The notes below the pieces were generated by a model. It did no database searches. It worked only from the letters and a program-made list of their open reading frames with translations, and had not been told where the DNA came from. Shown here one piece after another: positions 1 through 64,000 of a stretch of DNA of 64,000 nucleotides. A program made the position numbers and the translations under genes. Origin of the DNA: Streptomyces phaeoluteigriseus (GTDB taxonomy: Bacteria; Actinomycetota; Actinomycetes; Streptomycetales; Streptomycetaceae); assembly GCF_001896135.2 (NCBI RefSeq), contig NZ_MPOH02000015.1, forward strand, positions 305,268 to 369,267, in the 5' to 3' direction. Numbering within the stretch: the stretch's first letter is position 1; each line of letters starts with the position of its first letter.

Positions 1-180
1 GCCAGCGGGCGCCGCGGCCGGGCCCGCGGGCCGCGGACCGGCGGCCTCGGCCGTCGCGGGGCCGCGGCCACCCGCCACGGCTGCGACGACCGCGGCGGCC
101 AGGAGTGACCTGCGCGACGGCTGATCGGTTCGGTCGGAGAGCCGGTCGGCTCTGCTGGACGGCTGTTCGGCTCTGCTCAT
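1..180 (-). CDS. N-terminus of an exported protein with a Tat-like signal peptide (cut by window edge)
   Basis: Reading the minus strand from the ATG at 178-180 gives about 60 residues before the window ends. The start MSRAEQPSSRADRL is followed by SRRSLLAAAVVAAVAGG at roughly residues 22-38, a twin-arginine pair followed by an Ala/Val-rich hydrophobic stretch, as in Tat signal peptides. Alanine- and proline-rich residues follow. The mature part lies outside the window, so the function is unknown. A DasR-like site lies about 120 bp upstream of the start, which would fit an extracellular enzyme of chitin or amino-sugar use, but that is inference only. Confidence 0.6.
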   Translation of the reverse strand, partial: MSRAEQPSSRADRLSDRTDQPSRRSLLAAAVVAAVAGGRGPATAEAAGPRPAGPAAAPAG

Positions 181-296
181 GAGCGGAAGACCCCCAAGGT
201 GTCCGAGTCGGAGCGGGTCCGGCGTGCGGTGTGGGCCAACTATGGCGGGAGGTGGGCGGACCTGCCAGCACCTCCGCCCGTGCCACGCCCGGAAAT

Positions 297-312
297 ATTG
301 GTCTGGTCCACT
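297..312. promoter_or_regulatory. Candidate DasR-responsive element (dre)
   Basis: The 16 bases ATTGGTCTGGTCCACT match 13 of 16 positions of the DasR consensus (A, G/C, TGGTCTAGACCA, G/C, T). It lies between the exported-protein gene reading left and the small kinase gene reading right. DasR is the GntR-family N-acetylglucosamine-responsive repressor of chitin and amino-sugar genes in Streptomyces. A better match sits in the chitinase promoter in this same window. Confidence 0.4.
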
Positions 313-420
313 GGCGTGACCTGCGGGAGGGTGAACTCGCGCCACTAGACTTGCCAGCCCCACCGCCGCGACCACCGCCCGCACCCCCACCACCGCGATC
401 ACCGAGACCGCCGAGATCCG

Positions 421-1005
421 TCAGGAACCGCCATCCGCCAGCTCGCCTCCCGGCTCCGCCGCCTGCCGCCGTCCTGCGGCCCGGTCCGCCTGATCGGCGT
501 CGACGGGCACGCCGGATCGGGAAAGTCCACGTTCGCGGAGCGGCTGGCCGAGGAACTGGGCGGGGCACCGATGGTGCACCTGGACGACCTCGCGACCCAC
601 GACGAGTTGTTCGCGTGGACCGGGCGGCTGCTGACCCAGGTGCTCGAGCCGCTCGCCCGGGGCGGGACGGCGCACTACGCCCCCTACGACTGGCGCACCC
701 GTCGCTTCGGCCCGTCCCGGCCGCTCCCCCCGGCTCCCGTGATGGTGATCGAGGGCGTCGGCGCCGGCCGCCGCGCCCTGCGGCCGTTCCTGGCGCAGCT
801 GCTGTGGATGGAGTTGCCCCACGAGGAGGCCTGGGCCCGCGGGCGGTTCCGGGACGGGGAGGAACAGCGGGAGTTCTGGGACGGATGGGTCGAGGCGGAG
901 GCACGACATTTCGCCGAAGACCCGTCGCGGCCGTACGCGCACGGGTTGGTACGGCAGTTGCCCAAGGGGTACGAGGTGTTCCCGGGGCCCGAGGGAACGC
1001 GCTGA
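421..1005 (+). CDS. Uridine-kinase-like P-loop protein, 5' end unresolved
   Basis: The frame encodes RLIGVDGHAGSGKSTFAERL, a Walker A loop at about nucleotides 493-545, followed by a P-loop kinase-like body with MVHLDDLATHDELFAW and a C-terminus FPGPEGTR. It looks like a small uridine-kinase/AAA-type nucleotide-binding protein of unknown substrate. No ATG, GTG or TTG exists in this frame between the upstream stop (TAG at 346-348) and the ATG at 571, which lies after Walker A. Coding-like codon use continues upstream in another frame (about 370-418), so a missing base near 415-425 or a non-standard start is likely. The coordinates given are the minimal convincing coding span; the true start is not known. 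Confidence 0.6.
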   Translation, partial: SGTAIRQLASRLRRLPPSCGPVRLIGVDGHAGSGKSTFAERLAEELGGAPMVHLDDLATHDELFAWTGRLLTQVLEPLARGGTAHYAPYDWRTRRFGPSRPLPPAPVMVIEGVGAGRRALRPFLAQLLWMELPHEEAWARGRFRDGEEQREFWDGWVEAEARHFAEDPSRPYAHGLVRQLPKGYEVFPGPEGTR

Positions 1006-1102
1006 GCGCACCACCGCGTCACACAGCGTGAGCGACCACCCTCGGTGTGGTGAAACTGTGAAGGGCCTTGCGTTTGAACTTCGCCAAGTGCTCCAACTCG
1101 GC

Positions 1103-1132
1103 TTGACCGGGGGCCCGTACAGGACTTACGTT
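1103..1132 (+). promoter_or_regulatory. Sigma-70-type promoter of a candidate small RNA
   Basis: TTGACC (1103-1108) and TACGTT (1127-1132) are separated by 18 bases, a good match to HrdB-type Streptomyces promoters. The predicted transcription start, about 1139, falls two bases before a pair of tandem hairpins and about 360 bases before the nearest convincing start codon. Confidence 0.5.
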
Positions 1133-1138
1133 CTCAAT

Positions 1139-1206
1139 GCGCGGCCTCAGGGGCCGCCCGCAGTCGCGAAGCCCCCGGTTGTTCCCCCGTGATCGGGGGC
1201 TTCGTT
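1139..1206 (+). ncRNA. Candidate short two-hairpin small RNA upstream of the AAA gene
   Basis: From the predicted start near 1139 the sequence holds two stems. The first is GCGGCC/GGCCGC (1141-1146 with 1152-1157). The second is GAAGCCCCCG/CGGGGGCTTC (1168-1177 with 1194-1203), a perfect 10-bp stem with a 16-base loop containing a run of five C, followed by GTTCT. The arrangement of promoter, immediate hairpins and a terminator-like 3' end suggests a discrete RNA of about 65-70 nt. The C-run in the loop recalls the actinobacterial 6C-type RNAs, but I cannot confirm membership. It could instead simply be a terminator for the upstream kinase gene. Confidence 0.45.
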
Positions 1207-1500
1207 CTGCCCTCACGCCCCCGTTCGCGCCGGTTTACGGACGCGCCGTGGTGCCGACAGTTCACCCAGGGTCACCACCCGGCGGTGCGCCCCCTCTGCT
1301 CCCACCTCGTCAAACGGGCTGTGCCGCACCCTTCGGCGGGGTGCTCCCCCGCAGGTACGATGCCCTCGGTGCGACCTACGGACGACTGCTGCGCGCACCT
1401 GGCAACTCCGGTCCGCGGCACAGCCGTTGGACCATGGCAGCCGAAGGGCTCCGCCCGGCGGCATACCGACGCCGACGGGGCACGGTTTGTGGGGGACGTG
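1207..1500. other. Non-coding leader before the AAA ATPase gene
   Basis: The reading frame of the AAA protein stays open upstream to 1189, but that stretch overlaps the terminator-like hairpin and does not resemble the family. I see no other gene. A Shine-Dalgarno-like GGGGGA at 1489-1494 precedes the chosen start. Confidence 0.5.
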
Positions 1501-3360
1501 ATGGACTTCGGCACCCAGGGCCCCGAGGCCCCGGCCGACCTCGCCTGGCTACGAGGCGTGGACGCCTACACCGTGGGCGCGTATCCGCAGGCGGAGGAGG
1601 AGTTCCGCACCGCGGTGCGGATCGATCCCGGCATGGCCGACGGCTGGCTCGGGCTGCACGCGCTGCGCGTCGACACGACGACGGCGCTGCTCAGGATGTT
1701 CCGGCACCGCGACCGCTTCGGCGAACAGCGCACCCGGCACCGCCGAACGCTCAACTCCTGGTACTGGCTGGGCTGGTGGGTGCAACCCGTGCTGGAGAGC
1801 CCCCGCGACCTGCTGCTCGCGCACGCATCGCACTGGCTGGACGGCCGGCACGTGCCCGAGCTGGACCGGGCGCTCGCGGGTCTGCCGCCCGTCGACACCG
1901 ACCACCAGGTCCGCTTCCTGCACGCCTGCCGCGCCTACCTGGTCAAGGACTGGGAGCAGCTCGTCCGGCACACCGACCCGCTCCTCGACGACCCCCTCCT
2001 CGGCATCGAGGCCGGTCTGTTCGGCGGCATGGCCCGGGTCCGGCTGGAGATGTACGGGCAGGCCGAGCCGCTGCTCTCGACCGCGCTGATGCGCTGCCGC
2101 AGCGAACAGCCGCAGCGCAAGGAGCTGCGGTACTGGCTGGCCCGCGCGCACGAGGGCACCGGCCGTTCCGCCGCCGCGCTCCCCCTGTACCGGGCCGTGC
2201 ACCGCGTCGACCCCGCCTTCATGGACACCTCGGCCCGGCTCGCCGCGATCTCCGAGGGCGACGGCTACGACGACACCGCCGACCTCGCGGCCATCACGCT
2301 GAGCGGTGTCGGGCAGGACGTCGGGGACGGGCCGGACGTCCTGGACCCGCTGTTCGGCACCGAGGGCCGGGACCTCAAGCTGACCGAGCCGGCCGACCTG
2401 CCGCCCGTCGGTCCCGTCCCTACGGTGCCCGACCCGGCCGTACGCGAGAAGACCGTGGTGTCCACGGTCCTGCCGGCCGGCCCCACCGACCCGGTGTTAC
2501 TGGAGGAGGCGCTCGCCGAGCTGGAGCGCATGGTGGGCCTGGAGCCGGTGAAACGGCAGGTCAAGGCGCTGTCGGCACAGCTGAACATGGCTCGGCTGCG
2601 GGCCGGGCAGGGCCTCCCGGTCCAGCCGCCGAAACGGCACTTCGTGTTCTCCGGCCCGTCCGGCACCGGCAAGACCACGGTGGCGCGCATCCTCGGCCGC
2701 GTCTTCTACGCCCTCGGCCTGCTCGGCGGCGACCACCTGGTGGAGGCCCAGCGGGCCGACCTCGTCGGCGAGTACCTGGGCCAGACGGCCGTGAAGGCCA
2801 ACGAACTGATCGACTCCGCGTTGGGCGGCGTCCTCTTCGTCGACGAGGCCTACTCCCTGTCCAACTCCGGCTACGGCAAGGGCGACGCGTACGGCGACGA
2901 GGCCCTCCAGGTGCTGCTGAAGCGGGCCGAGGACAACCGCGACCACCTGGTGGTGATCCTGGCCGGCTATCCGGAGGGCATGGACCGCCTCCTCGCGGCG
3001 AACCCGGGACTCTCCTCCCGCTTCACGACCCGCGTCGACTTCCCGTCGTACCGTCCGCTCGAACTCACGTCGATCGGTGAGGTGCTCGCGGCGGACAACG
3101 GTGACGCGTGGGACGAGGAGGCGCTGGACGAGCTGCGGTCGATCGCCGGGCACGTGGTGGACCAGGGGTGGATCGACGAGCTGGGCAACGGACGCTTCCT
3201 GCGGACCCTGTACGAGAAGAGCTGCGCCTACCGGGACCTGCGGCTGTCGACGTATCCAGGGACGCTGACCCGGGACGACTTGTCGACACTACGACTGCCG
3301 GACCTGATGCAGGCGTACGGCGAGGTGCTGTCGGGACGGGGGCCGCAGGACCCGGCCTAG
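1501..3360 (+). CDS. CbxX/CfqX (EccA-like) AAA+ ATPase with N-terminal TPR region
   Basis: The protein has 619 residues from ATG 1501 (GTG 1498 is also possible; both follow GGGGGA). Residues about 10-270 look like a TPR-type helical region: 'AYTVGAYPQAEEEFRTAVRI' is a typical TPR helix pair. A linker follows, then a single AAA+ module with Walker A GPSGTGKTT at residues 385-393 and Walker B LFVDEA near 446-451, plus a sensor region ILAGYPEGM. This is the fold of CbxX/CfqX proteins and of EccA, the cytosolic ATPase of type VII secretion. No ESX genes are nearby, so the partner is unknown. The stop codon directly abuts a MITE-like inverted repeat. Confidence 0.85.
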   Translation: MDFGTQGPEAPADLAWLRGVDAYTVGAYPQAEEEFRTAVRIDPGMADGWLGLHALRVDTTTALLRMFRHRDRFGEQRTRHRRTLNSWYWLGWWVQPVLESPRDLLLAHASHWLDGRHVPELDRALAGLPPVDTDHQVRFLHACRAYLVKDWEQLVRHTDPLLDDPLLGIEAGLFGGMARVRLEMYGQAEPLLSTALMRCRSEQPQRKELRYWLARAHEGTGRSAAALPLYRAVHRVDPAFMDTSARLAAISEGDGYDDTADLAAITLSGVGQDVGDGPDVLDPLFGTEGRDLKLTEPADLPPVGPVPTVPDPAVREKTVVSTVLPAGPTDPVLLEEALAELERMVGLEPVKRQVKALSAQLNMARLRAGQGLPVQPPKRHFVFSGPSGTGKTTVARILGRVFYALGLLGGDHLVEAQRADLVGEYLGQTAVKANELIDSALGGVLFVDEAYSLSNSGYGKGDAYGDEALQVLLKRAEDNRDHLVVILAGYPEGMDRLLAANPGLSSRFTTRVDFPSYRPLELTSIGEVLAADNGDAWDEEALDELRSIAGHVVDQGWIDELGNGRFLRTLYEKSCAYRDLRLSTYPGTLTRDDLSTLRLPDLMQAYGEVLSGRGPQDPA

Positions 3361-3542
3361 GGCATGTCGTTCGGATCGGGCCGCAGGAAGTCGACGGCGC
3401 TGTTCAGTGCCGGTGAGCGGGGTCCGGTGCGTGCGGCCGCAAGGCGGAGGAGGGCGTCGACGTGGAGCGTCGGCAACCGACGGCAACGCGGCAGATGCGC
3501 GTGCCGGACCCCGCGTCTGCGACGTGATCCGAACGACAGGCC
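3361..3542. repeat. MITE-like element with 17-bp terminal inverted repeats
   Basis: GGCATGTCGTTCGGATC at 3361-3377 and its inverted copy GATCCGAACGACAGGCC at 3526-3542 match at 16 of 17 positions, enclosing 182 bp. Inner repeats GGGGTCCGG and CCGGACCCC also face each other, so the whole element could fold. It begins right after the stop codon of the AAA gene. There is no transposase, only a short open stretch on the minus strand. The structure fits a miniature inverted-repeat element moved by an IS in trans. I do not see clear matching target-site duplications. Confidence 0.5.
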
Positions 3543-3613
3543 ATGGGCGTGCTCGGCGGACGGGCCGGGGCGAGCGGACGTACACGTCTCACCCGCCCCG
3601 GCGACCCGATCGC

Positions 3614-4660
3614 CTAGGTCGCCATCACCACCTCGGGATAGTCCCGGTGCGCGGGGTCCGTCACCTCGCCGACCAGCAGCTCCAGGACGTCCTCGAGCGC
3701 GACCAGGCCGAGCACCCTGCCCGAGGCGTCGGCGACCTGCGCCAGGTGGGTCGCCGCCCGCCGCATCACCGTCAGCGCGTCGTCCAGCGGCAGTTCGGAG
3801 CGGAGCGTCGTCATCGGACGCCACACCTGCTGCGGCACCGCCCGCTCGGACTCCTCCAGGTCGAGGACGTCCTTCACATGCAGGTAGCCCATGAAGGCGC
3901 CGTTCTCCGCGGCGACGGGGAAGCGGGAGTAACCGGTGCGGGCGGTGAGGCCGACGATCTGCCCCGGCGTGACCGACGGCGGGACCGTCACCAGCGACTC
4001 GCGCTTCAGCAGGACGTCCGTGACCGGGCGGGAGCCCAGCTCCAGCGCGTCCTCCAGCCGCTCCTGCTCCTCGGGATCGAGGAGGCCGGCCTGACCGGAG
4101 TCCTCCACCAGCCGGTTGAGCTGCTCACTGGTGAAGACGGCCTCGACCTCGTCCCTGGGCTCGACGTCGAAGAGGCGCAGGATGCCCTGGGCGCAGGCGC
4201 CGAGGGCGACGGTGATCGGCCGGCAGAGTCGGGCGAAGGCGACCAGGCCGGGGCTTAGCCACAGCGCGGCCTTCTCCGGGGCCGCCAGGGCCAGGTTCTT
4301 CGGGACCATCTCGCCGATGACGAGGTGGAAGAAGACGACGGCCGCCAGGGCGATGACGTAACCCAGCGGGTGGATCATGCCGTGCGGCAGGTGGATCCAC
4401 TCGAAGACCGGCTCCAGCAACTGTGCCACCGTCGGTTCGGCGACCGCGCCCAGGGTCAGGGAGCACACGGTGATGCCGAACTGGGCGGCGGCCATCATCT
4501 GGGGAAGGTGTTCCAGGCCGTGGAGGACCTGGCGGGACCGCGTGGTGCCGAGCGGTTCGATCTGGCTGCGGCGGACGGACACCAGGGCGAACTCGGCGCC
4601 GACGAAGAATCCGTTCGCGAGCACGAGCAGGCCGGCGAAGGCGAGTTGGAGCACGCTCAT
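3614..4660 (-). CDS. CNNM/DUF21-CBS membrane protein (hemolysin C family), second of a pair
   Basis: The protein has 348 residues. The N-terminal 180 or so form a DUF21/CNNM membrane domain with about four hydrophobic segments (start MSVLQLAFAGLLVLANGFFV), followed by a CBS pair at about 205-325. The usual C-terminal CorC_HlyC domain is absent; the protein ends at PEVVMAT shortly after the second CBS. The family is linked to divalent-cation (Mg, Co) efflux or homeostasis, and the CBS domains bind adenosyl ligands. Its ATG overlaps the stop of the upstream paralogue by four bases (4657-4660), so the two are translationally coupled and probably form a hetero-oligomer. Confidence 0.88.
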   Translation of the reverse strand: MSVLQLAFAGLLVLANGFFVGAEFALVSVRRSQIEPLGTTRSRQVLHGLEHLPQMMAAAQFGITVCSLTLGAVAEPTVAQLLEPVFEWIHLPHGMIHPLGYVIALAAVVFFHLVIGEMVPKNLALAAPEKAALWLSPGLVAFARLCRPITVALGACAQGILRLFDVEPRDEVEAVFTSEQLNRLVEDSGQAGLLDPEEQERLEDALELGSRPVTDVLLKRESLVTVPPSVTPGQIVGLTARTGYSRFPVAAENGAFMGYLHVKDVLDLEESERAVPQQVWRPMTTLRSELPLDDALTVMRRAATHLAQVADASGRVLGLVALEDVLELLVGEVTDPAHRDYPEVVMAT

Positions 4661-5982
4661 CGGGCGTCCTCCACGACCGCTCCGGTACGGACGATCCTGA
4701 CCCGCTCGGCCCGGTAGTGGCCCACGCGGCGGACCGACAGCCGCCAGCCGGGCAGCTCGGCCCGGTCACCGACGGCCGGGATGCGGCCGAGAGAATCGGC
4801 GACGAGCCCGGCGACCGTCTCGTAGGGCCCCTCGGGCACGTCGAGGCCTGTACGCCGGAGGGTGTCGACCCGGCAGCTGCCGTCGACGTCCCAGGCGGGC
4901 CTGCCGTCCTCGGGCGGGGCGGTGGCCAGTTCGGGGATGTCCAGGCCGTCGTGCTCGTCGCGGACCTCGCCGACGATCTCCTCGACGATGTCCTCCAGCG
5001 TCACCACACCGGCGGTGCCGCCGTACTCGTCGACGACGACGGCGATGGGCTGCTCGCTGCGCAGCCGGGCCAGCAGGGGCCGCACGGGCAGGGTCTCGGG
5101 GACCAGCAGGGCCGGACGGGCGATCCGGCCGAGCGGGGTGCGCAACCGGTCGTGGACGGGGACGGCCAGGGCGTCCTTGAGGTGGACCATGCCGACGATC
5201 TCGTCGATCTTCTCGCGGTAGACGGGGAAACGGGACAGGCCGGTGGCCCGGGTCAGGTTGACCACGTCCTCGGCGGTGGCCGACGCCTGGAGGGCGCTGA
5301 CCTTCACGCGTGGCGTCATCACGTGCTGCGCGGTCAGCTCGGCCAGCGACAGGGTCCGCACGAAGAGGTCGGCCGTGTCCTGCTCGAGTGTGCCGGCCCG
5401 GGCGGAGTGCCGGGCCAGGGAGACGAGCTCACCAGGGGTGCGGGCGGAGGCCAGCTCCTCGGTGGGCTCGACGCCCAGCGCGCGCACGAGCCGGTTGGCG
5501 ACGGCGTTGAGCCCGGCGATGACCGGCCGGAACAGGCGGGCGAACGCGTGCTGCGGGCCGGCGACGAACCGCGCGACCTGGAGGGGCTTGGAGACCGCCC
5601 AGTTCTTCGGCACGAGTTCACCGACCACCATCTGCACGGCGGAGGCCAGCAGCATGCCGATGACGACGGCCACACCGGAGACGGCGCCCCCGGGTACGCG
5701 GACCGCGGTGAGGGGACCGCCGAGCAGCTCGGCGAGCGCCGGTTGGGCGAGCATGCCGACGACGAGGGAGGTGATGGTGATGCCGAGCTGTGTGCCGGAG
5801 AGCTGGAAGGACAGCTCCTTCAGCGACTCGACGACCGTACGGGCTCGTCGGTCGCCCTCGGCGGCGGCCTTCTCGGCTTCCTGTCGCTCGACGGTGACGA
5901 GGCCGAACTCGGCGGCCACGAAGAAACCGTTGGCGAGGATGAGCAGGAACGCGGCTGCCAGGAGCAGCAGGGGGATGGTCAT
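4657..5982 (-). CDS. CNNM/DUF21-CBS-CorC_HlyC membrane protein, first of a pair
   Basis: The protein has 441 residues. It has a CNNM membrane domain (about 1-195, start MTIPLLLLAAAFLLILANGF), a CBS pair (about 210-330, VMTPRVKV at the start and PIAVVVDEYGG in the second repeat) and a C-terminal CorC_HlyC FAD-like domain (about 345-430). It is complete for the family often annotated as 'hemolysin' or CorC/MgtE-associated cation transporters; the hemolysin name is historical. It is first in a two-gene operon with the shorter paralogue. Three palindromic repeats lie 200-250 bp upstream and may regulate it. Confidence 0.88.
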   Translation of the reverse strand: MTIPLLLLAAAFLLILANGFFVAAEFGLVTVERQEAEKAAAEGDRRARTVVESLKELSFQLSGTQLGITITSLVVGMLAQPALAELLGGPLTAVRVPGGAVSGVAVVIGMLLASAVQMVVGELVPKNWAVSKPLQVARFVAGPQHAFARLFRPVIAGLNAVANRLVRALGVEPTEELASARTPGELVSLARHSARAGTLEQDTADLFVRTLSLAELTAQHVMTPRVKVSALQASATAEDVVNLTRATGLSRFPVYREKIDEIVGMVHLKDALAVPVHDRLRTPLGRIARPALLVPETLPVRPLLARLRSEQPIAVVVDEYGGTAGVVTLEDIVEEIVGEVRDEHDGLDIPELATAPPEDGRPAWDVDGSCRVDTLRRTGLDVPEGPYETVAGLVADSLGRIPAVGDRAELPGWRLSVRRVGHYRAERVRIVRTGAVVEDAR

Positions 5983-6180
5983 GGTGCCGCCGCCTCCACG
6001 TCGGAGGGGGCGGCGCAGGTACTACAGGACGAACCGTCCATCGCCGGAGAGGGTCACTCCTCGGGTAGCAGGACCCCCCGCGCGCCCGGCAGGGCACGAC
6101 GGGGGTGGAGGCGCGAAGGGGAACGTCTCCGGCACCAGATTAATCAAGACAGCGGGTCCGGCGGCAGGGTGGACGCCCCC

Positions 6181-6237
6181 GAGTCACCCCTGACAATGCG
6201 CGGAGTCAGCCCTGACGTGCTCCGGGTCAGCCCTGAT
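6181..6237. promoter_or_regulatory. Three tandem copies of a GTCAGGGCTGAC-like palindrome
   Basis: On the plus strand GAGTCACCCCTGAC (6181-6194), GAGTCAGCCCTGAC (6203-6216) and GGGTCAGCCCTGAT (6224-6237) recur every 21-22 bp, two helical turns. Each contains the inverted repeat GTCAG-N2-CTGAC. The third overlaps the stop codon of the PH-domain gene. The array lies upstream of the CNNM pair, and the periodicity suggests a cooperative repressor operator. The regulator is not known. Confidence 0.4.
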
Positions 6238-6682
6238 CCTGCTCTGACCGGTGAACGGACCGGGCCTCCACGAGGCTGCGCAGGGCGCGCGCATGGGCGA
6301 TGGCCTGCTGCTTGTCGATGCCGGGCTGGATGCCGAGCGCGGGCAGGCTGGTGCCGTCGCTGAGGTCGAGGAAGACCCAGGGGTCGCCCGCCCGCAGGTT
6401 CACCCTGAGGATCTCGGCCCATTCCAGGCGCCGTCTGCTCGCGATGTTCACCACGGTGACGCCCGAGTCGTCGGCGACGACCCTGACCCGGGCCAGCTGG
6501 GCGGGCACCCAGAAGCAGAGGGCGCCGGTGAAGACGAAACTGAGCCGCTCCCCCGGGCCGAGCTGCTCCAGCAGCAGGGCGACGGCGGAGATGACGACGA
6601 AGAGCGCCACTCCGGCCGAGAGCAGCACCGCGCGGGTGCGGGTCGGCCGGAAGGTGACGGGGAGCGTGGGCTGGTCGGACAT
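6227..6682 (-). CDS. PH-domain-containing membrane protein at the end of the rib-his operon
   Basis: The protein has 151 residues from MSDQPTLPVTFRP. Two hydrophobic segments (about 17-38 and 45-60) are followed by a compact bacterial PH-like domain (VRVVADDSGVTVVNIASRRR, DPWVFLDLSDG). The C-terminus RSEQDQG is charged. Such proteins are common in actinobacteria but have no defined role. The start lies 13 bases after the hisG stop, so it is probably co-transcribed with it. I chose this ATG because the frame upstream of it is not protein-like. Confidence 0.8.
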   Translation of the reverse strand: MSDQPTLPVTFRPTRTRAVLLSAGVALFVVISAVALLLEQLGPGERLSFVFTGALCFWVPAQLARVRVVADDSGVTVVNIASRRRLEWAEILRVNLRAGDPWVFLDLSDGTSLPALGIQPGIDKQQAIAHARALRSLVEARSVHRSEQDQG

Positions 6683-6695
6683 CTTCCCGGAGTTC

Positions 6696-7544
6696 TCAGA
6701 GTCGGCAGGCGTGGATGGCCGTGGTGAGGATGGCGCGGGCGCCGATGTCGTACAGGTCGTCCATGATCCGCTGGGCCTCCTTGGCGGGGACCATGGCACG
6801 GACGGCGACCCAGCCCTCGTTGTGCAGCGGGGAGACCGTCGGCGACTCCAGGCCGGGGGTCAGCGCGACCGCCTTCTCGAGCTGCTCGACGCGGCAGTCG
6901 TAGTCCATCATCACGTAGGTCCGGGCCACCAGGACGCCCTGGAGGCGGCGCAGGAACTGCCGCACCTTGGGGTCCTCGCCGTCGGCGCCGGTCCGGCGGA
7001 TGACGACGGCCTCGGACTTCATGATCGGCTCGCCGATGACCTCGAGGCCCGCGTTGCGCAGGGAGGTGCCGGTCTCGACGACGTCGGCGATGACCTCGGC
7101 GACGCCCAGCTCGATGGCGGTCTCGACGGCGCCGTCCAGGTGGACGACGGAGGCGTCGATGCCGTGGTCGGCGAGGTGCCCCGCGACGATGCCCTCGTAG
7201 GAGGTGGCGATCGTCATGCCCTTGAGGTCCTTGACGCCGCCGGCCGTGCCCGGCTTGGTGGCGAAGCGGAAGGTGGAGCGGGCGAAGCCGAGCGGGAGGA
7301 TCTCCTCGGCGTCGGCTGCGGAGTCGATGAGCAGGTCGCGGCCGGTGATGCCGATGTCGAGGCGGCCGGAGGAGACGTAGATCGCGATGTCGCGGGGGCG
7401 GAGGTAGAAGAACTCGACCTCGTTCTCCGGGTCGACGATCCGCAGTTCCTTGGATTCGCGGCGCTGCAGGTAGCCGGCCTCATGGAGCATCTCCCCCGCA
7501 GGTCCGGACAGGGAACCCTTGTTGGGGATGGCGATGCGCAGCAT
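6696..7544 (-). CDS. hisG: ATP phosphoribosyltransferase, long form
   Basis: HisG condenses ATP with PRPP in the first committed step of histidine synthesis and is the histidine-feedback point. The protein has 282 residues, the size of the long form that carries its own C-terminal regulatory domain and needs no HisZ. MLRIAIPNKGSLSG is the typical start, and the phosphate-binding motif DVVETGTSL lies at about 154-162. The C-terminal ACT-like domain covers about 210-282. It sits 47 bases behind hisE, which catalyses the next step. The rest of the his genes are not in this window. Confidence 0.96.
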   Translation of the reverse strand: MLRIAIPNKGSLSGPAGEMLHEAGYLQRRESKELRIVDPENEVEFFYLRPRDIAIYVSSGRLDIGITGRDLLIDSAADAEEILPLGFARSTFRFATKPGTAGGVKDLKGMTIATSYEGIVAGHLADHGIDASVVHLDGAVETAIELGVAEVIADVVETGTSLRNAGLEVIGEPIMKSEAVVIRRTGADGEDPKVRQFLRRLQGVLVARTYVMMDYDCRVEQLEKAVALTPGLESPTVSPLHNEGWVAVRAMVPAKEAQRIMDDLYDIGARAILTTAIHACRL

Positions 7545-7591
7545 GAGGTCGGCTTCCTTCGCGTGGTGGTGATCGGGGGGATGTGCGGGGC

Positions 7592-7864
7592 TCAGAGGTG
7601 GGCGTAGACGTCGTCCAGCGAGATGCCGCGGGCGACCATCATCACCTGGACGTGGTACAGCAGCTGCGAGATCTCCTCGGCTGCCGCCTCCTTGCCCTCG
7701 TACTCGGCGGCCATCCAGACCTCGGCGGCCTCTTCGACGACCTTCTTGCCGATGGCATGGACCCCCTTCCCGACCAGTTCTGCGGTGCGGGAAGTGGCGG
7801 GGTCGCCGTTGGCGGCCTTCTGCTGGAGCTCGGTGAACAGCTCCTCGAACGTCTTCTTGGACAT
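7592..7864 (-). CDS. hisE: Phosphoribosyl-ATP pyrophosphatase
   Basis: HisE hydrolyses phosphoribosyl-ATP to phosphoribosyl-AMP, the second step of histidine synthesis. The protein has 90 residues, usual for the free-standing enzyme, with [14 protein letters not shown] carrying the metal-binding acidic helix typical of the MazG-like fold and a C-terminal [11 protein letters not shown] helix. It lies between ribH (33-base gap) and hisG (47-base gap) on the same strand, so flavin and histidine genes share a transcription unit. Confidence 0.95.
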
Positions 7865-7897
7865 GGTGATCCCACCCTAGCCGTTGTGCCGGCCTGC

Positions 7898-8383
7898 CTA
7901 CCGCCAGGGTTCGGATACTGAGCGGAGGGTGGCCGCGGTCGCGACCGCCGCGGTCACCGCCTCGTGTCCCTTGTCCTCGCGGGAGCCCTCGATGCCGGCC
8001 CGGTCCAGGGCCTGTTCCTCGGTGTCGCAGGTGAGGACGCCCATGCCGACGGGGACTCCGGTGTCGACGGAGACCTGGGTCAGGCCCTGGGTGACGCCCT
8101 GGCACACGTACTCGAAGTGCGGGGTGCCGCCGCGGATGACGACACCGAGGGCGACGATCGCGTCGTAGCCGCGGCCCGCGAGGACCTTGGCGACGACCGG
8201 CAGTTCCCAGCTGCCGGGGACCCGGAGCAGGGTCGGCTCGTCGATGCCCAGGTCGTGCAGGGCGCGCAGGGCGCCGTCGACCAGTCCGTCCATCACCTTC
8301 TCGTGCCACTGTGCCGCGATGACGGCGACCCGGAGGTCACCCACATTGCGTACGGACAGTTCCGGTGCACCCTTGCCGCTCAC
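7898..8383 (-). CDS. ribH: 6,7-dimethyl-8-ribityllumazine synthase
   Basis: RibH joins 5-amino-6-ribitylaminouracil with 3,4-dihydroxy-2-butanone 4-phosphate to form lumazine. The protein has 161 residues from GTG 8383 ([11 protein letters not shown]). The family signatures [12 protein letters not shown] and [15 protein letters not shown] (with the active-site His) are present, as is [17 protein letters not shown]. It follows ribBA by 20 bases. The enzyme normally assembles into pentamers or 60-mers. Confidence 0.96.
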
Positions 8384-8403
8384 GTCTCTCCTTAGTGCTG
8401 TGC

Positions 8404-9693
8404 TTACTGGTTGCCGCAGGGGGACACGGGGGCCGTGTCCAGCCAGGGCAGGTCGTGTCCCATCCGGTCCCGCTTGGTGCGCAGGTAGCGGATGTTGTGC
8501 TCGCCCGCCTGGACGGGCATCGGTTCGCGGGCGGCGACCTCGACGCCGTGCCGGGTGAGCGCGTCGGACTTCTCGGGGTTGTTCGTCATCAGACGTACGC
8601 TGCGCACGCCCAGGTCGTCGAGGATCTGGGCGCCGGCCGCGTAGTCCCGGGCGTCGGCGGGCAGACCCAGCTCCAGGTTGGCGTCGAGGGTGTCCCGGCC
8701 GCGCTCCTGGAGTTCGTACGCCCGCAGCTTGGACAGCAGGCCGATGCCCCGGCCCTCGTGGCCGCGCAGGTAGACGACGACGCCCCGCCCCTCGGTCTGG
8801 ATCCGCTCCAGGGCGGTGTCGAGCTGGGGGCCGCAGTCGCAGCGCGCGGAGCCGAAGACGTCCCCGGTGAGGCACTCGGAGTGGACGCGGACCAGGACGT
8901 CCTTGCCGTCGCCGATCTCGCCGTGCACGAGGGCGACATGCTCGACGCCGTCGACGGTGGAGCGGTAGCCGTACGCGGTGAAGGTGCCGTGGACGGTGGG
9001 CAGGCGGGTCTCGGCCTCGCGGCGGACGGTCGGCTCGGCGGTGCGGCGGTAGGCGATCAGGTCCTCGATGGAGATGATCGTCAGGCCGTGCTTGCGGGCG
9101 AACGGGATCAGCTCGGGCAGGCGCAGCATGCGGCCGTCCTCGCCGGCGATCTCGACGATCGCGCCGGCCGGGCGCAGGCCCGCGAGCCGGGCGAGGTCGA
9201 CGGCGGCCTCGGTGTGTCCGTTGCGGACGAGGACGCCGCCGGGCCTGGCGCGCAGCGGGAAGACATGGCCGGGGCGGACGAGGTCGGTGGGCTCGGCGGT
9301 GCCGTCGGCCAGGAGCCGCAGGGTGGTGGCGCGGTCGGCGGCGGAGATGCCGGTGGTCACGCCGTGCTCGGCGGAGGCGTCGACGGAGACGGTGAACGCC
9401 GTCTTCATCGACTCGGTGTTGTCCGCGACCATCTGCGGGAGTTCGAGCCGGTCCAGTTCGTCGCCCTCCATGGGGGCGCAGATCAGACCGCGGCACTCGC
9501 TCATCATGAAGGCGACGATCTCGGGGGTGGCCTTCTCGGCGGCGATGACGAGGTCGCCCTCGTTCTCGCGGTCCTCGTCGTCGACGACCACGACGGGGCG
9601 GCCGGCGGCGATGTCGGCGATGGCCTGCTCGACCGGGTCGAGCGCGAAGTCCTCGACGCCGTCGGTGGTGTAGAGGATGGGTGCCGTGCTCAT
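8404..9693 (-). CDS. ribBA: Bifunctional DHBP synthase / GTP cyclohydrolase II
   Basis: The protein has 429 residues and two fused enzymes. Residues 1-210 are 3,4-dihydroxy-2-butanone 4-phosphate synthase, with DRENEGD at 41-47 and [15 protein letters not shown] at 110-124. Residues about 225-429 are GTP cyclohydrolase II, with the zinc ligands C274, C285 and C287 in [17 protein letters not shown]. Both entry reactions of riboflavin synthesis are thus on one polypeptide. The ATG overlaps the stop of ribM by four bases, indicating translational coupling. All key residues are present in both halves. Confidence 0.96.
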
Positions 9694-10331
9694 GCGGGCG
9701 CTCCTTCCAGAGCGGGCCGCGAACCCCTGCGGGAGCGCAGCCACCAGTCGCGCATGCCCCACAGGACGAGCGCGCCGTAGATGACGTAGACGAAGCCGGA
9801 GAAGGCGTAGCCGTTGGCGAAGTTCAGCGGGACGCCGACGAGGTCGACGAGCAGCCAGGCGAACCAGAACTCGACCATCCCCCTGGCCTGGGCGTACATG
9901 GCGACGACGGTGCCGACGAAGATGTAGGCGTCGGGCCAGGGGTCCCAGGACAGGCTCGGGTGGGCCTTGAAGAGGAGGGCCACGGCGACCGTGCCGGCGG
10001 CGGCGGCGCCGGCCATGGCCGCGCGCTCGCGCCAGGTGGCGAAGCGCGGGGTGATGTGGCCGTCGGCGGACCCGCTCCGGTCGCGGTTCCACTGCCACCA
10101 GCCGTAGAGGGCGACGGTCATGACGACCGCCTGCTTGCCGGCGCTGCCGGTCAGGTGGCCGAAGAAGGCGCCGAACAGGATGAGGCCGGAGAGGAACTGG
10201 ACGGGCCAGCTCCAGATGGACCGGCGCCAGCCGAGCAAGAGGCCGGCCAGGCCGAAGATGTTGCCGATCATGTCCGACCAGAGGATGTGCTGGTCGAAGA
10301 GGACGAAGGCCTCGGAGTTCAGCGAGTTCAC
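9690..10331 (-). CDS. ribM: PnuC-family transporter in the riboflavin operon (RibM type)
   Basis: The 213-residue membrane protein has about seven hydrophobic segments and the PnuC-family aromatic-rich pattern ([26 protein letters not shown]). PnuC proteins carry nicotinamide mononucleotide or riboside, but members encoded inside FMN-riboswitch rib operons of Streptomyces (RibM) carry riboflavin and its analogue roseoflavin. The location between ribE and ribBA with four-base overlaps on both sides favours riboflavin as substrate. The symbol is assigned on context; residues alone do not separate the two substrates with certainty. Confidence 0.85.
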
Positions 10332-10933
10332 TTCGCCGCTCCCGGAGTGGCGGCCATCAGCCGCTCCACGTACTTGGCGACGATGTCGACCTCGAGGTTG
10401 ACCGGGTCGCCGGGCTGCTTCAGACCGAGGGTGGTCAGGTCCAGGGTGGTGGGGATGAGGCTGACGGTGAAGTGGTCCTGGCCGGCTTCGACGACGGTGA
10501 GGCTGATGCCGTCGACGGTGATGGAGCCCTTCTCGACGACGTACCGGGCGAGGTCGGCGGGGAGCGCGACCTTGACGATCTCCCAGTGCTCGGAGGGCGT
10601 GCGCTCCAGCACCTGTCCGGTGCCGTCGACGTGTCCCTGCACGATGTGGCCGCCGAGGCGCGCGCCGACGGCCGTGGGCCGTTCGAGGTTGACGCGGGAG
10701 CCGACGGTGAGGGCGCCGAGGCTGGAACGCTTCAGGGTCTCCGCCATGACGTCGGCGGTGAACTCGTCGCCCTCGTGCTCGACGACGGTGAGACAGACCC
10801 CGTTCACGGCGATGGAGTCGCCGTGCTTGGCGCCGTCGGTGACGACGGGGCCGCGCAGCCGGAAACGGGAGGCGTCGCCGAGGTTCTCGACGGCGGTGAC
10901 CTCACCCAGTTCTTCGACGATTCCGGTGAACAC
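10328..10933 (-). CDS. ribE: Riboflavin synthase, alpha subunit
   Basis: The enzyme dismutates two lumazines to riboflavin. The protein has 201 residues and two homologous lumazine-binding repeats, beginning [12 protein letters not shown] and, in the second half, [16 protein letters not shown]. Each repeat carries the conserved NGVCLTV or DGISLTV pattern. The start is GTG 10933, preceded on the minus strand by AGGAGG. It is the first gene after the FMN riboswitch. Some annotations call this gene ribC. Confidence 0.95.
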
Positions 10934-11030
10934 TTCCCGGGTCCTCCTGCCTCGTTAGGGCACGGACTCCGGGGCCTGTCGAAGACGACAGAATGAAACG
11001 AGCGAGGACAACGGGGGCGACGCCGGACAG

Positions 11031-11048
11031 ACTCGTCCGCGGACGAGT
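11031..11048 (-). promoter_or_regulatory. Perfect palindrome between FMN aptamer and ribE
   Basis: ACTCGTCCGCGGACGAGT is an 18-base perfect palindrome lying 36 bases downstream of the riboswitch aptamer in the direction of transcription. It could be part of the expression platform. A second small stem, CTGTCG/CGACAG at 10976-10991, follows. There is no U-run after either, so a Rho-dependent or translational mechanism is as likely as intrinsic termination. Confidence 0.35.
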
Positions 11049-11083
11049 ACGTATACGGCGGCACGCACGAATGCCTGCCCGCC

Positions 11084-11210
11084 GCGCACTGCCTCCCATC
11101 CGGACTTTAACCGTCGGTCCAGGAATTTCACCTGGTCAACCGGCCGCTGGAAGCGACCGGGTCGCGGACTGTAACCGCCGGTTCGGACTTTCACCGACCC
11201 CGGAGTGCGC
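11084..11210 (-). promoter_or_regulatory. FMN riboswitch (RFN element)
   Basis: Read on the minus strand, this segment has the RFN order. It opens with closing stem GCGCACT paired with AGTGCGC, then GGGGTCGGTGAAAGTCCG, ACCGGCGGTTACAGTCCGCGA, a variable stem, CCTGGACCGACGGTTAAAGT and GGATGGGAGGCAGTG. The conserved GGTGAAAGTCC and CGGTTA..AGTCCG blocks are intact. It binds FMN and lowers expression of the downstream ribE-ribM-ribBA-ribH genes, and probably of hisE-hisG, when flavin is plentiful. The aptamer 3' end is 150 bases from the ribE start. Confidence 0.95.
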
Positions 11211-11352
11211 TGCTGTAGGTACAGGGCCAGTGTGCCACGCCCGGTACTCGTCCATGCGGGTGAAGTCTGTGGGGTGGCTCACAGGGGGTGTCCATGGACA
11301 TCTCGGACGGACCCCGGGGGCCCCAACTCGCCGCGCGCACAGCCCTCTTCGA

Positions 11353-11397
11353 ATTGGTCCATACCTATTGACGCACTGGTCTAGTCCTCTCTAGGGT
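11353..11397 (+). promoter_or_regulatory. Chitinase promoter with two DasR-type direct repeats
   Basis: TTGACG (11368-11373) and TAGGGT (11392-11397) are 18 bases apart. They are interleaved with two imperfect 12-bp direct repeats, TGGTCCATACCT (11355-11366) and TGGTCTAGTCCT (11377-11388). Such direct repeats around the -35 are known from Streptomyces chitinase promoters. The second repeat lies in ACTGGTCTAGTCCTCT (11375-11390), which matches 14 of 16 positions of the DasR element. Chitin-oligomer induction and glucose repression are expected. A Shine-Dalgarno GGAGAGG lies at 11412-11418. Confidence 0.75.
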
Positions 11398-11427
11398 CTG
11401 CGCAACTTCCGTGGAGAGGAACCGACT

Positions 11428-13806
11428 GTGCTGTCCCCCTCACGACACCGGGCGAGACCCGTGCTGCTCGCCGCCGCGGCGGCCGTCGCGGGTCTACTGC
11501 TCGCCGGGCTCCCGGCCACCGTCTCGAACGCCGCCGACCAGGGCTCCTGCCGCCCCGACGGGCTGTACGGGACGCCAGGCGTGGACGTCCCCTACTGCTC
11601 GGTCTACGACACTGCCGGCCGGGAGAAGATGGGCGCCGACCACCAGCGCCGGGTGATCGGCTACTTCACCGGCTGGCGCACCGGCAAGGACGGCACGCCC
11701 GCCTACCTGGTCCCGGACATCCCCTGGGACAAGGTCACCCACCTCAACTACGCCTTCGCGCACGTCGACGGGGCCAACAAGCTCTCCGTGGGCGCGGACG
11801 GCGCCGCCAACGCGGCGACCGGGATGACCTGGCCGGGCGTGGCCGGCGCCGAGATGGACCCGGCACTCCCCTACCAGGGCCATTTCAACCTGCTCAACAA
11901 GTTCAAGAAGCAGCACCCGGACGTCAAGACGCTCATCTCCGTGGGCGGCTGGGCGGAGACCGGCGGCTATTTCGCCGCCGACGGCTCCCGGGTGAACTCC
12001 GGCGGCTTCTACTCCATGGCCACGAACGCGGACGGCTCGGTCAACCGGGCCGGCATCGACACCTTCGCGGATTCCGCCGTCGACTTCATCAGGAAGTACG
12101 GCTTCAACGGCGTCGACATCGACTACGAGTACCCGACGACCATGAAGGACGCGGGCAACCCGCTCGACTGGTCCCTCTCCAACGCCCGCCGCTCCGGCCT
12201 GGTCAAGGGCTATGCGGCACTGATGAAGAGCCTGCGCGAGAAGCTCGACCGCGCGGGTTCGGCGGACGGCCGACACTATCTGCTGTCGGTGGCCGCGCCC
12301 TCGTCGGGATACCTGCTGCGCGGCATGGAGACCTTCCAGGTCCAGAAGTACCTGGACTACGTCAACATCATGTCGTACGACCTGCACGGCGCCTGGAACG
12401 AGTACGTCGGTCCGAACGCCTCCCTCTTCGACGACGGCAAGGACGCCGAACTCGCCGCGGCGGGGGTGTACTCGACGTCCCAGTACGGCGGGATCGGCTA
12501 CCTCAACACCGACTGGGCCTACCACTACTTCCGCGGGTCGATGCCGGCCGGCCGGATCAACATCGGACTCCCCTACTACACGAGGGGATTCAAGAACGTG
12601 ACCGGCGGGACCGACGGGCTGTGGGGCAGAGCGGCCACGACCACCTGTCCGGCCGGGTCGGGGCTCACCAGGTGCGGGGACGGTGCCGTCGGCATCGACA
12701 ACCTCTGGCACGACCTGGACACCGCCGGCCGGGAGGCGCCCGCGGGCTCCAACCCGATGTGGCACGCGAAGAATCTGGAGAAGGGCGTCGTCGGCGACTA
12801 CGTCACGCGGTACGGCTTCCCGGCGGACACCCGGCTGACCGGCACCTACGCCCGCAAGTACGACGCCACGCTGGTCGCGCCCTGGCTGTGGAACGCCGAG
12901 AAGAAGGTGTTCCTGTCCACCGAGGACGAGCAGTCCGTCGCCGCCAAGGCCGACTACGTCGTCGACCAGGGCATCGGCGGCACGATGGTGTGGGAGCTGG
13001 CCGGCGACTACGGCTGGAACGCGGCCAAGGGGCAGTACGAGCCGGGGTCGACGCTGACCTCCGCCATGTACGAGAAGTTCAGGTCCGCCTCGCCGTACGG
13101 CGCGAAGCGGTCGACGGTGGCACTGCCGACGGAGGCGCTGAAGATCGACGTGGAGTTCGGGCAGTTCCCGCTCGGCGACTCCAACTACCCGATCAGCCCC
13201 AAGCTGAAGATCACCAACAACACGTCCACGACCCTGCCCGGCGGCACGGAGTTCCGCTTCGACTACGGCACGTCGGCGCCCGGCAACGCCAAGGACCAGT
13301 CGGGCTGGGGCACTTCGGTGATCAGCAGCGATCACACGGGGAGCAACGTCGGCGGCCTCAAGGGCGACCACCACCGGGTCTCGCTGAAGCTGCCCGCCTG
13401 GCAGACGCTGGCGCCGGGGGCGTCGACGGAGGTGGACTTCGTGTACCACCTGCCGGTGTCGACGCCGTCGAACTGGACGGTGACCTTCGGCGGACGGACG
13501 TACGCGCTGGCCGGTGACCTGGCGCGGGGCACGACGGTGGTCGAGCCGGGCGCGAGCCCGGGGCCGTCGACGTCCGCGAGTCCGAGCCCGAGCACCGGTC
13601 CGAGTTCCAGCCCGAGCGCCTCCCCGTCCCCCTCCGGCGGGACCGGGCAGTGCACCGCGCCGGCCTGGACCGCGACGACGGAGTACGCCGGCGAGAGCAA
13701 GGTGTCCCACAAGGGGCACGGCTGGCGCGCCAAGTGGTGGACCAAGGGCGAGGAGCCCGGCACCACCGGTGAATGGGGGGTGTGGCAGGACCTCGGGTCC
13801 TGCTGA
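11428..13806 (+). CDS. Secreted family 18 chitinase with C-terminal chitin-binding module
   Basis: The protein has 792 residues from GTG 11428. A Sec signal peptide ([20 protein letters not shown]) is cleaved near SNAADQ, about residue 35. The GH18 catalytic barrel spans about 68-540, with the DxDxE motif in [12 protein letters not shown]230, D232 and acid/base E234. Residues about 565-695 form a beta-rich module ([20 protein letters not shown]) that I do not assign. A Ser/Pro linker (about 705-740) leads to a CBM5/12-type domain, [20 protein letters not shown] to the end, rich in exposed Trp. Substrate is insoluble chitin outside the cell. The gene stands alone between its own promoter and terminator. 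Confidence 0.95.
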
Positions 13807-13818
13807 ACCCGTAAGACC

Positions 13819-13860
13819 GGCCCGGCGGCGGTGACGACGGCCCTTGCCCGCCGCCGGGCC
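13819..13860. terminator. Bidirectional hairpin between chitinase and ROK gene
   Basis: GGCCCGGCGGCGG (13819-13831) pairs perfectly with CCGCCGCCGGGCC (13848-13860), a 13-bp GC stem with a 16-base loop, 12 bases after the chitinase stop. The converging ROK gene ends at 13890, so the hairpin can serve both strands. There is no U-run, as usual in Streptomyces. Confidence 0.75.
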
Positions 13861-13889
13861 TCTCCATGGGCGCGACCGCCCACGGAAAG

Positions 13890-15136
13890 TCAGTGGCCCC
13901 CGAACAACTCCGCCTGGGCGGACTCCCGTGCCGTCAGCAGCGCCCCGCGCAGGACCGCGGCGCCGCCCAGGAGACTCGGGCGCACCTGGGTGGGGAGCGG
14001 CGCCATCCGCCGCAGCCGGTCCGCCACCCGGGTCGCGAGCGTCTCGCCGCCGGCCTGGCCGACCTCCCCGCCGAGGACCACGCATCCGGGGTCGAGGACG
14101 GCCACGACGGAGGCGACGCCGATGGCGAGCCGGTCGGCGAGGGCGTCGAGGAAGCGGCCGGAGGCGTCGTCCAGGCCACTGCCGGGAGCGCCGTCGGGGG
14201 TGCCGTCGGGGGTGTCGCCCGCGCGTCCGTCGCCCGTGCCACCGCCGCCCGTACCAGGCCCGCCGCGGCCGGCTCGCCGGGCACCGGCTCCCGGGCCGGT
14301 CCCAGCCCGTGCTCCCGTGCCAGCGCGGCGACCGCCGCCGAGCCCGCCAGGGAGTGGAAGCCGCCCTCGCAGTCCGTGGCCGACGGCAGACCGGTGGTCC
14401 CGGGCACCGGCAGGAAGCCGATCTCGCCGGTGCCGCCGGAGGCTCCCCGGCGCAGGGCGCCGTCCAGGACGACGGCCGCGCCCGTGCCGTGGCCCAGCCA
14501 GAGCAGCACGAAGGTGTCCCGGTCGACGGCGGCACCCTCGCGCTGTTCGGCCAGGGCGGCGAGGTTGGTCTCGTTCTCCACCGTCACGCGGGCCTCGGGG
14601 AGCCGTTCCTGGAGGGCTGCCACCAGGCGGCGGTGCCAGGCCGGCAGGCCGGAGGAGTCGCGCAGTTCGCCGGTGGCGGGGTCGATCAGGCCGGGCGCGC
14701 CGATGCCGAGGGTGTGCAGCCGGCCGGCTCCGGACTCCTTCAGCGCCCGCTCGACGAGGGTCACCGCCTGCTCCACCGCGGGTCCAGTGCCGATGTCGCC
14801 GCCGATCGGCACGGACGCCTCGGCGAGCACCCGCCCGACCAGGTCGGAGACCAGCACGGCGACGCCCTCGGTGCGCACGTCCAGCGCGGCCAGATGGGCG
14901 CGGCCCGTGACGATGCCGTACAGCCGGGCGTTCGGGCCGCGTCGCTGCTCCCCCGCCTCGCCGACGACCTCGATCAGGCCGGCGGCGGTGAGGCGTTCGA
15001 CGAGGTCGGCGACGGTGGGCCGGGACAGACCGGTGAGCTGTTTCAACCGCCCCGCCGTCAACGGGCCTTCGTCCTGGAGGAGCCGCAGGGCGAGCCGGTC
15101 GTTGATGGCCCGGGCGGTGCTCGGGGATGCGGGCAT
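13890..15136 (-). pseudogene. ROK-family transcriptional regulator with a single-base frameshift
   Basis: The N-terminus (MPASPSTARAINDRLALRLL) holds a winged helix (about 18-65, GRLKQLTGLSRPTVADLVER), followed by a ROK sugar-kinase-like domain (VENETNLAALAEQREGA, WLGHGTGAAVVLDG, GGTGEIGFLPV). Near 14218-14220 the frame is lost. The true C-terminus continues one frame over as AVLDPGCVVLGGEVGQAGGE and ends ESAQAELFGGH at 13890. The span is 1247 bases, one short of a 415-residue protein, so one G/C is missing in a GGG run. It probably represses the divergent MFS gene through the palindrome at 15189-15209. A sequencing error is more likely than true decay. Confidence 0.8.
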
Positions 15137-15188
15137 GCGCGGAATCCTCCCATGGGCGCCGGAGCGTCGCGCCGGACCGGCCTCTATT

Positions 15189-15209
15189 TATCAGGCAGGG
15201 TCCCTGATA
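15189..15209. promoter_or_regulatory. Palindromic operator between ROK regulator and MFS gene
   Basis: TATCAGG-N7-CCTGATA (15189-15195 and 15203-15209) sits midway between the divergent starts at 15136 and 15288, in the only AT-rich stretch of the intergenic region. ROK regulators bind such palindromes next to their own genes, so this is the likely binding site for autoregulation and control of the transporter. Confidence 0.55.
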
Positions 15210-15287
15210 GTTTACGCAGGCGCCGCGGGAACGCGGTCACGCACGGCACCGCGCCGGGCGGCACACTGGCGAGGAGGGGCCCCAGGA

Positions 15288-16499
15288 ATGAGCGCAGTGA
15301 CCTACGCACCGTCGGAGCTACGGCGGGCCCGGTACGCCGTGGCCGCCGTGTTCGCCGTGCACGGCGCGGTCACCGGTTCCTTCGCCACGCGGGTGCCGTG
15401 GATCCAGGACCACGCCTCCGTGGGCGCCGGCCGGCTCGGCTTCGCCCTCGCCTTCACGGCGTTCGGCGCCGCCTGCGCGATGCCGCTGGCGAGCCGGATC
15501 ACCCACCGCTTCGGCAGCCGCTCGGCCCTGCGCGGACTGCTCGTGCTGTGGACGCTGGCCCTCGTCTTGCCCTCGCTGGCGCCGAACATGCTCACCCTGT
15601 GCCTGGCGATGTTCGTCTACGGCGCCACCGCCGGCATGGCCGATGTGGCGATGAACGCCCTCGGCGTCGAGGTCGAGCAGCGGCTCGACAAGTCGATCAT
15701 GTCGGGCCTGCACGGCATGTGGAGCGCGGGCGCGCTGGTCGGCTCGGCGGGCGGAACGCTCGCCGCGCATCTGGGCACGGACGCGCGCCTGCACCATGTG
15801 CTGGCGGCCGCCGCCCTCACCGTGCTCGGCCTGCTGGCCTGCAGGTGGGTGCTCGACCTGCGGCCCACCGAGGACGAGGAGGCCCCGCCGCGCTTCACTC
15901 TGCCGCCGCGCTCGGCGCTGCTGATCGGCGCGGTCGGTTTCTGCGCGGTGTTCGCGGAGGGCGCCAGCCTGGACTGGTCGGCGGTCTACCTGGAGGACCA
16001 CCTCGGCACCTCGGCCGGTCTCGCGGCGGCCTGTACGACCGGCTTCATGCTCACCATGGCGGTGGCCCGGATCGTGGGGGACGCGGTGGTGAACCGGTTC
16101 GGCACGGTCCGCACGGTCCGTACGGGCGGTGTGCTGGCCACCGCCGGCGGGCTGCTGATCGTGGTGGCGGATCACCCGGTGGCGGCGATGGGCGGATTCG
16201 GGATGATGGGCCTCGGCATCGCCGTGGTGGTCCCGCTGTGCTTCGCGGCGGCCGGACACAGCGGCCCCAATCCCAGCCAGGCCATCGCGGGTGTCGCGAC
16301 GATCACCTACACCTCCGGGCTGATCGCGCCGAGCCTGATCGGCGGGGTCGCGCAGGCGACCAGCCTGATGGTGTCGTTCGGCGTGGTGACGGTCCTGGCG
16401 TTCGGGCTCGTCCTGTTCGCCGGCGTGCTGCGCGGCGGCGAGCGTACGTCCGTGAAGGTCGGCCCCCCGGACGCCGCGGTGCCCGGCCCGCGCTCCTGA
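15288..16499 (+). CDS. MFS transporter divergent from a ROK regulator
   Basis: The protein has 403 residues with about 12 hydrophobic segments in two halves. The start is ATG 15288 behind GAGGAGGGG. Sequence features such as FATRVPWIQDHASVGAGRLG and GPNPSQAIAGVATITYTSGL are typical of the FucP/YbjJ-like MFS group (inner-membrane protein YbjJ type). The substrate is unknown. The divergent ROK repressor suggests a sugar or sugar derivative, but this is inference. No enzyme gene is linked. Confidence 0.85.
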   Translation: MSAVTYAPSELRRARYAVAAVFAVHGAVTGSFATRVPWIQDHASVGAGRLGFALAFTAFGAACAMPLASRITHRFGSRSALRGLLVLWTLALVLPSLAPNMLTLCLAMFVYGATAGMADVAMNALGVEVEQRLDKSIMSGLHGMWSAGALVGSAGGTLAAHLGTDARLHHVLAAAALTVLGLLACRWVLDLRPTEDEEAPPRFTLPPRSALLIGAVGFCAVFAEGASLDWSAVYLEDHLGTSAGLAAACTTGFMLTMAVARIVGDAVVNRFGTVRTVRTGGVLATAGGLLIVVADHPVAAMGGFGMMGLGIAVVVPLCFAAAGHSGPNPSQAIAGVATITYTSGLIAPSLIGGVAQATSLMVSFGVVTVLAFGLVLFAGVLRGGERTSVKVGPPDAAVPGPRS

Positions 16500-16730
16500 G
16501 GGCTCGCAGCCCTCTTGGCCACCAGGGCCTCATAGCCGATACGCGGTTGCCGCACGGCGGTGCGGGCGGCACCGGCGGCGGCTCGGTCCCCACGCGGCGC
16601 ACGCCGCGCCCGGGACACCCGCCCCGCCCTAAGCGGTCGCTCACCCTCCGGTTTCGCGGGAGAATGGGCCGGCGTCCGCCCGCACACGGGCCGGACATCC
16701 GCCCCGCACGAACGAAAGCGAAACCCCACC

Positions 16731-18110
16731 ATGGATCTCGGCGTCCGCTGGAAACTGCACGGCGACGGACGCACGCCGGAGCCCGGAGCGGTGGTCCGCC
16801 CCGACGAGCGGCTCTCCTGGCCCCGCACGGCCGGCCTGGGCGCGCAGCACGTGGTGGCCATGTTCGGGGCGTCCTTCGTGGCACCCGTCCTCATGGGCCT
16901 GGACCCCAACCTGGCCATCATGATGTCGGGCGTCGCGACCATGATCTTCCTGCTCGCGACCCGCGGCCGGGTGCCCAGCTATCTCGGCTGCTCCCTCTCC
17001 TTCGTGGGCGTCGCCGCGGTCATCCGCGCACAGGGCGGCACCAGCGCCACCGTCACCGGCGCGGTCCTCGTCGTGGGTGTCGCGCTGTTCCTGGTGGGCC
17101 TGGCCGTGCAGCGGTTCGGCGCCCGGATCATCCACGCCGCGATGCCGCCGGTCGTGACGGGCGCGGTCGTGATGCTGATCGGCTTCAACCTCGCCCCGGT
17201 CACCGCCTCCACCTACTGGCCGCAGGACCAGTGGACGGCCCTCCTGGTCATGCTGTTCACCGGCCTGGCGGTGGTCTGCCTGCGGGGATTCTGGTCCCGC
17301 ATCGCGATCTTCCTCGGCCTGGTCCTCGGCTACGCCATCTCCTGGGTGTTCGACCGGATCTTCGGCCGGATCCACTCGGCGGACGCGAGCGGCGAGGTCA
17401 CCGACCACTGGCGGCTGGACCTCTCCGCCGTGGGCCGGGCCGACTGGATCGGCCTGCCGTCCTTCCACGGCCCGAGCTTCGAGTGGTCGGCGATCCTGGT
17501 CGCGCTCCCCGTCGTCATCGCGCTGGTCGCGGAGAACGCCGGGCACGTCAAGGCGGTCGGCGAGATGACGGGCGACCCGCTGGACGACAAGCTGGGCACG
17601 GCGATCTCGGCCGACGGCATCGGCTCGGTGCTGTCCACGGCGGTCGGGGGCCCGCCCAACACCACGTACTCCGAGAACATCGGCGTGATGGCCGCGACCC
17701 GCGTCTACTCCACGGCCGCCTACTGGGCCGCGGCCGGCTTCGCGCTCCTGTTCGGACTGTGCCCCAAGTTCGGCGCGGTGGTGGCCGCCATCCCGGGCGG
17801 CGTCCTCGGCGGCATCACGGTCATCCTGTACGGCATGATCGGCCTGCTCGGCGCCCAGATCTGGCTCAACGCCGGGGTCGACCTGCGCAACCCGCTGAAC
17901 CTGGTCCCGGCCGCCGCGGGCATCATCATCGGCGTCGGGAACGTCACCATGGAGTTCACGGACACCTTCTCCCTCAGCGGTATCGCGCTGGGCACGCTGG
18001 TCGTCATCACCGGGTACCACGCCCTGCGCGCCTTCGCCCCGGCCCACCTCAAGACGCAGTCGCCGCTCCTGGACGAGGGCACCAGCTCCTACGACGAGGC
18101 CGGCTCGTAG
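16731..18110 (+). CDS. NCS2 nucleobase:cation symporter, uracil permease type
   Basis: The 459-residue membrane protein has about 14 helices. The NCS2 signature is present: VALVAENAGHVKAVGEM in helix 8 (acidic residue for substrate and proton) and GGPPNTTYSENIGVMAATRV in helix 10. This is the UraA/PyrP-type pattern for uracil uptake rather than the xanthine/urate type. It stands alone on the plus strand, far from the pyr operon at 40-50 kb, with which it would function as salvage. ATG 16731 follows AAAGCGAAA and has no strong Shine-Dalgarno. Confidence 0.88.
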   Translation: MDLGVRWKLHGDGRTPEPGAVVRPDERLSWPRTAGLGAQHVVAMFGASFVAPVLMGLDPNLAIMMSGVATMIFLLATRGRVPSYLGCSLSFVGVAAVIRAQGGTSATVTGAVLVVGVALFLVGLAVQRFGARIIHAAMPPVVTGAVVMLIGFNLAPVTASTYWPQDQWTALLVMLFTGLAVVCLRGFWSRIAIFLGLVLGYAISWVFDRIFGRIHSADASGEVTDHWRLDLSAVGRADWIGLPSFHGPSFEWSAILVALPVVIALVAENAGHVKAVGEMTGDPLDDKLGTAISADGIGSVLSTAVGGPPNTTYSENIGVMAATRVYSTAAYWAAAGFALLFGLCPKFGAVVAAIPGGVLGGITVILYGMIGLLGAQIWLNAGVDLRNPLNLVPAAAGIIIGVGNVTMEFTDTFSLSGIALGTLVVITGYHALRAFAPAHLKTQSPLLDEGTSSYDEAGS

Positions 18111-18229
18111 GCGTACGGCGAGCCGCGGTCGGCGGCGCCCGCTCCCGCGCGAGGGATCCGTTCCCCCGTTCCGGGGAAGCACAGGTCCCGCGGGCCCGCG
18201 GGACCGCGTCGGGCTGCGACCCTTCCTGC

Positions 18230-18958
18230 ATGCCGCACTTGCAACAGTTCGTCCCTCCCCTCGAGACGTCCGTCGACGGGGTGCTCTCCCGAATGCGCGC
18301 CCTCGACGCGGCCCTCCCGCCACGGGACGGGATCGCCGTCTTCAACCGCGTCTATCTCGCCGTGACGGAGGAGGTGGTCCGGCACATCGACACCGGCCGC
18401 TTCCCCGACGCCCGGGCCGCGGTCACGCTCGACGTACGGTTCGCGCAGCGCTACCTCGCCGCCGTCGACGCCGCCACGGCCGACCACCGCCCGCCGGCCT
18501 GCTGGCGCCCGCTGTTCCAGCTCCGCCGCCATCCGGGCGTACGACCGCTGCAGTTCGCGCTCGCCGGCATCAACGCCCATATCGGGCACGACCTGGTGCT
18601 CGCCATCGTGGACGCCTGTCAGCGCCTCGGCTGCGAACCGGCCGACCTGGAGGACGAGTTCGACCGGGTGGGCGATGTGCTCGTGGCGTTGGAGGAGCGC
18701 GTCCGCGAGGACCTGATGCCGGGCCCCGACCTGCTCCAGATCGCCGATCCGCTGACCCACCTGCTCGGCTCCTGGAGCCTGGAGCGGGCCCGCGAGGCCA
18801 CCTGGTCCGCGGCCCGCGCCCTGTGGGCCTTGCGCCGTCTCCCGGACGTCGCCGGGGAGTTCACCGACCGCCTCGACGCGGCGGTCGGCTTCGCGGGCCG
18901 CATGATGCTGACCCCGATGACGGACTGGCCGGGCGGCGCGGTCGTACCCCGGCTCTGA
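18230..18958 (+). CDS. DUF5995 family protein
   Basis: The 242-residue, mostly helical soluble protein starts MPHLQQFVPPLETSVDGVLS. The pattern GIAVFNRVYLAVTEEVVRHI and FALAGINAHIGHDLVLAIVD (with conserved N, H, H and D that could bind metal) marks the DUF5995 family, whose role is unknown. A signal peptide is absent. The start codon has only a weak upstream Shine-Dalgarno. The gene ends 136 bases before a convergent oxidase gene, separated by a tandem repeat. Confidence 0.8.
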   Translation: MPHLQQFVPPLETSVDGVLSRMRALDAALPPRDGIAVFNRVYLAVTEEVVRHIDTGRFPDARAAVTLDVRFAQRYLAAVDAATADHRPPACWRPLFQLRRHPGVRPLQFALAGINAHIGHDLVLAIVDACQRLGCEPADLEDEFDRVGDVLVALEERVREDLMPGPDLLQIADPLTHLLGSWSLERAREATWSAARALWALRRLPDVAGEFTDRLDAAVGFAGRMMLTPMTDWPGGAVVPRL

Positions 18959-18970
18959 GGCCGGGAGCCG

Positions 18971-19090
18971 GGGTACGGGCCGGAGGCCGCGGGGTCAGGG
19001 CCGGAGGCCGCGGGCTCAGGGCCGGAGGCCTCGGGGTCAGGGCCGGAGGCCTCGGGTACGGGCCGGAGGCCGCGGGGTCAGGGCCGGACG
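18971..19090. repeat. 21-bp tandem repeat, about 5.7 copies
   Basis: The unit GGGTCAGGGCCGGAGGCCGC repeats with small changes (TACG for TCAG, CTCG for CGCG) between two converging genes. Each unit contains the near-palindrome GGCCGGAGGCC, so the transcript can fold on either strand, which may help termination. Copy number probably varies between strains. Confidence 0.8.
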
Positions 19091-19094
19091 GGCC

Positions 19095-20792
19095 TCAGTC
19101 CTCCGGCAGTTCGACCGGGGCGATCTCGTCGTACACGTCACCGGGGCCGGGGTTGGTCGCGTCCGTCGCGCCGCCGAGGTGGTGCATCACGCCCCAGACC
19201 GCGTTGAGGGCGGTCTGGACGGCGCCCTCGGCCCAGCCGGCGGTCCAGGATATGTCGTCGCCGGCGAGGAAGATGCCCCGCTTGTCCTCGGGCAGCCGGT
19301 CCTGCATGAAGTGGGTGAACAGGCGCCGCTGGTAGCGGTAGTGGCCGGGCAGGTTGGCCTTGAACGCGCCCATGAAGTAGGGCTCGTTCTCCCAGGAGAC
19401 GGTCACCGGGTTGCCGATGACGTGCTTCCTGATGTCGACCTTCGGATAGATCTCGCCGAGCGACTTCAGCATGACCTCCATCCGCTCGTTCGCGGACAAC
19501 GGCAGCCACTTCAGGCTGTCGTCGCACCAGGTGTAGGACAGGCAGATGACGGCGGGCCGGTCCGGTCCGTCGTCGAGGAGGTAGGTGCCGCGGGTCATGC
19601 GGTCGGTGAGCGTCATCGACATGACGTCGCGGCCGGTCTCCTCGTCCTTGTCCAGCCAGAACGGCCGGTCGACGGGCACGAACAGCTTGCTCGACTCCAT
19701 GTAGTGGGTGCGCTCGATCGCCGTCCAGTGGTCGATCGGGAAGAGCGAGTCGTCGCAGGCGATCTTCGACAGCAGCATCCAGGACTGCGCGGTGAAGATC
19801 GCGGCCCGGTAGGTGCGGATGTCGCCGTTCGCGTCGGTGACGGTGATCCGGTTGCCCGCGGTGCGGTTGAGGCGGGTCACGGCCGGACGGGGCTCGCCAC
19901 CCTCGTGCAGGCTCGCGAGCGAGGTGCCGTAGGGCCAGTGGACGATCTTCTCCGGCTCGCGCTCCCACAGTCGCAGCGGCAGTTGCTGGGAGCCGCCGAC
20001 GATGCCGCGGTGGTGGTCGTCGGCCTCGCTGTAGACGACGCGGAGGATCTCCAGGATGGAGTTGGGGAAGTCGGTGTCCCAGCCGCCGGTGCCGAAGCCG
20101 ACCTGGCCGAAGATCTCGCGGTGGCGGAAGGACCGGAAGGCCTCGGAGTCGCAGAGGAAGCCGTAGAAGGTCTGGTTGTCGAGCTTCTCGACGAGCTTCG
20201 CCCAGATCTCGCGGATGCGCGGCACATCGCGCTCACGCATGGCCTGGTTCATGTCCGAGAAGTCCGCGCCTTCTTCGAGGCACTTGTTCCAGGCGGCGGC
20301 GACGTCCCGGTAGACCTGCGGCAGGTCGTCGACCGTCTCGGCGTAGTGCGACTCGCCCTTGAGGTCGACGACCGTCGAGGGCGTGACCTCGGCGAGGGGG
20401 TTGGGGAACGGCCGGGTCTCCAGGCCCACGAGGTCGATGTAGTGCTGGAGCGCCGTGGAGGAGGGCGGGAAGCGCATCGCGCCCATCTCGGCGGTCAGCG
20501 AGGGGTCGCAGCCGTCGAAGCCAACGGTGCGCAGGCGCCCGCCGATCCGGTCGGCCTCGTACACGACCGGCTTGAGACCCATCTTCATCAGCTCGTACGC
20601 GGCGACGATCCCGGACAGTCCACCGCCGATCACGGCGACCTCCGTGCCGTGCTCGGTGGCCGGGAGTTGGCCGAGCCCCGCCGGGTGGGCGAGGAAGTCG
20701 TCGTAGGCGTAGGGGAAGTCCGGGCCGAACATGGTGATCGGCGGCTGCTGCTCGTCTGCGTGCTCGACGGCGTTGGGCACGGTGGACGTCAT
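19095..20792 (-). CDS. Flavin amine oxidase, L-lysine 2-monooxygenase-like (DavB type)
   Basis: The protein has 565 residues. The FAD-binding Rossmann motif VAVIGGGLSGIVAAYELMK (about 52-70) and GGRLRT near 83-88 mark the amine-oxidase superfamily. The segments ITMFGPDFPYAYDDFLAHPA, FGQVGFGTGGWDTDFPNS and WENEPYFMGAFKANLPGHYR closely resemble L-lysine 2-monooxygenase, which oxidatively decarboxylates lysine to 5-aminovaleramide. The C-terminal FAD loop FLAGDDISWTAGWAEGAVQT is intact. The preceding gene encodes a matching amidase, which supports a DavBA-type route. Arginine or an aromatic amino acid as substrate cannot be excluded. No signal peptide. Confidence 0.8.
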   Translation of the reverse strand: MTSTVPNAVEHADEQQPPITMFGPDFPYAYDDFLAHPAGLGQLPATEHGTEVAVIGGGLSGIVAAYELMKMGLKPVVYEADRIGGRLRTVGFDGCDPSLTAEMGAMRFPPSSTALQHYIDLVGLETRPFPNPLAEVTPSTVVDLKGESHYAETVDDLPQVYRDVAAAWNKCLEEGADFSDMNQAMRERDVPRIREIWAKLVEKLDNQTFYGFLCDSEAFRSFRHREIFGQVGFGTGGWDTDFPNSILEILRVVYSEADDHHRGIVGGSQQLPLRLWEREPEKIVHWPYGTSLASLHEGGEPRPAVTRLNRTAGNRITVTDANGDIRTYRAAIFTAQSWMLLSKIACDDSLFPIDHWTAIERTHYMESSKLFVPVDRPFWLDKDEETGRDVMSMTLTDRMTRGTYLLDDGPDRPAVICLSYTWCDDSLKWLPLSANERMEVMLKSLGEIYPKVDIRKHVIGNPVTVSWENEPYFMGAFKANLPGHYRYQRRLFTHFMQDRLPEDKRGIFLAGDDISWTAGWAEGAVQTALNAVWGVMHHLGGATDATNPGPGDVYDEIAPVELPED

Positions 20793-20845
20793 GGGGTGCG
20801 GACTCCTTGCGGCAACGAAGAAAGGGGGTGGAGGGGAGAGCGGGT

Positions 20846-21634
20846 TCAGACCAGGGACCCGTAGAGGCCGGGGCGGCGGTCCTTCAGATACGGGTTCGCC
20901 TCTCGGGAGGCGGCCACGAACGCGGGATCGGCGTCGGCGAACACGAGTTCCTCGTCGCGTCCGGCGCGGGCTCGGGCGACACCGTCGGGACCGGCCAGCG
21001 TGGAGAGCCCGACGAACTCGAACTCCCCTTCCACACCGACCCGGTTGACGTAGGCGACGTACATCTGGTTCTCGAAGGCGCGCACCGGGATCATCGACTC
21101 GGCGACGAACTGGAAGGGGTGCATCTGCGCCGTCGGCACCGCCAGGAGGCCGGTGCCGGCCAGGGCGTGGGCGCGGACGTTCTCCGGGAACTCGACGTCG
21201 TAGCAGATCATGAGGCCGACGGTCAGGCCGCCCAGCTGGGCCTGGACGACGGGCTGGTCGCCGGGCGTGAAGTGGTCGCGCTCGAAGCAGCCGAAGAGGT
21301 GGGTCTTGCGGTAGTTCGCGAGGCGGACGCCGTCGGCGGAGATCAGCTGGGCGGAGTTGTACACCGCCTCGCCGTCACGCTCCGGGTATCCGTAGGCGAC
21401 CGCGAGGCCGTGCCGCCCGGCGAGGTCGGCGACCGCGTCCGCGGAGTCACCGTCGGCGGGTTCGGCGAGGTGGGCGATGTCGTCGCCGATCGCATAGCCG
21501 GTGAGGAACATCTCCGGCGCGACGAGCAGCCCGGCACCCGCGGCGGCGGCGCGGCCCGCGGCCTCGTCGAGGACCTTGAGGTTCTCGACGACCGAGCCGG
21601 GCCGGCCGGAGCTCTGGAGCAGGGCGATACGCAT
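20846..21634 (-). CDS. Nitrilase-superfamily amidase, 5-aminovaleramidase-like (DavA type)
   Basis: The protein has 262 residues with the complete Glu-Lys-Cys triad: E41 in APEMFLTGY, K110 in NYRKTHLFG and C144 in LMICYDVEFPENVR. Its length and motifs fit aminovaleramide amidohydrolase, which releases 5-aminovalerate from the product of lysine 2-monooxygenase. It lies 53 bases upstream of the oxidase gene on the same strand, so the two form an operon. Three CGTTGCG elements lie upstream. A general omega-amidase or carbamoylputrescine-type function is the alternative. Confidence 0.8.
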   Translation of the reverse strand: MRIALLQSSGRPGSVVENLKVLDEAAGRAAAAGAGLLVAPEMFLTGYAIGDDIAHLAEPADGDSADAVADLAGRHGLAVAYGYPERDGEAVYNSAQLISADGVRLANYRKTHLFGCFERDHFTPGDQPVVQAQLGGLTVGLMICYDVEFPENVRAHALAGTGLLAVPTAQMHPFQFVAESMIPVRAFENQMYVAYVNRVGVEGEFEFVGLSTLAGPDGVARARAGRDEELVFADADPAFVAASREANPYLKDRRPGLYGSLV

Positions 21635-21714
21635 GCGTGTTCCTCACCGGAAGCGGAAGGGTGTGGGTGACATCTAGACGGTACGGTCGCTGACCAGCAC
21701 GGACAAGGAGAAGC

Positions 21715-21774
21715 CGTTGCGCGCTGGTGAGCGGTTCGTTGCGTGCGCGGGGCGCGGGGCGGCGATTCGTTGCG
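21715..21774. promoter_or_regulatory. Three CGTTGCG elements upstream of the amidase-oxidase operon
   Basis: CGTTGCG occurs at 21715-21721, 21737-21743 and 21768-21774 within 60 bases of intergenic DNA. The same heptamer occurs upstream of the amino-acid permease (25345-25351), next to the palindrome CTTGCG-N6-CGCAAG. A shared regulator, perhaps the Lrp-type protein at 23245, is a plausible reader. Confidence 0.35.
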
Positions 21775-21791
21775 CCGCCCCGCGCCCGCCG

Positions 21792-22993
21792 TCATCGCCG
21801 CAGGACGGCCGGCAGGGCGACCAGGGGGACGATCACCAGATAGGGCACCGCGAGCAGGGCGAAGGCGGTGCCGTGCGTGGTCGTCGAGGCGAGCTGGGCG
21901 TAGGTGACGTACACGGTGATCGTGGCGAGTTCGGTGCCGAGGCCCGCGACCGAGGTGAGGGTGGCCCGGCCGGTGCTCTCGATGCGCTGCTGGAGGCGGG
22001 CGTCGGCCAGCACGGTCGCCAGCTGGAAGCCGCCGAAGGCCCCGGCCACCAGGGCCAGGCCCGCCGTCGTGCCGGTGCCCGCGCCGGTGGCCAGGGCGAG
22101 CGCGGAGGCCGTGAGCAGCGCGGCGAAGCCCCTGCGGCCCAGGCGTTCGGCCGGTCCGGCCAGCAGGCTTCCGGCGGTGACACCGGCCCAGACCATCATC
22201 AGCAGGTAGGGGATCGCCGCGTCGGGGGCGCCGGTGTCCCGTGCCAGCAGCGGGGTGTACTCGTCGAGGGCGCCCCAGACGGCGGCGACGGCCGGGACGA
22301 GCAGCAGGGCGCCGCGCACGGAGCGGTCGCGGCGGGCCTCGGCGAGACCGGCCCGCAGGGTCACCGCCCAGCCGGCGCCGCCCGGTGCGGCTGTGGCGGG
22401 GCCTCGGTGCTCGGGGAAGCGGGTCGCGGTCGCGGCGCAGAGCAGACAGGCCAGCACGCTGGCCGCGCCGAGCGCCGGATAGCCGTACGCCGCGAACACC
22501 GGTCCGGCCAGGGCCATCGCCGTCATCACCGCGACCTGCCCGGCCGCCTGGGCCCGGCCCATGATCCGGGCGTACCGGTCGGCCGCGCCGAGCCGCTCCA
22601 GTTCCTCGTAGACCAGTGCTTCCAGCGCGCCCGAGCCCAGCGCGCCGCGCACGCCCCACAACACGAAGCCGGCGGCGAAGGCCCAGTACGACGGGATGAG
22701 CACCCACAGGGCGAAGCCGGCCGCGCCCAGCAGCGGTCCCAGCCACAGCAGCAGGCGGCGCGAGACGCGTCCGCCCAGGCCCCGGAGGGGACCTCCAGCA
22801 GGACGCCGGTCGCCGACCAGAGGATGAACAGCGAGGACATCTGCCCGACGGACAGCCCGGTGTCGGCGAACAGCAGCGCGTACACGGGGTAGAGCAGGAC
22901 GAACTCGTCCAGGAACGAATAGCCGTACAGCGTGGCCGTGAGCCGCCGTACGCCGGGCGCGTCGACGGGCACACGTGCAGGTGAGAGAGTCAT
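21792..22993 (-). pseudogene. MFS transporter with a single-base frameshift
   Basis: Two halves of one MFS protein lie in different frames. The N-terminus runs from ATG 22993 (MTLSPARVPVDAPGVRRLTA) to VPSGAWAD. The continuation VSRRLLLWLGPLLGAAGFAL through to PYLVIVPLVALPAVLRR is one frame over. The junction is near 22766-22772, where the loop after helix 3 should read WADRVSRR. The span is 1202 bases, one short of a 400-residue protein. About 12 transmembrane segments would be present if corrected. Substrate unknown. It lies upstream of and parallel to the amidase-oxidase pair. A missing base in the sequence is the simplest explanation. Confidence 0.8.
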
Positions 22994-23135
22994 GAGGCCT
23001 TCCCGCAGGGACGTTTCGGACACCGGGGGTACGGCGTCCGAGGCGGCCCTCGGGAGGCACGGCTGGTGGATCAATGTCGCCAGGTCATGGCATAGAGGTT
23101 AGACCCGGGATCGGCTCGTTCACCAGCTCTTCGCG

Positions 23136-23236
23136 GAGCCTGAACCGGAGCCGGAGCCTGAACGGGAGTCGGAGTCGGAGTCGGAGCCGGAGCCTGAACC
23201 GGAGTCGGAGCCTGATCCGGCTCCGGAGCCGGATCC
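23136..23236. repeat. Hexanucleotide (GGAGCC/GGAGTC) repeat tract
   Basis: About 100 bases are built from GGAGCC, GGAGTC, TGAACC and TGATCC hexamers, in higher-order blocks such as GGAGCCTGAACCGGAG. It begins right behind the Lrp gene stop. Read on the minus strand the hexamers would encode Ser-Gly or Ala-Pro repeats, so the tract could be a lost C-terminal tail of the regulator or plain intergenic repeat. Confidence 0.7.
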
Positions 23237-23244
23237 GGCGGCGC

Positions 23245-23697
23245 TCAGGTCGGCGAGCCGGACGAGAAGCGGCGCAGCAGCGGGGAGAGCACCAGCACGG
23301 ACTTCGTGCGCTCGACGAAGGGCTCCCCCGCGATCCGCTCCAGGACGCGCTCGAAGTGACGCATGTCGGCGGCGAAGACCTGGGCGATCGCGTCCGCCTC
23401 CCCGGTGACGGTGGAGGCGGCCACGACTTCCTGGTAGCGCTCCAGGCCCCGCTGGATGGTCTCCGGCGAGGTGTTGCGCCGGCAGTAGATCTCGACGTAC
23501 CCCTCGGTCTCCCAGCCCAGGGCCGCCGGGTCGACGCGGACCGTGAAGCCGGTGATGGCCCCGGTGGCGCGCAGCCGGTCCACACGCCGTTTCACGGCGG
23601 GCGCGGAGAGGCCGACGAGCTGCCCGATGTCCGCGTAGGAGCGGCGGGCGTCCTCGGCGAGGGCGTGCACGATGCGTTCGTCGAGATCGTTCAGCAC
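23245..23697 (-). CDS. Lrp/AsnC-family transcriptional regulator
   Basis: The protein has 150 residues from GTG 23697 (MLNDLDERIVHALAEDARRS). The N-terminal winged helix (about 1-55, DIGQLVGLSAPAVKRRVDRL) is followed by a RAM ligand-binding domain (about 65-145, VTGEADAIAQVFAADMRHFE). Lrp-type proteins assemble as octamers and sense amino acids. The start lies 10 bases after the stop of the permease gene on the same strand, so regulator and permease are co-transcribed, and the amino-acid degrading pair lies just downstream. Confidence 0.9.
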   Translation of the reverse strand: MLNDLDERIVHALAEDARRSYADIGQLVGLSAPAVKRRVDRLRATGAITGFTVRVDPAALGWETEGYVEIYCRRNTSPETIQRGLERYQEVVAASTVTGEADAIAQVFAADMRHFERVLERIAGEPFVERTKSVLVLSPLLRRFSSGSPT

Positions 23698-23707
23698 TGC
23701 GGGTCGT

Positions 23708-25177
23708 TCACTTCACTTCGGATGACGCGAGGCGGGAGCGGCGATGGCCGTAGAGGAAGTAGACCACGAGCCCGACCGCCATCCAGACACCGAAGACCAC
23801 CCAGGTGACGGCGGACAGGCTGCCCATCATCCAGAGGCAGAAGGCGAGGCCCAGCGCGGGCAGCAGCGGCGACAGCGGGACGCGGAAGGTGCGGGGCATC
23901 TCCGGGCGGGTCCGGCGCAGCACCACGACGGCCACGTTGACCAGCGCGAAGGCGAAGAGGGTGCCGATGCTGGTGGCGTCGGCCAGCTGGCCCAGCGGCA
24001 CGGCGGCCGCCAGGACACCGCAGAACAGGGAGACGATCAGCGTGTTGGCGCGGGGCGCGCCGGTCTTCGGGTGGACGCGGGAGAACACCTTGGGCACCAG
24101 CCCGTCCCGGGACATCGCGAAGAGGATGCGGGTCTGGCCGTACAGGACGGTCAGGACGACGCTCGCGATGGCGATGACCGCGCAGAACGCCAGCAGGGTG
24201 CCCCAGAACGTCTGGCCGGTGACGTCGCGCATGATCTGGGCGAGTGCGGCCTCCGAGTCGGTGAAGTCCCGCCAGGGCCTGGCGCCCACGGCGACGGCGG
24301 CGACGAGGACGTACAGCGCGGTCACGATGACCAGGGACAGCATGATCGCGCGGGGCAGGTCGCGCTGCGCGTTCGTCGCCTCCTCACCGGCGGTGGAGGC
24401 GGCGTCGAAGCCGATGTACGAGAAGAAGAGCGTGGCCCCGGCGGCGCTGACGCCGGCCATGCCGAGCGGCATGAAGTCGTCGTAGTTGCCGGAGCGGAAG
24501 CCCTGGACGCCGATGGCGCAGAACAGCACCAGCGCGGCGATCTTCACGACGACCATGACGGTGTTGGCACGGGCCGACTCGCGGGCGCCGCCGAGCAGGA
24601 ACGTCATCGCCAGCAGGACCACGATCAGCGCGGGCAGGTTGAAGACACCGCCGTCGCCGGGCGGGGCGGACAGCGCGGCGGGGATGGTCACACCGATCGT
24701 GCCGTCGAGCAGCTCGTTGAGGTACTCGCCCCAGCCGACCGCGACGGCGGCGACCGACACGCCGTACTCCAGCACCAGACACCAGCCGCACACCCAGGCG
24801 ATCAACTCGCCCATCGTTGCGTACGCATACGAGTAGGAGGAGCCGGCGACCGGGATGGTGCCCGCCAGTTCGGCGTAGGACAGGGCCGAGAAGAGCGCCG
24901 TGAGTCCGGCGATCACGAAGGACAGCGTGACGGCGGGCCCGGCCTTGGGGACCGCCTCGCCGAGGACGACGAAGATGCCCGTGCCGAGCGTCGCGCCGAT
25001 GCTGATCATGGTGAGCTGCCACAGCCCGAGGGAGCGCCGCAGGGACCCTCCCTCACCCTGGCCCCCCTCGGCAACCAGGCGTTCCACGGGCTTGCGCCGC
25101 ATGAGGCGCGCGCCGAGCCCGGGGGGTGCGGGGACGGTCCGACTGCGCTGGTGCGGGGGTGCGCCTTGGTCGAGCAC
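23708..25177 (-). CDS. APC-family amino-acid permease
   Basis: The 489-residue protein has about 12-13 membrane helices. The start GTG 25177 is chosen because AAAGGAG precedes it by eight bases. The first helix SIGATLGTGIFVVLGEA carries the GxGxF-type substrate loop of the cationic amino-acid transporter (CAT/YfnA-like) branch, and helix 6 has FFSYIGFDAASTAGEEATNA. Lysine or other cationic amino acids would fit the linked DavAB-like genes, but the family also carries others. It is co-transcribed with the Lrp gene. Confidence 0.88.
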   Translation of the reverse strand: MLDQGAPPHQRSRTVPAPPGLGARLMRRKPVERLVAEGGQGEGGSLRRSLGLWQLTMISIGATLGTGIFVVLGEAVPKAGPAVTLSFVIAGLTALFSALSYAELAGTIPVAGSSYSYAYATMGELIAWVCGWCLVLEYGVSVAAVAVGWGEYLNELLDGTIGVTIPAALSAPPGDGGVFNLPALIVVLLAMTFLLGGARESARANTVMVVVKIAALVLFCAIGVQGFRSGNYDDFMPLGMAGVSAAGATLFFSYIGFDAASTAGEEATNAQRDLPRAIMLSLVIVTALYVLVAAVAVGARPWRDFTDSEAALAQIMRDVTGQTFWGTLLAFCAVIAIASVVLTVLYGQTRILFAMSRDGLVPKVFSRVHPKTGAPRANTLIVSLFCGVLAAAVPLGQLADATSIGTLFAFALVNVAVVVLRRTRPEMPRTFRVPLSPLLPALGLAFCLWMMGSLSAVTWVVFGVWMAVGLVVYFLYGHRRSRLASSEVK

Positions 25178-25566
25178 GCGCTGACTCCTTTGTCGCTGCC
25201 GAGCGGAGCGACGGGGACCGGCGGCACCCCTGCGTGAACAGGAACCCACCGAGCGGGGTCCCCGCCACACCTTGTACAGCGCACGACCTTACGAGGGGGA
25301 GCGTTGCCGGTGTAATGCAGCAACCTTGCGCGTATCCGCAAGATCGTTGCGTCTATCGCACCGGGGTGCCTATTCATTGCGCGGTGACGGCCGCGCACGT
25401 CGGGGGCGCCTCGGGAGGCGTACGGGGCGTACGTCATGGTGCTCGTCCGCGGCGCACGTTCGGGGTCACGTCGCCAGCCCGGCTCGTCCGGAGGCACGTC
25501 AGGGGCGCGAAAAGAAACCGCGGGCCCGGCCACAGCCGGACCCGCGGGCACTCCCCGACGGAACGG
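25178..25566. promoter_or_regulatory. Promoter region of the permease-Lrp operon with TTGCG palindrome
   Basis: This 389-base stretch has no gene. It contains CTTGCG-N6-CGCAAG (25325-25342), an adjacent CGTTGCG (25345-25351) and ATTGCGCGG (25375-25383), in a relatively AT-rich zone. These are candidate Lrp operator sites for autoregulation. The last 60 bases belong to the 3' end region of the guaB1 gene and hold an imperfect GC hairpin. Confidence 0.4.
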
Positions 25567-27096
<1,530 letters not shown>

Positions 27097-27223
27097 TCAC
27101 TCCCGGCCCGGGACGATCGTCCAGGCTGGTCAGGAGGGTGTTCGGAGGAACATCCGAGGGATGCCCACGGCGCCCGCCGACGAGCGCCCCTCCCGCCGGC
27201 AGGCGCCCCGCGGCGCCCACCGG

Positions 27224-27544
27224 TCAGGTGCCCGCGACGCCTCCGAGGGCGAGCGCCACCGACAGCGCGGGGGTCCGGTCCACCGCCTGCGCGAACACGT
27301 CCTCGGCGACCGCCCACTCCTGCGCGTTCTCCCGCGCGTACGGCCGCCAGCCCCGTACGACGACGAGCAGCCCCCGTTCCGTGCCCTCGGCGGGCCAGAC
27401 GCCGGGGTCGGACAGGCAGTCGGCCAGTGCGTCCCAGTTGCGCCCGAACCATTCGGGCAGGTCCAGGGCACGGGCGGCACGGTCCATCAGGCCGGCCTTG
27501 TCCGTGACCCCGTCGAGGTCCAGCGTGACCACGTGCTGCGTCAT
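27224..27544 (-). CDS. Barstar-family ribonuclease inhibitor
   Basis: The acidic 106-residue protein (MTQHVVTLDLDGVTDKAGLM) has the barstar core: LPEWFGRNWDALADCLSD, the helix-loop that blocks the RNase active site. Barstar-type proteins protect the producing cell from its own secreted guanyl-specific RNase. Its ATG overlaps the stop of an upstream gene whose C-terminus has an RNase Sa-like sequence, so inhibitor and nuclease form a translationally coupled pair. Confidence 0.85.
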   Translation of the reverse strand: MTQHVVTLDLDGVTDKAGLMDRAARALDLPEWFGRNWDALADCLSDPGVWPAEGTERGLLVVVRGWRPYARENAQEWAVAEDVFAQAVDRTPALSVALALGGVAGT

Positions 27545-27837
27545 CCCAGTACCGCCCTCAACGAGTCGTAGTGATCATCGGTGTAGTAGATCTCGCCGCC
27601 CCGCCCGGTGACAACGCGCCGGGCCTCGCGGTCGCGCGAGCCCCGCGTGGGCCGGTGGACTCGTGGTGGCAGCCCCGCTCGTGCCGGGGGCGGCAACCCC
27701 TCGACGTTCCCGAAGACGGCGCCGTCCTGGGCGTACGGAGGGAAGGGCCCGCCCGCGTCGGTGCGGTCCTGGGTCCGCCGGGCCTCGGCCGGCGGCTCGG
27801 AGACCCCGACGGTGACCGTGCCGTCCGACCGGGACGG
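27541..27837 (-). pseudogene. RNase Sa/N1-type guanyl-specific ribonuclease, frame-disrupted
   Basis: One frame encodes GGPFPPYAQDGAVFGNVEG and, further on, GSRDREARRVVTGRGGEIYY and TDDHYDSLRAVLG, closely matching secreted RNase Sa (the GPFPY-QDG segment, the RR-TG segment and the active-site His in GDHY). The catalytic-Glu segment (HHE) lies one frame over, at about 27670-27690, as if one base was gained and one lost around it. The signal-peptide end is also out of frame, with a TGA at 27838-27840. Either sequence errors or a decayed toxin gene with its barstar retained. The intact gene would start near 27940. Confidence 0.65.
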
Positions 27838-27992
27838 TCAGCAGGAGCACTCGGTCGCCGCGCGGGCCCGGCAGCGGCGCGAGCAGGCATGCGGGAAGAC
27901 CGGCGGGGCGGGAGAGCACACGGGGGACGTACTGCGGCAGCATCCGTCGGTGCTGTCACGGCCGTCCCCTCATGACCTTTTGTCCGGGCCGG

Positions 27993-29036
27993 TCAGACCC
28001 CGTCGGGGTCCGCCCGGTTCAGGGCGGGCCTGGGCGGCGGGCCCGCCGTCATCAGATAGTCCGCGGCCGAGGTGTCCGTCACCAGGCTGGTGACGAGCCC
28101 CGAGCGCAGCACCGCGTCGATGGCGCCCGCCTTGCGCTGGCCGCCCGCGATCGCGACGACCTCGGGGATACGGCGGAGCTGGTCCGCCTTGACGGTGATG
28201 CACCGCTCACCGAGGTCCCGGCCGACCCGGCGCCCCTCGGAGTCGAAGAGGTGCGCGGACATCTCGGCGGCGACCCCGAGCGAGGCGTAGTGCGCCCGCT
28301 CCTCGTCGCTGAGCATGTCGTGCACCGTCGAGATGCCCGGCTCCCAGGAGCCGATGGAGACACAGGCGACCGTGACCTTGTCGAAGTACTCGAAGGCCCG
28401 GGCGATCCCGGTCTGGTGGCGCAGCGCGATCGCGGTGGCCGCGTCCGGCAGCAGCATCGGCGCGTAGATGGGGTGCGCGTCACCGCCGGACACCTGCGCG
28501 GCACGGCGGACGGCCTCGACCGAGCCGCGCTCGGCGGTCCCGGCGTCGTACACGCCCGTCAGCTGCACCACCGTGCAGGGCGGCAGCCGGTCCAGCGCCG
28601 CCGCCATGTGAATGGTGGACCGGCCCCAGGCCAGGCCCAGGACGTCCCCCTCGTTCAGCAGCTCGCCGAGCAGGTCGGCGGCCACCTCCCCCAGGTTCTC
28701 GGGGTCGGGCGACTCCTCGGCATCGGCCGGGGACTCGACCACCACGGCGTGCCTGAGGCCGTACCTGGCGCGGAGCGCGTCGGAGCGCTCGGCGTCCAGT
28801 TCGGCCGGCACACGGATCTCGATCCGTACGAGATCCCGTTCGAGGGCGGTTTCCAGGACCCTGGCCACCTTGAAGCGGCTGACGCCGAACTCCTCGGCGA
28901 TCTGGATCTTGGATTTGCCCTCGAGGTAGAAGCGGCGGGCCATGGCCGCCGCCTGGACCAGCTCAGCGGGCCCCATCCGCATGGCTGACCGGCCCGCCGA
29001 CATACCCGACACGGCGATCTCCTCACTGCTGTTCAC
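27993..29036 (-). CDS. SorC/DeoR-family sugar-binding transcriptional regulator
   Basis: The protein has 347 residues from GTG 29036 (VNSSEEIAVSGMSAGRSA). A second GTG at 29012 has a better Shine-Dalgarno, GAGGAG. The helix-turn-helix is in YLEGKSKIQIAEEFGVSRFK (about residues 36-55), followed by the SorC sugar-phosphate-binding domain (GLAWGRSTIHMAAALDRLPP, GVAAEMSAHLFDSEGRRV, VAIAGGQRKAGAI). Effectors in the family are phosphorylated sugars such as fructose 1,6-bisphosphate or ribose/deoxyribose phosphates. It is next to rpe, parallel, with a 78-base gap, hinting at pentose-phosphate control. Confidence 0.88.
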   Translation of the reverse strand: MNSSEEIAVSGMSAGRSAMRMGPAELVQAAAMARRFYLEGKSKIQIAEEFGVSRFKVARVLETALERDLVRIEIRVPAELDAERSDALRARYGLRHAVVVESPADAEESPDPENLGEVAADLLGELLNEGDVLGLAWGRSTIHMAAALDRLPPCTVVQLTGVYDAGTAERGSVEAVRRAAQVSGGDAHPIYAPMLLPDAATAIALRHQTGIARAFEYFDKVTVACVSIGSWEPGISTVHDMLSDEERAHYASLGVAAEMSAHLFDSEGRRVGRDLGERCITVKADQLRRIPEVVAIAGGQRKAGAIDAVLRSGLVTSLVTDTSAADYLMTAGPPPRPALNRADPDGV

Positions 29037-29114
29037 ACTCTGGATACGCCGTTCATCCTCGCAGATGCGGCACACTTGATCAGTCCCGATGAAAGCCGTT
29101 CACGTAGCTGTGGC

Positions 29115-29800
29115 TCAGTGGTCGCACGCCCAGGACGCCTTGGCGGTCGCCGCGTCCGCCTGCGCGCGCAGCGCGCGGACCGCCTCGGCCGGATCCTCGG
29201 CCCCGTACACCGCCGAACCCGCCACGAAGACGTCCGCGCCCGCCTCCGCGCAGCGCTCGATCGTCGACGCCGAGACACCCCCGTCGACCTGGAGCCACAG
29301 CTCCAGTCCGTGCTTGCCGATCAGCTCCCGGGTGCGGCGGATCTTCGGAAGCATGATGTCGAGAAAGGCCTGGCCGCCGAAGCCCGGCTCGACGGTCATG
29401 ATCAGCAGCATGTCCAGCTCGGGCAGCAGATCCTCGTACGGCTCGATCGGCGTCGCCGGCTTCAGCGCCATGGACGCGCGGGCGCCCTTCGCGCGGATCT
29501 CGCGGGCCAGCCGCACCGGCGCAGCGGCCGCCTCGACATGGAAGGTCACGGACGAGGCACCCGCCTCGACGTACTGCGGGGCCCAGCGATCGGGGGCCTC
29601 GATCATCAGATGGCAGTCCAGCGGGGTGTCCGTCGCGCGGGCCAGCGACTCCACGATCGGCACGCCGAGCGTGAGGTTCGGGACGAAATGGTTGTCCATG
29701 ACGTCGACGTGGAGCCAGTCGGCTCGGCGACCGCCTGGGCCTCGTCCGCGAGGCGGGCGAAGTCGGCGGACAGGATGCTGGGGTTGATCTGCGCGGCCAT
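29115..29800 (-). CDS. rpe: Ribulose-phosphate 3-epimerase (single-base frameshift in the given sequence)
   Basis: Rpe interconverts ribulose 5-phosphate and xylulose 5-phosphate. The N-terminus [20 protein letters not shown] lies in one frame and the rest, [20 protein letters not shown] through [20 protein letters not shown] to the end, in another. One G is missing near 29724-29727, where AVAGADWLH is expected. The span is 686 bases, one short of a 228-residue protein. Metal-binding His and Asp residues of the TIM barrel ([15 protein letters not shown]) are present. As an important central enzyme it is probably intact in the organism. Confidence 0.88.
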
Positions 29801-29925
29801 GCCCCAAGCCTGCCATGCCCTCCGGGCGTTGGTGGCATCGGTCCCGAACGGATATCGGGCTCCGTACGGCGCGGGCCGCCGGCGCGGCCGCACGAAGCAG
29901 GCGCCCTCGCCGCGCGGGCCCGCGG

Positions 29926-31344
29926 TCAGCCGGTGCGCCGGATGATCGCCAGGTACATCGCGTCGGTCCCGTGCACATGCGGCCAGAGCTGGATGTCGGG
30001 GCCGTCGCCGAGGGCGGGTACGCCCGGGAGGAGGGGCCGGGCGTCGACGAGTTCGGTCTCCGGGAACTGCTTGAGCAGGTCGGCGACGACGGCCCGGGTC
30101 TCGGCGAGATGGGGCGAACAGGTGGCGTACCCGACGACGCCCCCGACCCGTACGGACTCCAGGGCGGTCCGCAGCAGCCCGCGCTGCAGGGGCGCGAAGC
30201 CGTCCAGGTCCTCCGTCTTGCGCCGCCAGCGCGCCTCGGGCCGCCGGCGCAGGGCGCCGAGTCCGGTGCAGGGCACGTCCATCAGCACCCGGTCGAAGGT
30301 GCCGGGCCGCCACGGCGGCCGCGTCCCGTCGGCGGTGATGACCTGGTAGGGCCCGGGGTTGCCGTCGAGCGCCTTGGCCACGAGCCGGGCCCGGTGCGGC
30401 TGCTTCTCCGAGGCCAGCAGCACGGCCCCGCGCTCGGCGGCGAGCGCCGCCAGCAGCGCGGCCTTGCCGCCGGGCCCGGCGCATCCGTCGAGCCAGTGGG
30501 CGTCGGACCCCTCCAGGGGCGCGTTGGCGAGTGCCAGCGCCACCAGTTGGCTCCCCTCGTCCTGCACGCCCGCGCGCCCGGACCGCACGGCGTCGATCGC
30601 GCCGGGCTCGCCGCCCTCGGTGAGCCGCACCGCGTACGGCGACCAGCGTCCGGCGACGGCGGCCTCCTCGCCCAGCAGCTCATCGGTGGTGGACCGTCCG
30701 GGCCGGGCGACCAGGGTCACCTCGGGCCGCTCGTTGTCGGCCGCCAGCAGCTCCTCGATGCCGGCCCGGCCGCCGCCGAGGGAGTCCCACAGCGCGGAGA
30801 CGATCCAGCGCGGGTGCGAGTGGACGAGGGCGAGATGGTCCTCGGGGTCGTCCTCGTAGGGCGGCGCGATCTTCTCGGTCCAGGTGTCGAAGTCGTGCTG
30901 GGCGACCTTGCGCAGCACGGCGTTGACGAACTTGGCCCGCCCGTCGCCCAGCACCACCCGCGCCAGCTCGACGGAGGCGGACACGGCGGCGTGCGTCGGG
31001 ATGCGCGTCCCGAGCAGCTGGTGCACCCCGAGGCTGAGCACGTCGAGCACGGGCGGATCGACCTCCCGCAGCGGCCGGTCGACACACGCGGCGACGATCG
31101 CGTCGTACGTCCCCTGCCGCCGCAGCGTCCCGTACACCAGCTCGGTGGCGAGGGCGGCGTCCCGCCCGTCGAAGTCCCCGCTCGCCCGCGCCTTGCGCAG
31201 CAGCGGCGGAAGCACGAGGTTGGCGTAGGCGTCCCGCTCGTCCACGGCCCGCAGCACCTCGAAGGCGAGGAAGCGGACGGGGTCCTTCTTGGGCCGACGG
31301 TGGGGCTTGCCGGGGGTGCGGGGACGGCTGGGCTGCTCGCTCAC
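29926..31344 (-). CDS. rsmB: 16S rRNA (cytosine-967-C5)-methyltransferase
   Basis: The protein has 472 residues. The N-terminal NusB-like RNA-binding domain (about 20-160) precedes a Rossmann SAM-dependent domain with CAGPGGK at 288-294. The two family cysteines are C359 in [15 protein letters not shown] and C409 in YATCS, used for covalent catalysis and product release. The family (Sun/RsmB/Fmu) methylates C967 of 16S rRNA. It sits downstream of fmt on the same strand with a 90-base gap, an arrangement widely conserved in bacteria. Confidence 0.93.
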
Positions 31345-31434
31345 GAAAAAGGTGCTCCGGATTGCGGGATGAAGGTACGCCCAGCCTACGACGGGCGGGC
31401 CGGCCCCGGTGCAGGAGCGTCGCTCCCGCCCCGG

Positions 31435-32379
31435 CTACTCCCCCGCCGGCTCCCCGGCCCGCTCACCGTCCGCGATGCGCACCCCGCGGGCCCAGTCGGC
31501 CGCCCGCATCGGCTTCTTGCCCTGCGCCTGCACCCACAGCAGCTCGACGGCGTACGAGCCGGTGCCGACGTGCACGCTGTTCTTGCCGACGGCCAACTCG
31601 CCCGGCGCGAGGTCGTCGCGCCCCGGCGTGGTCCGCACCTGGATGAGCTTGAGCCGCTCACCCCGGAACGTCGTCCAGGCACCGGGCGCGGGCGTGCACC
31701 CGCGCACCACGCGGTCGACGCGCATCGCCGGAGCGGTCCAGTCGACCTGGGCGTCCTCGACGGAGATCTTCGGGGCGAGCGTGATGCCGTCCTGCGGCTG
31801 GGGTACGGCCTTCAGCGTGCCGTCCTCGATGCCGTCCATGGTGGCCGCGAGCAGCCCGGCGCCCGCGAAGGCCAGCCGGGTCAGCAGGTCACCGCTGGTG
31901 TCGGTGGGCCGGATCTCCTCCGTCACCGTGCCGTAGACGGGCCCGGAGTCGAGCCCTTCCTCGATGAGGAACGTGGAGGCGCCGGTGATCTCGTCTCCCG
32001 CCATGACGGCGTGCTGCACCGGCGCGGCCCCCCGCCAGGCGGGCAGCAGCGAGAAGTGCAGGTTGACCCAGCCACGGGCCGGGATGTCGAGCGCCGCCCT
32101 CGGCAGCAGGGCGCCGTAGGCGACGACGGGACAGCAGTCCGGCGCGATCTCCCCGAGCCGGGCCAGGAACTCCGGCTCCCGCGGCCGGGCGGGCTTCAGC
32201 ACCTCGATCCCGGCCTCCTCCGCGCGCTGGGCCACGGGAGAGGCGACCAGCCTGCGCCCCCGGCCCGCCTGCGCGTCGGGGCGCGTGACGACGGCGGCCA
32301 CCTCGTGCCGCCCGGAGGCGAGCAGGGCGTCCAGAGCGGGAACGGCGACCTCGGGGGTACCGGCGAAGACGAGCTTCAT
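31435..32379 (-). CDS. fmt: Methionyl-tRNA formyltransferase
   Basis: Fmt formylates initiator Met-tRNA using 10-formyltetrahydrofolate. The protein has 314 residues from ATG 32379 ([20 protein letters not shown]). The catalytic triad N106, H108 and D144 falls exactly at the positions known from E. coli ([13 protein letters not shown] and EEGLDSGPV). The C-terminal OB-type domain begins near 210. It is first in the fmt-rsmB unit. Confidence 0.96.
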
Positions 32380-33286
<907 letters not shown>

Positions 33287-33358
33287 CGGCGCTCCGCCCC
33301 GCTGCCCTCTCGGACGCACTCCCGAGGGGGCAGACGCGTGTCCGCACTGTGTGCCCCA

Positions 33359-33468
33359 TGCGCACGTCCGCGCTGTCGGTCCCAGGCGCACGTCCGCGCG
33401 GTCGGCCCGAGGCGCACGTCCGCGCGGTCGGCCCGAGGCGCACGTCCGCGCGGTCGGCCCCAGGCTGA
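33359..33468. repeat. 26-bp tandem repeat, about four copies
   Basis: The unit GCGCACGTCCGCGCGGTCGG followed by CCCGAG repeats about four times, the first copy more diverged (GCGCTGTCGGTCCCAG), between the HTH gene stop and the end of priA. The two genes converge, so the tract may assist termination. It has no coding signal of its own. Confidence 0.8.
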
Positions 33469-33529
33469 GGCGGCCGCACGGGAGGGCTTCGAAGGAAACC
33501 CGCCACCGCGGCACGCCTCCCTCCCGCGC

Positions 33530-35719
33530 TCACCCGATGTCCGGCGGATCGACCCGCACCCACACCGCTCCCGAGGCGCCGTCGCCCCGAGAGGCCGCCG
33601 CACCGCCCCGCGCGGCCATCCGCGCGGCCTGTGCCGTCTTGAGCGCCGCGGCCAGGGCGGCACCCCTCCCCGGCGGCACCCGGATCAGCGCCCGCTCCCA
33701 CCGCTCGCCGGGCGGCGGCGCCCCCGGCCTCCGGGTCCGCCCCGCGGGAGTGACCGGCAGCGGGACGGGCCCCAGCACCTCGGCCTCCCTGGGCAGCTCC
33801 ACAGAGCCCAGGAACGCGGCCAGCGCCTCTCCCGTCCCCGCGACGGCCGCCATCCGCGACACCGGCGGAAAGCCCAGCTCCGCCCGCTCCGCCAGCTCCC
33901 GCACGGCGTGTCCGACAGGGTCCCACCGCACCAGTGCCTGTACCGGCCGCAGGGTCGGTTCGGCGACGACGACGACGGTCCCCCCGTCGCCCTGCGGCCG
34001 TACCAGTGAGGCGGCCGCGATCCAACGTCGCAGCGCGTCCTCCCCGGCCCGCAGGTCGGGCCGCCCGACCATGGCCCAGCCGTCCAGCAGCAGGGCCGCC
34101 GCGTACCCGCCCTCGGCGACGGGCTCGGCTCCCGGCGTGCTCACGACCAGCGCGGGCGTGCCCGGTACGGTGTCCAGCACCTGCTCCCGCCCGGAGGTGC
34201 GCACCGGAACGGCGGGGAACGCCCGGCCCAGTTCCTCGGCCGTACGCCGCGCGCCGACGACCTGCGCGCGCAGCTTGAAACCCCCGCACTCCGGGCAGTG
34301 CCAGGCGTTCTCCTCGCGTCCGCACCAGCCGCACCACAGCGACCCGCTGTCGCGCGCCTCCAGGGGCCCGGAACAGTGCCGGCACCGGGCGGGTGCCCGG
34401 CAGGCGGCGCACGCCATGCGCGGCACATAGCCGCGCCGCGGGACCTGCACGAGCACGGGCCCGTGCCGCAGTCCTTCACGGACGGCCTGCCAGGCGAGGC
34501 TGGGCAGCCGGGCGGCCCGTGCCGCCTCGTCCCGGGCGAGATCCTGGTCCCCCACGGTCCGCACCAGCGGCACCGCCCGGCGCACCTGCTCCCGGCCGGC
34601 GACCAGGGGCCGCGCCCACCCGCTCTCGACGAGCTGCGCGCCCTCGACGGTGCAGCTCCAGCCCCCCATCAGAAAGCCGCACCCGTCCTGCGCCGCCCGC
34701 AGCAGCAGCACATCGCGCGCGTGCGGCTGGGGGGCGTGCTGCTCGCTGTGGCTGTCGTCCCCGTCGTCCCACACGGCCACCAGCCCGAGGTCACGCACCG
34801 GGGCGAACATGGCGGCCCGCGTCCCGACGACCGCCCGCACGCTGCCGCGCCGCACGGCGAGCCACTCCCGGTACCGCTTCTCCGGCCCTGCGTCGGCGGT
34901 GAGCAGCGCGTGCCGCCCCTCCCCCAGCAGAGCCGTCAGAGCGCCGTCCACACGCGCGGCGGCCCGCCCGTCCGGTACGACGACGAGGGCCCCGCGCCCC
35001 GAGGCCAGCGTGGCGGCGACGGCCCGGGCCAGTTCCTCACTCCACTCGGGACCCGGCAGGGCGTTCCACACGGCCCGTGGGGCCCCTCCCGAGGCAAGCG
35101 CGTCGAGGAACGCGCCCCCGTGCTCGTAACGCCCCCAGGACCCCGGCTGAGGGGCCTGCGGCGGGGGAAGCGGCGCGGGCGAGGGCCGCTGCTCGGCCCG
35201 AGCGCTGCGCGGCGGCACGGCCAGCTGAAGGACGTCCGCCAGACTCCCCGCGTACCGGTCGGCGACGGCCCGCGCCAGCCCGAGCAGTTCCGGGCCGAGC
35301 ACGGGTTCGGGCGACACGACCTGGGCGAGGGCGGCCAGCGGCCCGGCGTAGTCCGACTCGGCGAGGCGCTCGACGAGGAACCCGTCGATCAGCCCCGCCT
35401 CACGGCGCCCCTCACGCACCCGTCCGCGCCCGGCCCCGAACCGCACCCGCACCCGCACCCCCGGCTGGGCGTCAGCGTCCAGCTCGGCGGGCACCGCGTA
35501 GTCGAAGTAGCGGTCGAGGTGCAGGACTCCCTTGTCCACGAGCACCCGCGCGACCGGCAGTCGCTCGGCCAGCGCGGCTCCCCGCCAGGTCCGGGGCTTC
35601 GCCCGCGGCGCCTTGGCCTGCCGCACGGTCTCCCGGAGAAGCGCGAGCTGCTCCGGCGGCGCCCCGTCGCCGCCACCGCCCCCCTGCTGCCCGTTCTCGC
35701 TGCTCACGCTTGCATTCAT
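33530..35719 (-). CDS. priA: Primosomal protein N' (PriA), actinobacterial helicase-degenerate form
   Basis: The protein has 729 residues from ATG 35719 (MNASVSSENGQQ; a GTG four codons later, 35707, is the alternative). It has the N-terminal DNA-binding domain (RVLVDKGVLHLDRYFDYAVP), a helicase-like core and the zinc region with eight cysteines (CAACRAPARCRHCSG to WCGWC and HCPECGG). The Walker A loop expected after HGGAFLDAL is replaced by NALPGPEWSEE, and the DEAH-type box reads WDDGDDS. ATP-driven unwinding is therefore unlikely, as known for actinobacterial PriA. It probably still loads the replisome at stalled forks. It lies downstream of metK, parallel. Confidence 0.9.
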   Translation of the reverse strand: MNASVSSENGQQGGGGGDGAPPEQLALLRETVRQAKAPRAKPRTWRGAALAERLPVARVLVDKGVLHLDRYFDYAVPAELDADAQPGVRVRVRFGAGRGRVREGRREAGLIDGFLVERLAESDYAGPLAALAQVVSPEPVLGPELLGLARAVADRYAGSLADVLQLAVPPRSARAEQRPSPAPLPPPQAPQPGSWGRYEHGGAFLDALASGGAPRAVWNALPGPEWSEELARAVAATLASGRGALVVVPDGRAAARVDGALTALLGEGRHALLTADAGPEKRYREWLAVRRGSVRAVVGTRAAMFAPVRDLGLVAVWDDGDDSHSEQHAPQPHARDVLLLRAAQDGCGFLMGGWSCTVEGAQLVESGWARPLVAGREQVRRAVPLVRTVGDQDLARDEAARAARLPSLAWQAVREGLRHGPVLVQVPRRGYVPRMACAACRAPARCRHCSGPLEARDSGSLWCGWCGREENAWHCPECGGFKLRAQVVGARRTAEELGRAFPAVPVRTSGREQVLDTVPGTPALVVSTPGAEPVAEGGYAAALLLDGWAMVGRPDLRAGEDALRRWIAAASLVRPQGDGGTVVVVAEPTLRPVQALVRWDPVGHAVRELAERAELGFPPVSRMAAVAGTGEALAAFLGSVELPREAEVLGPVPLPVTPAGRTRRPGAPPPGERWERALIRVPPGRGAALAAALKTAQAARMAARGGAAASRGDGASGAVWVRVDPPDIG

Positions 35720-35854
35720 ACCAAACGCCACTGACAAAGGCCCGCGCCGAAAGCCCACCCCCTGCGACGCCCGTCCGCGGGGGCCGGGCCGCGCAACGCC
35801 GAGGCCCGGCCTCCCTGAAGAAGCCGGGCCCGGTGTGTGCGTCGCGGTCGGGAC

Positions 35855-37063
<1,209 letters not shown>

Positions 37064-37299
37064 AACGCTCCCTGGGGTTGCAGCGGCTGCTGGCTCATCA
37101 TGGGCGGACGCGACGGGAGCTGCGCCCGGCGTCGTCCGACAACAGTTTATCGGTCGCGCTTCACCACCGGCCCACCTGTCTCGCCTCTCGGGAGCCCTGT
37201 GACCTGCGGCACAGGCATTCTGCCCAATGCGGACCGCTGTTGGCCAGGGGCGCACACCCGAATGGGCAAGGTCGGGAAACCGTGACGCGCATCAAACAA

Positions 37300-38502
37300 T
37301 CACTCCAGCCGCCGCGTCACCAAGTCCCACACGATTTCGGCCAGGGCTTCCTTGGGGCCGTGCGGGACCGGGGTCTCGCTGCCGTCGGCGCCCAGCACGA
37401 CCGCCTCGTTCTCCTCGGAGCCGAAGGTCTTGCGCTCCCCCACCTCGTTGACCACCAGCAGGTCGCAGCCCTTGCGCCGGAGCTTCGCCCGGCCGTTGGC
37501 CAGCACGTCGTCGGTCTCGGCGGCGAAGCCGACGCGACCTGGCCGGGGCGGGCACGCTCGGCGGAGATCTCCGCGAGGATGTCCGGATTTCGCAGGAGAA
37601 CAATGGGGTCCGGCTCCTGCCCGTCCTTCTTCTTGATCTTGCCCGCGGCGTAGTGCGCGGGCCGGAAGTCGGCGACCGCGGCGGCCATGACCACCGCGTC
37701 GGCGTCGGCCGCCGCCTTGAGCACCGCCTCCCGAAGCTGCACGGCGGTGCCGACCGGGACGACATCGACGCCGGCGGGATCGGGCAGCGCGGCGTTGGCC
37801 GCGACGAGCGTGACGCGGGGCGCCGCGGGCGGCGGCGGTACGGGCGAGGGCGTAGCCCTGCTTGCCGGAGGAGCGGTTGCCGAGGAAGCGGACGGGGTCG
37901 AGGGGCTCGCGGGTGCCGCCCGCGCTGACGACCACATGCCGTCCGGCCAGGTCCGGTTCCCGTACGCCTCGGGCCAGGACGCGTCGGCAGACCTCGAAGA
38001 TCTCGGCGGGGTCGGGCAGCCGGCCCTTGCCGGTGTCGACGCCGGTGAGCCGGCCGACGGCCGGTTCGACGACGACGGCACCGCGGCGGCGCAGCGTCGC
38101 CACGTTCTCCTGGGTGGCCGGGTGCTCCCACATCTCGGTGTGCATCGCCGGGGCGAAGACGACCGGACAGCGGGCGGTGAGCAGGGTGTTCGTCAGCAGG
38201 TCGTCGGCCAGGCCGTGGGCGGCCCTGGCGAGCACGTCGGCCGTGGCGGGGGCGACGACGACCAGGTCGGCGTGCTGGCCGATGCGGACGTGCGGGACCT
38301 CGTGGACGTCGTCCCAGACCTCGGTGGAGACCGGGTGGCCGGAGAGGGCGGACCAGGTGGCCGCGCCGACGAAGTGCAGGGCGGAGGCGGTGGGGACGAC
38401 GCGCACGTCGTGGCCCGACTCGGTCAGTCTGCGCAGCAGCTCGCAGGCCTTGTACGCGGCGATGCCGCCACTGACCCCCAGTACGACCTTGGGTTTGTCC
38501 AC
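37300..38502 (-). CDS. coaBC: Bifunctional phosphopantothenoylcysteine decarboxylase/synthetase (two compensating indels)
   Basis: The first half (MDKPKVVLGVSGGIAAYKAC, FAPAMHTEMWEHPATQENV) is the flavin-dependent CoaC decarboxylase. The second half is the CoaB ligase using CTP (SAGGTREPLDPVRFLGNRSS). The frame is right at both ends (400 codons) but the middle, 37535-37818, reads one frame over: VTLVAANAALPDPAGVDVVP is the true sequence. An extra G in the GGGG run at 37817-37820 and one missing base near 37533-37537 (QVVVGFAAET expected) explain this. CoA synthesis is essential, so these are probably sequence errors. It lies between rpoZ and metK. Confidence 0.88.
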   Translation of the reverse strand: MDKPKVVLGVSGGIAAYKACELLRRLTESGHDVRVVPTASALHFVGAATWSALSGHPVSTEVWDDVHEVPHVRIGQHADLVVVAPATADVLARAAHGLADDLLTNTLLTARCPVVFAPAMHTEMWEHPATQENVATLRRRGAVVVEPAVGRLTGVDTGKGRLPDPAEIFEVCRRVLARGVREPDLAGRHVVVSAGGTREPLDPVRFLGNRSSGKQGYALARTAAARGAPRHARRGQRRAARSRRRRCRPGRHRRAASGGGAQGGGRRRRGGHGRRGRRLPARALRRGQDQEEGRAGAGPHCSPAKSGHPRGDLRRACPPRPGRVGFAAETDDVLANGRAKLRRKGCDLLVVNEVGERKTFGSEENEAVVLGADGSETPVPHGPKEALAEIVWDLVTRRLE

Positions 38503-38566
38503 CGTCTCTCCCCGGACCTCGGCGCAACGTACGCCGCGGCTCCCCGGCGTACGAGTCCATCACACA

Positions 38567-38601
38567 CCACAGGCCCGGCAGTCGCGCTGCCGGGCCTGTG
38601 G
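38567..38601 (-). terminator. Strong hairpin terminator between rpoZ and coaBC
   Basis: CCACAGGCCCGGCAG (38567-38581) and CTGCCGGGCCTGTGG (38587-38601) form a perfect 15-bp stem with a five-base loop. On the minus strand it is preceded by an A/T tract and followed by TGTGTGAT. It lies 25 bases after the rpoZ stop and would separate the gmk-rpoZ transcript from coaBC. Confidence 0.8.
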
Positions 38602-38626
38602 AAAAACTGACTGCAAGCTGAAAATA

Positions 38627-38899
38627 CTACTGAGCCGGGCCCTCGATGGCCTCCGACGTCAGCAGACCCGCGTTGATCTCGCGAAGCGCGATCGAGAGCG
38701 GCTTCTCGTGGACGTGGGTGTCGACGAGCGGACCGACGTACTCGAGGAGGCCCTCGCCGAGCTGCGAGTAGTACGCGTTGATCTGGCGGGCCCGCTTGGC
38801 CGCGTAGATCACGAGGCTGTACTTCGAGTCGGTGGCCTCGAGGAGCTCGTCGATCGGCGGGTTGATGATGCCCTCGGGAGCGGAGATGGAAGAGGACAC
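38627..38899 (-). CDS. rpoZ: RNA polymerase omega subunit
   Basis: The 90-residue protein ([20 protein letters not shown]) contains the omega core [20 protein letters not shown], which wraps the C-terminus of beta-prime and aids core assembly. It follows gmk by 52 bases, the common order. In Streptomyces loss of omega causes defects in secondary metabolism and development. Confidence 0.96.
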
Positions 38900-38951
38900 G
38901 CTCTACCTTCCGATAGATGGGAAAAGACGGGCGGTGATCACATGGTTCCGA

Positions 38952-39545
38952 TCACACGACATCCATCAAGGCTAGCAGCTCGCGCGCCACGTCCTCGACG
39001 GAGGTGTTGACCAGGGTCTCGTCGAACTCCGGCTCGGCCGCCAGTTCGATCTTTGCCGCGTCCAGACGGCGTGCGATCACCTCGGGCGGCTCGGTGCCGC
39101 GGCCGGTGAGCCTGCGCACCAACTCCTCCCAGGAGGGCGGAGCCAGGAACACCAGCTGGGCCTCGGGCATGGAGCCGCGGACCTGCCGGGCGCCCTGGAG
39201 GTCGATCTCCAGGAGGACGGGCTCACCCGCCTCCAGTCGCTCCAGCACGGCGGCACGCGGCGTCCCGTAGCGGTTGCCGGCGAACTCGGCCCACTCCAGC
39301 AGCTCGCCGTTGGCGATCAGCTTGTCCATCTCGTCGTCGGTGACGAAGAAATAGTGGACACCGTGGTGCTCGCCGGGGCGGGGCCTGCGGGTCGTCGCCG
39401 ACACCGAGAGCCAGACCTCGGGGTGTTCTTTGCGCATATGAGCGACGACCGTGCTCTTGCCGACCCCGGAGGGGCCGGAGAGCACGGTCAGCCGCGGACG
39501 TGCGTCCGGGGGTTCGGGGGTCGTCCCCCGGGGTGTTACAGCCAT
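38952..39545 (-). CDS. gmk: Guanylate kinase
   Basis: Gmk phosphorylates GMP to GDP. The 197-residue protein has its P-loop GPSGVGKST at 24-32, the GMP-binding segment [20 protein letters not shown] and the lid [21 protein letters not shown] short N-terminal extension (about 17 residues, proline rich) precedes the core. It is downstream of the sIHF gene (60 bases) and upstream of rpoZ. Confidence 0.96.
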
Positions 39546-39605
39546 GCAGCGATTATTCCAGCAGTCTCACCGTGCCCGGGACGCACTGCCCGGGGCACTG
39601 CGGAC

Positions 39606-39929
39606 TCACTTGGCCGTGTCGCCGAACTCACGCTCCAGGGAGGCGATCTGGTTGGAGCCGAGACCGCGCACCCGGCGGCTCTCGGAGATGCCGAGTCGCT
39701 CCATGATCTGCTTGGCGCGGACCTTGCCCACGCCCGGCAGGGACTCCAGGAGTGCGGAGACCTTCATCTTGCCGACGACGTCATTCTCCTGGCCCTGCTT
39801 GATCACCTCGTGAAGAGAGGCGCCGGAGTGCTTGAGTCGATTCTTGACCTCGGCCCGCTCCCGGCGAGCCGCGGCGGCCTTTTCGAGCGCGGCTGCGCGC
39901 TGTTCGGGGGTAAGGGGCGGAAGAGCCAC
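39606..39929 (-). CDS. Actinobacterial integration host factor (sIHF/mIHF)
   Basis: The 107-residue basic protein has an N-terminal helix (LTPEQRAAALEKAAAARRER) and a C-terminal helix-two-turn-helix (VSALLESLPGVGKVRAKQIM, ERLGISESRRVRGLGSNQI). This is the nucleoid-associated sIHF of Streptomyces and mIHF of mycobacteria, not related to E. coli IHF. It bends and compacts DNA and affects sporulation septation and antibiotic production. Gene order sIHF-gmk-rpoZ is highly conserved. A TTGTCT -35 and TAAGGC -10 on the minus strand (40124-40096, 17-base spacer) may drive it. Confidence 0.95.
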   Translation of the reverse strand: MALPPLTPEQRAAALEKAAAARRERAEVKNRLKHSGASLHEVIKQGQENDVVGKMKVSALLESLPGVGKVRAKQIMERLGISESRRVRGLGSNQIASLEREFGDTAK

Positions 39930-40095
39930 GCCTACGTCACCTCGGATGTCGAACTGTCGGATACGGACCGGTGAGGAACCTAGTCGCCCCTCACCTGGGG
40001 AGCTACGAGCAACACGCTTGCCCGTTCACCCTCCGCTCGGAGACTAGCGGCCAACACCGCCAGAGTCAGCGAGAACAGCGGAAAAGTCCTGGTCA

Positions 40096-40124
40096 GCCTT
40101 AGTCAGGACGGACATTAAAGACAA
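40096..40124 (-). promoter_or_regulatory. Candidate promoter of the sIHF-gmk-rpoZ unit
   Basis: On the minus strand TTGTCT (40124-40119), a 17-base spacer and TAAGGC (40101-40096) lie in a relatively AT-rich stretch between pyrF and the sIHF gene. The predicted leader is about 160 nt. The remaining intergenic DNA shows no gene. Confidence 0.45.
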
Positions 40125-40168
40125 AATGCCCCGGATTTGAGGATGTATTCAGGCTCAAGTCCGTCCGC

Positions 40169-40198
40169 GCCGTCCGACAGAGGTCCCGGTCGGACGGC
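40169..40198 (-). terminator. Hairpin terminator after pyrF
   Basis: GCCGTCCGAC (40169-40178) pairs with GTCGGACGGC (40189-40198), a 10-bp perfect stem with a 10-base loop, nine bases beyond the pyrF stop. It probably ends the pyrimidine operon transcript. Confidence 0.7.
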
Positions 40199-40207
40199 CG
40201 ACGGCGT

Positions 40208-41050
40208 TCAGGCGGCTTCGACCGCGGCCCGGACCTGTTGCGCGAATCGATCCGCGGCGTCACGCAGCGCTACGACATCGGGGCCGTGCCGCAGCACTCC
40301 GCGGCTGACGTTCGGCACGACGTTGCGCACAGCGGCCCCGAAGACGTGCGGCAGGTCCGCCGGGGTGGCTCCCTGGGCTCCGATGCCGGGCGCGAGGATC
40401 GGCCCGTTGATGTCGAGGTCGTACGTCGACAGGTCACCGAGCGTGGCACCGACGACCGCGCCGAAGGAGCCCAGCGGCTCCTCCCCGGTGTTCTCGGCGG
40501 CCAGGTGCGCCAGCATGGTCGCGCCGACGCTGCGACCGTCCGCGCGCACCGCGTGCTGGACCTCGCCGCCCTCCGGGTTGGAGGTCAGCGCCAGCACGAA
40601 CAGTCCGGTGCCGCTCTCGCGCGCGAGCGCCACGGCGGGCGAGAGCGAGCCGTAGCCGAGGTACGGCGAGACGGTCAGCGCGTCCGAGAAGAGCGGCGCG
40701 TCCTTGCACAGGAAGGACTCGGCGTAGGCGGCCATGGTCGAGCCGATGTCGCCGCGCTTGGCGTCCATCACGACCAGGGCGCCGGCCGCCCGCGCCTCCT
40801 CCACCGACCTCTCCAGGACGGCCACCCCGCGCGAGCCGAACCGCTCGAAGAAGGCACTCTGCGGCTTCAGGACGGCGACGCGGTCGGCCAGGGCCTCGAC
40901 GACCGTGCGGCTGAACCGTTCCAGACCGGCGACGGTGTCGTCCAGGCCCCACTCGGCGAGCAGCGAGGCGTGCGGGTCGATGCCGACGCACAGGGCGCCG
41001 CGCTCGTCCATGGCACGGCGCAGACGGGCGCCGAAGGGTTCCAGGGTCAT
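40208..41050 (-). CDS. pyrF: Orotidine 5'-phosphate decarboxylase, type 2
   Basis: PyrF makes UMP from OMP. The protein has 280 residues, the longer 'type 2' form found in actinobacteria, with the catalytic motif DAKRGDIGST (K98). The start [18 protein letters not shown] overlaps the stop of pyrD by four bases. It is the last gene of the pyr operon. Confidence 0.95.
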   Translation of the reverse strand: MTLEPFGARLRRAMDERGALCVGIDPHASLLAEWGLDDTVAGLERFSRTVVEALADRVAVLKPQSAFFERFGSRGVAVLERSVEEARAAGALVVMDAKRGDIGSTMAAYAESFLCKDAPLFSDALTVSPYLGYGSLSPAVALARESGTGLFVLALTSNPEGGEVQHAVRADGRSVGATMLAHLAAENTGEEPLGSFGAVVGATLGDLSTYDLDINGPILAPGIGAQGATPADLPHVFGAAVRNVVPNVSRGVLRHGPDVVALRDAADRFAQQVRAAVEAA

Positions 41051-42153
41051 ACCGTCTTCCTCACGTCGGCGCCGACCGCGTCGGCCAGGGTGGCGTACGG
41101 GCTGGTGCGCAGGCGGGCGGCGAGCCCCTTGTGGATCACGCGGGCCCAGAAGGGCCCCTCGTAGACGAAGGCGCTGTAGCCCTGGACGAGGGTGGCGCCG
41201 GCGAGGATGCGCTCCCAGGCGTCCTCGGCGGTCTCGACGCCGCCGACGCCCACCAGGGTGATGCGGTCGCCCACGCGCGCGTAGAGGCGCCGCAGCACCT
41301 CCAGGGAGCGTGCCTTGAGCGGCGCTCCCGACAGGCCGCCGGCCTCCTTCACCAGGGTGGGTGGCGATGTCAGACCGAGGCCCTCGCGCGCGATGGTGGT
41401 GTTCGTGGCGATGATCCCGTCCAGACCCAGCTCCACGGCGAGGTCGGCGACGGCGTCCACGTCCTCGTCGGCGAGGTCGGGGGCGATCTTCACCAGCAGC
41501 GGCACACGCCGGTGGGCGACGGTACGGACGGCGGCCTCGCGCACGGCGCTCAGCAGGGGCCGCAGCGCCTCCGTGGCCTGGAGGTCGCGCAGCCCGGGGG
41601 TGTTCGGGGAGGAGACGTTGACGACCAGGTAGTCGGCGTACGGCGCGAGCCGCTCTGCCGACTTGACGTAGTCGGCGACCGCCTCCGCCTCGGGGACGGC
41701 CTTGGTCTTGCCGATGTTGACGCCCACGACGGTCCGGAAGACGGGCTCGCGGGAGGCCAGGCGCGCGGCGACGGTCAGCGAGCCTTCGTTGTTGAAGCCC
41801 ATGCGGTTGATCAGCGCCCGGTCGGAGACGAGGCGGAACAGCCGCGTCTTGGGGTTGCCGGGCTGCGCCTCCCCCGTGACCGTGCCGATCTCGACATGGT
41901 CGAAGCCGACCATCGCCATGCCGTCGACGGCGACCGCGTTCTTGTCGAAGCCGGCGGCCAGCCCGAACGGGCCGTGCATGCGCAGGCCGAAGGCCTCGGT
42001 ACGCAGTTCCTTGTGGCGGGGGGCGAGGGCCGCCGCGACGAACGTGCGCAGCACCGGGATCCGGGCGGCGAGCCCGATCCAGCGGAAGGCCAGGTGGTGG
42101 GCCTTCTCCGGATCCATCCGGGAGAAGACCAGGCGGAAGAAGAGCTTGTACAT
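41047..42153 (-). CDS. pyrD: Dihydroorotate dehydrogenase (quinone), class 2
   Basis: PyrD oxidises dihydroorotate to orotate with transfer of electrons to the quinone pool. The protein has 368 residues from ATG 42153 (a GTG one codon earlier is possible). The N-terminal helical membrane-association segment ([20 protein letters not shown]) and the FMN barrel with [19 protein letters not shown] and [14 protein letters not shown] (catalytic Ser) mark class 2. A hairpin separates it from carB. Confidence 0.95.
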
Positions 42154-42172
42154 CACTGTGTCCTCACACGAA

Positions 42173-42198
42173 GGGGGACACCGTTTCCGGTGTCCCCC
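42173..42198 (-). terminator. Hairpin between carB and pyrD
   Basis: On the minus strand GGGGGACACCG-GAAA-CGGTGTCCCCC (42198-42173) is a perfect 11-bp stem with a GAAA tetraloop, followed by TTCGTGTG. It is terminator-shaped but lies inside the pyr operon, nine bases after the carB stop and about 20 before the pyrD start. It may cause partial termination or stabilise the upstream mRNA end. Confidence 0.6.
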
Positions 42199-42207
42199 TC
42201 GGGGCTG

Positions 42208-45507
<3,300 letters not shown>

Positions 45508-45515
<8 letters not shown>

Positions 45516-46650
45516 GCTGGCCCTCCATCAGGGAAACGAAGCGGTCGAACAGGTAGGCGGCGTCGTGCGGGCCCGCTGCCGCTTCGGGGTGGTACTGGAC
45601 GGAGAAGGCCGGCTGGTCGAGCAGCTGGAGCCCCTCCACGACGTCGTCGTTGAGACAGACGTGGGACACCTCGGCGCGGCCGAACGCGGTGTCGCTGACC
45701 TTGTCGAGCGGCGCGTCCACGGCGAATCCGTGGTTGTGCGCGGTGACCTCGACCTTGCCGGTCGTACGGTCCTGGACCGGCTGGTTGATGCCGCGGTGGC
45801 CGTACTTCAGCTTGTAGGTGCCGAAGCCGAGGGCGCGGCCGAGGATCTGGTTGCCGAAGCAGATGCCGAACAGGGGCGTCCGGCGCTCCAGCACCTCGGT
45901 CATCAGCGCCACGGGACCGTCGGCGGTGGCCGGGTCGCCCGGACCGTTGGAGAAGAACACGCCGTCGGGACCGACCGCGTACACCTCGTCGGCCGTGGCC
46001 GTCGCGGGCAGCACATGCACCTCGATGCCGCGCTCGGCCATCCGGTGCGGGGTCATGCCCTTGATGCCGAGGTCGATGGCGGCGACGGTGAACCGCTTCT
46101 CGCCGACCGCCGGGACGACGTACGCCTCCCGGGTGGCGACCTCCTCGTAGAGGCTCGCGCCCTTCATGTGCGGCTGGGCCTGCACGCGCGCGAGCAGCTC
46201 GGGCTCGGCGGCGATCGCCTCGCCGGAGAAGATGCCGGCCCGCATGGAGCCGCGCTCGCGCAGGTGGCGGGTGAGGGCGCGGGTGTCGATGCCGGAGATG
46301 CCGACGACGCCCTGTCCGGCCAGCGCGTCGTCCAGGGAGCGGGTGGACCGCCAGTTGGACGGCACACGCGCGGGGTCACGCACGACGTAGCCGGAGACCC
46401 AGATGCGGCCCGACTCGTCGTCCTCGTCGTTCCAGCCGGTGTTGCCGATCTGCGGGGCGGTCGCCACGACGATCTGGCGGTCGTAGGAGGGATCGGTCAG
46501 GGTCTCCTGGTAACCGGTCATGCCGGTGGAGAACACCGCTTCGCCGAAGGTCTCCCCCACGGCCCCATAGGCACGGCCGCGGAAGATCCGGCCGTCCTCC
46601 AGGACGAGTACGGCGGGAGCTTTCGCGGCTCCCCTGGTGGAGGTCGTCAT
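45508..46650 (-). CDS. carA: Carbamoyl phosphate synthase, small (glutaminase) subunit
   Basis: CarA releases ammonia from glutamine and channels it to CarB. The protein has 380 residues from ATG 46650, preceded by an N-terminal CarA domain ([16 protein letters not shown]) and followed by a class I glutamine amidotransferase domain with nucleophile C264 in [11 protein letters not shown] and the catalytic His in [13 protein letters not shown]. The gene ends inside the start of carB. Confidence 0.96.
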
Positions 46651-47266
46651 CGTGCGCCTTCCGTTTCCCTCTTGTTGATCATGGAGTTGATGGTGTCGAC
46701 CCACTCGGTGTGCTCGGCCGCGTGGTCCGAGCGGAACCCGGAGTCGATCAGCCTGCCGCCGTGCTCCCAGGTCACCAGGAGCAGTCCGCCCTCGGCGAGG
46801 ACCTTGCCGGCGATGCCCTTGCCGAGCACCGCCTCGCGCAGCGCGCCGGCCGGGACGAAGAAGTCGCTCGCGCCGGGGCGTACGACGTCCAGGCCCGCGT
46901 CCGTCAGGGTCAGCTCGACCCGACTGCGGGTGCCCAGGCCGTGCGCGACGATGCGGTCGAGCCACTGCCCGGCGGTGGTGGAGCCGTGGTAGCGGCCGCT
47001 CATCGTCAGTCTCGCCGCACCGGGGTCGGACGGCATTCCGGCCGGCGGCGGCTTGCCGTCGCCGTCGAGGGTGGTGGCGGGCGACGGGCGGGTGGGCAGC
47101 TCCGGCAGGTCGCTCTGGAGCGTGCCGCGCCACTTCCAGCCCTCGCGCATCAGCCAGTAGACGAGCGCGACGAAGAGGCCGAGGCCGACGACCCAGCCGA
47201 TACGGGCGCCCAGTCGGTCACTTCGGCCGATTCCTTCTGGGCCGCGAGCAGGATTACAGGTGTCAC
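46647..47266 (-). CDS. Conserved membrane-anchored PH-like protein of the pyr operon (frameshift near its start)
   Basis: GTG 47266 opens a frame reading [20 protein letters not shown]. One base is then missing near 47201-47212, and the protein continues [20 protein letters not shown] (a single membrane helix), [20 protein letters not shown] and a soluble PH-like domain ending [14 protein letters not shown]. The span is 620 bases, one short of 206 residues. It overlaps pyrC and carA by four bases each, so it is firmly embedded in the operon. I know of no function. The conserved position suggests a role, perhaps in placing pyrimidine enzymes at the membrane, but that is speculation. Confidence 0.78.
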
Positions 47267-48549
47267 GTGAGCTTCCCGTCGACGAGCGTGGCCTTGCCCC
47301 GGAGCCAGGTGTGCGTCACACGGCCCGGCAGCTCACGCCCCGCGTACGGGGTGTTCCGGCTGCGCGAGGCGAAGCCCGCGGGGTCCACCGACCCACGGTA
47401 TGCCGTGTCGACGAGCGTGAGGTTGGCGGGCTCACCAGCCGAGACGGGGCGTCCGTGGCCCCCGGCCCGCCCGATGCGGGCGGGCGTGGACGACATCCGG
47501 TCGGCGACCCCCGCCCAGTCCAGCAGGCCCGTCTCCACCATCGTCTCCTGGACCACCGACAGCGCGGTCTCCAGGCCGACCATGCCCATGGCGGCGGCGG
47601 CCCACTCGCAGTCCTTGTCCTCGTGCGGGTGCGGGGCGTGGTCGGTGGCGACGATGTCGATCGTGCCGTCGGCGAGCGCCTCGCGCAGGGCGTGCACGTC
47701 ACGCTCGGTGCGCAGCGGCGGGTTCACCTTGTAGACCGGGTCGTAGGAGCGCACCAGCTCGTCGGTGAGGAGGAGGTGGTGCGGGGTGACCTCGGCGGTG
47801 ACGTCGATGCCGCGGGACTTGGCCCAGCGGACGATCTCGACGGACCCTGCGGTCGACAGGTGGCAGATGTGGACGCGGGAGCCGACGTGCTCGGCGAGCA
47901 GCACGTCCCGCGCGATGATCGACTCCTCGGCGACGGCCGGCCAGCCCCCGAGCCCCAGCTCGGCGGAGACGACGCCCTCGTTCATCTGGGCGCCCTCGGT
48001 CAGCCGCGGCTCCTGCGCGTGCTGGGCGACGACCCCGCCGAAGGCCTTCACGTACTCCAGGGCGCGGCGCATCATCACGGCGTCGTCGACGCACTTGCCG
48101 TCGTCGGAGAAGACGGTGACCCCGGCGGCCGACTCGTGCATGGCGCCCAGCTCGGCGAGCTTCCTGCCCTCCAGGCCGACGGTGACGGCGCCGATGGGCT
48201 GCACATCGCAGTAGCCGTGCTCCCTGCCCAGCCGCCAGACCTGCTCGACGACGCCGGCGGTGTCCGCGACGGGGAAGGTGTTGGCCATGGCGAACACGGC
48301 CGTGAAGCCGCCGCTGGCGGCAGCCCGGGTACCGGTCAGGACGGTCTCGGAGTCCTCGCGGCCCGGCTCGCGCAGATGGGTGTGCAGGTCGACGAGGCCC
48401 GGCAGCAGCACCTTGCCGTCGGCCTCGACGACCTCGGCGCCCTCGGCGGACAGCCCGCTGCCGACGGCCTCGACGACCTCGCCGTCGATCAGCACGTCCT
48501 GGGGCTCGCCGCCGAGCACCCGCGCACCACGGATCAGGATCTTGCTCAT
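47263..48549 (-). CDS. pyrC: Dihydroorotase, class I
   Basis: PyrC cyclises carbamoyl aspartate to dihydroorotate. The protein has 428 residues with the metal-binding motif DLHTHLREPG (H56, H58) and the VATDHAPHPHEDKDCE segment carrying the catalytic Asp. Length and motifs are those of the class I, monofunctional type. It follows pyrB by five bases, and its stop overlaps the next GTG. Confidence 0.95.
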   Translation of the reverse strand: MSKILIRGARVLGGEPQDVLIDGEVVEAVGSGLSAEGAEVVEADGKVLLPGLVDLHTHLREPGREDSETVLTGTRAAASGGFTAVFAMANTFPVADTAGVVEQVWRLGREHGYCDVQPIGAVTVGLEGRKLAELGAMHESAAGVTVFSDDGKCVDDAVMMRRALEYVKAFGGVVAQHAQEPRLTEGAQMNEGVVSAELGLGGWPAVAEESIIARDVLLAEHVGSRVHICHLSTAGSVEIVRWAKSRGIDVTAEVTPHHLLLTDELVRSYDPVYKVNPPLRTERDVHALREALADGTIDIVATDHAPHPHEDKDCEWAAAAMGMVGLETALSVVQETMVETGLLDWAGVADRMSSTPARIGRAGGHGRPVSAGEPANLTLVDTAYRGSVDPAGFASRSRNTPYAGRELPGRVTHTWLRGKATLVDGKLT

Positions 48550-48554
48550 GGTCG

Positions 48555-49535
48555 TTACTTCTCCTCGGTGGTACGGGCGTGGGCGACGGCGGGTTCGTTC
48601 CCGCCCAGGAGCAGGTACAGGACGGCCATCCGGATCGACACTCCGTTGGCGACCTGTTCGACGACGGTGCAGCGGTCGGAGTCGGCGACCGCTGCGGTGA
48701 TCTCCATGCCGCGGACCATCGGGCCGGGGTGCATCACGATGGCGTGTTCGGGCATCCGCGCCATCCGGTCGCCGTCGAGGCCGTAACGCCGTGAGTACTC
48801 GCGCTCGGTGGGGAAGAACGCGGCGTTCATCCGCTCCCGCTGGACGCGCAGCATCATCACCGCGTCGGACTTGGGCAGCGTGCTGTCGAGGTCGTACGAC
48901 ACCTCGCAGGGCCAGGTCTCGACGCCGACCGGCACCAGGGTGGGCGGGGCGACGAGGGTGACCTCGGCACCGAGCGTGTGCAGCAGGTCGACGTTGGAGC
49001 GGGCGACCCGGCTGTGCAGGACGTCGCCGACGATGGTGATGCGCTTGCCGGACAGGTCCCGGCCGAGCCCGGTGTCCCGGCCGACGAGCCTGCGGCGCAT
49101 GGTGAAGGCGTCCAGCAGGGCCTGGGTGGGGTGCTGGTGGGTGCCGTCACCGGCGTTGATGACGGCGGCGTCGATCCAGCCGGAGGTGGCGAGGCGGTAC
49201 GGCGCTCCGGAGGCGCCGTGCCGGATGACGACGGCGTCGACGCCCATGGCCTCCAGGGTCTGGGCGGTGTCCTTCAGGGACTCGCCCTTGGAGACGCTGG
49301 AGCCCTTGGCGGAGAAGTTGATGACGTCCGCGGACAGGCGCTTCTCGGCGGCCTCGAAGGAGATCCGGGTCCTGGTGGAGTCCTCGAAGAACAGGTTGAC
49401 GATCGTGCGGCCGCGCAGGGTCGGCAGCTTCTTGATGGGCCGGTCCGCCACCCGGGCCATCTCCTCGGCGGTGTCGAGAACATGGACGGCGTCGTCGCGG
49501 GAGAGGTCGGCGGCCGAGATGAGATGACGCTGCAT
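48555..49535 (-). CDS. pyrB: Aspartate carbamoyltransferase catalytic subunit
   Basis: PyrB condenses carbamoyl phosphate with aspartate. The 326-residue protein has the carbamoyl-phosphate motif [13 protein letters not shown] (STRTR at 53-57) and [13 protein letters not shown]. There is no pyrI regulatory subunit, as in other Gram-positives. In this group the enzyme is thought to form a complex with PyrC. An 82-base gap separates it from pyrR. Confidence 0.96.
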
Positions 49536-49617
49536 CTGTCAGGCTCCGTAAGACATGAGGGAGTTTTCGGGCATGCGGGCGCGTGGGGACACGCACTCGG
49601 GGGCGTACGTCGGAGTG

Positions 49618-50292
49618 CTAGTGCTGTGCGCCCGGGGCGGTCTGCTTGACACCGAGCAGCACGGTGTCGCGACCGTCCTCCTCGGCCAGCTGGACCTTGA
49701 CCGTCTCCCGCAGTGACGTGGGGAGGTTCTTGCCGACGTAGTCGGCGCGGATGGGCAGTTCGCGGTGGCCGCGGTCGACGAGGACCGCGAGCTGCACCGC
49801 GCGGGGGCGCCCGATGTCGTTCAGGGCGTCGAGGGCGGCGCGGATGGTCCGGCCGGAGAAGAGCACGTCGTCGACGAGGACGACCAGCTTGCCGTCGATC
49901 CCGTCGCCGGGGATCTCGGTGCGGGCCAGCGCACGCGGCGGGTGCATGCGCAGGTCGTCGCGGTACATGGTGATGTCGAGGGAACCGACGGGGATCTTGC
50001 GGTCGGTGATCTGCTCGAGCTTGGCGGCGAGCCGGCGGCCGAGGAAGACGCCCCGGGTCGGAATGCCGAGGAGCACCACGTCGTCGGCGCCCTTGGCGCG
50101 TTCGACGATCTCGTGGGCGATGCGGGTCAGCACCCGCGCGATGTCGGGGCCTTCGAGAACGGGCCGCGCATCGGACTCCCGCGGTTCCTGCCGCGCGTCC
50201 CGCGGATCCTGCGAGCCCTGCGTGTGCTGAGGGCCCTGCGCGTGCTGAGAGCCTTGCGAGTCCCGCTTGTCCTGCTTGTCCTGCTTGTCCAT
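49618..50292 (-). CDS. pyrR: PyrR: RNA-binding pyr regulator / uracil phosphoribosyltransferase
   Basis: The protein has 224 residues. The PRPP loop [10 protein letters not shown] lies at 140-149, and a basic RNA-binding face is expected as in Bacillus PyrR. UMP makes it bind a hairpin in the pyr leader. Residues 1-45 are a family-atypical extension, built of short repeats rich in Gln, Asp and Ser ([24 protein letters not shown]), encoded by near-repeat DNA. It is first in the operon, and its own Shine-Dalgarno (AAGGAGGT, 50309-50302) lies right behind the leader hairpin, so PyrR probably represses its own translation start. Confidence 0.93.
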
Positions 50293-50301
50293 ATGAAACG
50301 G

Positions 50302-50328
50302 ACCTCCTTCTCCGCCTCACGGGACGGA
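50302..50328 (-). promoter_or_regulatory. PyrR-binding hairpin next to the pyrR Shine-Dalgarno
   Basis: On the minus strand TCCG-TCCCGTGAGG-CGGA (50328-50311) forms a short stem whose loop matches the PyrR recognition core UCC-NGNGAGG. AAGGAGGT follows two bases later, then the ATG. Bound PyrR would cover the ribosome site, giving translational control by UMP as known or proposed for actinobacterial pyr operons. Confidence 0.7.
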
Positions 50329-50446
50329 CCTTAAAGGACGTCGGATTTGCGCCATCCACGGTAGCAGGCCGGGAGGGCGCCCCCGTTCACCCTATTGGCT
50401 CAATCGGCCACGGATACCACGGAAGAGTCGGTGTGGACCATTCGGC

Positions 50447-50488
50447 TTGACGCAGAAGAATCACGCTGCGTAACCTCACAGTGAGTTA
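50447..50488 (+). promoter_or_regulatory. bldD promoter with two BldD boxes
   Basis: TTGACG (50447-50452) and TAACCT (50471-50476), 18 bases apart, form a good promoter. TCACGCTGCGTAA (50461-50473) matches every fixed position of the BldD box (TNACNC, A/T, GNGTNA). TCACAGTGAGTTA (50476-50488) matches all but one. The boxes cover the -10 and start region, so BldD bound to cyclic-di-GMP will repress its own transcription, as described in S. coelicolor. Confidence 0.85.
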
Positions 50489-50546
50489 CCAGCCGCGCGG
50501 CATGGAAACCCAACCCAGTCGCGTCGACCCAGTGCCGGGGAGCTAT

Positions 50547-51047
50547 ATGTCCAGCGAATACGCCAAACAGCTCGGGGCCAAGCTCCGGGCGATCCGCACC
50601 CAGCAGGGCCTTTCCCTCCACGGTGTCGAGGAGAAGTCCCAGGGACGCTGGAAGGCGGTCGTGGTCGGTTCGTACGAGCGCGGCGACCGCGCCGTGACCG
50701 TGCAGCGCCTTGCGGAGCTGGCCGATTTCTACGGTGTCCCCGTGCAGGAACTGCTTCCGGGCACCACTCCGGGCGGGGCCGCCGAGCCGCCGCCGAAGCT
50801 GGTGCTGGACCTGGAGCGGCTGGCCCATGTGCCGGTCGAGAAGGCCGGTCCCCTCCAGCGGTACGCGGCCACGATCCAGTCGCAGCGCGGCGACTACAAC
50901 GGCAAGGTGCTCTCGATCCGCCAGGACGACCTGCGCACGCTCGCCGTCATCTACGACCAGTCGCCCTCGGTCCTGACCGAGCAGCTGATCAGCTGGGGCG
51001 TGCTGGACGCGGACGCGCGTCGCGCGGTCTCCCACGAGGAGGGCTGA
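50547..51047 (+). CDS. bldD: BldD, cyclic-di-GMP-dependent master repressor of development
   Basis: The 166-residue protein starts MSSEYAKQLGAKLRAIRTQQ. Residues 1-70 are an XRE-type HTH (LSLHGVEEKSQGRWKAVVVG). The C-terminal domain (about 80-166) holds the cyclic-di-GMP signature RGD (114-116) and RQDD (125-128), exactly as in the studied protein. A tetramer of c-di-GMP joins two BldD monomers to repress sporulation genes during vegetative growth. ATG 50547 is chosen because an earlier in-frame GTG (50481) lies inside a BldD box and has no family match. It is divergent from the pyr operon and has its own terminator. Confidence 0.97.
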   Translation: MSSEYAKQLGAKLRAIRTQQGLSLHGVEEKSQGRWKAVVVGSYERGDRAVTVQRLAELADFYGVPVQELLPGTTPGGAAEPPPKLVLDLERLAHVPVEKAGPLQRYAATIQSQRGDYNGKVLSIRQDDLRTLAVIYDQSPSVLTEQLISWGVLDADARRAVSHEEG

Positions 51048-51075
51048 GCGCTAGCGGCGACTCAGCAGAAACGTA

Positions 51076-51118
51076 CCGCCGGGGCGGCCGGACCGAGAGG
51101 TCCTGGCCGCCCGGCGGC
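51076..51118 (+). terminator. Hairpin terminator after bldD
   Basis: CCGCCGGGGCGGCC-GGACC-GAGA-GGTCC-T-GGCCGCCCGGCGG folds as a long, nearly perfect stem with a GAGA tetraloop, followed by CTTTCTG, 28 bases after the bldD stop. Confidence 0.8.
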
Positions 51119-51176
51119 TTTCTGCGGGCCTGTGGGGCCTCGGGGGCTCCCCCGGGACACCCGAGGGACCGGGAAT

Positions 51177-51217
51177 GCCGGAGGGCCCGTGGACGTGCTG
51201 TCCACGGGCCCTCCGGC
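51177..51217 (-). terminator. Perfect 18-bp hairpin after nusB
   Basis: GCCGGAGGGCCCGTGGAC (51177-51194) and GTCCACGGGCCCTCCGGC (51200-51217) pair perfectly with a five-base loop, 17 bases beyond the nusB stop. It can act on both strands, isolating efp-nusB from bldD. Confidence 0.8.
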
Positions 51218-51234
51218 GTTGGCGGTACTACCTC

Positions 51235-51666
51235 TCACGCCTCCCGGCGCAGCGAGGGCTTGAGTTCCTTGAACCGGCCGAGCAGGCCGTTCACGAACGA
51301 GGGCGACTCGTCCGTGGAGAACTCCTTCGCCAGCTGCACCATCTCGTCGAGGACGACGGCGTCCGGGGTCTCGTCGACCCAGATCAGCTCGTACGCGCCG
51401 AGCCGCAGGATGTTGCGGTCGACCACCGGCATCCGGTCGAGCGTCCAGCCGACCGAGTACTGCGAGATCAGCTCGTCGATGCGCCGCTCGTGCTCGGCGT
51501 ACCCCTCGACCAGCTGCATCGTGTACTCGCTCACCGGAGGCTGCCGGGTGTCGGCCCGGGAGAGCCGGATCCAGTCCGCGAGGACCGTCAGGACATCGGC
51601 GCCGCGCTGGTCGCCCTCGAAGAGGATCTGGAAGGCGCGCTTACGGGCCGTGTTGCGGGCAGCCAC
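51235..51666 (-). CDS. nusB: Transcription antitermination factor NusB
   Basis: The 143-residue all-helical protein (MAARNTARKRAFQILFEGDQ) has an Arg-rich start for boxA RNA binding and the family core LRLGAYELIWVDETPDAVVL, with FVNGLLGRF near the end. With NusE (S10) it supports rRNA transcription. It begins two bases after the efp stop, so the two are co-translated. Confidence 0.95.
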   Translation of the reverse strand: MAARNTARKRAFQILFEGDQRGADVLTVLADWIRLSRADTRQPPVSEYTMQLVEGYAEHERRIDELISQYSVGWTLDRMPVVDRNILRLGAYELIWVDETPDAVVLDEMVQLAKEFSTDESPSFVNGLLGRFKELKPSLRREA

Positions 51667-51668
51667 GG

Positions 51669-52235
51669 TTAGCTGTTCACCCGGCCGAGGTAGTCGCTCG
51701 TACGGGTGTCGACCTTGATCTTCTCACCGGTGGTGATGAAGAGCGGGACCTGGATCTGGTGACCGGTCTCGAGGGTCGCGGGCTTGGTGCCACCGGTGGA
51801 GCGGTCACCCTGGAGACCGGGCTCGGTCTCCTGGACGACGAGTTCGACGGCGGCCGGCAGGTCGACGAAGAGCACTTCGCCCTCGTGCTGCGCGACGGTG
51901 GCCGTGAAGCCCTCGATCAGGAAGTTGGCGGCGTCGCCGACAGCCTTGCGGTCGACCATGAGCTGGTCGTAGGTCTCCATGTCCATGAAGACGAAGTACT
52001 CGCCGTCCATGTAGGAGAACTGCATGTCGCGCTTGTCGACAGTGGCCGTCTCGACCTTGACGCCGGCGTTGAAGGTCTTGTCGACCACCTTGCCGGACAG
52101 CACGTTCTTGAGCTTGGTGCGCACGAAGGCCGGGCCCTTGCCGGGCTTGACGTGCTGGAACTCGACGACGGACCAGAGCTGGCCGCCTTCGAGCTTGAGC
52201 ACCAGGCCGTTCTTGAGGTCGTTCGTGGAAGCCAC
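51669..52235 (-). CDS. efp: Elongation factor P
   Basis: EF-P relieves ribosome stalling at polyproline. The 188-residue protein starts at GTG 52235 ([20 protein letters not shown]). The KOW-like domain I has the tip loop [10 protein letters not shown], whose Lys/Pro region contacts the tRNA. Two OB domains follow, ending [15 protein letters not shown]. No EpmA/EarP-type modifying gene is adjacent, as expected for the actinobacterial KPGKGP type. Confidence 0.96.
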
Positions 52236-52287
52236 GGTTGCGGAATCTCCTGGACTGACGTGGACGACCCCGGGGGCACGCACCTGC

Positions 52288-53394
52288 CTATAGTGCGAGC
52301 AGCTCCTTGGTCGTGATGGTGAGTAGCTCGGGTCCGCCGTCCGCCTCGGGGCGTACGACGAGCGTGTCATCGATCCGGACACCGCCCCGGCCCGGGAGGT
52401 GGACCCCCGGTTCGACGGTGACCGGCACGCAAGCGTCCAGTTTACCCATGGCCGCGGGACCCAACTGCGGGTCCTCCTCGATTTCGAGCCCCACACCGTG
52501 TCCGGTCAGTGCCGAAAGGCCCTCGGCGTACCCCGCGGAGTCCAGCACCTGGCGTGCGGCACGGTCCACGTCACGGTACGCGGCACCGGGTACCAGACTC
52601 TCGCGTCCGGCCCGCTGAGCGGCGAAGACGAGGTCGTACAGCTCGATCTGCCAGTCCGCGGGAGAGGTCCCGATGACGAACGTACGGCCGATCTCGCAGC
52701 GGTAGCCGCGGTACGTCGCCCCAAGACAGACGGAGAGGAAATCGCCCTCCTCCACGCGACGGTCGGTGGGCCGGTGCCCGCGCCGCCCCGAGTTCGGGCC
52801 CGTTCCGACGGAGGTGGTGAAGGCGGGGCCGTCGGCGCCGTGGTCGACGAGGCGGCGCTCCAGCTCCAGGGCCAGGTGGCGTTCGGTGCGGCCCACCAGG
52901 ATGGACTCCAGCAGCTCGCCCAGGGCCTGGTCGGCGATCTCGGCACCGATGCGCAGACAGGAGATCTCCTCCTCGTCCTTGACGACCCGCAGCTGCTCGA
53001 CGGCTCCGCCCAGGTCGGCGAGGCGCAGCCGGGGCGCGACGGACCGCAGGGCGCGATGACGGGCCACCGTGAGGTGGTGTTCCTCGACCGCCACGGAGTC
53101 GCCACCGCGGTCCATGAGGAAGCCCGCGGCGGCCACGGCGGGGTCGCCTCCGGAGTGGGACAGGACCCGGACCTTCAGGGCCTCGTCGGGCCGGCCCTCG
53201 TGGGGCCGGTCGTCGGGCGGGCCTGTGCAGACGAGGAGGTCCTCGTCCGCGCCCAGCAGCAGGACGGCGCCCTGGGGCGACGCACCCGCGAGGTATCTCA
53301 CATTGGCGGGGCGGGAGATCAGCGCGCTCGCGCTGCCGCCGGCGCTGCATCGTTCCCTCAGCCGTTTGCGGCGAGCCGCGTACACCTCTGACAT
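52288..53394 (-). CDS. Aminopeptidase P (M24) homologue with altered metal ligands
   Basis: The protein has 368 residues from ATG 53394. It has an N-terminal creatinase-like domain (1-130) and a C-terminal pita-bread domain. Judged against PepP, the five metal ligands read C223 (VCLGA; Asp expected), E234 (Asp expected), H299 ([10 protein letters not shown]), E328 (VEPG) and D342 (RIDD; Glu expected). One ligand is lost and two are conservatively changed, and HE after GHGVG is EE. It may be a weak or non-classical enzyme. The position just upstream of efp is conserved for pepQ/pepP in many bacteria and suggests a link to proline-rich peptides. Confidence 0.85.
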
Positions 53395-53511
53395 GAGTCG
53401 AGCGTAGGAGGAATGACCGGTTTGTGCCGGTTGGGCTGCGCCGAGAGGGGTGGACGGGAGGAGACAGCCCGCCCGAGACGGCTCTCCTTCCCCGGCCGCC
53501 ACGCCCTCGGA

Positions 53512-54261
53512 TCACCAGCTCGGTGGGCTCGCTATCGCCCTGGCCAGTACGTCGTCCAGGATGCGTGCCGTGGTCGGGACGTCGAGCTGGGAGTTGTCGA
53601 TGATCGGGAGGCCGGAGCCGTACCAGCCGGCCATGCGGCCGTGGATGCGGGCGACCTCCTCGTCGGCGAGGCGGCGGTTGCCCGAGCGTTCCGCGTTGCG
53701 TTCGAGGACGACTTCCAGGCCGGGGAGCAGGACGACCGGGAGCAGACCCGGCCCGACGTGCCGCTTCCAGCCACCGAGTCCCACGGCCGGGCGGTCGGGG
53801 AAGATCGCGTCGTCCAGGATGCACGAGATGCCGTTGGCCAGGAAGTTGCGGGCGGCGAAGCCGCAGGTGCGGCGGGCCAGGCGGTACTGCGCCTCGGAGT
53901 GGTCGTTCCAGCCGGACTGGGGGTCGGCGAAGCCGGAGCGGACCCATTCACGGACGTCGTCGAGGCTGATGTGGGCGGTGGGCACCCGGCGGTGGTCGGC
54001 CCAGAACTTGGCGACGCTGGTCTTTCCCGCGCCGGCCGGGCCGATGAGCAGCACCGCGAGCGTCGTGGCCGTCGGGTCGGTGGCCGCCGGCGCGGGAGGC
54101 GCGCTCGGCATCCCGACGGGGCCGCCGGGGGGCAGCGGGACATGCCCGGTGACCTCACCGCCCGCCGGAGCGTGCCACGGGGGCGGAGAGTGCGGCGGAG
54201 CCGGGGGGTGCTGGAGGGGCCTGCGGCGCGGGCTGGCGCGGGCCCGAGGGCGGCCGGGCAC
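53512..54261 (-). CDS. P-loop ATP-binding protein (AAA_33/zeta-toxin-like kinase fold), Pro-rich N-terminus
   Basis: The open frame from GTG 54261 gives 249 residues. The conserved part begins near residue 65 with Walker A LLIGPAGAGKTSVAKFWAD, followed by ISLDDVREWVRSGFADPQSG and the lid helices ERNAERSGNRRLADEEVARI. It looks like a small P-loop kinase of unknown substrate. The first 65 residues are Pro/Ala-rich and probably disordered. Coding-like sequence continues upstream in another frame to ATG 54391 (MQHAVGSPLPPPHQPGH), so one extra G near 54290 may hide a longer N-terminus. It lies between aroB and the aminopeptidase. Confidence 0.7.
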   Translation of the reverse strand: MPGRPRARASPRRRPLQHPPAPPHSPPPWHAPAGGEVTGHVPLPPGGPVGMPSAPPAPAATDPTATTLAVLLIGPAGAGKTSVAKFWADHRRVPTAHISLDDVREWVRSGFADPQSGWNDHSEAQYRLARRTCGFAARNFLANGISCILDDAIFPDRPAVGLGGWKRHVGPGLLPVVLLPGLEVVLERNAERSGNRRLADEEVARIHGRMAGWYGSGLPIIDNSQLDVPTTARILDDVLARAIASPPSW

Positions 54262-54558
54262 GGGAGCGGGCTGGGGGGTGCCGCCCGGGCTGGTGCGGTC
54301 CCGGGTGTTGCGCGGCCGGCGACCAGCCGACGGCCGGTCCGTGCCCCGGCTGATGGGGCGGCGGCAGCGGAGAACCCACTGCGTGCTGCATCCGGTGCCA
54401 CTCCGTCTCGTACAGGCGATTGACGCTGGCAGCGAGGGTGCGGCCCCTCACTTCCCACCGAACGGTACCGCCCCCCTGCCGTCCTTTGGTGAACGGCCGG
54501 GGGCGGTGTGAAGTGCCCGGTGCGCAAGGCGAATCGGACGGATGGGACCCCTGCGGAC

Positions 54559-57383
<2,825 letters not shown>

Positions 57384-57564
57384 CGGTGCTCCTCAGTCCT
57401 CGCGCCTGGTACTGCCCCGCGTACGCGCGTCCTCGCGTACGGCAACGGCGCGACCGGGTGCGCGACCCTGGTCCGCCACCCCCGATCCTCCCACGTCCGC
57501 GACACGGAACCGGCCGCCGGTCCATCTGGCGGACGGCCCCCCGGTCCCGGGTCCGACGATCCCG

Positions 57565-58419
57565 CTACCGGCGGGAGGCGAGCGCGTGCTCTCCCGCTTT
57601 GCGCATCGCGTCCACGGGGGCCGGGGCGCGCCCGGTCATCTGCTCCACCTGGAGCACCGCTTGGTGCACCAGCAGATCGAGGCCACTGACGACGGCGCCG
57701 CCGAACATCGACCAGCGGGCGGCCAGTTCGGTCGGCCAGGGGTCGTACAGCACGTCGAAGAGGGTGGTGGGCCGCTCCGGTACGGCGGTGGCGAGCGCGT
57801 CGGTGGTGCCGGCGGGCGTGGTGGCGATCACCAGCGGCGCGCGCAGTGCCTCGGCCGCGTCGTCCCAGTCGGCCGTACGGACGTCGACGTCGAGGCGCTC
57901 GCCCCACTGCCGCATCTCGGCGGCTCGGGCCCCGCTGCGCACATAGACCACGACCTCGCCGACGCAGACGCGGGACATCGCGGCCAGCGCCGAGGAGGCG
58001 GTGGCGCCGGCGCCCAGGATCGCGGCCGAGTCCACCTGCTCGACGCCGTGCTCGCGCAGGGCGGCGACCATGCCGGGGATGTCGGTGTTGTCGCCGACGC
58101 GGCGGCCGTCCTCGGTGAACACCAGCGTGTTGACCGCCTCGACGGAGGCCGCCGTCTCGCTGACCTCGTCCAGCAGGGGGATCACCGCGCGCTTGAGCGG
58201 CATGGTCAGCGACAGCCCCGCCCACTCGGCCCCGAGCCCCTCGACGAAGGAGGGCAGGGCCGCCTCGTCCACGTCGAAGCGGTCGTACGTCCACTCCGTG
58301 AGGTCCAGCGCCTGGTAGGCGGCGCGGTGCAGCACCGGGGAGAGGGAGTGCGCGACGGGGCTGCCGAGCACCGCGGCCCGGTGTCGGGAGGCGTGCTCGC
58401 CCCTGGTGATGTCGGTCAT
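57565..58419 (-). CDS. aroE: Shikimate 5-dehydrogenase
   Basis: AroE reduces 3-dehydroshikimate with NADPH. The 284-residue protein has the substrate motif GSPVAHSLSPVLH, catalytic Lys in LTMPLKRAV, Asp in GDNTDIPG, and the NADP loop ILGAGATASSALAAM. GATASS lacks the usual Gly-Ala-Gly-Gly but is common in the actinobacterial AroE group. It starts four bases after the mltG stop. A 181-base gap follows before aroC. Confidence 0.92.
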   Translation of the reverse strand: MTDITRGEHASRHRAAVLGSPVAHSLSPVLHRAAYQALDLTEWTYDRFDVDEAALPSFVEGLGAEWAGLSLTMPLKRAVIPLLDEVSETAASVEAVNTLVFTEDGRRVGDNTDIPGMVAALREHGVEQVDSAAILGAGATASSALAAMSRVCVGEVVVYVRSGARAAEMRQWGERLDVDVRTADWDDAAEALRAPLVIATTPAGTTDALATAVPERPTTLFDVLYDPWPTELAARWSMFGGAVVSGLDLLVHQAVLQVEQMTGRAPAPVDAMRKAGEHALASRR

Positions 58420-58423
58420 GACC

Positions 58424-60112
58424 TCAGTTACCGGCGCTCTCGTTGAACTTGTCCTTGAGCCGTTCGAATTCCGCGTAGGTCTTGGCGAACTCCGTCTTGT
58501 TCTCGCCGTCGGTCGCCACGAAGTAGATCCAGCCGTCGTTCGTCGGATTCAGCGCCGCCGTGAGTGCCTCGGCCCCCGGGTTTCCGATCGGTCCCGGCGG
58601 AAGGCCCTTCTGCGTGTACGTGTTGTACGGGTCCTGGTTGCTGTTGATCTCGGACTCGCTGATGTGGATGTTGCTCTCGTTCTTCAGGTAGTTGAAGGTC
58701 GAGTCGAACTGGAGCAGCTGGTTGGTCTCGGTGTTCGTCGGCTTGAGACGGTTGTAGATGACCTCCGCCATCTTGCGGAAGTCGTCGTGCGTCTTGCCCT
58801 CCGCCTGGACCAGGCTGGCGACCGTGATGACCTGGAGCGGGTTCTGCAGTTTCAGCGTCTCGGCCTTGGCGTCGAGGTCGTACTTGCCGTAGGCCGCGTC
58901 GGCCGCCCCGACCATCTCCTTGAGCACCGAGGCGGGCTTCATGCCCTTGGCCGCGGGATAGGTGCCCGGGAAGAGGAAGCCCTCCAGCGGGTCCTTGATG
59001 TCACCGCCGACGTTCGCCCAGTCGGGCAGGCCGAGGCTCTCGAAGTCCTTCTCGGCGACGTCCCTGGTGGTGCCCGCGGTGAGGCCGAGCTTGGTGTCGA
59101 TCAGCTTGTAGACGGAGATGTTCCGCTGGCCGGGTGTGACCACCACGTTGGCCTGGCTCTTGGGGTCGAGCATCATCTCCACGGCGCTCTTCGCGGACAT
59201 CTCCTTCTTGAGGATGTACGCGCCGGCCTGGATCTTGTCCCCGTCGCTGCTCGTGAAGGCGGACACGAAGGCGTCGACGCTCTTCACGACACCGGCGTCC
59301 TTCAGCCTGCGTCCGATCTCGACGCCGCCCGCGCCCTTGGGGATCTCGATGCTGACGGTCTGGCTGTTGCCGGCGCCCGCGTAGTCCGGCGCCGCGCCGT
59401 AACGATTCTGGTAGAACTGGTAGCCGAAATAGGTGACGCCGCCGAGACCGCCGCCGAACACCAGCAGGACGACCAGGCAGGCGCAGCCGTTGCGGCTCTT
59501 CTTGTCCTTCTTGGCGCCCTTGCCCCCGCGTCCGCGGCGGTCGCCGCGCCCCTCCGGCTCGTCGTCCTCCTCGTCGTCCGCCCCGCCGCCCGCGAAGAAG
59601 GCGTGCTCGCCCTGGTCGGGACCTGGGTCCCAGTCGGGCTGCTCGGCCTCCGGCTCGGGGCGCCTGCGGGCGGGCGGCTCCGGCGGCGGATACGCCTCCG
59701 GGGTGCCGTAGAAGTCGGGCTGCTCGGCACCGTAGGCCGCGGCCTGCTGGCCGTAGGGGTCACCGGGGTCGGCGGCGTACGGGACGTGCGCGTGGGTGCC
59801 GGTGCCGTCCCAGCCGCCCTCGTTGTAGGCCTGCTGGTTCGGCTGGCCGTACTGCTGCCCCTGGCCGGCGTACTGCTGCTGGTCGTAGGACTGCTGGTAC
59901 TGCTGCTGGTCGTAGGGCGGCTGGGACCCGTCGTTGTTCCAGTCGCCGTACTCCTGCTGCGGCTGCTGCTGCGGGTGCTGGTGCTGCGGCTGGCCGCCGT
60001 AGGCAGGCTGATGGCCGGTGTGGTCCTGCTGCCCTTCCCATCCGACGTCCCCGTACAACGGGTCCTCCGGATGCCACGGTTCGGAGCCTGGGCCCCGGCC
60101 ATACTCAGTCAT
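58424..60112 (-). CDS. mltG: Endolytic murein transglycosylase MltG (YceG-like)
   Basis: The protein has 562 residues. Residues 1-205 are a long cytoplasmic tail rich in Gln, Tyr, Pro and Gly (QQEYGDWNNDGSQ, QQQYQQSYDQQQY) with a charged end (KKDKKSRNG). One membrane helix follows (about 209-231), then a LysM-like domain and the YceG catalytic domain with the catalytic Glu E438 in VASLVQAEGKT and the LPPGPIGNPG motif near the end. MltG cuts new glycan strands and sets their length. The older 'aminodeoxychorismate lyase' name is wrong. The neighbours ruvX and alaS match the conserved alaS-ruvX-mltG-aroE order. Confidence 0.94.
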   Translation of the reverse strand: MTEYGRGPGSEPWHPEDPLYGDVGWEGQQDHTGHQPAYGGQPQHQHPQQQPQQEYGDWNNDGSQPPYDQQQYQQSYDQQQYAGQGQQYGQPNQQAYNEGGWDGTGTHAHVPYAADPGDPYGQQAAAYGAEQPDFYGTPEAYPPPEPPARRRPEPEAEQPDWDPGPDQGEHAFFAGGGADDEEDDEPEGRGDRRGRGGKGAKKDKKSRNGCACLVVLLVFGGGLGGVTYFGYQFYQNRYGAAPDYAGAGNSQTVSIEIPKGAGGVEIGRRLKDAGVVKSVDAFVSAFTSSDGDKIQAGAYILKKEMSAKSAVEMMLDPKSQANVVVTPGQRNISVYKLIDTKLGLTAGTTRDVAEKDFESLGLPDWANVGGDIKDPLEGFLFPGTYPAAKGMKPASVLKEMVGAADAAYGKYDLDAKAETLKLQNPLQVITVASLVQAEGKTHDDFRKMAEVIYNRLKPTNTETNQLLQFDSTFNYLKNESNIHISESEINSNQDPYNTYTQKGLPPGPIGNPGAEALTAALNPTNDGWIYFVATDGENKTEFAKTYAEFERLKDKFNESAGN

Positions 60113-60234
60113 CTATCCCCTAGAGCCGCGAGGCGGCGGTCGCGCGGCTGGTGGGCCCGGCTACCCTTCCGCCTCTTTCTGTGCGGTCGCTGTTCGAAGA
60201 CCACCGCATCGCGCGGAACGTTACCGTATCGCGA

Positions 60235-60711
60235 TCAGATGACCACTTCGACGCCCTCGCCCGGTGCCGAGCCTGACACCCGTTCGGATTCCAGGGCCTG
60301 CTGAAGGATGATCACAGCGGCGGCCTGGTCGATGACGGAACGTCCCTTCTTGGACTTCACGCCCGAGGCGCGCAGGCCCTGACCGGCCGTCACCGTCGTC
60401 ATCCGCTCGTCGAGCAGCCGGACCGGGACCGGTGCGATGCCCTTGGCCAGCTCCTGGGCGAAGGCGCGCACCTTGACCGCGGCCGGGCCCTCGCCCCCCT
60501 TGAGGGAGCGAGGGAGCCCGACGACGACCTCGATCGGCTCGTACTCCTCGACGAGTTGCCCGAGTCGTCGGTGGGCCGCCGGGACGTCACGGCCGGGGAC
60601 CGTCTCCACCGGGGTGGCGAGGATCCCGTCGGGGTCGCACGAGGCGACCCCGATCCGCGCGTCCCCGACGTCGATCGCGAGGCGGCGGCCCTTCCTCATC
60701 GGACGGCTCAC
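60235..60711 (-). CDS. ruvX: RuvX/YqgF-family RNase H-like nuclease
   Basis: The 158-residue protein has the RNase H fold acids: D14 in [15 protein letters not shown] in EVVVGLPRS and [11 protein letters not shown], and a C-terminal [15 protein letters not shown]. It is the YqgF type, linked to 16S rRNA 5'-end maturation and, in other bacteria, proposed Holliday-junction cutting. Its start overlaps the alaS stop by four bases. Confidence 0.94.
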
Positions 60712-63380
60712 TTGGCCGAATCCGCCACGAGTCGCTCGACGGCGTCGACGGCCTCGCCGACGGCGGCCGGGTTCTGGCCGCCGCCCTGGGCGACGTCGGG
60801 CTTGCCGCCACCGCCGCCGCCGAGGGTCTTGGCGGCCGTACGGACCAGGTCGCCGGCCTTGAGGCCGCGCTCGCGGGCGGCGTCGTTGGTGGCGATGACC
60901 GTGAGCGGCTTGCCGTTGTTCACCGTGAACAGGGCGACCACGGCGGCCCGTCCGCCCTGGATGCGGCCGCGCACGTCGAGAACCAGCCGGCGCAGGTCGT
61001 CCGGCGTGGTGCCGTCCGGCACCTGGCCGGTGACGACGGCGACCCCGCGGATGTCCTTGGCGGACTCCACGAGACCGGCGGCGGCCTGGAGGACCTTCTC
61101 GGCGCGGAACTTCTCGATCTCCTTCTCGGCGTCCTTCAGCTTGCCGAGCATGGCGGAGACCTTCTCCGGAAGCTCCTCCGGGCGGCCCTTGATCAGCTCC
61201 TGGAGCTGGGCGACGACCGTGTGCTCACGGGCGAGGAAGTTGTAGGCGTCGACACCCACGAGGGCCTCGATCCGGCGCACACCCGAGCCGATCGACGACT
61301 CGCCGAGCAGCTTCACCAGGCCCAGCTGGGCGGTGTTGTGCACGTGGGTGCCGCCGCACAGCTCCTTGGAGAAGTCGCCGATGGTCACGACGCGCACCCG
61401 CTCGCCGTACTTCTCGCCGAACTCGGCGATGGCGCCCTGCTTCTTGGCCTCGTCGAGGCTCAGGATCTCGGCGTGCACGTCAAGATCGCGGGCGAGGATC
61501 TCGTTGATCTTCTGCTCGACGTCGGTCATGACGGTCGTCGGGACGGCGGACGGGGAACCGAAGTCGAAGCGGAAGCGGCCGGGCTGGTTCTCGGAACCGG
61601 CCTGGGCGGCCGTCGGGCCGAGAGCGTCGCGCAGGGCCTGGTGCGTGAGGTGCGTGGCCGAGTGGGCGCGGGCGATGGCCGTACGGCGACGGCCGTCGAT
61701 CGAGGCGTGGGCCTTGGCCCCGACGGTCACCTCGCCGAACTGGACGACGCCCTTGTGGACGTACACGCCCGGGACCGGCTTCTGGGTGTCGCGGACCTCG
61801 ACGACGGCACCGGTGTCGACCTTGATACGGCCGGTGTCGCCGATCTGGCCGCCGCCCTCGGCGTAGAACGGGGTGCGGTCCAGGACGATCTCGACCTCGT
61901 CGCCCTCGGTGGCGGCCGGGGAGGAGACGCCGTCGACGAGGATGCCGACGATCGTGGTCTCGCCCTCGGTGTCGGTGTAGCCGATGAAGTCGGTCTCACC
62001 GGCCTTGTCGGCGATCTCGCGGTAGGCACCGACACCGGCGTGGCCGGTCTTCTTGGCCTGGGCGTCGGCCTTGGCCTGGTCCCGCTGCTGCTTCATCAGG
62101 CGGCGGAAGCCGTCCTCGTCCACGGAAAGGCCCTGCTCGGCGGCCATTTCGAGGGTGAGGTCGATGGGGAAGCCCCAGGTGTCGTGGAGCAGGAAGGCCT
62201 TGTCGCCGGCGAGGACCCCGCCGCCGGACTGCTTGGTCTCGGTGATGGCCGTGTCGAGGATGTTGGTGCCGGCCTTGAGCGTCTTGAGGAAGGCGTTCTC
62301 CTCGGCGACGGCGACCTTCTCGATGCGCTCGCGGTCGGTGACCAGCTCGGGGTACTGCTGGCCCATCATGGCGATGACGGTGTCGATGAGGTCCTTGACG
62401 ACCGGGCCGGTGGCGCCGAGCAGGCGCATGTTGCGGATGGCGCGGCGCATGATGCGGCGCAGGACGTAACCGCGGCCCTCGTTGCCGGGGGTCACGCCGT
62501 CGCCGATGAGCATCACCGAGGTGCGCATGTGGTCGGTGACCACGCGCAGGGAGACGTCCGAGTCGTGGGCGTCGCCGTACTCGACGCCGGTCAGCTCGGT
62601 GGCCTTCCTGATGACGGCCATGGAGGTGTCGATCTCGTACATGTTCTGCACGCCCTGCAGAATCATGGCGAGGCGCTCCATGCCGAGGCCCGTGTCGATG
62701 TTCTGGCTCGGCAGGTCGCCCAGGATCTCGAAGTTGTCCTTGCCGATGCCCTCGCCGCGCTCGTACTGCATGAAGACGAGGTTCCAGATCTCCACGTACC
62801 GCTCGTCGTTGACGGCGGGGCCGCCCTCGACGCCGAACTCGGGGCCGCGGTCGTAGTTGATCTCGGAACAGGGGCCGCAGGGGCCGGGGACGCCCATGGA
62901 CCAGTAGTTGTCCTTCATGCCGAGGCGCTGGATGCGTTCCGTCGGCACTCCGACGACCTCGTGCCAGATGCGCTCGGCCTCGTCGTCGTCCTTGTAGACG
63001 GTGATCCAGAGCTTCTCCGGCTCCAGGCCGTAACCACCCTTGTCCTGGGGCGTGGTGAGCAGCTCCCAGGCGTACTTGATGGCGCCTTCCTTGAAGTAGT
63101 CGCCGAAGGAGAAGTTGCCGCACATCTGGAAGAACGTGCCGTGACGGGTGGTCTTGCCGACCTCTTCGATGTCGGGCGTGCGCACGCACTTCTGCACGCT
63201 GGTGGCGCGCTGGAAGGGCGGCTTGACCTCACCCAGGAAGTAGGGCTTGAAGGGCACCATGCCGGCCGGGACGAGGAGCAGAGTCGGGTCGTCCGCGATG
63301 AGCGACGCCGAAGGGACGACGGTGTGCCCGCGCTCCTCGAAGAAGCTCAGCCAGCGGCGGCGGATCTCGGCCGACTCCAT
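60708..63380 (-). CDS. alaS: Alanyl-tRNA synthetase
   Basis: The protein has 890 residues from ATG 63380. The class II catalytic core starts at [20 protein letters not shown], motif 2 lies in [20 protein letters not shown] and the motif 3 region near [10 protein letters not shown]. The editing domain has the zinc ligands HSATHLTH and CGGTHVHNT, and the C-terminal DHHA1 region ends [17 protein letters not shown]. All domains are present and the length is standard. It is followed directly by ruvX. Confidence 0.97.
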
Positions 63381-63727
63381 CAGTGGTCCTCATTCCGGTT
63401 GTACGAGTCCGTCGTGTCGTCGACGTACTTCGGCTTGCTGGGGTTGTTCTCGATGGCGGGGTACCGCCGGGGCGCGGGGAGTTCGGGGTTCGCGTGGAGG
63501 CCGAGCGCGTCTCCCAGTTCGGCCTCCCGCTGGGCCATGTTGTCGCGGACGTCGAGCGCGAAGCCGACCGCGCGGTCCTTGAGGCGCGCTCCCGTCTCGA
63601 GGGCCTTGTTGGCCGCGGTCGCGGCGAGGCTCTCGGGGGTCAGCTGCCTCAGCTTGCGGTTGACCTTGGTGGTGGCCCAGACACCGGCGGCGACACCGGT
63701 GGAGAACCAGAAGGTACGACGGAACAT
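63380..63727 (-). CDS. DUF6167 family small membrane-associated protein
   Basis: The 115-residue protein starts [20 protein letters not shown], a single N-terminal hydrophobic segment, followed by a helical soluble part ([20 protein letters not shown]) and a hydrophilic tail ending SYNRNEDH. I recognise the DUF6167 pattern; function unknown. Its stop shares one base with the alaS start (TGATG), so the two are translationally coupled. The partner just upstream is a DUF948 protein. Confidence 0.8.
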
Positions 63728-63737
63728 CGCTTGGGTC

Positions 63738-64000
63738 TCAGTCCTTCTTCCGCTTGCCCCACCGCGGGGCCGGTACGGTCCGGCCCACGATCACGGTGCG
63801 TCGGGGCGCCTTGGCGGGCACGTCTTCCTTGCGGCCGCCGAGGGCCCGGCGTACGCCGTAGCCGAAGGCGGCCACCTTCACCAGGGGTCCGCCGAAGGTG
63901 GAGGCGACCGTGGTGGAGAGCGCGGAGGCGTTCGAGGTGACCTCCTGGACGTCCGAGGCGATCGCGTCGACCCGGTCGATCTGGGTCTGTGCCGAGCGGA
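63738..64000 (-). CDS. DUF948-type membrane protein, C-terminal part (cut by window edge)
   Basis: The minus strand from the window edge reads RSAQTQIDRVDAIASDVQEV, TSNASALSTTVASTFGGPLV, then a basic tail ending VPAPRWGKRKKD before TGA at 63738-63740. The pattern of a helical repeat followed by a basic end matches DUF948 proteins, which start with one membrane helix and resemble chemotaxis-type coiled coils. It sits 10 bases ahead of the DUF6167 gene. The N-terminus lies outside the window. Confidence 0.75.
   Translation of the reverse strand, partial: RSAQTQIDRVDAIASDVQEVTSNASALSTTVASTFGGPLVKVAAFGYGVRRALGGRKEDVPAKAPRRTVIVGRTVPAPRWGKRKKD

Follow-up and report, generated by a model that had tools for sequence, protein, structure and literature searches.

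A conserved small RNA with a C-rich terminator loop upstream of an EccA-like ATPase gene in Streptomyces

The window, a stretch of 64,000 nucleotides from Streptomyces phaeoluteigriseus, carries a predicted small RNA (sRNA) of approximately 70 nt at 1138..1210 (+), between a P-loop kinase-like gene and an EccA-like ATPase gene. The best explanation, at a probability of about 0.65, is that the sRNA acts as a repressor through a seed of cytosines in its terminator loop, resembling B11/6C of mycobacteria in action while standing outside the 6C family. The sRNA itself has very probably been reported already. The present analysis adds the boundaries of the sRNA, its range and covariation, the constancy of its proposed seed, a probable separate promoter for the EccA-like gene, the two-loop form in g3, and the candidate target.

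Promoter, structure and neighbouring genes

The -35 box of the sRNA promoter, TTGACC (1103..1108, +), is the same in 126 of 126 loci and 100% conserved in an alignment of 89 sequences. After a gap of 18 nt it is followed by the -10 box TACGTT (1127..1132, +), which appears as TANNTT at a spacing of 17 or 18 in 125 of the 126 loci and as TGCGTT in one. The TTGACC-18-TACGTT promoter named in the first-pass annotation is therefore present at 1103-1132, with its boxes kept in at least 125 of 126 loci. A sigma-70 scan of 950-1560 listed no promoter at the sRNA, because TACGTT is too distant from TATAAT. Both ends of the transcript are predicted, the start from the -10 box and the end from the second hairpin and the drop in conservation. 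The conservation profile (89 sequences) rises at ~1101, reaches 100% across the loop and falls at ~1212, which fits the predicted transcript. Upstream of the promoter, TCACACAGCGTGA at 1019-1031 is partly palindromic and has several well conserved columns.

The RNA at 1138-1210 folds into two hairpins with a minimum free energy of -46.6 kcal/mol (z -4.9; 0/200 dinucleotide shuffles equally low). When the promoter is included (1103-1220), z is -3.3, one of 200 shuffles is equally low and hairpin 1 pairs differently. Hairpin 1 (1141..1157, +; 1141-1147 with 1151-1157) is variable in sequence and its loop is without conservation. Hairpin 2 (1166..1205, +) has a 16-bp stem (1166-1181 with 1190-1205) closed by the octaloop UUCCCCCG (1182..1189, +), the proposed seed, which is invariant in 97/97 aligned sequences gathered with a query that held the loop. 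The octaloop contains five C, in agreement with the C-run noted earlier in the second loop. Hairpin 2 is also the likely intrinsic terminator. A terminator scan of 950-1560 gave two overlapping sites at the sRNA, where 0.4 were expected, so that the terminator-like character first ascribed to this hairpin holds, though the U-tract on its downstream (3') side is weak and that side is rich in GC. The short RNA first proposed, with two hairpins and a promoter of its own, is borne out by the comparison of loci, the fold and the predicted length of ~70 nt, and a probable homologue is described on Northern blots (PMC3765725).

A short peptide encoded leaderless from an ATG at 1137 is hardly credible as an alternative reading. 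An ATG stands near the start in 58/97 sequences; against the peptide, it is absent in the other 39, and the loop falls in all three frames relative to it (28/15/15). This reading was rejected on both counts.

The gene downstream (1501..3360, +) encodes an EccA/CbxX-like TPR-AAA ATPase with matches to Pfam T7SS_EccA1_N, AAA and AAA_lid_6. Its product scores 315 bits against NCBIfam EccA, below the cut-off of 467. The label EccA-like, already given at first reading, is right because the T7SS_EccA1_N and AAA domains match and the NCBIfam score stays below its cut-off. The P-loop kinase-like gene upstream (433..1005, +; start uncertain) matches NCBIfam PRK06547 at 82.9 bits (cut-off 173). In a redundant set of 313 loci the EccA-like gene lies downstream of the sRNA on the same strand in 300, and the kinase-like gene upstream on the same strand in 291. 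Of the 13 loci without the downstream gene, eight matched the pattern by chance, seven of these being from outside the family, and the other five have fewer than 400 bases of downstream sequence.

The EccA-like gene appears to have a promoter of its own. TACGAT (1356..1361, +) is its probable -10 box, judged from conservation in 89 sequences; it belongs to GGTACGAT at 1354-1361, whose columns are 98-100% conserved with one at 89%, within a conserved promoter-like block at 1351-1362. Conservation is low between the sRNA and the upstream blocks of the gene, and for these two reasons the sRNA is not simply the leader of the EccA-like gene. Further conserved blocks between the two lie at 1262-1275 around TCACCCAGGGTCAC and at 1403-1428 around CAACTCCG...GTTGG.

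It is accordingly very improbable that the stretch is only the intrinsic terminator of the kinase gene, or a leader or attenuator of the EccA-like gene. Its position between both genes on the same strand and its terminator-like hairpin would suit such a role; against it stand the retention of both promoter boxes in at least 125/126 loci, the promoter-like block of the EccA-like gene, and the probable homologues that are described as running as RNAs on Northern blots (PMC3765725).

Conservation, covariation and taxonomic range

With 1100-1220 as the BLAST query, a DNA match was obtained in 283/295 sampled genomes of Streptomyces and in 135/200 genomes of a family sample, some of the latter probably by chance, the weakest matches being short ones. 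Among 129 loci examined, the RNA was found in 126 by BLAST and in the same 126 by the loop motif; the three missed were the genome's own 6C locus and two divergent loci that were later found to carry the RNA. The set of 126 counts the locus of the window's genome twice and contains 122 differing sequences over the RNA. Structure was tested on 97 representatives clustered from this set.

In these representatives 97.1% of the cells of the two-hairpin structure are paired. Changes on both sides occur in 11/23 pairs (shuffle mean 4.4) and in 63 cells (shuffle mean 16.0), values reached in 0/500 shuffles; the slid-partner controls are 35-57% paired. The slid control and the distant genera carry more weight here, because relatedness inflates the contrast with shuffles. 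Hairpin 1 has 90.1% of its cells paired and double changes in 5/6 pairs, and the 5' segment folds better than the mononucleotide-shuffle mean in 97/97 sequences. Hairpin 2 (mean -29.6 kcal/mol) has 99.6% of its cells paired and double changes in 6/17 pairs. Compensatory changes in both stems, which had been named beforehand as a test of the RNA, are therefore present.

The constancy of the loop is partly due to selection of the loci, because most of them were found with a query that held the loop. In g11, g14 and g15 the stem differs in sequence and the loop and -35 box are kept; in g5 the stem remains similar. The g3 loci were found via the EccA protein and not via the loop. Their promoter is kept, the octaloop is unchanged, and its stem runs without interruption for 24-34 pairs (G-U allowed); in the two g3 loci displayed, L478 (G296) and L479 (G322), a second C5 loop precedes the octaloop. 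These two homologues are separated from the EccA-like gene downstream by ~330-510 bases, and the long stem is also seen in L477 (reversed; G312). Neither model R1 nor the gapped pattern recovers the g3 form, and the strict stem filter passes over one mismatched g14 copy (L277), so that the misses at family level include loci with the sRNA.

The pattern TTGACC-N(68-96)-GTTCCCCCGYG occurs in 271/293 genomes of an order sample and in 0/15 genomes belonging to two further families of that order. In a class sample it occurs in 38/40 genomes of Streptomyces and in 14/354 others, compared with 7/354 for the reversed control. These 14 matches were taken as chance, and seven that were fetched have no EccA-like gene downstream. 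Weak covariance-model matches outside the family were likewise rejected, since 0/7 loci read have the loop on a stem. The exact loop-stem pattern gave, among the matches listed, 80 named records, 79 from Streptomyces and one labelled Streptosporangium nondiastaticum. In the window's genome the 14-mer around the loop is single copy. Judged from these patterns, the range of the sRNA is the family Streptomycetaceae.

Identity and relation to known RNAs

Judged by gene order and by description, the sRNA is very probably the homologue of scr1434/sar6912/svr1031. These RNAs were found by Moody et al. in 2013 by RNA-seq and Northern blot in three species, where they are highly expressed and give their strongest Northern signal while aerial hyphae form and during sporulation (PMC3765725). 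They are described as conserved between species and as forming a stem-loop of very high stability whose loop is rich in C (PMC3765725), and the sRNA of the window has a 16-bp stem, the loop UUCCCCCG and a hairpin mean of -29.6 kcal/mol. They are named after the right-flanking gene, which by count is the EccA-like gene. For this count, SCO1443 is stated, alongside the FMN riboswitch, to encode riboflavin synthase (PMC4681348). An FMN riboswitch (Rfam) lies at 11082-11212 (-) before the riboflavin genes and served as the anchor. When the riboflavin synthase gene next to it is counted as 1443, the EccA-like gene comes tenth and receives the number 1434, which would make it the equivalent of SCO1434. 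The count assumes the gene order of S. coelicolor and passes a pnuC-like gene, ribA, ribH, hisE, hisG, a PH-domain gene and two CNNM genes, of which the rib, his and pnuC names are our own presumptive reading of the open reading frames. Elsewhere in the window, an Rfam Streptomyces-metK RNA is located at 37068-37184 (-) with 115.9 bits.

The present identification rests on gene order; the section of Moody et al. on scr1434 gives neither a target nor covariation (PMC3765725), and a literature search for scr1434/sar6912/svr1031 found no target in print. Another Streptomyces sRNA with a C-rich terminal loop, scr5583/sar2652/svr5279 (PMC3765725), differs by description in its gene number and in an expression that varies between species.

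At the sRNA Rfam 15 gave no match at the gathering score. Seven sub-threshold matches (E up to 10) overlap or neighbour it, none near the gathering score, and eight divergent loci of the sRNA gave weak matches to microRNA models only. The link to 6C (RF01066) that had been suggested at first reading does not stand as membership: no match to the model was obtained at 950-1520 even at E 10, and the one 6C-like match of the genome is on another contig (44.1 bits, cut-off 47). 6C has two loops with strings of cytosines (PMC10470900), while here the loop of hairpin 1 is variable in the alignment and two C5 loops occur only in the two displayed g3 loci. The sRNA shares with 6C/B11 that it is an actinobacterial sRNA with a C-run in the terminator loop, and differs in lacking an Rfam match, in the single C5 loop and variable first hairpin of its aligned members, and in the presence of a separate 6C-like locus in the genome.

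Candidate target and proposed mode of action

6C/B11 acts on targets with G-tracts at the ribosome-binding site, and an ESX gene is one such target. In Mycobacterium marinum the C-rich terminator loop of B11 acts on guanine tracks adjoining ribosome-binding sites (PMC12395582). In M. abscessus B11 represses the ESX-4 gene eccB4 via C-rich loops; the eccB4 leader contains a six-G tract, and compensatory mutations are given as proof of the repression (PMC10470900). The anatomy of the sRNA is the same in kind, and its own pairing and repression are proposed from complementarity. It is best read as an independent sRNA, transcribed from its TTGACC/TANNTT promoter and ending at the second hairpin. 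The loop UUCCCCCG, held open on a rigid terminator stem, would be the pairing seed; its predicted partners are G-runs located at Shine-Dalgarno sites or immediately before them, and this pairing may block ribosome binding and promote decay as for B11/6C in mycobacteria. Binding of the loop to G-rich Shine-Dalgarno sites, as suggested at first reading, stays the favoured hypothesis. Among candidate targets the EccA-like mRNA of the neighbouring gene ranks first; it has an apparent promoter of its own and two G-runs in the start region.

Of these runs, site A (ACGGGG, 1475..1480, +) is complementary to the loop and lies upstream of the Shine-Dalgarno site, and site B (TTGTGGGGGA, 1487..1496, +) is in the Shine-Dalgarno region of the EccA-like gene, with 10 predicted loop pairs, three of them G-U, the longest helix that this genome's EccA leader forms with the loop. 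Leaders of EccA-like genes were compared, in equal windows, with a background of 303 script-predicted genes and starts, EccA among them, taken from the window plus 400 kb of its genome. A run of the site A type (at least four G at -28 to -15) occurs in 212/222 EccA leaders and 20/303 genes, the site B type (at least four G at -13 to -3) in 218/222 and 40/303, and both runs together in 209/222 and 6/303. A helix of at least 10 pairs with the loop (G-U allowed) is possible in 184/222 leaders and 7/303 genes, and a perfect 9-pair loop complement occurs, e.g., in L107 (genus g7). The 222 leaders represent 148 different sequences and are related, so that they are not independent tests; 22 leaders with an unplaceable start (many from distant genera), 56 duplicates and 13 without the gene were dropped. 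Among the 97 representatives 93 were usable, 89 with both G-runs and 68 with a helix of at least 10 pairs.

Within the window's genome alone the case for this target is weak, because 30/303 genes equal or exceed the duplex energy of EccA. The G-rich Shine-Dalgarno site of the gene could be kept for translation alone. An 8-nt loop complement was found before start codons at 107 sites in this genome, compared with 71 for the reversed control, an excess that G-rich Shine-Dalgarno sites alone could produce. For the 11-nt exact loop complement, a match before start codons occurs in at least 130/150 genomes. Among 50 matched 11-nt loci read, just two pairs recurred, the first of near-identical members and the second of distant ones (30% identity), so that no conserved distant target was found.

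Genomes without the sRNA bear on the same question; they were counted without a tree, as genomes and not as events. In 7 of the 12 Streptomyces genomes without a DNA match the EccA-like gene is kept, the intergenic region is 30-102 bases long, and the sRNA and site A are gone. In G152 the contig end falls within the EccA-like gene, and G028, G079, G139 and G150 have no close EccA match. Three genomes without the pattern (G376, G864 and G970) resemble the seven with a shrunken intergenic region. A gap of ~30-102 bases between the kinase and EccA-like genes, with the sRNA region gone, is seen in ten genomes of the genus (G376, G970, G121, G864, G120, G037, G156, G186, G135 and G113; loci L455-L463 and L480). 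In G394 and G452 the EccA-like gene and the intergenic region remain, but the sRNA and site A are missing. Most leaders without the sRNA retain site B. In G302 the sRNA is lost and both G-runs are kept, which counts against the EccA target.

That the adjacent EccA-like mRNA is a target is thus put forward tentatively, from sequence, and is the somewhat less probable outcome. A little short of an even chance is given to a trans-acting C-loop regulator of other genes, with the EccA-like gene as a bystander that happens to have a G-rich ribosome-binding site. The ordinary rank of EccA in duplex energy (30/303) speaks for such a regulator, as do G394 and G452, where the gene persists although the locus lacks the sRNA, and the several targets reported for B11/6C (PMC10470900). 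It is opposed by the occurrence of site A, a run outside the Shine-Dalgarno site, in 212/222 leaders, and by the absence of site A from the readable sRNA-less leaders of Streptomyces. The fuller proposal, in which a family-wide C-loop regulator unrelated to 6C controls EccA-like translation via the two G-runs, the two loops of g3 serving the two sites, is rather unlikely.

A different role for the loop, as a protein-binding site or a titration decoy instead of a base-pairing seed, is improbable. A protein-bound hairpin would likewise show a family-constant loop on changing stems, but pairing accords better with the additional C5 loop of g3 and with the G-runs of the adjacent leader. We know of no protein partner of the sRNA loop.

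Targets are known for few of the conserved small RNAs of Streptomyces. The present sRNA is retained by almost every genome sampled from the genus, these scans gave no Rfam 15 match for it, and its function is testable from the defined seed, the boundaries and the ready candidate target. If the preferred reading of a terminator-loop C-seed repressor is right, C-loop control in Actinobacteria would extend to a second sRNA, apparently unrelated to the first. If control of the EccA-like gene via its two G-runs is also true, 6C/B11-style control would have arisen twice in Actinobacteria, both times touching type VII secretion-like genes.
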